In this document: piece by piece, positions 1-33,370 of the stretch
Layout of the letters: every line of letters starts with the position of its first letter
How positions within the stretch are numbered: the first letter of the stretch is position 1
Source of the DNA: Chloroflexota bacterium
Lineage (GTDB): Bacteria > Chloroflexota > Dehalococcoidia > Lucifugimonadales > UBA3495
NCBI GenBank assembly: GCA_002721995.1
Contig: PBMF01000033.1
Span: 1-33,370, forward strand
Length of the DNA stretch: 33,370 bases
Direction: 5' to 3'
The notes under the pieces: model-generated
Told to the model about the DNA's origin: nothing
The model's input: the letters and a program-made list of their open reading frames with translations, nothing else
Databases searched by the model: none
Made by a program: the position numbers and the translations under genes

Positions 1-627
1 CTGCGCAAGCACGGCGACGACGAGCTGGCCCACTACGCCAAGGACTGCTACGACATCGAGTACCGCTTCCCCTGGGGCTGGGCCGAGCTTGAGGGCATCG
101 CCGACCGCACCGACTACGACCTGCGCCAGCACATGGAGTCCAGCGGTGAGGACCTGACCTACTTCGACGACACGGTGAAAGAGGGCGATGAACAGCGTTA
201 CCTGCCCTACGTCATTGAACCCTCGGGCGGCGTTGACAGGGCCACCCTGGCCTTCTGGCTGGACGCCTACGACGAGGAACCCGACGGCGATGCGGTACGT
301 GTGGTGTCCCACCTCCACCGGGGCCTGGCCCCGGTGACGGTTGCCGCCCTGCCGCTGAGCCGCAACGAGAAGCTGACTCCAACGGCCCGCCGGGTCTACG
401 ACCTGCTGCGGAAAAACTTCCGCACCCAGTACGACGACGCCCAGAGCATCGGCCGCCGCTACCGCCGCCAGGACGAGATCGGCACACCCTATTGCGTGAC
501 CATCGATTTCGATACCATCGACGACAACCAGGTGACCATCCGCGACCGGGACACCATGAACCAGTCCCGGGTGCCCGTCTCCCAATTGGTGGATATCCTC
601 AAGGACAAACTGGAACACGCCTGGTAG
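1..627 (+). CDS. glyQS: Glycyl-tRNA synthetase, C-terminal part (partial at left edge)
   Basis: Class II aminoacyl-tRNA synthetase that charges tRNA-Gly in the cytoplasm. The reading frame is open from base 1, so the N-terminus lies outside the window; the first internal ATG at 133 is not the true start. Recognisable family blocks are WGWAELEGIADRTDYDL, YLPYVIEPSGGVDRATLAF, and, near the end, SIGRRYRRQDEIGTP followed by CVTIDFDTIDD and VTIRDRDTMNQ. These are motif 3 and the C-terminal anticodon-binding domain of the homodimeric (eukaryote/archaea-like and Gram-positive) GlyRS, not the alpha2-beta2 type. About 208 codons remain of an enzyme usually 450-500 residues long. The next gene is 200 bases downstream, separated by a REP-like repeat, so the two are probably not tightly coupled. 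Confidence 0.95.
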   Translation: MRKHGDDELAHYAKDCYDIEYRFPWGWAELEGIADRTDYDLRQHMESSGEDLTYFDDTVKEGDEQRYLPYVIEPSGGVDRATLAFWLDAYDEEPDGDAVRVVSHLHRGLAPVTVAALPLSRNEKLTPTARRVYDLLRKNFRTQYDDAQSIGRRYRRQDEIGTPYCVTIDFDTIDDNQVTIRDRDTMNQSRVPVSQLVDILKDKLEHAW

Positions 628-708
628 GCGGGCAATGGACCTGTCCGCGCTATAGAACCGGTCTGCATGCAGAACTAGAATACGTTTTGAGCAGTACCCA
701 ACCCACAA

Positions 709-781
709 CCGTTCGTGGTGAGCCCCGTCGAACCATGGACGCGCCGAATCCAAGGCCCTTCGACAGGCTCAGGACGAACGG
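709..781. repeat. REP-like imperfect inverted repeat
   Basis: The arms at 709-734 and 756-781 are imperfect inverted copies. The left arm starts CCGTTCGTGGTGAGCC; the reverse complement of the right arm starts CCGTTCGTCCTGAGCC; both continue into GTCGAA. The loop is about 21 bases. This family of palindromes (CCTTCGACAGGCTCAGGACG) is widely dispersed in intergenic DNA of many bacterial genomes. It lies between glyQS and birA and could fold in RNA. No other copy was seen in this window. Confidence 0.7.
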
Positions 782-830
782 ATGATTCGGGCCCTTATAG
801 CCATACACTCCTACCGGAAACGAACGAGAA

Positions 831-1610
831 ATGCCCCCTAATCTTGTAGCGGCCACCGTGCGTCAGGGGTTGTTCACCCGCATCGTAGGGCGGCGGCTGC
901 TCTACTACCCCGAGCTGTCCTCCACCATGGACGAAGCCGCCAAGCTGGGCGAGGGTGACACCGAGGAAGGCGCGGTGGTGGTGGCCGAGGTGCAGAACCA
1001 GGGCCGGGGACGCCAGGGCCGCCATTGGGTATCACAGCCGGGGAACCTGCTGGTATCGGTGTTGTTCCGGCCGACACTGGAGCAACTCCCCTTCATCAGC
1101 ATCATCGGCGGGATAGCCGCCACCAGGGCCGTGCGCAAGACCACCGGACTGGACCCCAAGATCAAATGGCCCAATGATCTGATGATCGGCGGGCGTAAGG
1201 CCGCCGGCATCCTGGCTGAGAGCGCCATAGCCGGGGATACCGTATGGTATGCTGTGCTCGGCGTAGGCATGAACGTGAGCCTGGACACCAGCCAGGACGA
1301 TGCGATCTCATCCTTCGCCACCAGCGTCAATGCCGCCGCCGGCCGCGAAGTCCCCAGGGAAGACCTGCTCCGTCAGTTTCTGATGGACCTGGACGCCCTG
1401 TACCTGGCCCTGGGTCAAAACAAGTCACCCATCGCCGAGTGGCAGGGACTGCTGGAGAACATGGGCCAATGGCTGACTGTCACCTGGGGTGAAGACACCC
1501 ACACCGGCCTGGCCGAGGGTACCGATGAGTTGGGTAACCTGTTGCTGCGCCAGGACGACGGCTCTCTATTGACACTAACTGCCGGGGACGTAACCTTGGG
1601 CAGCCAATAG
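831..1610 (+). CDS. birA: Biotin--[acetyl-CoA-carboxylase] ligase
   Basis: Cytoplasmic biotin protein ligase that makes biotinyl-5'-AMP and transfers biotin to the lysine of carboxyl-carrier proteins. The 259-residue protein has the ligase signature GRGRQGRHW at residues 58-66, KWPND at 112-116 and GGRKAAGIL with the catalytic-type lysine K123. A C-terminal domain follows from about residue 210. It lacks the N-terminal winged helix of E. coli BirA, so it should be a monofunctional (group I) ligase and not a repressor. The ATG at 831 gives a normal N-terminus (SSTMDEAA is conserved), but the ribosome binding site is weak. The next gene begins 27 bases after the stop and may be co-transcribed. 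Confidence 0.93.
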   Translation: MPPNLVAATVRQGLFTRIVGRRLLYYPELSSTMDEAAKLGEGDTEEGAVVVAEVQNQGRGRQGRHWVSQPGNLLVSVLFRPTLEQLPFISIIGGIAATRAVRKTTGLDPKIKWPNDLMIGGRKAAGILAESAIAGDTVWYAVLGVGMNVSLDTSQDDAISSFATSVNAAAGREVPREDLLRQFLMDLDALYLALGQNKSPIAEWQGLLENMGQWLTVTWGEDTHTGLAEGTDELGNLLLRQDDGSLLTLTAGDVTLGSQ

Positions 1611-1637
1611 CCCCGCACGAGCAACTACGAGGGATGA

Positions 1638-2444
1638 ATGCTGGAATCATTTAGCCTGGAAGGAAAATCGGTGGTCATCACCGGCGGAGGCACCGGCCTG
1701 GGCCGGGCGATGGTCCGTGACATGGCCCGCGCCGGGGCCGACCTGGTCATCGCCGGGCGCCGCACCGGACCCATCGAAGAAGCCGCCGCCGAGGCAGTGA
1801 GTCTGGGCGTGAAAGCCACATCTGTGGCCACCGACGTCACAGACTCCAGCCAGGTGGCCACCTTGATGCAGACTTGCCTGGACCAGTTCGGCAAGATAGA
1901 CGTGCTACTGAACAACGCGGGCGCCGTCTCCGATAACGTGCGCAAACCCATCTGGGACCACACGGACGAGGAATGGGACCGCATCATGCGGGTCAACCTC
2001 ACCGGGGCCTTCTACTGTGCCCGGGAAGTCTCCCAGACCATGGTCAACCAGGGCCACGGCAAGATCATCAACGTGGCCTCGGGCTTCGGACTGCGCGGCG
2101 GCCGCGAGATATACATGTACTGCTGCAGCAAGGGCGGCATGATCCAACTCTCCAGGGTGCTGTCCTTCAACCTGGCCCGCTACGGCATCACCGCCAACAC
2201 CATCGTGCCCGGCTTCGTACCCACCGGCGCCACCGACACCATGGCTGCCAGCCTACCCAGGGGCGGCGAGTTCCTGCCCAACGGCAAGCTGGGCAAGCCC
2301 GAAGACTTCGGCCCCCTTGCCGTCTATCTGGCCTCGGCAGCCTCAGACTACATGACCGGCGAGATGTTCATCGCCGACGGCGGCGGTCTGACCGCGGGAA
2401 TCACCCCCACGGGCCACGCGCCGATAATCGCCCTCGAACCCTAG
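1638..2444 (+). CDS. SDR family NAD(P)-dependent oxidoreductase
   Basis: Classical short-chain dehydrogenase/reductase of 268 residues. It has the Rossmann cofactor motif TGGGTGLG (15-22), NNAG (92-95) and the catalytic residues S148, Y161 and K165 (YCCSK). It therefore looks enzymatically competent and should interconvert an alcohol or 3-hydroxyacyl group and a ketone with NAD(P)H. The substrate cannot be read from the sequence. The C-terminus carries an extra tail after the usual GGG motif. The ATG at 1638 has GAGGG just upstream. It is followed 48 bases later by a second SDR that has lost its active site, which suggests a paired or heteromeric arrangement. A small hairpin (2455-2476) lies between them. 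Confidence 0.9.
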   Translation: MLESFSLEGKSVVITGGGTGLGRAMVRDMARAGADLVIAGRRTGPIEEAAAEAVSLGVKATSVATDVTDSSQVATLMQTCLDQFGKIDVLLNNAGAVSDNVRKPIWDHTDEEWDRIMRVNLTGAFYCAREVSQTMVNQGHGKIINVASGFGLRGGREIYMYCCSKGGMIQLSRVLSFNLARYGITANTIVPGFVPTGATDTMAASLPRGGEFLPNGKLGKPEDFGPLAVYLASAASDYMTGEMFIADGGGLTAGITPTGHAPIIALEP

Positions 2445-2492
2445 ATAACATAAAGGCCCCGGCTTGAGTCCGGGCTCCAGGAGTACCCACAG

Positions 2493-3245
2493 ATGCCGGT
2501 CCTACCCGAGTACGACCTCTCCGGCAAGACAGCCATACTTTCGACCTCCGGCGGCAAGGAAGCGCCCTTCCTGGCACAGGCTCTGGCCGAGGCTGGAGCC
2601 GCGGTGTTCGCCGTCGGCCGCACCCAGGCCCTTTTGGATGCCGTGCTGCCATCCCTGCCCGCAGGCTCAACCGGGGCGGTGATGGACGCCAACCAGCCCG
2701 ACAGCGCCAAGAACGTCATGGCCCAGTTCGACCAGTCCCACGACAAAGTGGACATCCTGGTCAACGACGCCCGGAGCGCCTACGCCCAGCCTCTGGAGGA
2801 CATATCGGCAAGCGATTGGGACGCCGTCCAAACCCGCAACGCCAAGGCGCCCTTCCTGCTCTCCCAGCAGGTCCTGCCCCGCATGGCCCATGCCGAGTAC
2901 GGCCGGGTGGTCAACATGATCTCCGAGCTAGCAGAAAGGGGCATGATCAACGGTTCCGCCTTCGCCGCCAGCCAAGCCGCCGTGCTGTCCCTAACCAGGT
3001 CCCTGGCGGTGGAATGGAGCCGGTTCAACATCCGCATCAACGCCATCGGCACGGGCCTCATCGACACCGAGGGCCAGTCCCTGGAGTCCCAGCAGGAAGA
3101 GCTGCTGGTACGCTACACGCCCCTGCGGCGTAAGGGAAACCCCAACGACATCGGGCCGCTGCTGGTCTACCTCTGCTCGGAGTACTGCGACTACTCCACA
3201 GGCCAGCCGGTGTACGTGGACGGCGGACTGAACGCCCACCCTTAG
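2493..3245 (+). CDS. Degenerate SDR-fold protein (probable pseudo-enzyme)
   Basis: A 250-residue protein with the full length and layout of a short-chain dehydrogenase but with key residues replaced. The glycine-rich cofactor loop TGxxxGxG reads STSGGKEAPF (17-26). NNAG reads NDAR (91-94). The catalytic YxxxK reads FAASQ, so Tyr becomes F157 and Lys becomes Q161; S144 is kept. The C-terminal block GLIDTEGQ, then RRKGNPNDIGPLLVYLCSEYCDYSTGQPV, is well preserved, and the frame is intact, so the fold seems maintained under selection. It sits directly after an SDR with all catalytic residues, with a good Shine-Dalgarno (CAGGAG). It may be a non-catalytic partner or a binding protein. A divergent active enzyme cannot be excluded. 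Confidence 0.85.
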   Translation: MPVLPEYDLSGKTAILSTSGGKEAPFLAQALAEAGAAVFAVGRTQALLDAVLPSLPAGSTGAVMDANQPDSAKNVMAQFDQSHDKVDILVNDARSAYAQPLEDISASDWDAVQTRNAKAPFLLSQQVLPRMAHAEYGRVVNMISELAERGMINGSAFAASQAAVLSLTRSLAVEWSRFNIRINAIGTGLIDTEGQSLESQQEELLVRYTPLRRKGNPNDIGPLLVYLCSEYCDYSTGQPVYVDGGLNAHP

Positions 3246-3290
3246 TAACGAATCTCTCCCTTCCCCAACGTGTTTGGACGCCCGCCGTTC

Positions 3291-3376
3291 TTGGAAGTAG
3301 CAGTGGGGCTGATGTACAATATCCAGAGTCCCACGACGTCTCGATTTGACGGCCAAATCTCTCGTCTAACTATCAT
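3291..3376 (+). promoter_or_regulatory. Candidate promoters and inverted repeat upstream of the histidine operon
   Basis: Two sigma70-like promoter candidates lie in the 170-base gap before hisZ. One is TTGGAA (3291-3296), 18 bases, TACAAT (3315-3320). The other is TTGACG (3346-3351), 19 bases, TATCAT (3371-3376). An inverted repeat at 3335-3366 has an inner perfect stem GATTTG/CAAATC and an outer stem GACG/CGTC. It covers the second -35 box, so it could be an operator, or a leader hairpin for a transcript from the first promoter. No his-rich leader peptide or T-box was recognised. Confidence 0.4.
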
Positions 3377-3415
3377 CGGGGCGTCATTATTTTTGTCTGG
3401 ATCTCGGCACCATAG

Positions 3416-4657
3416 ATGAACCGGCAACCTACCCAGTCCACCGAAACAGTCTCCCGCCTACAGGGTATGACCGACCTTTCCGAGGAGTCCTGGCGCAGCA
3501 AACAGGAACTCCAGGAACGGCTGCGCCAGCTGCTGGGCGAGTACGGCTATAGGCTGCTGGAGACCCCGGTGCTGGAATCCACCGAACTATTCCTGCGCAA
3601 GTCCGGCGGGGAACTGGCCTCCCAGTTGTACAGCTTCATCGACTCGGGCAGTAACGCAGTGAGCCTACGCCCCGAGTTCACCTCGCCCATCATGCGGCAT
3701 TATCTGGAGAACGCTTCCGGCATCGATCTGCCGGCGCGGTGGCAGTACTGCGGGCCGGTATTCCGCTACGACTCCTCCCACCCAGAGGCCAGCGGCCAAT
3801 TCACCCAGGTGGGCGGCGAACTCATCGGCTCATCCGATGTTACTGCCGACGTGGAACTGCTCAAGCTGGCCGTGGCGGTGCCCAACAAACTGGGCTTGGA
3901 CGGTTGGAGCCTGCGTCTGGCCGATCTGGACATCCTGAACAGACTCCTGGACTCGGTGGGCGTTTCCGACCGGGCCCGGTCCTTCATCATCCAGAGCATG
4001 CCCCTCCTGCGGGAGGGACGCACCGCCGTGCCCAAGTTCCTGGAAGAGGACAGGCACCTGCACGTTGTGGGCGGCAACGGGTCCAATAATGGGGGCTCGG
4101 GTGACTCTGAGGACGCGGCGCTGCGTCAGGCGGTGAAGGGCCTGGACGACGACCAGGCAAGGTCCGTGCTGCTGGGACTGCTGCAATGGAACTCGGCCGA
4201 CCAACTGGGCCAGCGCACCCCCGAAGAGGTGGTGGAGCGGCTGCTCCACAAGATTCGCGGCACAGACAGCGAAGATAAATTCCGCCAGGGACTGGAACTT
4301 GCCAGCGACCTGGCCGCCATCAACGGGCAACCTCCCCAGGCCTTAGACGCCGTGAAAAAGGTCCTGGCCTCCGCTGGATCCGACCAGAGTGCCGCCGACC
4401 GTTTGACCGAGGTCATAGGCCTCATGTCCAACGGCGGGGAATCCAAGGGCCGGCTGGTGCTGGACTTTGGTCTGGTGCGCGGACTGGCCTACTACAACGG
4501 CGTGATATTCGAAGTGAGTCACCCTGGCTGGCCCGGCGCTCTGGGCGGCGGCGGCCGGTACGACACTCTCTCCCGGGCTCTGGGCGGCGAAAACGCCGTA
4601 CCGGCCCTGGGATTTGCCTACAACCTGGACGCATTGATCTCTTTGGGCGCAAGCTAG
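3416..4657 (+). CDS. hisZ: ATP phosphoribosyltransferase regulatory subunit HisZ
   Basis: Histidyl-tRNA-synthetase-like protein of 413 residues that serves as the regulatory partner of ATP phosphoribosyltransferase, the first step of histidine synthesis. The class II synthetase core is seen in LLETPVLESTELFLRKSG, SLRPEFTSPIMR (motif 2 region) and QVGGELIGSS. LVRGLAYYNGVIFE and GGGGRYDTL correspond to the histidine-binding region of HisS. The anticodon-binding domain of true HisRS is missing, and the gene opens a his operon, so HisZ is far more likely than HisRS. A low-complexity Gly/Asn/Ser insert lies near residues 221-230. The ATG at 3416 lacks a clear Shine-Dalgarno. hisG starts 6 bases after the stop. 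Confidence 0.88.
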   Translation: MNRQPTQSTETVSRLQGMTDLSEESWRSKQELQERLRQLLGEYGYRLLETPVLESTELFLRKSGGELASQLYSFIDSGSNAVSLRPEFTSPIMRHYLENASGIDLPARWQYCGPVFRYDSSHPEASGQFTQVGGELIGSSDVTADVELLKLAVAVPNKLGLDGWSLRLADLDILNRLLDSVGVSDRARSFIIQSMPLLREGRTAVPKFLEEDRHLHVVGGNGSNNGGSGDSEDAALRQAVKGLDDDQARSVLLGLLQWNSADQLGQRTPEEVVERLLHKIRGTDSEDKFRQGLELASDLAAINGQPPQALDAVKKVLASAGSDQSAADRLTEVIGLMSNGGESKGRLVLDFGLVRGLAYYNGVIFEVSHPGWPGALGGGGRYDTLSRALGGENAVPALGFAYNLDALISLGAS

Positions 4658-4663
4658 AAGACA

Positions 4664-5689
4664 GTGGCTGAACAAGACCAAAATAACGGACAGGGCCCGC
4701 TGCGGATCGTCCTCCCCAGCGACGGCGAACTGTACGACTCGACCCTGAGCTTCATGCGGGCCTGCGGCATGCCGGCCTCCCGGCCCAACGCGCGCCGCTA
4801 CACCGGCTCGGTCCCATCCATTCCCGGCGTCGAGGTACTGTTCCAGCGCTCCGGCGACGTGACCCAGAAGGTGGAAGAGGGCAGCGCCGAACTGGGCGTA
4901 ACGGGCCTGGACAGGGTGCTGGAATACCGCAACGACGAGTCCAGGGCTGCGGTCCTCATAGAAGACCTGAGGTTTGGCCGCTGCGAGTTCGTCATGGCCG
5001 TCCCCAACTCATGGATGGACGTGACATCCCTCTCCGACCTGGCCGACCTGGCCCTGGAGTTCCGCCAAGAAGGGAAACAACTCCGCATCGCCACCAAATA
5101 CCCCCGTCTCCTGCGCAGTTACCTGTTCGAGCGGGGCATCAACTACTTCACCCTAGTGCCAGCCAGCGGAGCAATGGAAGCGGCCCCTGCGGCAGGCTAC
5201 GCCGACCTCATCGCCGACCTAACCGCCAGCGGCGTGACCCTGCGTGAGAACCAGCTAAAGACCCTGGACGAAGGCACGATCCTCGCCTCCCAAGCCTGCC
5301 TCATCGCCAACCCGGAACTGCTGTCAGCCTCGAAGAAAGCATTGGGCCTGGCCCGCTCCATCGTCGAGTTGATGGAGGGCCACCTGAGGGCCGAGCCCTT
5401 CTACCGGGTCACCGCCAACGTGCGCGGGACATCGCCCGAGGAAGTAAGTTCCACCGTGCTGGCCCGTCCCGATCTGGCGGGACTGCGCGGACCCACCGTG
5501 GCCCGGGTCTACAACGTGGAAGAGCAGGACTGGTTCAACGTGAGTCTGCTGGTGCAGAAGGACCAGCTTTTGGAGGCCGTCGACCACCTCCGCGACTGCG
5601 GGGCCGTTGATGTTGCCGCCTCCCAGTTGAGCTACCTGTTCGACGGGCACTCCGAGGCCTACAAGACACTTTTCGGCGAAGGCGCGTAA
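4664..5689 (+). CDS. hisG: ATP phosphoribosyltransferase, long form with C-terminal regulatory domain
   Basis: Catalyses ATP + PRPP to phosphoribosyl-ATP, the committed step of histidine synthesis. The GTG start at 4664 follows hisZ by 6 bases. The 341-residue protein contains the catalytic blocks LGVTGLDRVLEY and DLIADLTASGVTLRENQL (PRPP loop). From about residue 240 it has the HisG_C regulatory region (VRGTSPEEVSSTVLARPDL, then VSLLVQKDQLLEAVDHLRDCG). Short-form HisG (about 210 residues) normally needs HisZ, whereas long-form HisG normally works alone as a hexamer; here a long form sits beside hisZ. The last stop is two bases before the next ATG, so the genes are translationally close. Confidence 0.93.
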   Translation: MAEQDQNNGQGPLRIVLPSDGELYDSTLSFMRACGMPASRPNARRYTGSVPSIPGVEVLFQRSGDVTQKVEEGSAELGVTGLDRVLEYRNDESRAAVLIEDLRFGRCEFVMAVPNSWMDVTSLSDLADLALEFRQEGKQLRIATKYPRLLRSYLFERGINYFTLVPASGAMEAAPAAGYADLIADLTASGVTLRENQLKTLDEGTILASQACLIANPELLSASKKALGLARSIVELMEGHLRAEPFYRVTANVRGTSPEEVSSTVLARPDLAGLRGPTVARVYNVEEQDWFNVSLLVQKDQLLEAVDHLRDCGAVDVAASQLSYLFDGHSEAYKTLFGEGA

Positions 5690-5691
5690 GT

Positions 5692-6447
5692 ATGCCCAAC
5701 CTGCCGATGCACATACACCTGGCCAACCAAGTGGCCGAACAACTGGACCGCAGCTACGTCTTTGACCATATGGGCGCCTACTACCTGGGCTCGACCGCTC
5801 CGGATATCCGCGCCATGACCCGGTGGCCCAGGGAGCAGACCCACTTCGCACCCCTCTCGGTGGAGGAAGTGGGCACCGGCACCAGCACCATGTTCCGGAT
5901 GCACCCGGAACTGCGCGAGGATATGTCGCCGGCGTCTCGGGCCTTCCTGGCGGGCTACGTCTGCCATCTGGCCGCCGATGAGGTCTGGATCACCAGCGTC
6001 TTCCGGCCCCATTTCGATACGGCCGAAGAAAGCCGGTTGACGGACGACCAGATCGAAGCCAACATTTGGGACCGAGCCATGCAATTGGACATGGACCGCC
6101 AGGCCTTGCCCCAGATCAACGGCGACGCCCACCCGGAAAAGTGGCTGGCCTGCTCCGACCACAATGTGTCCATGCCCTTCTTCGAAGACGGCCTACTGGC
6201 CGAATGGCGAGACCGCGTCGGCCGGTTCCAGGTCTGGGAATTCACCTGGGAGCGGTTGAAAGGCGCACTCAACCGGTTGTATCGTGATGACGAAGATGTG
6301 CAAAAGACGGTGGGCCGCTTCCTGGAAGGGATGCCCCGCAGCCTGGAACAGGTCTACGAAAAAGTACCCGAGGGGGACGTGACGGCCTACCAAGAACGGG
6401 CATTGGCCGCCACTATAACCCAGGTCCGGGGATTCGTGCCGGACTAA
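5692..6447 (+). CDS. Zinc-dependent phospholipase C-like protein
   Basis: A 251-residue protein that resembles the zinc-dependent phospholipase C family (PF00882-like). Seen in sequence: HIHLANQVAEQL at the N-terminus, GAYYLGSTAPDIR, a THFAPL histidine, and GYVCHLAADEVW, the spaced His/Asp residues expected of a trinuclear zinc site. No signal peptide or membrane segment is visible, so it is probably cytoplasmic. It begins 2 bases after hisG and ends 23 bases before hisD, so it is embedded in the histidine operon. It has no known role in histidine synthesis. It might be a metal-dependent hydrolase acting on another phosphoester; substrate unknown. Confidence 0.75.
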   Translation: MPNLPMHIHLANQVAEQLDRSYVFDHMGAYYLGSTAPDIRAMTRWPREQTHFAPLSVEEVGTGTSTMFRMHPELREDMSPASRAFLAGYVCHLAADEVWITSVFRPHFDTAEESRLTDDQIEANIWDRAMQLDMDRQALPQINGDAHPEKWLACSDHNVSMPFFEDGLLAEWRDRVGRFQVWEFTWERLKGALNRLYRDDEDVQKTVGRFLEGMPRSLEQVYEKVPEGDVTAYQERALAATITQVRGFVPD

Positions 6448-6470
6448 CAGCGTAGGATTGGAGAAACCTT

Positions 6471-7811
6471 TTGGCCCTTAACGTGATACATGGAGTCCAG
6501 AACGCACAAAACGTCCTGGTCCGCATAGACCCCCTGGACATGGACTCGCTGCCCGAGACGGTCCTGGCCCGCACCGAGGAAGCCTTCGGCAAGGGCGTGA
6601 CCGCCGAGCAGTCGGTCCTGCAGATGCTGGGCGACGTGCGCCGGGAAGGCGATGCCGCAGTTTTGCGCTACGCCAAGCTCCTGGACGGGTCCGACCTGGA
6701 GGAGTTCCGCGTTACCGAGAAGCAGATGGCCCAGGCCAGGGATTCCATCAGCAAAGACTTGCACGAGTCCCTGGAACTTGCCGCCCAACGGGTACGGGAC
6801 TTCCACCAGGCCACCATGCCCGGCGAGTGGGTGGACCGGGAGCAGGGCTTGGGTGAACTGGTACGCCCCCTGGACCGGGTGGGCCTCTACGCCCCCGGCG
6901 GCAGCGCCGCCTACCCCTCAACCGTGCTGATGACCGCCGTCCCCGCCAGGGTCGCCGGTGTGAATGAAGTCATCCTCTGCACTCCGCCGCTGCGCGGTGA
7001 AGCGCTCAACCCCGCCGTGATGGTCGCCGCCGAGATAGCGGGCGTTGACGCCTTGTACCAGGTGGGCGGCGTGCCCGCCATTGCGGCCATGGCCTACGGC
7101 ACCGAGTCTGTGCCCAAGGTGGACAAGATCTGCGGGCCGGGCAACATCTTCGTGGCCTACGCCAAGAAGCTGGTCCAAGGCCAGGTGGACATCGACGGCG
7201 TCTTTGGCCCCACTGAGACCATCGTCCTGGCCGACAAGACGGCCAACGCCAGTTTCTGCGCCGCCGACCTGATCGCCCAGGCCGAACACGACCCGCTGGC
7301 CACTGCCATCCTGATCACCGACAACCAGGACCTCATCGACCGGGTGGAAGCCGAGGTCGACCGTATGATAGCAACCCAACCCCGGGGCGACGTCGCCAAG
7401 GCGGCGCTGGACCGGCAGGGACGGGTGGTCTTGGTGGACTCCCTGGCCGAAGCCGTGGACCTGGTCAACAACATCGCCCCCGAGCACCTCTGCCTGCTGC
7501 TGGACGACCCCTGGTCCTGGGCCGGCAAGATCAAGCACGCCGGCGGACTGTTCCTGGGTGAGTTCTCCCCGGAGGTAATGGGCGACTACATCGCCGGCCC
7601 CAGCCACGTGATGCCCACCGGAGGCACGGCCCGGTTCGGGTCGGCCCTCAGCGTGCACCATTTCCTACGGACCATGCCGGTGGTTGGCCTCAGCCCCGCT
7701 GAGTTCCAGAAACTGGGCAAAGCCGCCGTGCACATCGCCGACGCCGAAGGACTGACCGGACACGCCAGCGCCATCCAAGTCAGGCTGGATTCCATCGCCA
7801 AGAGCGCCTAG
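6471..7811 (+). CDS. hisD: Histidinol dehydrogenase
   Basis: Zinc enzyme that oxidises L-histidinol to L-histidine in two NAD-dependent steps, the last steps of the pathway. The 446-residue product has GLYAPGG, KVDKICGPGNIFVAYAKK, GPTETIVLAD, DLIAQAEHDP (zinc-binding Gln/His region) and NIAPEHL, with the catalytic E338 and H339. The C-terminal block is GGTARFGSALSVHHFLR. The TTG start at 6471 is preceded by GGAG at 6460-6463. The N-terminus is slightly longer than in most homologues (usually about 430 residues). hisC follows after 2 bases. Confidence 0.97.
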   Translation: MALNVIHGVQNAQNVLVRIDPLDMDSLPETVLARTEEAFGKGVTAEQSVLQMLGDVRREGDAAVLRYAKLLDGSDLEEFRVTEKQMAQARDSISKDLHESLELAAQRVRDFHQATMPGEWVDREQGLGELVRPLDRVGLYAPGGSAAYPSTVLMTAVPARVAGVNEVILCTPPLRGEALNPAVMVAAEIAGVDALYQVGGVPAIAAMAYGTESVPKVDKICGPGNIFVAYAKKLVQGQVDIDGVFGPTETIVLADKTANASFCAADLIAQAEHDPLATAILITDNQDLIDRVEAEVDRMIATQPRGDVAKAALDRQGRVVLVDSLAEAVDLVNNIAPEHLCLLLDDPWSWAGKIKHAGGLFLGEFSPEVMGDYIAGPSHVMPTGGTARFGSALSVHHFLRTMPVVGLSPAEFQKLGKAAVHIADAEGLTGHASAIQVRLDSIAKSA

Positions 7812-7813
7812 AT

Positions 7814-8929
7814 ATGACCCAGAACAACGGACAGGATATGCCCGCGATGCTGCCCCACATCCAGGCCCTGAACACCTACGAGGGCGTGGACCCCATGGAG
7901 GTTATGGCCGAGCGGGCCGGCATCGCCCCGGACAAGATCATCCGGTTGAACGGCAACGAGAACCCCTACGGGCCGTCTCCCAGGGTGTCTGACGCCCTAG
8001 CCAACTTCCAGAATTTCAACCACTATCCCGACCCCGACCAGCGCAACCTGCGCCGGGTGCTGTCGGGCTACATGAATGTGCCCCCGGAAATGCTGGTGGC
8101 GGGCAACGGCAGCGACGAGATGATCGACCTGCTGCTCCGCATGTACGTGGGCATCGGCGACAATGTCATCGCTCCCACACCCACTTTCGGCATGTATTCC
8201 TTCTCCACCGGCATCTGCGGCGGTGAGACCATCTCCGTGGAGCGGGACGAGAATTTCGAGATTGACCTGGAGGCCATGAAGGCCGCCATCACCTCCAAGA
8301 GCAAGATCATCTTCCTGACCTCACCCAACAACCCGACGGGCAACATCGTGCCCGAAGCCCAGACCAGGGCCCTGTTGGACACCGGCCTGCTGGTGGTCAT
8401 GGACGAGGCCTACTTCGAGTTCTGCGGCGAGACCGCCACGCCCCTCCTGTCCGAATACAAGAACCTGGTGGTGCTGCGGACGTTCAGCAAATGGGCCGGC
8501 CTGGCCGGTCTGCGCATCGGCGTGGGCGCCATGGACCCCAGTCTGGCCGCCACCATGATGGCGATGAAACCGCCCTATAACGTGAACCTGGCGGCCGAGG
8601 TGGCCCTGACCACATCCCTGGAAGACACGCCGGGATTGCTGGAAAGGGTGCAGCAGATCGTCACCGAGCGGGATCGGATGATGGTTGAGTTGGACAAGAT
8701 ACCCAACCTGACTCCCTGGCCGTCCCGGGCCAACTTCATCCTGTGCCAGGTGCCCGAGGGACGGGGCAAAGAGATATTCGACGGCCTGTGCAGCCGGGGG
8801 ATCTTCCTCCGTTACTGGAGTTCGGGCCGGTTGAAGGACTATATCCGCACCAGCATCGGCTTGCCCCACGAGACCGATGCCGTGGTGCAGGCTTTCGCGG
8901 AGTTGTGTGGAGGAAGTGATGCCGCCTAG
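7814..8929 (+). CDS. hisC: Histidinol-phosphate aminotransferase
   Basis: PLP-dependent class I/II aminotransferase that converts imidazole acetol phosphate and glutamate to histidinol phosphate and 2-oxoglutarate. The 371-residue product has NENPYGPSP near residue 50, GNGSDEMIDLL, SPNNPTGN, DEAYFEF and the Schiff-base lysine K226 in RTFSKWAGLAGLRIG. The final arginine for substrate carboxylate or phosphate binding is in DYIRTSIG. The ATG at 7814 follows the hisD stop by 2 bases. The 3' end overlaps the start of hisB by 11 bases, which suggests translational coupling. Confidence 0.96.
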   Translation: MTQNNGQDMPAMLPHIQALNTYEGVDPMEVMAERAGIAPDKIIRLNGNENPYGPSPRVSDALANFQNFNHYPDPDQRNLRRVLSGYMNVPPEMLVAGNGSDEMIDLLLRMYVGIGDNVIAPTPTFGMYSFSTGICGGETISVERDENFEIDLEAMKAAITSKSKIIFLTSPNNPTGNIVPEAQTRALLDTGLLVVMDEAYFEFCGETATPLLSEYKNLVVLRTFSKWAGLAGLRIGVGAMDPSLAATMMAMKPPYNVNLAAEVALTTSLEDTPGLLERVQQIVTERDRMMVELDKIPNLTPWPSRANFILCQVPEGRGKEIFDGLCSRGIFLRYWSSGRLKDYIRTSIGLPHETDAVVQAFAELCGGSDAA

Positions 8930-9542
8930 AAGACCGGCAGCAGCCAAGGGGCGAACGGCGACCATAGAGCGCAAGACGGGCGAGACCGACATCAAATTGA
9001 CCATGGACCTGGACGGCCAGGGCGTCTATGACGTGGACACCGGCAACGGGTTCCTAGACCACATGGTCAGCCAGATATCCCGCCATGGGTTGATCGACAT
9101 AACACTCAAGGCCAAGGGCGACGTCCACGTTGGCTGGCACCACCTGGTGGAGGATGTGGCCATCACCCTGGGGCGGGCTTTTAACGAGGCGCTCGGCGAA
9201 GCCAGGGGCATCCGCCGCATGGGCCACGCCATAGTCCCCCTGGACGAGACACTGGCCATGGTGGCCCTGGACTGCAGCGGCCGCGGCTACGCAGTGATCG
9301 ACACCACCTTGGACGACATCATGGTTGAGACGCTACCCGGTGCACTGGTGAAGCACTTCTTGGAGTCCTTCGCCCTGGAGGGCAAGATCAACCTGCACGC
9401 CCAGATAATGACCGGCGTCAGCCCCCATCACAAGGCGGAGGCCCTGTGCAAGGCCCTGGCCCGCTCCCTGCGCGACGCGCTGGAGCCGGACCCCCGGGCG
9501 CCTTCCGCCATCCCCAGCACCAAGGGGACGCTCAGCGGGTAA
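8919..9542 (+). CDS. hisB: Imidazoleglycerol-phosphate dehydratase
   Basis: Dehydrates imidazole glycerol phosphate to imidazole acetol phosphate. The ATG at 8919 is chosen because GGAGGA lies at 8909-8914; a longer frame from 8877 is possible but would sit deep inside hisC. The 207-residue product has the two metal-binding HHxxE motifs, H74-H75-L-V-E78 and H170-H171-K-A-E174, and ends PSTKGTL as is usual. One oddity: the residues before the first motif read GW where most family members have Asp (typically DDHHT). It lacks the HisB-N phosphatase domain found in enteric bacteria. Its stop directly abuts the stop of the convergent enoyl-CoA hydratase gene. Of the pathway, hisA, hisF, hisH, hisI and hisE are not in this window. 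Confidence 0.93.
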   Translation: MPPRRPAAAKGRTATIERKTGETDIKLTMDLDGQGVYDVDTGNGFLDHMVSQISRHGLIDITLKAKGDVHVGWHHLVEDVAITLGRAFNEALGEARGIRRMGHAIVPLDETLAMVALDCSGRGYAVIDTTLDDIMVETLPGALVKHFLESFALEGKINLHAQIMTGVSPHHKAEALCKALARSLRDALEPDPRAPSAIPSTKGTLSG

Positions 9543-10313
9543 CTAACGGCCCTTTCTGGAGAGGAACTCGGGGAAGGCCTCTTCGACGCCGAAGCCCTTC
9601 TGGACGTTGGTGGTGAAGTCCCGTTCGTTCTCCCACATGCCCTTGAGGTCCAGCGTCATGTCTCGCAGCAAGAGCCCTTTGATGCCGATCACCGACGGCT
9701 GGTGGTTCTTGGCGATGAGGGTCGCCATCTCCATGGTCTTGGCGCGCAGTTCAGAAGCAGGCACCAGGTCGTTCAGCAGCCCGATGCGGTAGGCCTCTTC
9801 AGCCTCCACGACGCGGGCGGTGAAGAGAAGTTCCTTGGCCTTGGGCCAGCCCACCTGGTTGGTCAGGGTCCAGGTGCAGTTGATGCGCCCGTAGGCCGCC
9901 GCCAGGAAGCGGAACTTGGTGTTCTCGCAGCCCACCCGGATATCCAGACACGACGCCAGCACCGCACCGCCACCGTAGGCCAGACCGTTCATCATGCCGA
10001 TTACAGGCTTGGGCGAAGAAGATATCTCGTACATCCACAGAGAATGTTCTGCAGAGCGGATATCCCTTTCATCTTCGGTGCGCTCCCGGGCGTCCACCCG
10101 CTGCTCGTGGATATCACCGCCGGCGGAAAAGGCCTTCTCCCCCGAGCCCGTGATCACGATGCAGCCGATGTTTTCGTCGGCGTTGGCGTCCATGACAGCC
10201 TGGTGCAGCTCCATGTCCAGCTGGTGGTTCATGGCATTCAGCACCTCGGGCCGGGACATGGTGATCACCGCGACCCCTTCCTCGTTCTCCACCAAGATGT
10301 GTTCGTTGGCCAT
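9543..10313 (-). CDS. Enoyl-CoA hydratase/isomerase family protein
   Basis: Crotonase-fold protein of 256 residues acting on acyl-CoA thioesters. Seen: ITMSRPEVLNAMN, the first oxyanion-hole block AFSAGGDIHEQ, the second block MMNGLAYGGGAVLASCLDIRVG, and LLFTARVVEAEEAYRIGLLNDLVP. The usual catalytic Glu region (PEIxxGxxPxxG) is replaced by AAAYGRINCTWTLTNQVG, so it is not clearly a hydratase and could be an isomerase, hydrolase or decarboxylase. The start is the ATG at 10313 (MANEHILVENEEG), not the longer frame from 10376, because the extra N-terminal residues are not family-like and GGGG lies just upstream of the inner ATG. It is transcribed divergently from the TPP enzyme and converges on hisB with no gap. 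Confidence 0.85.
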   Translation of the reverse strand: MANEHILVENEEGVAVITMSRPEVLNAMNHQLDMELHQAVMDANADENIGCIVITGSGEKAFSAGGDIHEQRVDARERTEDERDIRSAEHSLWMYEISSSPKPVIGMMNGLAYGGGAVLASCLDIRVGCENTKFRFLAAAYGRINCTWTLTNQVGWPKAKELLFTARVVEAEEAYRIGLLNDLVPASELRAKTMEMATLIAKNHQPSVIGIKGLLLRDMTLDLKGMWENERDFTTNVQKGFGVEEAFPEFLSRKGR

Positions 10314-10408
10314 TTTCCCCCGTCCTAACCTTCCCCTGGAACAGGGAAGGGGTTTGATCAGATTCAGATAGCACACCGATTTTAGTGTCGCACTTGGGGT
10401 GCGTCAAT

Positions 10409-10436
10409 TTGGGCGTGGCTGGCCTCCGGTTATGGT
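10409..10436 (+). promoter_or_regulatory. Candidate sigma70 promoter for the TPP enzyme
   Basis: TTGGGC (10409-10414), 16 bases, TATGGT (10431-10436). If used, the transcript would start near 10443, downstream of the possible GTG at 10399, which supports the later TTG start of the gene. A hairpin (arms 10329-10335 and 10344-10350) lies on the other side, in the leader of the divergent enoyl-CoA hydratase gene. Confidence 0.35.
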
Positions 10437-10530
10437 AAACTTCCAAGCGATCAATTCCCGCTGGAAACGGGGACACCCAGGAGTGCCTAAAACTACGAAC
10501 ATCCACCCCGGTGCTTTGGAGGTAACTGGA

Positions 10531-12225
10531 TTGGCTCAGAAAATGAAGGCAGGAGACGCCGTAATCGAGATGCTGCGGCAGGAGGGAGTCTCCCACATGT
10601 TCGGGATAGTCGGTTCGTCCTTCCTTGACATCCTCGACCCCCTCTACGACCGTGACGACATCCAGTTCATCGGCGTGCGCCACGAACAGGGCGCGGCCCT
10701 GATGGCCGACGGCTACAGCCGCATCTCCGGCAAGCCCAGCGTATGCCTGGTCACCAACGGCCCCGGCGTCCTGAACCTGACCTACGGCATCGGCTCGGCC
10801 TACGTGGCCCACTCGCCGGTGGTCGTGCTGGCGCCTTCCGCTTCCCGCAGCCACCAGCACCGCGACTCCACCCAGGAATTCGACCAGGTCGCGCTGTTCA
10901 AGCCCATCACCAAGGCATCCTTCGCCATCAACAAGATCGAACGCCTGCCCGACGCCCTGCGCCACGCCTTCCGCGTCGCCACCTCGGGCAAGATGGGCCC
11001 GGTGATGATCGACATCCCCAGGGACCTGTTGCCCGGCGCCGAGGTGGAGCTGGACCTGCTGACTCCCGACGCCTACCGCCCGGGACAGACCCGCTCCCGG
11101 GGCGACCAGGGACTCATCGACAAGGCCGCATACGTACTGTCCGCCGCCCAGCGCCCCGTGATTCTGGCTGGCGGCGGCGTGCAGTGGAGCGCGGCCGGTG
11201 AAGAGGTCTGCCGTATGGCTGAACTGACCGGCGCGGCCATCGTGACCTCCTACGGGCGCGCCGACGCCGTCCCCAACGACCACCCCAACTACCTGGGCCA
11301 CCTGGGCCGGTTGGGTTCTGCCGAAGGAATCGAAGCCATCCGTCAGGCCGACACCATCCTGGCCGTGGGCACCCGCCTCAGTCAGTCGACGACTTTCTAT
11401 GACAACCGGTTCATCCCGGCGGACGCCAAGATCGTCCAGATCGAGATCGACCCCGAGGAGATTGGCCGCAACTACCCCGTGACCGTGGGTATCGAAGGCG
11501 ACGCCAAGGCGGTCATGGAAGGCCTTCTGGAAAAGGTCCGGGAGCAGGAGCCCAAGCCCAACCAACAATGGGTGACGGAGATCGGCGACTGGGCAGCCCG
11601 CCGCACCGCCAGGCTGGACGACGAGGGCAAGGACAACAGCAATCCCATCAAGCCCCAGCGGGCCTACGCCGAACTGCGGAAGGTCATGCCCAGGGACGCC
11701 ATCATCGCCCTGGACGCCGGACTGGCCCCCAACTATGGCCAGGACCGTCTCAATTACTACGAGCCCCGCAGCCTGATCACATCCCTGGACCTGGGCGGTC
11801 TGGGCTTCAGCTTTCCCGCCGCCATCGGGGCCAAGTTCGCCGCGCCGGACCGGCCGGTGATCAACTTCAACGGCGATGGCGGTTTCCTGTTCAACGCCCA
11901 GGAGTTCTCCACGGCGGTCCACTACAACCTGCCCCTGGTGACGGTGGTGATGAACAACGGCATCTGGGGCTCGGAGAAGGCCTACCAGCGTTACGCCTTC
12001 GACGAACGCTACGTGGGCGCCGACGTGACCAACCCCCGCTACGACAAGTACGCGGAGATTTTCGGCGGCGCCGGGTTCTACGTGGAGGGGCCCGAGGACA
12101 TCGGCAATGCCCTGACCGAGGCCCTGAACTGCGGCAAGCCCAGCATCATCGAGATTCCCACGGACCCCGATGAGATGCCCCGGCCGGCCCGGTTGGCAGA
12201 GGTCCAAGCCCCGCCCCAATCCTAA
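10531..12225 (+). CDS. Thiamine-pyrophosphate enzyme of the acetolactate synthase superfamily (substrate unresolved)
   Basis: A complete three-domain TPP enzyme. The Pyr domain has the cofactor-activating glutamate E52 in FIGVRHEQGAALMADGY. The central FAD/CoA-type domain has RPVILAGGGVQW. The PP domain has the GDGGFLFN...MNNG TPP/Mg motif. The TTG start at 10531 is chosen for GGAGG at 10518-10522, giving 564 residues; the frame is open from 10399. The C-terminal NNGIWGSEKAYQ and GRYDKY-like segments recall sulfoacetaldehyde acetyltransferase, oxalyl-CoA decarboxylase and 2-hydroxyacyl-CoA lyase rather than biosynthetic IlvB. The Tyr-Glu pair of oxalyl-CoA decarboxylase is Thr-Gln here (STQEFDQ), which argues against that enzyme. 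No small regulatory subunit follows. A carboligase or decarboxylase is certain; the substrate is not. Confidence 0.82.
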   Translation: MAQKMKAGDAVIEMLRQEGVSHMFGIVGSSFLDILDPLYDRDDIQFIGVRHEQGAALMADGYSRISGKPSVCLVTNGPGVLNLTYGIGSAYVAHSPVVVLAPSASRSHQHRDSTQEFDQVALFKPITKASFAINKIERLPDALRHAFRVATSGKMGPVMIDIPRDLLPGAEVELDLLTPDAYRPGQTRSRGDQGLIDKAAYVLSAAQRPVILAGGGVQWSAAGEEVCRMAELTGAAIVTSYGRADAVPNDHPNYLGHLGRLGSAEGIEAIRQADTILAVGTRLSQSTTFYDNRFIPADAKIVQIEIDPEEIGRNYPVTVGIEGDAKAVMEGLLEKVREQEPKPNQQWVTEIGDWAARRTARLDDEGKDNSNPIKPQRAYAELRKVMPRDAIIALDAGLAPNYGQDRLNYYEPRSLITSLDLGGLGFSFPAAIGAKFAAPDRPVINFNGDGGFLFNAQEFSTAVHYNLPLVTVVMNNGIWGSEKAYQRYAFDERYVGADVTNPRYDKYAEIFGGAGFYVEGPEDIGNALTEALNCGKPSIIEIPTDPDEMPRPARLAEVQAPPQS

Positions 12226-12260
12226 ATACCAGGCGGACCTGCCGCTTTTAAGATAAATAG

Positions 12261-12608
12261 ATGGAACAAGTAGTCAAGCCAGACAACATAAACCTGGAAG
12301 ACGACGCGGTGGTGATTCTCTGGGAGGACGCCCACCGCAGTCCCTTCCCCCACAGGTACCTGCGGCTTCGCTGTCCCTGTGCCAATTGCGTGGACGAGAT
12401 GAGCGGCAAGCGCACCTTGGACCCGGACACGGTGCCCAAGGACGTGAAGGCCATCGACCAGATGCCGGTGGGAAATTACGGGGTGCAGTTCCTGTGGAGC
12501 GACACTCATTACACGGGCATCTACACCTACCAGGTGTTGCGGGCCGCCTGCCCTTGCATCATTTGCGGCGAGGCCAGGGCCCAGGCGGAAAAAGCGGCCG
12601 GGAACTAA
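12261..12608 (+). CDS. DUF971 (GBBH-like N-terminal domain) cysteine-rich protein
   Basis: A 115-residue protein with the DUF971 pattern: VVILWEDAHRSPFPHRYLRLRCPCANCVDE, then VGNYGVQFLWSDTHYTGIYTYQVLR. It is the domain found at the N-terminus of gamma-butyrobetaine hydroxylase, and in bacteria as a small stand-alone protein. The two cysteine clusters, CPCANC and CPCIIC, suggest zinc or Fe-S binding. Stand-alone DUF971 proteins have been linked by genome context to Fe-S carrier (Mrp/ApbC) proteins, but none is adjacent here. It starts 35 bases after the TPP enzyme and ends at a good terminator. Confidence 0.85.
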   Translation: MEQVVKPDNINLEDDAVVILWEDAHRSPFPHRYLRLRCPCANCVDEMSGKRTLDPDTVPKDVKAIDQMPVGNYGVQFLWSDTHYTGIYTYQVLRAACPCIICGEARAQAEKAAGN

Positions 12609-12618
12609 CCGGCCGAAG

Positions 12619-12649
12619 GCCCAGTGTCTCCGGAACGCCTGGGCTTTTT
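12619..12649 (+). terminator. Rho-independent terminator
   Basis: GCCCAG (12619-12624) pairs with CTGGGC (12639-12644), followed by five T. It lies directly after the DUF971 gene and ends at the stop of the opposite-strand FmdB gene, so it could serve the plus-strand unit. Confidence 0.7.
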
Positions 12650-12650
12650 C

Positions 12651-12875
12651 TTAGTCTGCGGAAGGTTCCGTGTCCCTGGCACGCATGGGCTTCTCAAGAG
12701 AAGCCTTGAACTTGGGGGCGGTGAAGGTGTTGGACTTGAAGGCAAAATTGGAGAGCTGACGCTCACCAGGTTTGCCGCAGTTGGTGCAGTTGGCCGGTTC
12801 ATCCATCTGGGAGACCGAACGGATAATTTCAAAGTCCTGGCCGCAGGCGGCGCAGTAGTACTCGTAAATGGGCAT
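12651..12875 (-). CDS. FmdB family zinc-ribbon protein
   Basis: A 74-residue regulatory-protein-like zinc ribbon. It starts MPIYEYYCAACG, the hallmark of the FmdB/CxxC_CXXC_SSSS family. The four cysteines are in CAACG and CTNCG; a basic, low-complexity tail follows. The ATG at 12875 is chosen over the GTG/ATG seven codons upstream because AGGAGGT lies just before it. The founding member was proposed as a regulator of formamidase/amidase genes, but most members have no tested function. It is convergent with the DUF971 gene and divergent from the FAD oxidoreductase. Confidence 0.88.
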   Translation of the reverse strand: MPIYEYYCAACGQDFEIIRSVSQMDEPANCTNCGKPGERQLSNFAFKSNTFTAPKFKASLEKPMRARDTEPSAD

Positions 12876-12941
12876 GGAGACCTCCTGAATCTCCATCTAT
12901 TTTAGACCCCAAGGCAACCGGATGCCACGGGCGGAGTGAAC

Positions 12942-14057
12942 ATGGCTGAAACCACGGATGTTGCGATCATCGGCGGGGGCGCGGCGGGCTGCGCCGTGGC
13001 CTACTACCTGGCCCAATCGGGCGTGAAATCCACCATCATCGAGCGGGAGGGTCTGGGCAACCAGGCCTCGGGATACGCCGCCGGCGGGCTGAACCCGCTG
13101 ACGGGCGTCGGCATACCCGGACCCCTGGGCGACTTTGCCTGGGAGTGCTACGAGCTGCACGCCGGACTCTACGACGGACTCAAAGACGCGTCGGGCATCG
13201 ATTACCAGCACCGCACCGTGGCCAAGATCGACGTGGCCCTGGAAGAGTCGGAGATCGATGGGCTCAAGGAGACCGCCGAGCGGCTGAACGCCGCTCCCGG
13301 TTTTGAGGCCCGCTGGATGGACACGGACGAGATCCTCAAGCTGGAGCCCCGCATCGCTCCCGGTATATTGGGCGGCCTCTACGACTACGGTAACACCGCT
13401 GCGGACAGCCACAAATTGACCAACGCCTACGCTACAGCCTCCGGGGCCACCATCCACGAAGGGAACGTCACGGGGCTGGAAAGCTCCGGCGGAAAGGTGG
13501 ACCGGGTGATGCTGGCCGACGGCGAGATCTCCTGCGGTCAGGTGGTCATGGCCATGGGCCCATGGTCGCGCAAGGCCGAGGCGTGGCTGGGCGTCTATAT
13601 CCCAGTGGACCCGCTCAAAGGCGAGATACTGCGCCTGGAGTTGAACAGCGGCCCCATCAATTACGACATCTCCGGCGGCGGCGCGTCCATCTACCCCAAA
13701 CTGGACGGCCTGAACTGGTGCGGCACCACCGAGGACTGGAAGGGCTTCGACCGTAGTCTGTCGGAAGAGGTGGCCAAGGAGATACGCCGGCGCCTGGACC
13801 GGGTCTTCCCCGAACTGGCCAACGCCAAACTGGCCAAGCACACCGCCTGCCTGCGGCCCGTAACCCCCGACTGGCTGCCGGTCTTGGGCCAGGCGCCCGG
13901 CTGGGAGAACGTCTACTTCGCCACCGGCGCCGGCAAGAAGGGCATCCTGCTGTCCCCGGGCATCGGCAAGTCCGTGGCTGACCTGATGACCACCGGCGAG
14001 ACCACCCTGTCCATAAAGGGTTATTCGCCAGAACGCTTCGCGACCCAGATAGACTGA
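12942..14057 (+). CDS. FAD-dependent oxidoreductase (DAO / glycine-oxidase-like)
   Basis: D-amino-acid-oxidase-fold flavoprotein of 371 residues. The N-terminal dinucleotide motif is IIGGGAAGCAVAYYLAQSG, followed by the acidic ribose-binding residue in IIERE. SGYAAGGLNPLTG is the second FAD contact. The C-terminal signature is TGAGKKGILLSPGIGKSVADL. Members oxidise secondary or primary amines (sarcosine, glycine, amino acids) and reduce O2 or another acceptor; the substrate is unknown here. The ATG at 12942 has GCGGAG at a suitable distance; a GTG two codons earlier is possible. The next gene begins one base after the stop, so the two form a tight pair. Confidence 0.87.
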   Translation: MAETTDVAIIGGGAAGCAVAYYLAQSGVKSTIIEREGLGNQASGYAAGGLNPLTGVGIPGPLGDFAWECYELHAGLYDGLKDASGIDYQHRTVAKIDVALEESEIDGLKETAERLNAAPGFEARWMDTDEILKLEPRIAPGILGGLYDYGNTAADSHKLTNAYATASGATIHEGNVTGLESSGGKVDRVMLADGEISCGQVVMAMGPWSRKAEAWLGVYIPVDPLKGEILRLELNSGPINYDISGGGASIYPKLDGLNWCGTTEDWKGFDRSLSEEVAKEIRRRLDRVFPELANAKLAKHTACLRPVTPDWLPVLGQAPGWENVYFATGAGKKGILLSPGIGKSVADLMTTGETTLSIKGYSPERFATQID

Positions 14058-14058
14058 T

Positions 14059-14430
14059 ATGACGAGAGCGATACGCATCACCGCCGGGGCCGTGACGGTC
14101 AACGCGGAGTTGAACGACACCGAGACCGCGGACACCGTCTGGGACGCCCTGCCCATTCAGGCCAATGGCAGTACCTGGGGCGACGAGATCTACTTTAAGA
14201 TTCCCGTGTACGCCGGCCTGGAAGATGGTCAGGAAGTGGTGGAACTGGGGGACCTGGGCTACTGGCCGCCAGGGCAAGCATTCTGCCTGTTCTTCGGGCT
14301 GACTCCCGCCAGTCAGGGTGACGAGATCAGGCCAGCCAGCGCTGTCACCATCATCGGCAAGATCCTGGACGACACCGAGCCTCTGAAGTCCGTGGCGTCA
14401 GGCAGCGCCGTCCTAATCGAACCGATCTAG
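14059..14430 (+). CDS. Cyclophilin-like fold protein (DUF369 / TM1367-like)
   Basis: A 123-residue protein that matches the cyclophilin-like family PF04126: IRITAGAVTVNAELNDTETADTVWDALP, GDEIYFKIPV, VELGDLGYWPPGQAFCLFFG and a C-terminal SAVTIIGKI. Structures of this family have a cyclophilin fold without known prolyl isomerase activity; the function is unknown. It starts 1 base after the FAD oxidoreductase, so the two are probably co-translated. Its stop codon and the stop of the opposite-strand gene share the palindrome CTAG at 14427-14430. Confidence 0.85.
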   Translation: MTRAIRITAGAVTVNAELNDTETADTVWDALPIQANGSTWGDEIYFKIPVYAGLEDGQEVVELGDLGYWPPGQAFCLFFGLTPASQGDEIRPASAVTIIGKILDDTEPLKSVASGSAVLIEPI

Positions 14431-15257
14431 CTCCCGAACTGGGCCACCAGATCGTTGTTGCCCGAGGCCACTATCTTGCCCGCCGCCGTGGCCTCTTCCA
14501 GCGTCATCCTGCCGTAGACCAGCAGCACAAAGGTCTGGGTGTCGCAGCCCAATATGACGTCTGGACGCAGGTGGCTGGCCGTCTCCATGCGCGCCTTCTC
14601 TCCGCCGCCGGCCACGATGTCGTAACTGCCCGCCGCACCGCCTGTGGTCTCGAACCGGAACCGTGATGATGCAGGCATACCGTTGCCGGGGTCGAAAAGC
14701 CGCCCCACCACGAAGACCGGGAACATCTCTACTATCGAAGGCAGGCTCTCGGAGGAAAGTACCGGTTCCGCCTCCAGGACCGAGCGGATGTCCCATTCGT
14801 GGACGATCAGCTCCGTGAGCCGCAGGTTGAGATACGTCTCCACCGATATTGTCCCGGCGGGGTGATAACAGGGCTTGTCCTTGTCACCGTCGGACAGTCC
14901 AGCCAACACCTCATCGAACTGTACCCGGCGCTCGTTGTAGGCCGCCAGGAGTCCCTCACCCAGTTCCTCTCTCAGCGTAACGGCCCGTTGGGCGTTGGCC
15001 GCCAGACGGGCCGCCTGGTCTCCCTCCCCGGCCAGGGACGAACCATCGGGCGGGGCAGCGTCGCCCGCCGCGCCCCTGGCGATGCATGCGCCGAACATGT
15101 CCATTGAGAGGGTGAAGTGGGCCAGAACGTCCCTCACCTGCCAGGCATCGCAGGCGCTCTGGGTCTCCCATGCCGCAGGTGTCAGTTTCCTCAGGTATTC
15201 GGCGATGCGGGCCGATTCTTCCTTGACCAGCTGGACCTTATCTGTAACGGCGCCCAT
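14427..15257 (-). CDS. Maleylpyruvate-isomerase-family (DinB-like) protein
   Basis: A 276-residue protein with the TIGR03083/MDMPI_N arrangement. The N-terminal four-helix DinB-like domain has CDAWQVRDVLAHFTLSMDMF (first metal histidine), and later TELIVHEWDIRS (the HEWD motif). A C-terminal SCP2-like domain follows from about residue 195 (FRFETTGGAAGSYDIVAGGG, then VILGCDTQTFVLLVYGR). Actinobacterial relatives are mycothiol-dependent isomerases, but mycothiol use cannot be inferred here. The actual reaction is unknown. It is divergent from the Gfo/Idh/MocA gene and overlaps the preceding convergent gene by 4 bases. Confidence 0.82.
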   Translation of the reverse strand: MGAVTDKVQLVKEESARIAEYLRKLTPAAWETQSACDAWQVRDVLAHFTLSMDMFGACIARGAAGDAAPPDGSSLAGEGDQAARLAANAQRAVTLREELGEGLLAAYNERRVQFDEVLAGLSDGDKDKPCYHPAGTISVETYLNLRLTELIVHEWDIRSVLEAEPVLSSESLPSIVEMFPVFVVGRLFDPGNGMPASSRFRFETTGGAAGSYDIVAGGGEKARMETASHLRPDVILGCDTQTFVLLVYGRMTLEEATAAGKIVASGNNDLVAQFGS

Positions 15258-15384
15258 CTCTTCACCTTTCCATCGATTGGCTTCGCCCTGTAATCCCGTT
15301 GTTGTTGGCGGTATTATAGATGCCCATCAAAATCAGACAATCCCGGCCGGGGGATATACCCCAGGCGGACTCGGGAGGCACACA

Positions 15385-16425
15385 GTGGCGGTAGGTTGGG
15401 CGATCATCGGCGCGGGCATGCACCCGCAACAGAAACTGGCGCCGGCCATCGTACTGACACCCGACGCCGAACTCATCGGAGTACTCAGCCGCGACCAGGG
15501 CCGCGCCGACGCCTTTGCCGAGGCCCACGGCGCCAAGGCCGGGTATTCGGACCTGGACGCCCTGCTGGCAGACTCGCGAATAGACGCAGTGTTCGTTTCC
15601 TCGCCCAACGCCGCCCACGTGGGCCACACCCTGGCCGCCGCCAAGGCCGGGAAGCACGTGCTCTCCGAGAAGCCCATGGCCACATCGGTGGAAGATGCCG
15701 CGGCCATGGTTGAAGCGTGCAAGTCCAACGGCGTGAAGCTGGGACTGGGCTTTGAGCTGCGGTTCCACCCCGCCCATCGGGTCGCCAGGGACCTGGTGTC
15801 CCAGGACAAGCTTGGCCGGGTGCGGCTACTCCAGGGCCACTGGGGCCGGGGCGAACGGAAAGAGCCCGAGCACCTGCCCCGCACAGGCCTACGCGACTGG
15901 TGGGAAGACCCGGAGCAGATGGGCGGCGGCTCGGTGATCATGGGACTGGGTGTTCACGTCTTCGACCTGGTCCGGTTCGTAATGCAGCAGGAGGTGACCG
16001 AGGTCTCGGCCATGACCGACGGCCAGACCGACGCCCAGCCCCTGGAGCACATCGCCACGATGGGCCTGCGGCTGGAGGATGGCACCATCGCCAACATCAG
16101 CTGTGGCCGGATGCTGCCCGACACCCTCAACGACTTCACGGTCTACGGCACCGACGGGCGGTTCACCGGCCACGCCACCGTCTGGGAGGCCCGCATGGGC
16201 GACATGGAGGTGGTCAGTGAGACGGTGAACAAGACCGAGGCCTGGGAGTACAACTACCTGGCCAATTTCATCGACGAGATAACCGACTTCCAAGACGCCA
16301 TCAAAGGAGACCGGGAGCCAGCCGCCTCCGGCATCGACGGCCTCAGGTCAACGGAGATCAACTCCGCAGTCATCGAGTCGGCCAAGACGGGCCGCTCGGT
16401 GAAGATTGAGCACAAGAAGGCCTAG
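15385..16425 (+). CDS. Gfo/Idh/MocA family oxidoreductase
   Basis: NAD(P)-dependent sugar or cyclitol oxidoreductase of 346 residues. The N-terminal Rossmann domain has WAIIGAGMHPQQKLAP and VFVSSPNAAHVGHTLAA, followed by the catalytic EKP motif in GKHVLSEKPMA. The C-terminal GFO_IDH_MocA domain has GGGSVIMGLGVHVFDLVRF, where His is the usual catalytic residue. The GTG at 15385 is chosen because GGGAGG lies at 15373-15378; the frame is open much further upstream (from 14995), but that part is antisense to the neighbouring gene. The substrate is not identifiable. The CoA-transferase gene starts about 100 bases downstream. Confidence 0.9.
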   Translation: MAVGWAIIGAGMHPQQKLAPAIVLTPDAELIGVLSRDQGRADAFAEAHGAKAGYSDLDALLADSRIDAVFVSSPNAAHVGHTLAAAKAGKHVLSEKPMATSVEDAAAMVEACKSNGVKLGLGFELRFHPAHRVARDLVSQDKLGRVRLLQGHWGRGERKEPEHLPRTGLRDWWEDPEQMGGGSVIMGLGVHVFDLVRFVMQQEVTEVSAMTDGQTDAQPLEHIATMGLRLEDGTIANISCGRMLPDTLNDFTVYGTDGRFTGHATVWEARMGDMEVVSETVNKTEAWEYNYLANFIDEITDFQDAIKGDREPAASGIDGLRSTEINSAVIESAKTGRSVKIEHKKA

Positions 16426-16527
16426 TCGCAGAATTGGTTGACGGCCCAAGCACCCGTTGCTAGGATTTCCCCAATCCCCGGGTGGAGGCGGTCTCCACCA
16501 AATCCCAAACAACAAGGACTATTTGCC

Positions 16528-18837
16528 ATGACTACCACAGAGCGGACAGAGGCCCAAGGCGCACTGCGCGGAATGCAGGTGCTGGAATTCGGCCAGTACA
16601 TCCCCGGCCCCATGCTGGGCATGCTGCTCTCCGACCAGGGGGCGGACGTGATCAAGGTGGAGCGTCCCGGAGGCGACCCCGCCCGCAGTGAACCGGCCTT
16701 CGCCACCTGGAACCGGGGCAAACGCTCGGTGGTCCTAGACCTGAAGACTCCGGAAGGGCAGGCCTCCGCCCAAGCGCTGGCCAAGAAGGCCGACATCGTC
16801 ATCGAGAACTACCGGCCCGGCGTGGCCGACCGCCTGGGCATCGGCTACGACGCTCTGTCCAAAGAGAACCCCGGCCTGCTCTACTGCTCCATACCCGGCT
16901 TCGGCGAGGACAGTTCCCACCGGAACGAGCGGGGCTGGGAGAGCATCGTCGCCGCATCCACAGGCGTCTATCAGCATGTAGACGGGGCCGATGAACCCCT
17001 GTTCCTGCCCCTGCCCGCAGCCAGCACCTTCGCCGCCCTGGTGTCCGCTGTATCGGTGACCATGGCCGCAGTGGCCCGGGACCGCACCGGCAAGGGACAG
17101 CGCATCGAAGTGCCCATGCACAGCGCCATGTTCTCGGCCATCGGCAGGCACCTGGTCAAGCTATACGACATCAACCCGCCGGACCTTTTCAACCTGCCCA
17201 GAAACGTCATGTCCCACCAGTACCAGTGCGCCGACGGCCGGTATTTCCAGTCCCACGGTATGTACCAGCGGTTCGTAAGCCAGTTTATGACCGCCGCCAA
17301 CCGTCCCGAGTGGGTCGACGAGCTGCAGGCCCTCTACGGCGAGGACGTCCCCGACGAGACCATCGCCATGTGGAAGGACCGGTTCGAGAAGATGTACGCC
17401 GAGCGCACTGCCCTGGAATGGGAGGACGCCATCGCCGAGGCCAAGGGCGTGGGCACCATCTGCAAGACCATCGAGGAATGGCTGGTCCATGAGCACGCCA
17501 TCGCCGGCAAGATGGTCCGTGAGATTGACGACGCCCAGTACGGAAAGATGAAGCAGCCCGGCGTCCAGGTACGCCTGCGGGGCACCCCCGGCGAGATCCA
17601 GGGACGCGCTCCCAAACTGGGTGAGCACACCGACGAGATACTGGCGGAGATCAAGAACGGCTCCGCACCCCTGGCCGCGTCCAAGGCCGGCGGCGAAAGC
17701 ATCATGCACGCCCTGGAGGGCCTCAAGGTCATCGACCTCTGCATCGTGCTGGCCGGTCCCACCTGCGGCCGGACCCTGGGCGAATTCGGCGCCGAGGTCA
17801 TCAAGATCGACGACCCGGCCCGCCCCTACGACGTCGCCGGCAACACCGACGTGAACCGGGGCAAGCGCAGCATCCAGATCAACCTGAAGACCAAAGAGGG
17901 ACTCGAAGTCTTCTACAAGCTGCTGGAGACCGCCGACGTGGTGGTGGAGAACAACCGCAAAAGCAGCCTGGCCCGCCTGGGCATCAGCTACGAGGAGATG
18001 AGCAAGCGCAAGCCCGACATCATCCACGCTTCGCTGAACGCCTTCGGTTACGACGGCCCCTGGAGTGAGCGGCCCGGCTGGGAACAATTGGCCCAGGCGA
18101 CCAGCGGCATCCAGGTGCGGCGCGGCGGCCGGGATTCGGCCCCCCAGTTACTGCCCTACCCCATGAATGACTACGGCACCGGCCTCATGGGCGCCTACGC
18201 GGTGGCCCTGGCCGTCCACGAGCGCAACCGCACCGGCAAAGGGCAGCGGGTGGACAGCGGTCTGGCCCTCACCGCCGGCCTGCTGCAGTCGCCCTACTTC
18301 CTGGACTACGAGGGCTACGTCCGGGACGAGCCCGAGGGCCTGGGCGTCCGTGGTTTCTCAGCCAAGTCCCGGCTCTACAAGGCCGCCGACGGCTGGATGT
18401 TCCTCCACTGTCCGGACGATGAATCCTGGGCCAACCTGGCTAAGCTTTCAGAGTTCTCCAGCGTCGCCGCCAATGGCAATGACGAGGCCCTGACGGAATC
18501 TCTGACCGAGATTCTGGCCGGCAAGGGCCGGGATGAATGGGCCAACTTAATCAATCCCACGGGCGTCAGCGTCATCGCCAACCGCGAGGTCCATCATTTC
18601 CGAGACGACCCCGATATCCGCAAGGCGGGACTCATAGTGGAGCGGGACCATCCCGGCATGGGCAGAGCCGACCATCTGGGCTCGGTCGCCCGTCTGTCCG
18701 AGACTCCCATGCGGGTGGGCCGGCCGACGCCCCTCCTTGGCGCCGAGACCGATGAGATCCTCACCGAGCACGGCTACACCGGGGAGCAGATCGAAGCCAT
18801 GAAACTGTCCGGGGCTGTGGTCCAGCACCAGTCCTAA
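16528..18837 (+). CDS. Tandem (double-domain) class III CaiB/BaiF CoA-transferase
   Basis: A 769-residue protein with two complete family III CoA-transferase domains. The first covers about residues 12-390 (MQVLEFGQYIPGPMLG, NRGKRSVVLDLK, GFGED). The second covers about 392-769 (LKVIDLCIVLAGPTCGR, NRGKRSIQINLK, GYDGPW). Such enzymes move CoA between carboxylic acids through an aspartyl anhydride. The catalytic Asp is present in the second domain (D548 in PMNDYGTG), but the aligned position of the first is Ser (S166 in PAASTFAA). Only the C-terminal half should therefore be catalytic. The start is the ATG at 16528 (MTTTERTEAQG); the upstream extension to 16438 is not family-like. The acid substrates are unknown. 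Confidence 0.9.
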   Translation: MTTTERTEAQGALRGMQVLEFGQYIPGPMLGMLLSDQGADVIKVERPGGDPARSEPAFATWNRGKRSVVLDLKTPEGQASAQALAKKADIVIENYRPGVADRLGIGYDALSKENPGLLYCSIPGFGEDSSHRNERGWESIVAASTGVYQHVDGADEPLFLPLPAASTFAALVSAVSVTMAAVARDRTGKGQRIEVPMHSAMFSAIGRHLVKLYDINPPDLFNLPRNVMSHQYQCADGRYFQSHGMYQRFVSQFMTAANRPEWVDELQALYGEDVPDETIAMWKDRFEKMYAERTALEWEDAIAEAKGVGTICKTIEEWLVHEHAIAGKMVREIDDAQYGKMKQPGVQVRLRGTPGEIQGRAPKLGEHTDEILAEIKNGSAPLAASKAGGESIMHALEGLKVIDLCIVLAGPTCGRTLGEFGAEVIKIDDPARPYDVAGNTDVNRGKRSIQINLKTKEGLEVFYKLLETADVVVENNRKSSLARLGISYEEMSKRKPDIIHASLNAFGYDGPWSERPGWEQLAQATSGIQVRRGGRDSAPQLLPYPMNDYGTGLMGAYAVALAVHERNRTGKGQRVDSGLALTAGLLQSPYFLDYEGYVRDEPEGLGVRGFSAKSRLYKAADGWMFLHCPDDESWANLAKLSEFSSVAANGNDEALTESLTEILAGKGRDEWANLINPTGVSVIANREVHHFRDDPDIRKAGLIVERDHPGMGRADHLGSVARLSETPMRVGRPTPLLGAETDEILTEHGYTGEQIEAMKLSGAVVQHQS

Positions 18838-18848
18838 CGTCGTAACAC

Positions 18849-19280
18849 TTGGAAGATATCTTCCCGTTAACGGCCAGTGACGAGATTGAGATTGCCGTCC
18901 GGCTGCTGCTGGCGGCCCTCTTCGGCGCGGCCATCGGCTACGAACGGCGCAGTGCCGAAAAACCGGCGGGCCTGCGAACCCTATCCCTGGTGGCCGTGGG
19001 CGCAGCCCTGTTCACCGTCGTCTCGGCCTTTGGGTTCGACACCGCCGACCAATCGCGGGTAGCCGCCCAGATCGTCACCGGTGTGGGCTTCCTGGGCGCA
19101 GGGACCATCCTCAGAAGCGGCGTCACCATCTCCGGGTTGACCACCGCCGCCACCATCTGGGCCACGGCCGCCATCGGCATGGCAGTGGGTTCCGGCATGT
19201 ACATCGCCTCGACGGCGGGCACGGTCCTGGTGCTGGTAATCCTCTACCTGTTCGCGCCAGCCAGGGAACACTCGGAATAA
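18849..19280 (+). CDS. MgtC/SapB family membrane protein
   Basis: A 143-residue inner-membrane protein with about four hydrophobic segments. It has the MgtC signature: RLLLAALFGAAIGYERR, KPAGLRTLSLVAVGAALFT, then GVGFLGAGTI and TTAATIWATAAIGMAVG. It lacks the C-terminal ACT-like cytosolic domain of Salmonella MgtC, so it is the short SapB-like form. Family members are tied to magnesium limitation and membrane ATPase regulation, not to transport itself. The TTG start at 18849 is 11 bases after the CoA-transferase stop, which points to co-transcription. Confidence 0.88.
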   Translation: MEDIFPLTASDEIEIAVRLLLAALFGAAIGYERRSAEKPAGLRTLSLVAVGAALFTVVSAFGFDTADQSRVAAQIVTGVGFLGAGTILRSGVTISGLTTAATIWATAAIGMAVGSGMYIASTAGTVLVLVILYLFAPAREHSE

Positions 19281-19291
19281 CCAAGCTAAGA

Positions 19292-19322
19292 CCCAAAAGG
19301 CCTGGTCCAGGTTGGGCTTTTC
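19292..19322 (+). terminator. Probable Rho-independent terminator
   Basis: CCCAA (19292-19296) pairs with TTGGG (19312-19316), and inside it CCTG (19301-19304) pairs with CAGG (19308-19311), with an AAGG bulge on the 5' side. CTTTTC follows. It ends the CoA-transferase/MgtC unit and precedes cysS by about 130 bases. Confidence 0.55.
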
Positions 19323-19449
19323 TCGAACACCGGTCCGCCGTTCCTGTCCGGTTAGCCGCCCAGGCCCCTTTTCCTTATGGCAGCCACGTCTGGAACGTGC
19401 TAAACTGCCCCAACGCCTGCGGGCGTAACCTCAGGTAGAAGAGGTCCCT

Positions 19450-21654
19450 TTGCTCCGCATCTACAACACCCTGGCAAAACGGGTTGAAGAGATTCACCCA
19501 ACCACGCCGGGGCTCATCCAAATGTACACCTGCGGCCCCACCGTGTACCGCGACGCCCACATCGGCAACATGCGAACCTATCTCATGGCCGATTGGGTAC
19601 GCCGCTCTTTGGTGCACAGCGGGCTGGAAGTAAAACACATAAAGAACATCACCGACGTGGGCCACATGCGCCAGGAACTGGTGGAGGCCGGCGGCGACAA
19701 GATGATCATGGCGGCCCTGGCCGAAGGCAAGACGATTCAGGAAATCGCGTCCATGTATTCGGAGCGGTTCCACAGGGACGAGGCCCGTCTCAACATCCTT
19801 GAGGCCCACGAATTCCCCTGGGCCAGCCACCACATCCCAGAGATGCTGACCATGGTGGAGACGTTGGTTAAGAACGGCCACGCCTATGAGAAGGGCGGCA
19901 ACCTCTATTTCGACGTTCCCTCCTTCCAGGACTACGGCAAGCTCTCCCGCAACACCGGCGCCGACCTGCTGGAAGGCGTGCGATCCGAAGCCGACCCCCT
20001 GAAACGCGACCCCAGGGATTTCACGCTGTGGAAGGCCGCCGAAGAGGGCCGGGACGTTAAGTGGGACAGCCCGTGGGGCCCCGGGTTCCCCGGCTGGCAC
20101 ATCGAGTGCTCGGCCATGGCGTCCAAGTACCTGGGAGAGAGTTTCGACATCCACACCGGGGGCATCGACAACGTATTCCCCCACCATGAAGATGAGATTG
20201 CCCAAAGCGAGGCCGCCTTTGGGCATCCCCACGTGAACTACTGGGTCCACGGGCAGCATCTGCTGGCCGACGGCGCCAAGATGGCCAAATCGGCGGGTAA
20301 CGTCTTCCTCATCGAAGAACTCATCGAAAGGGGTTTCTCGCCCCTTTCCTTCCGCTACCTGTGCATGACCATCATGTACCGGCACCGGATGAATTTCACT
20401 TTCACCTCGCTGAAAGCCGCGGAGAAAGCCTTGACCGGGCTGCGCCAGAGGATATGGCTCTGGAGCCAGGAGCCGGAGGTGAACAACCACGGGACAGAGG
20501 TCGAAGAGTACCGGCAACGGTTCTGGAACACGGTGGAAGACGATCTGGACCTGCCCGGCGCTGTGGCCCTGACCTGGGAGATGGTGCGCTCTGAACTGCC
20601 TGGACGCGCTAAGATGGACCTGCTTCTGGAGTTTGATCAGATGTTCGGGCTGGACCTCGACAGGGCTCCGGCGGAACTATCCCCGGCGGCAGAAGTTTCC
20701 GCCGCCCTGAAGACCAGGGCCGGCCACCGGGAAAAGTCAGACTACGCCACCGCCGATTCACTGAGAGGCCAACTCGCCTCGGATGGATATCTGGTGGAAG
20801 ACACCCTCAACGGGACCCGCGCCCGCCCCAAGACTCCGTTGGAACTGAAGCATGAGAAGTGGGCCTCGGTGTCTTCAGCGCGCGAGGTCGAGTCCTATCT
20901 GGACCGGCCTGCCGATCTGGACTTCACCTTCATCCTCAACGCCTATGGGTACCCCAGCGACGTGAAACGGTGTATCGAAGGCATGCTGAACCACACCGGA
21001 GACCATTCGGTGGAAGCCATAGTTATTGACAACGGCTCAACCGACGGCACCGGGGAACTGCTGGAGGAGATGCAGGAGCAGCACCCAGCCCTCCGGGTCA
21101 TCCACTGCGACCACGTCATCGGCGACGCCGCCAGCAAGAACATCGGCCTGATGCAAAGCCGGGGCCGTAACATAGTGGTATTGGATGGGTCCGCTGAGAT
21201 CACCGGCAACATCCTGGACCCGGTCTCGCGCACCCTTGAAGACCCCACGGTGGGGATCTTCGGACCCTGGGGCCTCAGCACCCCCGACATGCAGCACTTC
21301 CACGAAGAAGTTGACGAGGGCGATGCCGACGCCATGCAGGCCTACTGTATGGCCTTCCGCCGCGAAACGGTGAACACCGTGGGTCTGATGCGGGAATGCT
21401 TCCGGTTCTACCGCAATCTGGATATCGACTACTGTTTCCAGTTCAAAGACAAGGGGTTCCGGGTGGTCGCCGACTCCTCTCTGCCCCTGGTCCGGCATGA
21501 ACACCGCCAGTGGACGGAATTGGACGATAATCAGCGGGATGAGCTGAGCCGAAAGAACTTTGGCCGGTTCTTGAAGCGCTGGGGTAACCGTCCTGACCTG
21601 CTCCTGGCGGCCGACGCTGTGGGATTCGAGAACCAGGCCCGCTATCATCACTAG
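19450..21654 (+). CDS. cysS: Cysteinyl-tRNA synthetase fused to a family 2 glycosyltransferase domain
   Basis: Residues 1-460 form a full class I CysRS: C28 in YTCGPTVY, HIGN (37-40), C220 in HIECSAM, H245/E249 in PHHEDE (zinc site), KMAKS (277-281) and the C-terminal EDTLNGTR. After a linker, residues 491-700 look like a GT-A glycosyltransferase 2 domain: FTFILNAYGYPSDVKRCIEGM, IDNGSTDGTGELL (527-539), DAASKNIGLMQSRGRNIVVLDGS and a later CMAFRRETVNTVGL. The usual DxD metal site reads LDGS (578-581), so catalysis by the second domain is uncertain. The reading frame is continuous, with no stop and no good internal start. The TTG at 19450 has GAGG upstream and gives the conserved N-terminus. 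The total of 734 residues is well above the usual 460-500. Confidence 0.93.
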   Translation: MLRIYNTLAKRVEEIHPTTPGLIQMYTCGPTVYRDAHIGNMRTYLMADWVRRSLVHSGLEVKHIKNITDVGHMRQELVEAGGDKMIMAALAEGKTIQEIASMYSERFHRDEARLNILEAHEFPWASHHIPEMLTMVETLVKNGHAYEKGGNLYFDVPSFQDYGKLSRNTGADLLEGVRSEADPLKRDPRDFTLWKAAEEGRDVKWDSPWGPGFPGWHIECSAMASKYLGESFDIHTGGIDNVFPHHEDEIAQSEAAFGHPHVNYWVHGQHLLADGAKMAKSAGNVFLIEELIERGFSPLSFRYLCMTIMYRHRMNFTFTSLKAAEKALTGLRQRIWLWSQEPEVNNHGTEVEEYRQRFWNTVEDDLDLPGAVALTWEMVRSELPGRAKMDLLLEFDQMFGLDLDRAPAELSPAAEVSAALKTRAGHREKSDYATADSLRGQLASDGYLVEDTLNGTRARPKTPLELKHEKWASVSSAREVESYLDRPADLDFTFILNAYGYPSDVKRCIEGMLNHTGDHSVEAIVIDNGSTDGTGELLEEMQEQHPALRVIHCDHVIGDAASKNIGLMQSRGRNIVVLDGSAEITGNILDPVSRTLEDPTVGIFGPWGLSTPDMQHFHEEVDEGDADAMQAYCMAFRRETVNTVGLMRECFRFYRNLDIDYCFQFKDKGFRVVADSSLPLVRHEHRQWTELDDNQRDELSRKNFGRFLKRWGNRPDLLLAADAVGFENQARYHH

Positions 21655-22040
21655 ACCGGTACCGGGTGCGATGATGCCCGATTTGGGAAACAGGGAGGTG
21701 TCGTGGGACTCGGCGGGAAGTTACCCATTTCCTCCGCACCACCAAGGCAGAAGTACCCCTTTCGCCGGTGCTGCGGCCAGCGTTACGATTCCTTTATTCT
21801 ACTTCCGAAATCGGCTGCCTTCGGTATTCGGCACACCGTAGAACACTTCCCAAGGTTCCTGTCCAAATCAGCAATGACATCCCGAAATCGCGAGTGCCCG
21901 CCCGTCTTGGAGACACGATATTTGCCGAGCATTACTATCAGCAACTCAGTCTTGACCATGTGCCTGACTGATGCTAGATTCCGCTCAGGTTCACAGATGA
22001 ATTTCCCGTTCCCCCGCGGCGCCGGTTGGAGCGCCTGACA
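21655..22040. other. 386-base gene-free stretch before meaB
   Basis: No convincing gene, tRNA or repeat was found here. Small open frames at 21703-22038 and 21768-21971 have no recognisable protein features. The base composition becomes less GC-rich than to the left. The only readable element is a promoter at 21952-21980 near its right end. Confidence 0.6.
21952..21980 (+). promoter_or_regulatory. Candidate sigma70 promoter for meaB
   Basis: TTGACC (21952-21957), 17 bases, TAGATT (21975-21980), about 60 bases before the meaB start. Spacing is ideal and both boxes are close to consensus. Confidence 0.5.
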
Positions 22041-23012
22041 ATGTCTGATATTGCTAAAAGATTATTGGCAGGCGAGCAAAGGGCGCTTTCTAGGCTAATC
22101 ACAATGTTAGAGCGGGGAGACCCTGAAGCAGCCGCGACAATGAAGGCGGTGGACGGATATACCGGCAGGGCGTATACGGTGGGAATCACCGGCCCTCCGG
22201 GCGCGGGAAAGAGCACCATTGTAGACCAACTAACGCAGCTGGTGCGAAAGACAGGCCAAACGATTGGCATAATAGCTGTCGATCCGACCAGCCCCTTCAG
22301 CGGCGGCGCCATATTGGGCGACCGCATTCGGATGCAGCGCCACTATCTGGATTCCGGGGTATTCATTCGAAGCGTGGCCACGCGGGGCCAAGCGGGAGGA
22401 CTGCCTCGGGTCGTCAAAAGCATGGTCCGGGCTCTTGACGCCGCCGGAATCGACCTAATCCTGGTCGAGACGGTGGGAGTCGGACAGACCGAACTAGGCA
22501 TCATTAGTGTGGCGGACACAGTGCTGGTAGCGCTGAACCCGGAATCGGGGGATGCCATCCAAACACTGAAAGCGGGAGTGATGGAGATCGCCGACGTTTA
22601 CGTCGTGAACAAGGCGGACCGGGACGGGGCAGACCAAATGGCGACGGCCATTACGGGGATGCTCCAAATGTCCACCATCAGTCCTCAGTGGAGCCCGCCG
22701 GTATTATTGACGACCGCTCATGACGGTCAGGGAATCGAGGACCTGTGGTCACGGATCCAAGACCACCGGAATTTCCTCACCACCAGCGGCAGTCTGGATG
22801 ACCGCCGCGGAACGAAGCGCAAAAGGGAGTTCTTGGAGGCGGTGGAAGAAGTGTTGTCCCAGCGGCTTCGCGATCGGGTGGAAAGCGACCCTGGCCTAAT
22901 AGCCACTCTGGAAGAAGTGTCGGGAAAAGAGACAGACCCGTACTCCGCAGCTTTGGAGTATCTGGACTCTCATCCCTTGTCGTCAAACAAACCGGACGCC
23001 CACGGAACATGA
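22041..23012 (+). CDS. meaB: MeaB/ArgK-type G3E GTPase (methylmalonyl-CoA mutase-associated)
   Basis: A 323-residue P-loop GTPase. Walker A is GPPGAGKS (51-58); downstream are IIAVDPTSPFSGGAILGDRIRM, FIRSVATRGQAGGL, LILVETVGVGQTE (Walker B region) and VVNKADRDGAD (NKxD base specificity). This is the MeaB signature. MeaB gates cobalamin loading and protects B12-dependent acyl-CoA mutases. No mutase gene lies in the window, so the partner must be elsewhere. The ATG at 22041 has GGAG 10 bases upstream; a TTG at 22026 is also possible. Codon use is less GC-rich than in the histidine operon, with ATA and TTA codons. A 7-base inverted repeat (23016-23022 and 23049-23055) lies just after the stop. 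Confidence 0.93.
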   Translation: MSDIAKRLLAGEQRALSRLITMLERGDPEAAATMKAVDGYTGRAYTVGITGPPGAGKSTIVDQLTQLVRKTGQTIGIIAVDPTSPFSGGAILGDRIRMQRHYLDSGVFIRSVATRGQAGGLPRVVKSMVRALDAAGIDLILVETVGVGQTELGIISVADTVLVALNPESGDAIQTLKAGVMEIADVYVVNKADRDGADQMATAITGMLQMSTISPQWSPPVLLTTAHDGQGIEDLWSRIQDHRNFLTTSGSLDDRRGTKRKREFLEAVEEVLSQRLRDRVESDPGLIATLEEVSGKETDPYSAALEYLDSHPLSSNKPDAHGT

Positions 23013-23115
23013 GTAGCACGGCTGTGTAGCTCCACTGGAATCCCTCAGGCCGTGCGGACGCACCCTAGCGCAAACGGGGGGATACCTATTCCGATTCACG
23101 GAGGTGGAGAACATA

Positions 23116-23754
23116 ATGTCAGTCTTGGGAGTCGATTTACGGGCATCCAATAAAAAGCCCTCTGCGGCAGCAATATTAGATTCAGATTCGCGATTGACCT
23201 GGCTTGGCTCATTTCACGAGGATATAGAACTGGCCAAGATGGTGAAACAGGAACGGCCTGACCTGGTCGCCATCGGCGCACCGCTCAACCTGCCATCCGG
23301 GTTTTGCTGTCTGGACCCTTCATGTGATTGCCGGTTCTCGGTGCCGGAAAGAAAGGGCCGGTTGTTGGAACTGGAACTGGCCAAGATGGGGATCAGCTGT
23401 TTCTACACAAATAAAGGTTCCATCATCAGGGACCTGATCTACCGGGGGATGCGTCTTAGCCACGGCCTCATGTCCGCCGGCTATAACGTAATCGAGGTCT
23501 ATCCCCACGCCACCAAGACGGTGCTTTTTGGCGACAAGGTTCCGCCAAAGAATAGCTCCGCCAGCGTGAGCTATATGATCGGTCATCTGGCGCCCTTGGT
23601 CTCAGGAACGGAGCACTACGCCGACGACCTGGACCGGAATGCCTGCGATGCAATAATCAACGCGTACACCGGCCAGTTACACTCAACCTCCAACACCGAT
23701 GTCCTGGGAGACCCGGACGAAGGAATACTGGTACTACCAAAACTACCCAACTAA
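23116..23754 (+). CDS. DUF429 family protein (predicted RNase H-like fold)
   Basis: A 212-residue protein that matches DUF429: VLGVDLRASNKKPSAAAIL at the start, LVAIGAPLNLPSG, the Cys-rich segment FCCLDPSCDCRF, VIEVYPHATKTVLFG and DDLDRNACDAIINAYTG. The fold is predicted to resemble RNase H, with acidic residues at the ends of strands 1 and 4 and in the last helix. The strand 4 Asp of the usual IDAPL block is Gly here, so nuclease activity is doubtful. The ATG at 23116 has GTGGAGA close upstream; a GTG at 23104 is possible. Its function is unknown. It follows meaB by about 100 bases and shares its base composition. Confidence 0.75.
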   Translation: MSVLGVDLRASNKKPSAAAILDSDSRLTWLGSFHEDIELAKMVKQERPDLVAIGAPLNLPSGFCCLDPSCDCRFSVPERKGRLLELELAKMGISCFYTNKGSIIRDLIYRGMRLSHGLMSAGYNVIEVYPHATKTVLFGDKVPPKNSSASVSYMIGHLAPLVSGTEHYADDLDRNACDAIINAYTGQLHSTSNTDVLGDPDEGILVLPKLPN

Positions 23755-24023
23755 CAACCCTAAAACGGAAATCAAAATGCCCATGACAGGACGTTACGCC
23801 CGGCCATGGGGATATCTTTTACCCCGGCATTTGGAGCTGACTCGCCCAGACCAACGTGGCCCGGTGCATCGGATTAGGGGCCGGATGTCCCATTACTTGG
23901 GGGCACATTGAGGCTTGTCCCACCTCTGGCAGGAACCTATGGTGGGATGGGAAGAGGCTGGGTGGATGCATCCCATATCCAGCCGGCCATCTTTCTCTAG
24001 GCCATTCAGAGGAGGTGTGAAAA

Positions 24024-24500
24024 TTGGACCTGCATGTACACGGACGCAACATGGATATCTCCGACAGGACACGGGAGCACATCGCTACCAAGTTGGAGCC
24101 AATCAACCGCCACCTGCCTGGAATCTCAGACGCCACCGTAGAACTGGCCCACGAAGCCACCCAATCGGCCAATGACCGGATCATGGCCCAAGTAACCCTC
24201 AATGTCGCCGGTGCGGTGTTGCGGGCCCAGCGAAGGGTAGCCAATACCAAGGCGGCGGTGAACTCGGTGGCGAAGGCGCTGGACCAACAGATCAAACGGT
24301 ACAAAAGCCACGCCTACCGCAGCGAACGCAACCGCCACGGCGCCCGCGCCATAGACCAATCGCTGGAGGAGATTTCGCCCGGTGACGCCGGACCCCGCGA
24401 GGACCCCTCCGGCGGGCTGGAAACGGTCTCAGGCCTTTTCCCGGACGGGCAGATTGTGCGCGTCAAGGAATTCGAGATGGAACCGATGAGTGTGGAATAA
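24024..24500 (+). CDS. hpf: Ribosome hibernation promoting factor, N-terminal part (frame broken before the dimerisation domain)
   Basis: HPF/RaiA (S30AE) protein that binds the 30S decoding region and silences ribosomes in stationary phase. The first 110 residues are the beta-alpha S30AE domain: LDLHVHGRNMDISDRTREHIATKL and then KAAVNSVAKALDQQIKRYKSH. A linker leads to QIVRVKEFEMEPMSVE, the start of the long-HPF C-terminal domain, but a TAA at 24498-24500 stops it there. The remaining part continues in another frame (see next entry). The TTG start at 24024 has GGAGGTG upstream. As drawn it makes 158 residues, against about 200 for long HPF. Confidence 0.9.
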   Translation: MDLHVHGRNMDISDRTREHIATKLEPINRHLPGISDATVELAHEATQSANDRIMAQVTLNVAGAVLRAQRRVANTKAAVNSVAKALDQQIKRYKSHAYRSERNRHGARAIDQSLEEISPGDAGPREDPSGGLETVSGLFPDGQIVRVKEFEMEPMSVE

Positions 24501-24628
24501 GCGGCACCCGGATGGAATTCCTCGGCCATTCCTTCTACATGTTCTTAGACTCTGAGTCGGACCGGCACGGCGTCCTATACGTGCGGGGAGACGGAAACTA
24601 CGGACTGATTCAACCCAAAACCGTCTAG
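24501..24628 (+). pseudogene. hpf: Out-of-frame C-terminal dimerisation domain of HPF
   Basis: Read in the -1 frame relative to the upstream part, this stretch encodes RMEFLGHSFYMF, then LDSESDRHGVLYVRGDGNYG and LIQPKTV before TAG (24626-24628). That is the conserved end of long-form HPF (normally MSVEEA..xMexLGHxFxxF). Adding one base near 24494-24497, for example an extra A in GGAATAAG, removes the stop and restores one 201-residue protein. The cause could be an indel in the genome or a sequence error. An ATG at 24512 could in principle start a separate 38-residue peptide, but there is no Shine-Dalgarno. Confidence 0.85.
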
Positions 24629-24637
24629 CTGTGTAAA

Positions 24638-24688
24638 ACAAAAGACCGGGCCTTCCATTGACTGGAAGACCCGGTCTTTTTATTTTTT
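24638..24688. terminator. Strong bidirectional Rho-independent terminator
   Basis: AAAGACCGGG (24641-24650) pairs with the complementary CCCGGTCTTT (24670-24679), and the inner arms CTTCCA and TGGAAG also pair. T-runs follow on the plus strand, and A-rich sequence precedes it for the minus strand. It separates the convergent hpf and slipin genes. Confidence 0.9.
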
Positions 24689-24702
24689 CCCATCGGCGGT
24701 GG

Positions 24703-25569
24703 TCAATCAGACTTGCCGTCGCCATTGCCCCGGGAGCCTCCCATCCCCAGGAAATTCCCCAGCATGGAGGTGAACTCCATGGGAAATATCCATTTGGTGG
24801 AAGGGCTGTCACCCAGACCCTTTAACGTCTCAAAATACTGCAGGCTCATGGTGCGCCCGTCGGCCGAACTGGCCACGGCGTTGATGCGCTCCAGGGCCTC
24901 GCTGAATCCCTGGGCCCGGAGCACCGCCGCCTGCTGCTCGCCCTCTGCCCGCAGAATCTCCGATTGGCGTTCACCTTCCGCAGTGAGGATGTTGGACTGC
25001 TTCTCACCCTCGGCCCGGTTGATCTGGGACTGGCGGGCGCCCTCTGACTCGGTGATCTCTGCAGTCTTGATGGCCTCCGCCGACTTCTCCCGTTCCATGG
25101 CAGCCTTCACACCGGGAGGCGGGTCGATCTCATTGATCTCAACCTGGGATATCTTAACTCCCCAGCGCTCGGTGACCTCGTCCATCCTCACCTGGAGGGC
25201 ATCTCTGATCCGCTCCCGCTCGGCCAGAGCGTCGGAAAGGGTGGTGGAGCCGATCACCGCCCTCAGTGTGGCGAAGGCCAGATTCACCACGGCCAGCTCA
25301 AAGTTCTGGACCTCCAGCACGGCCCGTTCGGCCATGTCCTCGATCACCCGGTAGTAGATGACGAAGTCCATATCCACCACCACGTTGTCGGCGGTGATGT
25401 ACTTCTGGGTCGGCACCCTCTGCACCCGCTCTCTAAGGTCTACCTTGGTGCCGTGGTAAACGATGGGCATCAGAAAGTGCAACCCCGACCGGCGAGTGCC
25501 GGTGAAGGTGCCAAATTTCTGCACAACCAAACGTTGGTATTGCTGTACGAGTATCAGACCGAATGCCAT
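24703..25569 (-). CDS. Slipin/stomatin-like SPFH (band 7) protein without an N-terminal membrane anchor
   Basis: A 288-residue SPFH protein. The band 7 domain begins almost at residue 1: ILVQQYQRLVVQKFGTFTG, then GLHFLMPIVY, VDLRERVQRVPTQKYITADNV and VDMDFVIYYRVIE. The C-terminal half is a long charged helix with repeats of the type RAEGEKQ, TAEGERQ and RAEGEQQ, which drives oligomerisation. Slipins normally have a hydrophobic anchor before the SPFH domain; here it is missing. The ATG at 25569 has GGGGAGG just upstream, which supports this start. It follows an NfeD gene, the usual operon partner, by 81 bases. It probably organises membrane microdomains or regulates the protease. Confidence 0.88.
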   Translation of the reverse strand: MAFGLILVQQYQRLVVQKFGTFTGTRRSGLHFLMPIVYHGTKVDLRERVQRVPTQKYITADNVVVDMDFVIYYRVIEDMAERAVLEVQNFELAVVNLAFATLRAVIGSTTLSDALAERERIRDALQVRMDEVTERWGVKISQVEINEIDPPPGVKAAMEREKSAEAIKTAEITESEGARQSQINRAEGEKQSNILTAEGERQSEILRAEGEQQAAVLRAQGFSEALERINAVASSADGRTMSLQYFETLKGLGDSPSTKWIFPMEFTSMLGNFLGMGGSRGNGDGKSD

Positions 25570-25650
25570 ATCGTCCTCCCCACTGTATCTAGATCTTATT
25601 TCGCATGCCCGAATTACCGTGGTCCGGGAATCCCATCCCGTTCAGGTCTA

Positions 25651-27024
25651 TTACGAGTTGACTTGAGTATTTGGATCATTTCGTCGAAAAACAGTCGCAA
25701 CTAGGCCGTCCATACTCCTTACTTCGACCTGTTCGCCGACGGCTATCACACTACCATCTCCACTTATGGCTGTCCACGTCTCGTTGCCCACCATGACGAC
25801 GCCCTGGGGGGCCAGTTCCCCGGTAACCATGGCCACGGCCCCGCTCAGGACCGACTCCCTTTCCGGCGGCACCTGGCGGCGGGACAAATAGGCCTCGCGG
25901 ACCACGTACACCAACGATAGGCCGACCACGGCCCCGGTGCCCGCCAATAGCCATCTGTTAACCGACACGTCCGGCAGCGTCGGAGAGGCGTCACCGAACT
26001 GGGAAAACAGCAACAGTCCGCCCACCATCAGGCTCACTATGGCGCCGGCGCCAAGGATACCGAATCCGGCGACAACCACCTCCAGTCCAATGAGCACCAT
26101 AGCCAGAAGGACGAACACCACGCCGGCCCAGTTCACCGGTAGATTGCCCAGTGCCAAGAAGGCCAGGAGCAGGCAGATGACCCCCACCACGGCGGGGGCG
26201 ACCAGCCCAGGGTTGAACAACTCAACCATGATGCCCAGTCCGCCCACAGTCAGCAGGATGAACGAGACGTTGGGGTCGGATATGAACTCCAAGAAGTGCT
26301 CTAGAATGCTCTTCCCAAAGGAGCGTTGTACCAAGTCACGGGTGTCCAATACCTGGGGGCCGAGAGACGTCTCCGCGGTGAGCCCGTTCAACTTGGCCAG
26401 AAGGTCATCCAGGTCGTCGGCGATGAAGTCGATCACGTTGTCGGCCAAAGCCTCTTGGGCCGAGTACGAGGCAGCCGAACGGACCGTCTCCTCCAGTTTG
26501 TCCTGGTTCCTGCCCCGCTCCTGGGCGATGCTTCTGATCAGAGCGGCGGCATCGTTTTCGATCTTGGTCGCCAGGGTGTCCTCCAGGTCCTCTCCAGTGC
26601 CGGAAATCGGTGTGGCCGCACCGATGTTGGTGCCGGGGGCCATCACCGCGAAGTTGCCTGCCGCTGTGATGAAGGTCCCAGCGGAACCGGCCCGCGCTCC
26701 CCTGGGAGAGACGAACACCGCGACAGGGACAGGGGACTCCAAGATCAGCTCAACGATCTCCCTGGTGGAACCCAGCAGGCCGCCGGGGGTATCCAGTTGG
26801 ATGACCAACAGCTCCGCTTCTTCGTACCGGGCCTGTTCTATCGCCCTTGAAATGAACCTTTCTTTGACGGAGTTGATGATGCCGTCCACGGTCATAACAA
26901 GGACATGGGGCGATGGGGGAGGTTCCTGGGCGCTGGCCAGGGCCGGCCCTAGTAGTCCGGCGAAAAACAGACTCATGAAGAGGCCCGCGAAAACTAGACG
27001 GACAACCCGGAGCCGCTGAGTCAT
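25651..27024 (-). CDS. NfeD-like membrane serine protease (long form)
   Basis: A 457-residue NfeD1b-type protein. An N-terminal signal sequence (LVFAGLFMSLFFAGLLGPALASAQ) is followed by a ClpP-class protease domain: LVIQLDTPGGLLGSTREIVE, FVSPRGARAGSAGTFITAAG (the serine) and a lysine in LATKIENDAAALIRS. Next come four or five membrane segments (about residues 240-360), then a C-terminal OB-fold (GAVAMVTGELAPQGVV, VGEQVEVRSMDGL). Relatives cleave the hydrophobic C-terminus of the partner stomatin. The ATG at 27024 is used; a GTG three codons upstream is possible. It is co-directional with the slipin gene. Confidence 0.92.
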   Translation of the reverse strand: MTQRLRVVRLVFAGLFMSLFFAGLLGPALASAQEPPPSPHVLVMTVDGIINSVKERFISRAIEQARYEEAELLVIQLDTPGGLLGSTREIVELILESPVPVAVFVSPRGARAGSAGTFITAAGNFAVMAPGTNIGAATPISGTGEDLEDTLATKIENDAAALIRSIAQERGRNQDKLEETVRSAASYSAQEALADNVIDFIADDLDDLLAKLNGLTAETSLGPQVLDTRDLVQRSFGKSILEHFLEFISDPNVSFILLTVGGLGIMVELFNPGLVAPAVVGVICLLLAFLALGNLPVNWAGVVFVLLAMVLIGLEVVVAGFGILGAGAIVSLMVGGLLLFSQFGDASPTLPDVSVNRWLLAGTGAVVGLSLVYVVREAYLSRRQVPPERESVLSGAVAMVTGELAPQGVVMVGNETWTAISGDGSVIAVGEQVEVRSMDGLVATVFRRNDPNTQVNS

Positions 27025-27063
27025 TCGGTCCACCGCCTTGGTTGGAGGGTCAAGACTTGTGAG

Positions 27064-27085
27064 CGTCTACGTTTAATTGTAGACG
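27064..27085. repeat. Perfect 7-base inverted repeat upstream of nfeD
   Basis: CGTCTAC (27064-27070), 8 bases, GTAGACG (27079-27085). On the minus strand it contains TACAAT, which could be the -10 box of the NfeD/slipin unit, so it may be an operator. It lies just after the stop of the flavoprotein gene, but no T-run follows, so it is not a typical terminator. Confidence 0.45.
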
Positions 27086-27113
27086 GTTGGAGGCCCGATG
27101 ATAGGGACGAAGG

Positions 27114-28343
27114 CTAGACCCGGGACATGGACTCTGCCATTACCTCTTCCGAGACAGCAATCTCCGTTGCCTCCGGGGCCTTGGCCATCCGAGCCAGCAG
27201 CGGATTGACCAGTTTCAGCACTCCGCCCAGGGTGGGGTGGCCCATGATCTTACCAATCATGGAACTGTGCCAGTCGAAGGATACCTCCGGGGAGTTGGCC
27301 AGCTCAGCGACGAAACCGTTCTTGCTGGCCTGCTGCACCAGAGAGCTGATGTGGCTGTCGCCCAAATACTCAAAGAGCCGTCGGGCCGAATAACCCACCT
27401 CCAGTTCTTTGGACAGCAGGGCCTTCCATTGTTTCTGGTAGGCGCTCAGTTGGGTGGCGGAGAGCCGGTTTCCTTGCATGGCCTCGTCCAGGGCGCCGGC
27501 GGCGAACTCGCTGGCCATCAGCGAGTAGAATATGCCGCCCCCAGTGGTGGGTTTCACCTGGCCGGCCGCATCACCAACAACTAGGACGCGGTCCATGTAG
27601 GTCTTGCGCAGGGGCCGGAGGGGGATGCCCCAGCAGGTAGCCTTGGAAGCCGTGCCCTTGACGGTGCCCTCTGCCATACGGGCCGCTATGAATTTGTCAA
27701 AACGCTCCAAGGCGTTCTTTCGCACCAGAAGTCCGGCCAGGGCAAAACCGGGCTGGGTCGGCACCAACCAGGCGAAGAATCCCGGCGCAACATCACGGCC
27801 AACGTAGACTTCCACTTCTTCCAGACCTTCGGTTTCAACCAACGCCTGCACACCCACTACGTAGTCCGACGCCTCTCCCAGACCCAGTTGCCGGTTCAGT
27901 TGGGAGCCGAAACCCGCCGCCAGGACCAGGGCCCTTGCTTCCAGGGTCTCATCGTTGGTTACGACTGTGACACGGTCTTTACGCTGTTCCACCTGGGCTA
28001 CCCGCTGCCCCAGCAGATATTGGGCGCCGGCTTCCCTCGCACGGTCGGCGAAGGATGAAACATAGGCCACGCGGTTGACCACGCGGGCGACGGGACGGGG
28101 AGTCTCGAACCTGATGCCCTCTAACGAAGGGGCAACCACCCGGGCCGAATTGATCTCACGGTAGACCAGGGAGGGGTCTATGGGGTAGCGGCGGAAACAC
28201 TCCTCGCCGACCAGTCCGGTACAGAGCTTATCGCCGATATTTTCACGGGAGTCGATGACGGTAACGCCGTAGCCCTTCTTCGCCAGGGTTAGGGCGGCGT
28301 TATTGCCGGCAGGGCCGGCCCCCACCACGATCACATCATCCAA
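27114..28343 (-). CDS. Geranylgeranyl-reductase-family FAD-dependent oxidoreductase
   Basis: A 409-residue flavoprotein. The N-terminal FAD motif is VIVVGAGPAGNNAALTLAKKG. DKLCTGLVG is the conserved Cys-Gly block of geranylgeranyl reductases. Further on are ALVLAAGFGSQLNRQLGL, FAWLVPTQPGFALAGLL, and DRVLVVGDAAGQVKPTTGGGIFYSLMAS, the second FAD contact. Archaeal homologues saturate the isoprenoid chains of lipids; bacterial ones also act on chlorophyll phytyl chains and quinones. The substrate here is not known; a menaquinone or lipid side chain is plausible. The TTG start at 28343 has GAGGTG upstream. It is divergent from the GntR regulator, with an intervening palindrome cluster. Confidence 0.85.
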   Translation of the reverse strand: MDDVIVVGAGPAGNNAALTLAKKGYGVTVIDSRENIGDKLCTGLVGEECFRRYPIDPSLVYREINSARVVAPSLEGIRFETPRPVARVVNRVAYVSSFADRAREAGAQYLLGQRVAQVEQRKDRVTVVTNDETLEARALVLAAGFGSQLNRQLGLGEASDYVVGVQALVETEGLEEVEVYVGRDVAPGFFAWLVPTQPGFALAGLLVRKNALERFDKFIAARMAEGTVKGTASKATCWGIPLRPLRKTYMDRVLVVGDAAGQVKPTTGGGIFYSLMASEFAAGALDEAMQGNRLSATQLSAYQKQWKALLSKELEVGYSARRLFEYLGDSHISSLVQQASKNGFVAELANSPEVSFDWHSSMIGKIMGHPTLGGVLKLVNPLLARMAKAPEATEIAVSEEVMAESMSRV

Positions 28344-28395
28344 ATTGAGCGCACCTCGGTAGCCCCGCTGCTCGGGGCTGGGGTTTCACGCCGAG

Positions 28396-28401
28396 ATTAT
28401 A
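28396..28401 (-). promoter_or_regulatory. Possible -10 box of the divergent flavoprotein gene
   Basis: TATAAT on the minus strand, about 50 bases before the TTG start. No good -35 box is present at the right spacing, so this is only a candidate. Confidence 0.3.
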
Positions 28402-28426
28402 TACCCCGCAGAGGGCCTCAGCTAGG

Positions 28427-28460
28427 TGGTTAGTCCAACCAATTGGACCGTTATTGTCCA
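28427..28460. promoter_or_regulatory. Cluster of GTCCA half-sites in alternating orientation (possible operator)
   Basis: GTCCA lies at 28433-28437, TGGAC at 28444-28448 and GTCCA at 28456-28460, with centres 11 and 12 bases apart, close to one helical turn. The first pair forms a perfect 6-base inverted repeat GTCCAA/TTGGAC with a 4-base centre. It lies between the divergent flavoprotein and GntR genes, upstream of the GntR promoter. Confidence 0.4.
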
Positions 28461-28529
28461 CTTAACGTCCCTTCGGACGGCTTGCGGGTTGCCATAACAC
28501 CGGCAGAATACCGGCCGGCCCGCCACGCC

Positions 28530-28557
28530 TTGACAACGCCTGGCTGGGGTGTATAAT
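28530..28557 (+). promoter_or_regulatory. Consensus sigma70 promoter of the GntR regulator
   Basis: TTGACA (28530-28535), 16 bases, TATAAT (28552-28557): both boxes match the consensus exactly. The transcript would start near 28564, about 47 bases before the regulator start codon. Confidence 0.8.
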
Positions 28558-28572
28558 CCTGCCGAACCCGAG

Positions 28573-28587
28573 ATTGGTCAGACCAAT
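28573..28587. promoter_or_regulatory. GntR/FadR-type palindromic operator
   Basis: ATTGGTCAGACCAAT is a perfect 7+1+7 palindrome. It has the TGGTNNNACCA core known for FadR-subfamily GntR regulators such as PdhR. It begins about 9 bases after the expected start of transcription and 24 bases before the regulator start codon, so bound protein would block transcription: autoregulation is likely. Confidence 0.7.
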
Positions 28588-28610
28588 TTCGTTCCCAATT
28601 ATGTTCAACG

Positions 28611-29327
28611 ATGATTCAGTCCGAATTACATAACCTCCAGGGGCAAAGACTCCACGAGTCCATCGTCCAGAGGTTCCACGACCTGATCCAGAACGGGACC
28701 CTGGAGCACGGCTCCAAGCTGCCGCCGGAACGGGTATTGGCCGAACAGTTAAAGGTCGGCCGCAGTTCGGTGCGGGAAGCCATCCGGACGCTGGAACTGC
28801 AGGGCCTGGCGGTGAGCAAACAGGGCTCCGGGACGTTCATCAACACCCAGAGCCTGGATGCCGTCACGTCCCTTATGACTTCCGGACTGGGAGCGGGCGA
28901 GGCACAGCTCAGAGACATATTCGAGGTCCGTCACCTGCTGGAGCCCCAGTTGGCCGCTCTGGCCGCACAGAAAGCCACGCCAGAAGACGTGGAGCGTTTG
29001 GCGGCCATCTTGGAAGAGCAGCAGCGCCAGATCATGGAGGGCGAGACCGGAGTGGACGCCGACACCAAATTCCACTTCGCCCTGGCCACCGCCACCCACA
29101 ACGCGGCTCTGGTCAAGGTGGTCAGCGCCGTGGAAGACGTGCTGCGTCAGTCCTGCGACCAGTCGCTGCAGCAGCCCGGCAGGCCCGAAAGGTCCCTGGA
29201 GTCCCACCATCAGATCTTGGAGATGGTGCGGGCTGGAGACCACCGGGGCGCCCGGGAAGCCATGGAGCATCACCTGACCGCGGTTGAGCCGTCGGCGGTC
29301 TTTCCGTCCACGGCCGTTGGCGAATAA
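28611..29327 (+). CDS. FadR/GntR family transcriptional regulator (FCD domain)
   Basis: A 238-residue repressor-type protein. The N-terminal winged helix-turn-helix is SKLPPERVLAEQLKVGRSSVREAIRTLELQGL followed by QGSGTFI. The C-terminal all-helical FCD domain is seen in DIFEVRHLLEPQLAALAA, DTKFHFALATATHNAAL (metal-site Asp and His) and SLESHHQILEMVRAGDHRGAREAMEHHL (the two further histidines). FCD regulators bind small organic acids, often with a metal. It is preceded by a consensus promoter and a matching palindromic operator. The oxidoreductase genes begin about 100 bases downstream, so its natural ligand may be their substrate. No strong Shine-Dalgarno precedes the ATG at 28611. Confidence 0.92.
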   Translation: MIQSELHNLQGQRLHESIVQRFHDLIQNGTLEHGSKLPPERVLAEQLKVGRSSVREAIRTLELQGLAVSKQGSGTFINTQSLDAVTSLMTSGLGAGEAQLRDIFEVRHLLEPQLAALAAQKATPEDVERLAAILEEQQRQIMEGETGVDADTKFHFALATATHNAALVKVVSAVEDVLRQSCDQSLQQPGRPERSLESHHQILEMVRAGDHRGAREAMEHHLTAVEPSAVFPSTAVGE

Positions 29328-29344
29328 CCGAACAGGGTATCGAA

Positions 29345-29369
29345 ACGTCCCGGCCCCAGGGCCAGACGT
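29345..29369. repeat. Hairpin between gntR and the oxidoreductase operon
   Basis: ACGTC (29345-29349) pairs with GACGT (29365-29369), and inside it GGCC (52-55) pairs with GGCC (60-63). There is no T-run, so it is not a typical terminator. It could be an RNA processing or stabilising hairpin that sets the ratio of regulator to enzyme. Confidence 0.45.
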
Positions 29370-29426
29370 CAAAGCGATAGAGCAGTAGATAAATCTCACC
29401 GGAACTAAAAGCTGAGGAGGAGACCT

Positions 29427-30578
29427 ATGGCCACCCGAGCTGTTGAGGTGGTGTACCGGGGCATATTCCAGCGGACTCTGGCCCGGAACATCGTCCGAAA
29501 CATAGTTTTCGCCGCACGTAAAGACGGCAAGATCGGCACCGCCTTTGGCCGGTACAGCGACTCTCCCGAGAGGAACGGAATCCCGGCCAAGCAATTCGCC
29601 GTGGTCGCCGACACCGCCCTGGAACTGGAAGAGAGCCTGGCCGTCTACGAAGCCACTTCCGTGGACGTCACCATCAACCTGGACGACACCATGTGCAAGG
29701 GCCTGGAGTCCTGGGCCTGGTACGGATTGCAGCCCATCAACGAGCTGACCAAGCCCGGCGGCACGCTGATCGTGACCTCCCGCCAGGACGCCGATTCTCT
29801 GATAGAGGATATCCATCAGAAGGACACCCCCTACGACCTGGCCATCATCCCCAGCACCGTGAGCTTCTCCGGTCTATGGGTCTACAAGGATGACCATACC
29901 GACATGCGGGTGCTGGGCACTCTATGCAAGGTCTGTCCAGATCTGGTGAGCATGGAAGCCATGATGGAGACCATCCAGGAGCAGACGGCCAACGACACCA
30001 AGGCCGCCTCCGCCCAGCGGGCCTTCGACCGGACCACCACCCGCCTCGTGGAGCCCGGTGAGGGCAACACCGAGACCCCCTTCGGTTTCGACATGCCCGG
30101 CTGGAAGAACATGGAAGAGGGCCTGGTCATCCGTGCCGTGCCGGAAGGCAGCGGTTTCCGCGGCGGAGACGAGGGTTACACCCCCGGCCGCAGCGATGTG
30201 TTCAAGAAGTGGAGCACCCGGTCCATGCGTCCGGTCATCAACTTCGACACCTGCATCAAGTGCACCCTCTGCTGGCTCCAGTGCCCGGACACCTGCTTCG
30301 ACGTGACCCCCGATGGTCTCTATGACGCCAACATGGAAGCGTGCTGCGGCTGCGGTGTGTGCGAATCGGTCTGCCCGGTCCCCGACTGCGTGACCATGGT
30401 GGGCGAGCCGGAGTTCAACGACAACGCCAGCCAGTACGACATGTGGATGGCCGACAAAGAGGGCTACAACAAGTGGATGACCGAACTGGTCGATAAGACT
30501 AAAGCCGAGACCAGGAGCCACGGTTTCCACCATGTCGGCGGCTACGCTGAAGAGATCAATGCCACGGAGGACGCCTAA
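29427..30578 (+). CDS. 2-oxoacid:ferredoxin oxidoreductase, fused gamma-delta subunit (probable oxalate oxidoreductase)
   Basis: A 383-residue fusion. Residues 1-200 are the PorG/POR_C gamma domain (VEVVYRGIFQRTLARNIV, LEESLAVYEATSVDVTINLDD). The C-terminal part is a ferredoxin-like delta domain with two 4Fe-4S motifs: C276-C279-C282-C286 (CIKCTLCWLQCP) and C306-C309-C312-C316 (within CCGCGVCESVCP). It would pass electrons from the TPP/Fe-S core to external ferredoxin. The ATG at 29427 has GAGGAGGAG upstream. It overlaps the alpha gene by one base (TAATG). From memory, oxalate oxidoreductase of Moorella also has a fused gamma-delta subunit and the same gene order; ordinary four-subunit PorGDAB keeps them separate. 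Confidence 0.88.
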   Translation: MATRAVEVVYRGIFQRTLARNIVRNIVFAARKDGKIGTAFGRYSDSPERNGIPAKQFAVVADTALELEESLAVYEATSVDVTINLDDTMCKGLESWAWYGLQPINELTKPGGTLIVTSRQDADSLIEDIHQKDTPYDLAIIPSTVSFSGLWVYKDDHTDMRVLGTLCKVCPDLVSMEAMMETIQEQTANDTKAASAQRAFDRTTTRLVEPGEGNTETPFGFDMPGWKNMEEGLVIRAVPEGSGFRGGDEGYTPGRSDVFKKWSTRSMRPVINFDTCIKCTLCWLQCPDTCFDVTPDGLYDANMEACCGCGVCESVCPVPDCVTMVGEPEFNDNASQYDMWMADKEGYNKWMTELVDKTKAETRSHGFHHVGGYAEEINATEDA

Positions 30579-31804
30579 TGGCCACCGCACAGTCAGGGCT
30601 CTTTCAGGAGTCCAAAGAGGAATTAATCAGCGGCAGTGAGGCCGTGGGCATCGCCTGCGCCCTGGCCGACGTTGACGTCATCACCGCCTATCCCATCCGA
30701 CCCTACGACACGGTGATGCAGTACGTGTCCCGTCTCAAGGCCGACGGCGCCTTCGATTGCGACTTCATTGTGGCCGAGAGCGAACACTCCCAGTTTGAGA
30801 TTGTGAAGCACGCCTCCGCCGTGGGCGCCCGGACCTTCTCCGGCTCCAGTGGTGTGGGCTGGTTCTACGCCTTTGAGGCCATCACCGTCACCGCCGGGCT
30901 GCGCATGCCCGTTGTCGCCATGGTGGGCAACCGGGCTCTCGACGACCCCGGCGCCTTCGGTGTTGAACACAACGACGCAATGGCCGTCCGCGACCTGGGC
31001 TGGCACCTGTACTGGGTCGCCACCGCCCAGGAAGCCCTGGATACGGCCCTGCTGGCCTGGAAGGTGGCCGAAGACCCCCGGGTCCTGCTGCCCTTCGCCC
31101 TCAGCTGCGACGGGTCTTTCCTGACCCACTCCCAGGCCATCGTGCAGGTGCCCTCCCAGGAGCAGGTCAGCAAGTTCCTGCCCAACTACACCCGGGGCGA
31201 CCTGCAACTGCATCCGGACAACCCCATCACCATCGCCCCCCAGGTGAACGAGGACTGGCTGATGGAGATCCGGCGCCAGACTGACGAGGCCATGCGCCGG
31301 ACCCACGATGTCATAGTCGAGGCCTACGACGAGTTCAAAGAGGTGTTCGGCCGGGGCGACCCCAGCCCGTTCATCGAAGAGTACATGACCGAGGACGCCG
31401 AGATCCTGCTGGTGGGAATGGGCACCCTGGCCATGCCGACCAGGGTCGCCGTCCGCCGTATGCGTGAGGCCGGCAAGAAGGTCGGGTTCGTGAGGATTAA
31501 GTTCTTCCGGCCCTTCGCCACCGAGGAGATACAGAACGCTCTGAAGGGCGCCAAGGCCGTGGCGGTCGTCGACCGTGACTACTCCTACGGCTCCCCCCAA
31601 TTCGGCGGCGTGCTCTTCCAGGAGTTGCGTTCGGCCCTCTATCCCCTGCCGGAGCGGCCCTTGATGTTGAACTTCATCGCCGGGCTGGGCGGCCGGGAAG
31701 TCAAAGTTACCGACGTAGATGAGATGGTTGAGACCACTCAAAAAGCCATCGACACTGGTAAAATCGAACAGACCACCACCTGGGTCTCCGTAAGGGAGGA
31801 GTAA
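30578..31804 (+). CDS. 2-oxoacid:ferredoxin oxidoreductase alpha subunit (probable oxalate oxidoreductase)
   Basis: A 408-residue alpha subunit holding the Pyr-type domain (1-240) and the transketolase C-like domain (about 290-400). SGSEAVGIACALADVDVITAYPIRP shows the substrate-site motif YPIRP with R41 where pyruvate enzymes have Thr (YPITP). The catalytic-type Glu lies in VAESEHSQFE (E67-E74). The loop GNRALDDPGAF has R119, D122 and F127. Subtracting 10 gives 31, 109, 112 and 117, the numbers I recall for the oxalate-binding Arg and the switch-loop residues of Moorella oxalate oxidoreductase. The proposed reaction is oxalate + CoA-independent TPP chemistry to 2 CO2 with reduced ferredoxin. 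Another small 2-oxoacid is possible. Confidence 0.85.
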   Translation: MATAQSGLFQESKEELISGSEAVGIACALADVDVITAYPIRPYDTVMQYVSRLKADGAFDCDFIVAESEHSQFEIVKHASAVGARTFSGSSGVGWFYAFEAITVTAGLRMPVVAMVGNRALDDPGAFGVEHNDAMAVRDLGWHLYWVATAQEALDTALLAWKVAEDPRVLLPFALSCDGSFLTHSQAIVQVPSQEQVSKFLPNYTRGDLQLHPDNPITIAPQVNEDWLMEIRRQTDEAMRRTHDVIVEAYDEFKEVFGRGDPSPFIEEYMTEDAEILLVGMGTLAMPTRVAVRRMREAGKKVGFVRIKFFRPFATEEIQNALKGAKAVAVVDRDYSYGSPQFGGVLFQELRSALYPLPERPLMLNFIAGLGGREVKVTDVDEMVETTQKAIDTGKIEQTTTWVSVREE

Positions 31805-31806
31805 AC

Positions 31807-32802
31807 ATGGCAACCGTGCAAGACCTTCCCCCCATCAGGGGAGTCAAAGATATACCCCTGGAAGAGTTCTATACCTCGGGTCACCGGACCTGTCAGGGCT
31901 GCGAGTCGGCCCTGGTCATGCGGCTGATGATCAAAGCCGCCGGCCAGCGCACCATCGTGCTGGGCAGCACTGGCTGCATGTACGTGGCCAACACCACCTA
32001 CTACAGCACTCCGTGGGTAGTGCCGTGGATGCACACCCAGCTGGGTTCGGCCGGTTCCGGCGCCATCGGCACCGCAGCGGGCCTGTCTTCCATGATGCGC
32101 AAGGGCAAGATGCAGAGCGAGCCCATCAATGTCATCGCCTTCTGCGGCGACGGCGGCGGTGTGGACATGGGTCTCTCCGCCATATCGGCGGCTTTGCAGC
32201 ACGAGGAGTACAACCTGCTCATCGTCTGCTATGACAATGAGTCCTACGCCAACACCGACATCCAGTCTTCGGGCAGCACGCCCTGGGGCGCCCACACCAC
32301 GTTCAGCCCTCCGGGTAAAGAGACCCGGATCATGAACACCAAGTGGAAGAAGAACATGGCCCCCATGATGGCGGTGGGCCACCCGGATATGAAGTACGTA
32401 GCCACGGCCTGCGCGTCCTACGGTCTGGACTTCAACAACAAGGTGCGCCGCGCCCTGACCGTGGGCGGACCCACCTTCCTCCACTGCTTCGACCCCTGCC
32501 CCAAGGGCTGGGACTACGATCCCAAGTACTCCCACGAGTTGGGGATGCTGGCCATCGAGACCGGTGTGTGGATCCAGTATGAGGTCACCGAAGGTGAACT
32601 GATGCTGAACGGTCCCAGCCGGGCCATCGCCAAGGGCATCCGCAAGCGGAAGCCCGTGGAAGAGTACCTGATGCGCCAGGGCCGGTTCGCCCACTTCACC
32701 CCGGAAGACATCAAGCACTTCCAGGACAAGGTGGACGAGCAATGGGAGACGTGGTGGATACCGGGCCTGGTGCCCATCACCCCCGGCCAAGACGACGACT
32801 GA
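31807..32802 (+). CDS. 2-oxoacid:ferredoxin oxidoreductase beta subunit (TPP-binding; probable oxalate oxidoreductase)
   Basis: A 331-residue beta subunit that binds TPP and the proximal 4Fe-4S cluster. The cluster ligands expected are C29 and C32 (RTCQGCES), C57 (STGCMYV) and C202 (ATACASYG). The TPP/Mg motif is FCGDGGGVDMGLSAISAALQ followed by YDNESYANTDIQSSGSTP. Together with the delta subunit this gives three 4Fe-4S clusters per protomer, as in PFOR and oxalate oxidoreductase. It starts 2 bases after the alpha stop with GGAGGAG, so the three genes are one operon. A strong terminator follows. Confidence 0.9.
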   Translation: MATVQDLPPIRGVKDIPLEEFYTSGHRTCQGCESALVMRLMIKAAGQRTIVLGSTGCMYVANTTYYSTPWVVPWMHTQLGSAGSGAIGTAAGLSSMMRKGKMQSEPINVIAFCGDGGGVDMGLSAISAALQHEEYNLLIVCYDNESYANTDIQSSGSTPWGAHTTFSPPGKETRIMNTKWKKNMAPMMAVGHPDMKYVATACASYGLDFNNKVRRALTVGGPTFLHCFDPCPKGWDYDPKYSHELGMLAIETGVWIQYEVTEGELMLNGPSRAIAKGIRKRKPVEEYLMRQGRFAHFTPEDIKHFQDKVDEQWETWWIPGLVPITPGQDDD

Positions 32803-32858
32803 GCTTGCCGCTCGCCGCGTGGCAATTACCTTCGGCCGCGAAGCTAGTCACAAAAAGA

Positions 32859-32886
32859 GGCCCCGACCTGGTCGGGGCCGTTTTTT
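32859..32886 (+). terminator. Strong Rho-independent terminator of the oxidoreductase operon
   Basis: GGCCCCGAC (32859-32867), loop CTG, GTCGGGGCC (32871-32879), then G and six T (32881-32886). A run of A precedes it, so it may also act for the opposite-strand higA gene. Confidence 0.93.
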
Positions 32887-32892
32887 GTTCGC

Positions 32893-33198
32893 TTACTGTT
32901 GTTTGGAGAGTTGTTTTACTTCTTTTTCCAGTCTGTCGCCCAGGCGGTCTTTCTCCACTTCAAGGTCGTACCTGGTTTGCAGGTTGAGCCAGAAGCGCTC
33001 GGACGTCCCGAAATAACGGGACAGTCTGAGCGACGTGTCCGCTGTGATGGCTCGATCACAGTGGACTATCTGGTTGATACGCCGTGGGTGTACGCCGATA
33101 TCCTTGGCCAGACGGTATTGGCTTATCGACCATGGTGCCATGAACTCTTCCAGTAATACTTCGCCGGGGTGTACTGGTGGCAGTTTTTCAGTCTTCAT
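32893..33198 (-). CDS. higA: HigA-type antitoxin (XRE family)
   Basis: A 101-residue HTH antitoxin. The start PPVHPGEVLLEEFMAP is the HigA signature, followed by the helix-turn-helix ISQYRLAKDIGVHPRRINQIV and the block DTSLRLSRYFGTSERFWLNLQTRYDLE. The charged C-terminal tail is typical. It neutralises the upstream HigB toxin and normally represses its own operon. The start ATG at 33198 follows the toxin stop by 9 bases on the same strand. Confidence 0.93.
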   Translation of the reverse strand: MKTEKLPPVHPGEVLLEEFMAPWSISQYRLAKDIGVHPRRINQIVHCDRAITADTSLRLSRYFGTSERFWLNLQTRYDLEVEKDRLGDRLEKEVKQLSKQQ

Positions 33199-33207
33199 GG
33201 TCGGCCC

Positions 33208-33370
33208 CTAATGGTAGTCGGTAATCTCTACGTCGTCAGCATTGCCATCGGACCAATTAAAACAGATACGACATTGGTCGTTGATCCTGATGCTATATTG
33301 CCCTGCCCTGTCTCCAGATAGGCGCTCAAGCCGGTTACCCGGAGGGGCCCGTAGGTCATCTAGAGCTTCT
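33208..33370 (-). CDS. higB: HigB-type toxin, C-terminal part (partial at right edge)
   Basis: Read on the minus strand from the right edge, the open frame gives [20 protein letters not shown], then [20 protein letters not shown] and [13 protein letters not shown] before a TAG at 33208-33210. This is the RelE-superfamily HigB end (usual form QWRICFxWxxxxAxxVEIxDYH), an mRNA interferase acting on the ribosome. The N-terminus lies outside the window. The usual Trp before RICF is Cys here. Confidence 0.88.

Follow-up and report, generated by a model that had tools for sequence, protein, structure and literature searches.

A single open reading frame on the forward strand of the window, by which we mean the whole 33,370-nucleotide stretch that was analysed, encodes a cysteinyl-tRNA synthetase (CysRS) that continues into a glycosyltransferase family 2 (GT2) domain, and comparison with related genomes confirms that this fusion is real. 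Our preferred reading, held tentatively and at somewhat less than an even chance, is a two-headed tRNA-Cys enzyme, in which the CysRS would charge the tRNA and the GT2 domain would most likely glycosylate the tRNA held by the anticodon-binding domain (ABD).

Architecture of the fusion gene

The features of the gene, in coordinates of the window, are as follows.

19437..19444, + strand: likely ribosome-binding site AGAAGAGG, shortly 5' of the TTG (putative, assigned by eye)
19450..21654, + strand: CysRS-GT2 fusion gene, 734 aa, TTG start, stop included
19450..20424, + strand: CysRS catalytic domain, residues 1-325 (Pfam tRNA-synt_1e at 16-325, motifs, conservation)
19558 and 20278, + strand: HIGN at residue 37 and KMAKS at residue 277, in the CysRS catalytic domain
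In the CysRS catalytic domain, + strand: zinc residues C28, C220, H245 and E249 (conservation), which we take to be the CysRS zinc ligands
20689..20805, + strand: CysS_C anticodon-binding domain (ABD), residues 414-452 (Pfam; R423, R427, Y432, D436, R439, D451)
20827..20916, + strand: linker, residues 460-489, the end of which reads VESYLDRPAD
20923..21603, + strand: GT2 / GT-A domain, residues 492-718 (Pfam, PDB profiles, Foldseek on a low-confidence model)
In the GT domain, + strand: IDNGSTDGTGELL at residue 526, with IDNGSTDG starting at the corresponding position 21025 (motif reading)
21184-21192, + strand: DxS replacing DxD (LDGS at residue 578), with D658, H683 and H685 also in the GT domain

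The frame at 19450-21654 contains no N and zero internal stops. A near-full-length fusion in one open frame was found in 44 of the 60 nearest genomes, the genome of the window included, which rules out an assembly join or a chance frame. A 45th genome, G002, matches over residues 366-734 only, and the other 15 of the 60 are without the fusion. The first-pass annotation had described a genuine in-frame fusion of a complete CysRS, with HIGN, KMAKS and the zinc ligands, to a GT-A-like domain whose DxD is degraded to LDGS. The 734-aa frame and its conservation in relatives bear out the first point. The others held as well: the motifs are present and the columns of C28, C220, H245 and E249 are kept in 34/34 fused rows of the CysRS alignment, the second domain is matched by Pfam Glycos_transf_2 (48.6 bits, cut-off 23.3, 1e-12) and by PDB profiles (best E 1.6e-17, the relatives being ordinary GT2 enzymes), and S581 recurs in 61 of 70 other fused rows. 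The last denominator refers to 71 fused rows left of 110 matches after removal of duplicates and of rows with X, the window row serving as reference.

Distribution and conservation

The genus has 12 members, and each is one of the 45 nearest genomes with a match. Among 196 sampled genomes of the class, with the best 5 to 8 candidates considered for each, 19 others carry a near-full-length fusion and one more, G118, carries it with a broken frame. The fusion is also present in other families of Chloroflexota and in 31 of 36 chosen genomes of that phylum. The search for the same architecture in other genomes, proposed in the first-pass annotation as a check, was positive in the nearest genomes, the class and the phylum alike. 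Separate genes in relatives, which the annotation would have read as the sign of an artefact, do occur, although in distant relatives only, where the split is informative and does not indicate an artefact. A tree built from 92 CysRS domains groups the 34 fused ones as one clade (SH-aLRT 98). The GT half had a lower dN than the CysRS half in 10/10 pairs with the window (e.g. 0.052 vs 0.089), a comparison made with dS near saturation and with one pair lacking a dS value.

Gene neighbourhoods are conserved group by group, and among them we found no partner common to all groups and no tRNA-modification pathway. MeaB lies downstream of the fusion in the family of the window, ETF and carboxyltransferase are the conserved neighbours in another family, and CRP-like, FtsH and sigma factor genes are the conserved neighbours of the separate proteins in the phylum of G518 (a 'Frankiales' MAG). 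An M3 oligopeptidase is the conserved neighbour in genomes with proteins of the Ktedono type, our nickname for one group of separate proteins mostly from large genomes. Two other parts of the window may be recorded here. Positions 16438-18837 form one 799-aa ORF with two tandem CoA-transferase family III domains, and positions 3416-8929 hold a histidine-biosynthesis-like run of HisRS-like, HisG with a C-terminal domain, histidinol dehydrogenase and aminotransferase genes.

The CysRS half and the second CysRS

The alignment of residues 1-459 of the window protein with E. coli CysRS runs from end to end, in the same numbering. The fusion is matched by Pfam tRNA-synt_1e at 2e-97, by TIGR00435 (cysS) with 410 bits against a cut-off of 340, and by CysS_C with 23.4 bits, just above the Pfam cut-off of 23. 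All catalytic and zinc columns of CysRS are kept in 34/34 fused rows or nearly so. We accordingly read the N-terminal part as a cysteinyl-tRNA synthetase that would be functional, activating cysteine and charging tRNA-Cys with it.

The genome of the window encodes a second, ordinary CysRS on a different contig (G000:C9), a 496-residue frame with KMSKS and a C-terminal domain of its own, 41% identical to that of the fusion. A further CysRS-like match was obtained in 44 of the 45 fusion-bearing nearest genomes (in G025 as a fragment only), the exception being G006, which is 78% complete. More distantly, a search at 1e-20 did not find a second CysRS in the fusion genome G344.

The anticodon-binding domain and its free-standing relatives

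The contacts to G34 in E. coli CysRS are R423, R427, W432 and D436, according to PMC12684709. In the fusion, R423, R427, D436 and D451 are kept in 70/70 other fused rows, and position 432 is aromatic (Y/F/W) in 69/70. The same four residues are kept in 12/12 and 9/9 proteins of two separate Chloroflexota groups and in 20/20 of the phylum of G518, and position 432 is aromatic in 12/12, 9/9 and 20/20 of them. The G34-reading residues (R423, R427, D436 and the aromatic 432) are therefore complete in 41/41 separate ABD-GT2 proteins from two phyla. MshC apparently works without tRNA (PMC2922099), and MshC-like proteins are for this reason a useful control for the ABD; they have none, and R423 was found in 0/10 of them. 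These patterns suggest that ABD-GT2 proteins bind tRNA.

The same GT domain is also present in proteins that lack the CysRS catalytic domain, where a CysRS-type ABD nearly always precedes it. When the GT domain was searched in 301 Chloroflexota genomes, with the best 5 to 8 candidates considered for each, 85 had a match at 1e-15, and the 29 other loci listed from this search comprised 18 fused and 11 unfused ones. For most of the unfused loci the alignment with the window protein starts at about residue 402-422, which makes the CysRS anticodon-binding domain the first part of these proteins. Of 246 genomes in the phylum of G518, 31 matched at 1e-20, again among the best 5 to 8 candidates each; nearly all of these matches run from the ABD onward, and separate proteins of about 300 aa start right at it. 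CysS_C scored above the Pfam cut-off in 6/6 scanned proteins from that phylum and was reported in three of eight odd or Chloroflexota proteins. By eye, the VESYLDRPAD end of the linker resembles the corresponding stretch of many separate ABD-GT2 proteins. In a tree of the ABD-GT part the fused rows group well, although not strictly as one branch (3 changes).

Several unusual proteins were seen among these loci. L331:795-1907 (G498:C3) is a Peptidase_S51-like protein ending in a CysRS-type anticodon domain, with both Pfam matches above cut-off, and L151:1480-3333 (G510:C108) appears by eye to join the N-terminal domain of L331 to an anticodon domain and a GT2 domain. It may be that the CysRS anticodon domain moves as a module among several enzymes. 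Two further loci look like eroded relatives. L338:803-2434 (G489:C1) has scraps of CysRS ahead of GT2, an intact fusion being present elsewhere in G489. L334:373-2514 (G400:C208) is a CysRS-GT2 fusion without a recognisable anticodon domain and counts against our best explanation.

One CysRS clade goes with the ABD-GT2 proteins

In a tree of 107 CysRS (from which 15 of the 34 fused rows were dropped for size, the MshC-like L323 for its long branch and L053 as the same gene as L395), the fusion falls in one clade with SH-aLRT 97. The clade also holds the unfused CysRS of Chloroflexota bearing ABD-GT2, namely G510, G317, G498, G469, G398, G321 and the genome of L034, the last of which was searched for its ABD-GT2 only after its CysRS had fallen in the clade. 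In the phylum of G518, a clade CysRS was found in 11/13 genomes with ABD-GT2 vs 2/11 without (Fisher p 0.003; on adding G515, 3/12 without and p 0.005), where the p-value overstates the association because rows of the same lineage are not independent and the MAGs are incomplete. These 24 genomes had been hand-picked before their CysRS were seen, as 13 of the 31 with ABD-GT2 and 11 of 20 listed without it. The individual departures are G532 and G711, which have ABD-GT2 and yielded no clade CysRS, and G515, G525 and G529, which have the clade CysRS and no ABD-GT2 that we found; none is known in G069 either. In that last genome, L132 (G069:C39) shows tandem CysRS genes, one of the ordinary and one of the GT-associated clade, without a GT2 domain.

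The unfused CysRS of the clade is the sole CysRS match at 1e-40 in 7 genomes, and members of the clade can therefore evidently serve as the housekeeping enzyme, which lends indirect support to the putative charging of tRNA-Cys by the fusion. Read from this single tree, the fusion would have arisen once, from the CysRS clade associated with ABD-GT2.

Search for tRNA-Cys

None of the 38 tRNA matches in the genome of the window was called Cys by ARAGORN, which was applied to 26 of the 30 tRNA loci listed (the other four overlap these) and on 8 further stretches of a MAG that is 88% complete. A tRNA-Cys pattern matched in 48 of 60 relatives, mostly at one tRNA-Cys-like site each and alike in relatives with and without the fusion. 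Two such sites were present in G050 and G039, and some extra pattern matches look like chance. We had considered a private second, odd tRNA-Cys as the substrate of the fusion and rejected it, there being none among the tRNA matches of the own genome and mostly one site in each matching relative; a tRNA with another anticodon could still play this part. The weakest tRNA match, L268 (G000:C9:38267-38340, 38.8 bits, no ARAGORN gene), looks by eye like a decayed Gly-type tRNA.

The glycosyltransferase domain

The first D of the DxD, D579, is kept in 69/70 fused rows. Position 581 is S in most of them and D in none of the 111 rows of the full alignment, so that a DxD is absent throughout. None of the 111 rows has lost N564, D658 or R638, and nearly all of them have E583 and G558. 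The fused rows also retain H685, Y654 and R655, together with W688 in 69/70, and the picture is similar in two groups of separate proteins. D579 and H685 are kept in all or nearly all rows outside the Ktedono-type subfamily. Alignment with chondroitin synthase places D658 at the ED Asp, whereas alignment with 6p61 does not. Overall, catalysis by the GT domain is plausible. The 12 Ktedono-type proteins have lost H685, W688 and Y654 in 12/12 cases, R655 in 11 and D579 in 4, and therefore at least this subfamily may be inactive.

The structure prediction that the first-pass annotation had proposed was useful in one respect, as Foldseek on the low-confidence model returned GT2 matches, and failed in another, as confidence was too low to place the GT domain on a tRNA. 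The model of ABD-GT alone (3 sequences) had a pLDDT of 58.6 and the full-length model one of 78.5, with values <50 at residues 604-661 and with alignments that were thin over the GT part.

These residues bear directly on the first alternative, which holds that the GT-A fold is no longer enzymatic and has become a tRNA- or protein-binding module helping the clade CysRS to hold or select tRNA-Cys, in cis or in trans. We regard this as unlikely, although it deserves serious attention. It would agree with the degradation of DxD to DxS and with the larger losses of the Ktedono-type proteins, and the co-occurrence with one CysRS clade suits an accessory factor. However, the other groups have retained D579, E583, D658, H685, Y654 and R655, which goes beyond the needs of a scaffold, and nothing in the 7 genomes where the clade CysRS stands alone shows that it needs help.

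Proposed function

Under the two-headed reading, the ABD would hold the anticodon of tRNA-Cys through G34, and charging of the 3' end would fall to the CysRS head. A short linker separates the ABD from the GT domain, which we expect close to the anticodon end of the tRNA. There the GT domain would most probably transfer a sugar, or a similar group carried by a nucleotide donor, onto a nucleoside of the anticodon arm or its surroundings. Because ABD-GT2 is also free-standing in other bacteria, we treat the two domains as a unit with tRNA-Cys as substrate or platform, and it is mainly the retention of the ABD even without the synthetase head that suggests tRNA-Cys as the business of the GT domain. 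Sugar transfer is read here from the fold only, and the tRNA would be its probable acceptor. With more reserve, we consider it possible, if doubtful, that ABD-GT2 proteins are widespread, undescribed bacterial tRNA-Cys-specific glycosyltransferases with a borrowed anticodon reader, which accompany a single CysRS clade in two or more phyla and which in Chloroflexota have joined with its CysRS in one protein that can both charge tRNA-Cys and attach a sugar to it.

If instead the GT domain used the charged product, placing a sugar on the cysteine of Cys-tRNA (e.g. on its thiol) or passing the cysteine into a glycoconjugate, one substrate would serve both heads, and SunS, a GT2 enzyme that glycosylates cysteine thiols, would be a precedent. 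In class I synthetases, however, the anticodon-binding domain is far from the charged 3' end of the tRNA; the GT domain is joined behind the ABD, and separate ABD-GT2 proteins have no charging head, which makes this use of cysteine improbable. We give similarly little credence to an ordinary polysaccharide or protein glycosyltransferase joined to CysRS by happenstance. The PDB profile relatives are indeed of that ordinary kind, and in Ktedono-type genomes the separate gene has a nucleotidyl transferase and MurJ nearby, but no polysaccharide operon was found near the fused gene, and an unrelated function would not need the ABD residues that separate proteins of two phyla have kept. Least probable is an enzyme for a low-molecular-weight thiol or sugar-cysteine cofactor, in which the GT domain makes the sugar part and the CysRS-like head adds cysteine, like MshA and MshC for mycothiol: MshC, a CysRS relative, does ligate cysteine to an amino sugar (PMC2922099), yet the fused CysRS fall outside the MshC-like clade, they keep the anticodon reader in 34/34 rows against 0/10, and the anticodon domain of the separate GT proteins would be of no use to a tRNA-free ligase.

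The first-pass annotation had offered a glycoconjugate, a thiol cofactor and tRNA modification as possible functions. tRNA modification is the one we favour, as the relatives without CysRS keep the ABD beside the same GT domain; the thiol cofactor is disfavoured by the MshC-like proteins of these phyla, which are separate and without an ABD. If the two-headed tRNA-Cys enzyme is correct, genome architecture alone would have pointed to an unusual, synthetase-linked tRNA-modifying enzyme and perhaps to a new bacterial tRNA glycosylation. It could explain why these Chloroflexota keep two CysRS enzymes, and it makes testable whether a specially modified tRNA-Cys goes with one CysRS clade, including the genomes where that clade is the sole CysRS match.

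Comparison with known systems

The fusion shares with E. coli CysRS (PDB 1li5/1u0b) class I motifs, the zinc residues and an anticodon domain with the G34-reading residues, in an alignment that runs from end to end over residues 1-459, and differs from it in a C-terminal GT2 domain of about 230 residues, in KMAKS for KMSKS and in having a second CysRS alongside. With GT2 enzymes (chondroitin synthase 2z86/2z87, the Leptospira protein 6p61, GalT1 5hea) it shares the GT-A sequence profile, whereas its GT domain has DxS for DxD and is attached to a CysRS ABD with or without the synthetase. The annotation knew of no described function for such a fusion, and our search of the literature on synthetase fusions and paralogues and on tRNA glycosylation, with most subscription journals and bioRxiv outside its scope, likewise found no description of the architecture.

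Queuosine-glycosylating tRNA enzymes and GluQ-RS decorate anticodon nucleosides of queuosine tRNAs (Tyr, Asp) with sugars or an amino acid. We know of no link between them and tRNA-Cys or CysRS; the proposed likeness lies in the decoration of an anticodon nucleoside, and the difference in tRNA-Cys as the presumed substrate here. MshC (PMC2922099) is likewise a CysRS relative put to a non-standard use. MshC-like proteins belong to another clade and lack the anticodon domain, whereas the fusion keeps it and scores 220.6 bits with TIGR03447 (MshC), below the cut-off of 485. A further parallel in design is the fungal fusion of AspRS to an MprF-like transferase (PMC2922099), in which a synthetase likewise shares its chain with another enzyme acting with the tRNA of that synthetase; the partner there is a peptide/lipid ligase using the charged tRNA, whereas here it is a GT-A domain placed behind the ABD.

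Follow-up and report, generated by a model that had tools for sequence, protein, structure and literature searches.

A probable oxalate:ferredoxin oxidoreductase of a distinct clade, encoded in a regulated operon of a Chloroflexota bacterium

Introduction

Work on oxalate oxidoreductase (OOR) has dealt with an acetogen, whose Wood-Ljungdahl pathway the enzyme supplies. A stretch of Chloroflexota DNA with genes for an OOR-like enzyme beside a regulator gene raises the question of whether this enzyme type also acts on oxalate in bacteria of another kind or whether the genes encode a pyruvate enzyme, or an enzyme for some other small acid, that resembles it. An earlier note, made from the sequence alone, had proposed the former. 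Here, we analyzed this operon in its 33,370-nucleotide stretch (the window) along with related loci, and we conclude, with a probability of roughly 0.78, that it codes for an oxalate:ferredoxin oxidoreductase from a clade of its own, sister to the OOR of Moorella thermoacetica, its substrate being inferred.

Operon and regulator

Positions 28530 to 32879 form a single transcription unit with the following features.

28530..28557, + strand: sigma-70 promoter, TTGACA-16-TATAAT, 12/12 consensus bases, read directly in the sequence
28574..28586, no strand assigned: palindromic operator TTGGTCAGACCAA, starting 17 nt past the -10 box; probable binding site of the GntR protein
28611..29327, + strand: FCD-type GntR regulator, 238 aa (Pfam GntR 69 bits, FCD 106 bits)
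29427..30578, + strand: gamma-delta fusion subunit, 383 aa, two [4Fe-4S] clusters; best PDB match, the delta subunit of OOR
30578..31804, + strand: alpha subunit, 408 aa, with YPIRP and RALDDPGAF, identified by the match to 5c4i_A, the signature table and the tree
31807..32802, + strand: beta subunit, 331 aa, thiamine pyrophosphate (TPP) site and proximal [4Fe-4S] cluster, identified by the match to 5c4i_C and the tree
32859..32879, + strand: intrinsic terminator, 9-bp stem followed by a T run, from the sequence

The open reading frames and their order (gamma-delta, alpha, beta, all on the + strand) are as the earlier note gave them, and its operon limits agree with the promoter and the terminator stem. 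At a looser threshold, the promoter is the only promoter-like site in 28340-33000, where 0.7 would be expected by chance. Domains detected in the operon proteins comprise GntR and FCD (both over the Pfam cut-off, as expected from the proposal that an FCD-type GntR gene adjoins the enzyme genes), POR_N and PFOR_II, TPP_enzyme_C, and a two-cluster ferredoxin domain. The Chloroflexota origin inferred from the letters alone also held, with alpha up to 93% identical in the nearest SAR202 cluster/Dehalococcoidia contigs.

The position of gntR beside the operon is conserved in related loci. The operator at 28574-28586 did not figure in the earlier note. For its 11-bp core, 0.01 chance matches are expected in the window; of 39 related loci, 26 carry TGGTNNNACCA upstream of gntR at a distance of 200 nt or less, and these account for 26 of the 30 copies in the 450 kb that those loci span. 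We rejected a wider GntR regulon: the three other exact operator copies in the genome all lie by unrelated genes, and the reversed pattern used as a control is about as frequent. The FCD-type repressors PdhR and LldR share the GntR and FCD domains, and their operators are of a TGGT-N3-ACCA style that resembles the one here; the operon's GntR protein scores far under the PdhR and LldR cut-offs and adjoins a different operon. Probably, this protein would repress the unit from the operator, which lies shortly after the promoter, and oxalate or a related acid would release it; both the direction of regulation and the inducer are inferred.

Relationship to oxalate oxidoreductase

The best solved match of alpha is Moorella OOR (5c4i_A; 333 bits, 43% identity), compared with 223 bits for a pyruvate enzyme, and beta matches 5c4i_C at 298 bits, with the next match at 198. 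For gamma-delta, the predicted model has the fused layout of OOR and aligns with 5exe_E at Z 27.0 over 277 residues (span 1-332) across both domains; the next chain, a pyruvate-enzyme gamma, reaches Z 20.8. The cluster cysteines of gamma-delta are conserved in 78-79 of 79 rows, and C29, C32, C57, C231 and GDG...N144 of beta are conserved as well; the enzyme has the cofactor sites of OOR, with its TPP motif and three [4Fe-4S] sites.

Could this be a common 2-oxoacid:ferredoxin oxidoreductase, for pyruvate or another substrate, whose resemblance to OOR is by chance? The pyruvate enzyme (Methanosarcina acetivorans 9bt4; Moorella 6cin) has the same fold, cofactors and general chemistry; the alpha fold alone fails to separate the two (Z 50.8 to OOR, 48.4 to a pyruvate enzyme), and the archaeal PorA model scores alpha at 354 bits, near the 372 bits of the OOR model. 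The phylogeny speaks against it. With the signature columns removed, alpha joins Moorella OOR with support of 100/99, outside the pyruvate-type clade, and the beta tree has the same partition (pyruvate-type split 100/98); a placement inside the pyruvate or 2-oxoglutarate enzymes was the outcome that would have undone the OOR proposal. The pyruvate enzyme also differs in its YPITP motif, its switch loop (LDDPGAF here) and its use of CoA, and the gamma-delta fusion layout and the separate PorA-like copies (30-39% identity) in several relatives add to the case. We rejected the pyruvate identity on tree and signature and regard it as highly improbable. A plasmid search returned only pyruvate-type enzymes, the best at 35%. 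Phenylglyoxylate dehydrogenase (PadG/PadI) belongs to the same superfamily and scores alpha at 272 bits; it falls 100 bits under the OOR model and was left out of the tree.

The signature itself is largely as first described. Alpha carries YPIRP, with Arg at R41, in place of YPITP, along with the RALDDPGAF loop, and R41, R119, D122 and F127 align with R31, R109, D112 and F117 of Moorella OOR at a constant offset of 10, so that the Arg and Asp do fall on the Moorella oxalate-site residues. Of these four, R119 does not serve as a marker, since pyruvate-type enzymes also carry Arg there; the diagnostic positions in the signature table are R41, D122, G125 and F127. The Arg of YPIRP is found in 80/80 related loci (81/81 rows with the window), where pyruvate-type rows have T or G; the scan that found these loci used the alpha loop as its pattern, not YPIRP. 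Asp112 presumably has a role in the Moorella active site. At the position of Moorella Asp116, which stays Asp in Moorella OOR and its two close relatives, the window and the 80 related loci have Ala (Ala126), and Moorella Pro113 is replaced by Asp in the window's switch loop. A paper on archaeal relatives, a secondary source on this point, describes YPIRP as the unique OOR motif that binds oxalate and assigns the bait-and-switch role in the Moorella enzyme to Asp116 together with Arg31 (PMC5020499).

OOR models are the top NCBIfam matches for the operon proteins, with the equivalog cut-offs unmet (alpha 372/500, beta 357/590, delta 98/230 bits); a Moorella-type relative passes those for alpha and delta. 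Moorella OOR (PDB 5c4i, 5exd, 5exe) shares the three subunits, YPIRP, the equivalents of Arg109, Asp112 and Phe117, TPP and three [4Fe-4S] sites, and its genes stand in the same order, gamma-delta, alpha, beta. It differs in its alpha sequence (43% identity, Asp116 in place of Ala), in lacking the clade's gamma insertion with conserved W96 and W98, in a gamma-delta shorter by ∼50-60 residues at the C terminus, and in its host, given that most clade hosts have a heme-copper oxidase and no acetyl-CoA synthase. Judged by sequence comparison, the enzyme is better described as belonging to a clade sister to Moorella OOR than as OOR proper.

Evidence for the substrate

That oxalate is the substrate is an inference without activity data, and we hold it with good confidence. 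The best functional evidence lies in relatives: in nine loci of Acidobacteria and Myxococcota type, a TIGR04259 oxalate/formate antiporter gene directly follows beta (34-128 nt, same strand; 450-523 bits, cut-off 335), which strengthens the case for oxalate. Six of these Acidobacteria genomes have a single antiporter each and no oxalyl-CoA decarboxylase over the cut-off. Several points count against oxalate: Asp116, named as mechanistically important, is Ala here; all subunits score below the NCBIfam OOR cut-offs; the window's genome has no antiporter above the cut-off; and an oxalate/formate exchanger fits poorly with an enzyme whose products do not include formate. An OOR-derived enzyme might instead use its arginine pocket for another small acid (glyoxylate, mesoxalate or tartronate), as the altered switch loop, the new gamma insertion and the FMN 2-hydroxyacid oxidase beside the Chloroflexota copies would allow. 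The antiporter right after beta, and its being the sole copy in six genomes without the decarboxylase, make this unlikely.

No canonical oxalyl-CoA route over the cut-off was found in the window's genome. The oxalyl-CoA decarboxylase/formyl-CoA transferase pathway likewise removes oxalate with a TPP enzyme; it differs in requiring CoA, making formate and having unrelated subunits. Two candidates for it in the window were rejected: the TPP enzyme at 10399-12222 is sulfoacetaldehyde acetyltransferase/acetolactate synthase-like and passed no cut-off among the matches listed, and the fused CoA-transferase at 16438-18834 falls below the formyl-CoA transferase cut-off.

In the oxalate reading, the substrate would sit next to TPP, with alpha R41 and R119 holding it, and would very probably be oxidized to CO2. 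Electrons would travel to ferredoxin by way of the single [4Fe-4S] cluster of beta and the two of the delta part, and CoA would not be needed. In mostly aerobic hosts, they would probably pass to NADPH or the respiratory chain rather than to acetogenesis, an inferred route suggested by the FprA-type ferredoxin reductase near the operon in eight Proteobacteria loci.

The earlier suggestion that oxalate is an electron and energy source gains from the antiporters as far as the substrate goes; an energy role in this organism remains unproven because its genome has no oxalate/formate antiporter above the cut-off, and for the same reason its source of oxalate is unknown. Also against the oxalate reading, two Dehalococcoidia in culture, both Tepidiforma, fail to use oxalate, though the presence of the operon in them is not established. 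With the chemistry unchanged, the Chloroflexota enzyme could serve detoxification or salvage instead of uptake-based oxalotrophy, clearing intracellular oxalate made from glycolate or glyoxylate by an FMN oxidase. Such an oxidase, resembling lactate and glycolate oxidases, lies ∼0.9 kb past the operon on the same strand (33714-34811 of the window's contig) and near most Chloroflexota loci, and the lack of an antiporter above the cut-off in this genome and in 49 relatives fits. The oxidase's substrate is unknown, however, and outside the Chloroflexota the operon has transporter genes as neighbours, those of tripartite tricarboxylate transporters among them in some loci. We consider this role possible, at somewhat less than even odds.

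Distribution and significance

In the window's family (SAR202-type Chloroflexota), 44 of 50 genomes carry the clade, which is also found in Proteobacteria, Acidobacteria and Armatimonadetes. Among 28 bearers, 27 have a heme-copper oxidase and 26 lack acetyl-CoA synthase, which supports the earlier expectation that this enzyme type extends beyond acetogens. Our literature search on OOR in Chloroflexi and oxalate in SAR202 turned up no description of this clade. One survey of oxalate degradation excluded OOR for too little information (PMC8062136); another reported oxc genes and nowhere mentions the oxidoreductase (PMC10192776).

We favor, with some reserve, the view that this is a second, unnamed OOR clade in oxygen-respiring bacteria, with a switch loop lacking Asp116, that passes electrons from oxalate to ferredoxin and on to NADPH and respiration, a CoA-free route in SAR202-type marine Chloroflexota and several soil phyla that oxc/frc-based surveys have missed. 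If true, an oxalate sink has been overlooked in sea and soil, near-universal in one marine Chloroflexota family and scattered in Proteobacteria, Acidobacteria and Armatimonadetes. The clade would offer a natural test of the function of Asp116, and it poses the question of how an iron-sulfur enzyme of this kind can function in aerobes.

Relationship to oxalate oxidoreductase

The earlier note had proposed an oxalate oxidoreductase (OOR)-like enzyme, and this main claim was right: alpha and beta trees join the window's enzyme to Moorella thermoacetica OOR, apart from pyruvate-type sequences. In the alpha tree (67 rows, with the YPIRP and loop columns taken out), window-type and Moorella-type sequences formed one clade (support, 100/99), with pyruvate-type rows on the opposite side. 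Within that clade, one branch comprised Moorella and two Chloroflexota sequences at 56 to 57% identity (100/100) and the other all window-type rows (100/99); the beta tree reproduced the three groups. Judged from sequence, the window's enzyme is thus a sister clade of OOR, one that probably catalyzes the same reaction, although there are no activity data.

In searches against all solved proteins, Moorella OOR was the top match of alpha, beta, and gamma-delta (333, 298, and 78 bits, compared to 223, 198, and 47 bits for the Methanosarcina pyruvate enzyme 9bt4). NCBIfam OOR models ranked first for the window's subunits, none of which reached the curated cut-offs (alpha, 372/500; beta, 357/590; delta, 98/230); one Moorella-type relative met those for alpha and delta, and no window-type relative did.

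The alpha subunit is 43% identical to Moorella OOR alpha, and its R41, R119, D122, and F127 correspond to Moorella R31, R109, D112, and F117. Across the alpha sequence survey, YPIRPY (in a few rows, FPIRPY) and an R-x-[LV]-D-x-P-G-x-F loop were confined to OOR-type rows, whereas pyruvate-type rows carry YPITP or FPIGP and a different loop; the Arg at 109 is common to both. Window-type enzymes differ from the Moorella type in a gamma insertion in which W96 and W98 are conserved, a longer delta tail, and replacement of Asp116 by Ala in every row. Because the bait-and-switch mechanism of Moorella OOR has been attributed to Arg31 and Asp116 in a paper on archaeal relatives (PMC5020499), the switch may be worked differently in window-type enzymes.

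Over ~78 loci, the TPP motif and the cluster cysteines (beta C29, C32, C57, and C231, plus those of delta) are conserved. Pfam detects just the ferredoxin domain in the gamma-delta protein; nevertheless, as far as structure prediction can tell, the fusion is real, because the predicted model scored Z 27.0 against OOR chain 5exe_E (277 residues matched) and Z 20.8 against pyruvate-enzyme gamma chains. The predicted alpha fold was nondiscriminating (Z 50.8 to OOR, 48.4 to the pyruvate enzyme).

Moorella-type operons (loci L160, 7001-10206, and L161, 6964-10164; alpha 56 to 57% identical to Moorella alpha) occur in two Chloroflexota genomes that fall outside the class of the window and encode acetyl-CoA synthase. 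A separate PorA-like family (loci L108 to L111 and L113), with FPIGPSDEV replacing YPITP and 33 to 35% identity to the window's alpha, occurs in several genomes of the window's order and family.

Transcription unit and regulation

The window is the first 33,370 bases of an 88,759-base contig in a 2.57-Mb genome of 50 contigs. A single plus-strand transcription unit occupies 28530-32879:

28530-28557 (+), sigma-70 promoter, 12/12 consensus
28574-28586, palindrome TTGGTCAGACCAA
28611-29327 (+), FCD-type GntR gene (gntR)
29427-30578 (+), gamma-delta gene
30578-31804 (+), alpha gene
31807-32802 (+), beta gene
32859-32879 (+), strong terminator

The enzyme genes lie nearly end to end; the start of alpha overlaps the gamma-delta stop codon by a single base. 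The operon limits drawn in the earlier note fit the real unit, since promoter, palindrome, genes, and terminator form one unit there, bordered by the promoter start (28530) and terminator end (32879).

Of the 39 loci possessing gntR, 26 have TGGTNNNACCA no more than 200 nt upstream of it; the sequence occurs 30 times in 450 kb, and 26 of these copies fall at that site. We infer that the position of the window's palindrome, starting 17 nt past the -10 box, suits repression by blocking RNA polymerase. FCD relatives sense lactate, pyruvate, and glycolate, so by analogy we would guess that the inducer is oxalate or a related acid.

Elsewhere in the window, a 734-amino-acid frame (19450-21651, +) unusually fuses a cysteinyl-tRNA synthetase catalytic domain (326 bits) to a family 2 glycosyltransferase domain (49 bits, residues 495 to 603). 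A 799-amino-acid protein (16438-18834, +) has two fused class III (CaiB-type) CoA-transferase domains, under all named cut-offs. A TPP enzyme (10399-12222, +) resembles sulfoacetaldehyde acetyltransferase and acetolactate synthase but scores below cut-offs among the matches listed; in 15 other Chloroflexota loci, its homologues are found close to the OOR-type operon. A HigA-type antitoxin gene (32893-33198, -; 107 bits against a cut-off of 47.7) separates the operon from the FMN oxidase gene.

Distribution and the case for oxalate

Within the window's family, 44 of 50 genomes encode alpha at ~78 to 93% identity (a few cut by contig ends), as do 8 of 49 from other families of its order (69 to 76%). 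Scanning 84,980 species genomes yielded 258 encoding loci; the 80 best were read and come from SAR202/Dehalococcoidia, Alpha-, Beta-, and Gammaproteobacteria, Acidobacteria, Armatimonadetes, Myxococcota, and others. Because most bearers are metagenome assembled, organism labels may in some cases be incorrect. Among these 80, the order gamma-delta, alpha, beta was invariant wherever contigs allowed; gntR usually accompanies the operon in Chloroflexota, Armatimonadetes, and Acidobacteria and was absent beside it in the Proteobacteria loci read. The operon is sporadic in Acidobacteria (4/247 genomes). Two Acidobacteria genomes (G590 and G638) have two window-type alpha genes each, ~62 to 65% identical to the window's alpha (paired loci L172 and L176; L174 and L175).

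In nine loci, an MFS transporter gene directly follows beta (34 to 128 nt, same strand), each scoring 450 to 523 bits to the TIGR04259 oxalate/formate antiporter model (cut-off, 335 bits); a tenth copy, in an Alphaproteobacterium, scores 549 bits and is located 2.4 kb downstream. For six Acidobacteria genomes (3.2 to 7.9 Mb), which are related and not six independent events, this is the sole TIGR04259-type transporter, and none of the six encodes oxalyl-CoA decarboxylase over cut-off. The family name given to a transporter does not prove what it carries, and a formate exchanger is an odd partner for an enzyme making no formate. Other bearers have tripartite tricarboxylate transporter genes. 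Eight Proteobacteria loci include an enzyme of the FprA/adrenodoxin reductase type (401 bits to FprA); such an enzyme would transfer electrons from ferredoxin to NADP.

No oxalate/formate antiporter above cut-off was found in the window's genome or 49 relatives. Downstream on the contig, outside the window, a gene at 33714-34811 encodes an FMN 2-hydroxyacid oxidase akin to lactate and glycolate oxidases; this gene neighbors the operon in most Chloroflexota loci. Given this neighbor, the cell could produce oxalate internally from glycolate or glyoxylate, besides importing it; we cannot decide between the two. In 21 Chloroflexota loci, a TenA-type thiamine salvage gene is found close to the TPP-dependent operon (e.g., 11417-12139, -, in locus L057).

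Judged on partial, open-licence literature without the original OOR papers, the new elements are the separate clade, the mainly aerobic hosts that carry it, the operator dedicated to it, and the spread of the clade. Among 30 bearer genomes tested for marker genes, heme-copper oxidase was present in 27 of the 28 window-type bearers and acetyl-CoA synthase in only 2, and both Moorella-type bearers had acetyl-CoA synthase; the window's own genome has the oxidase and lacks the synthase. This pattern, from marker genes only, suggests that OOR splits into an acetogen type and an aerobe type.
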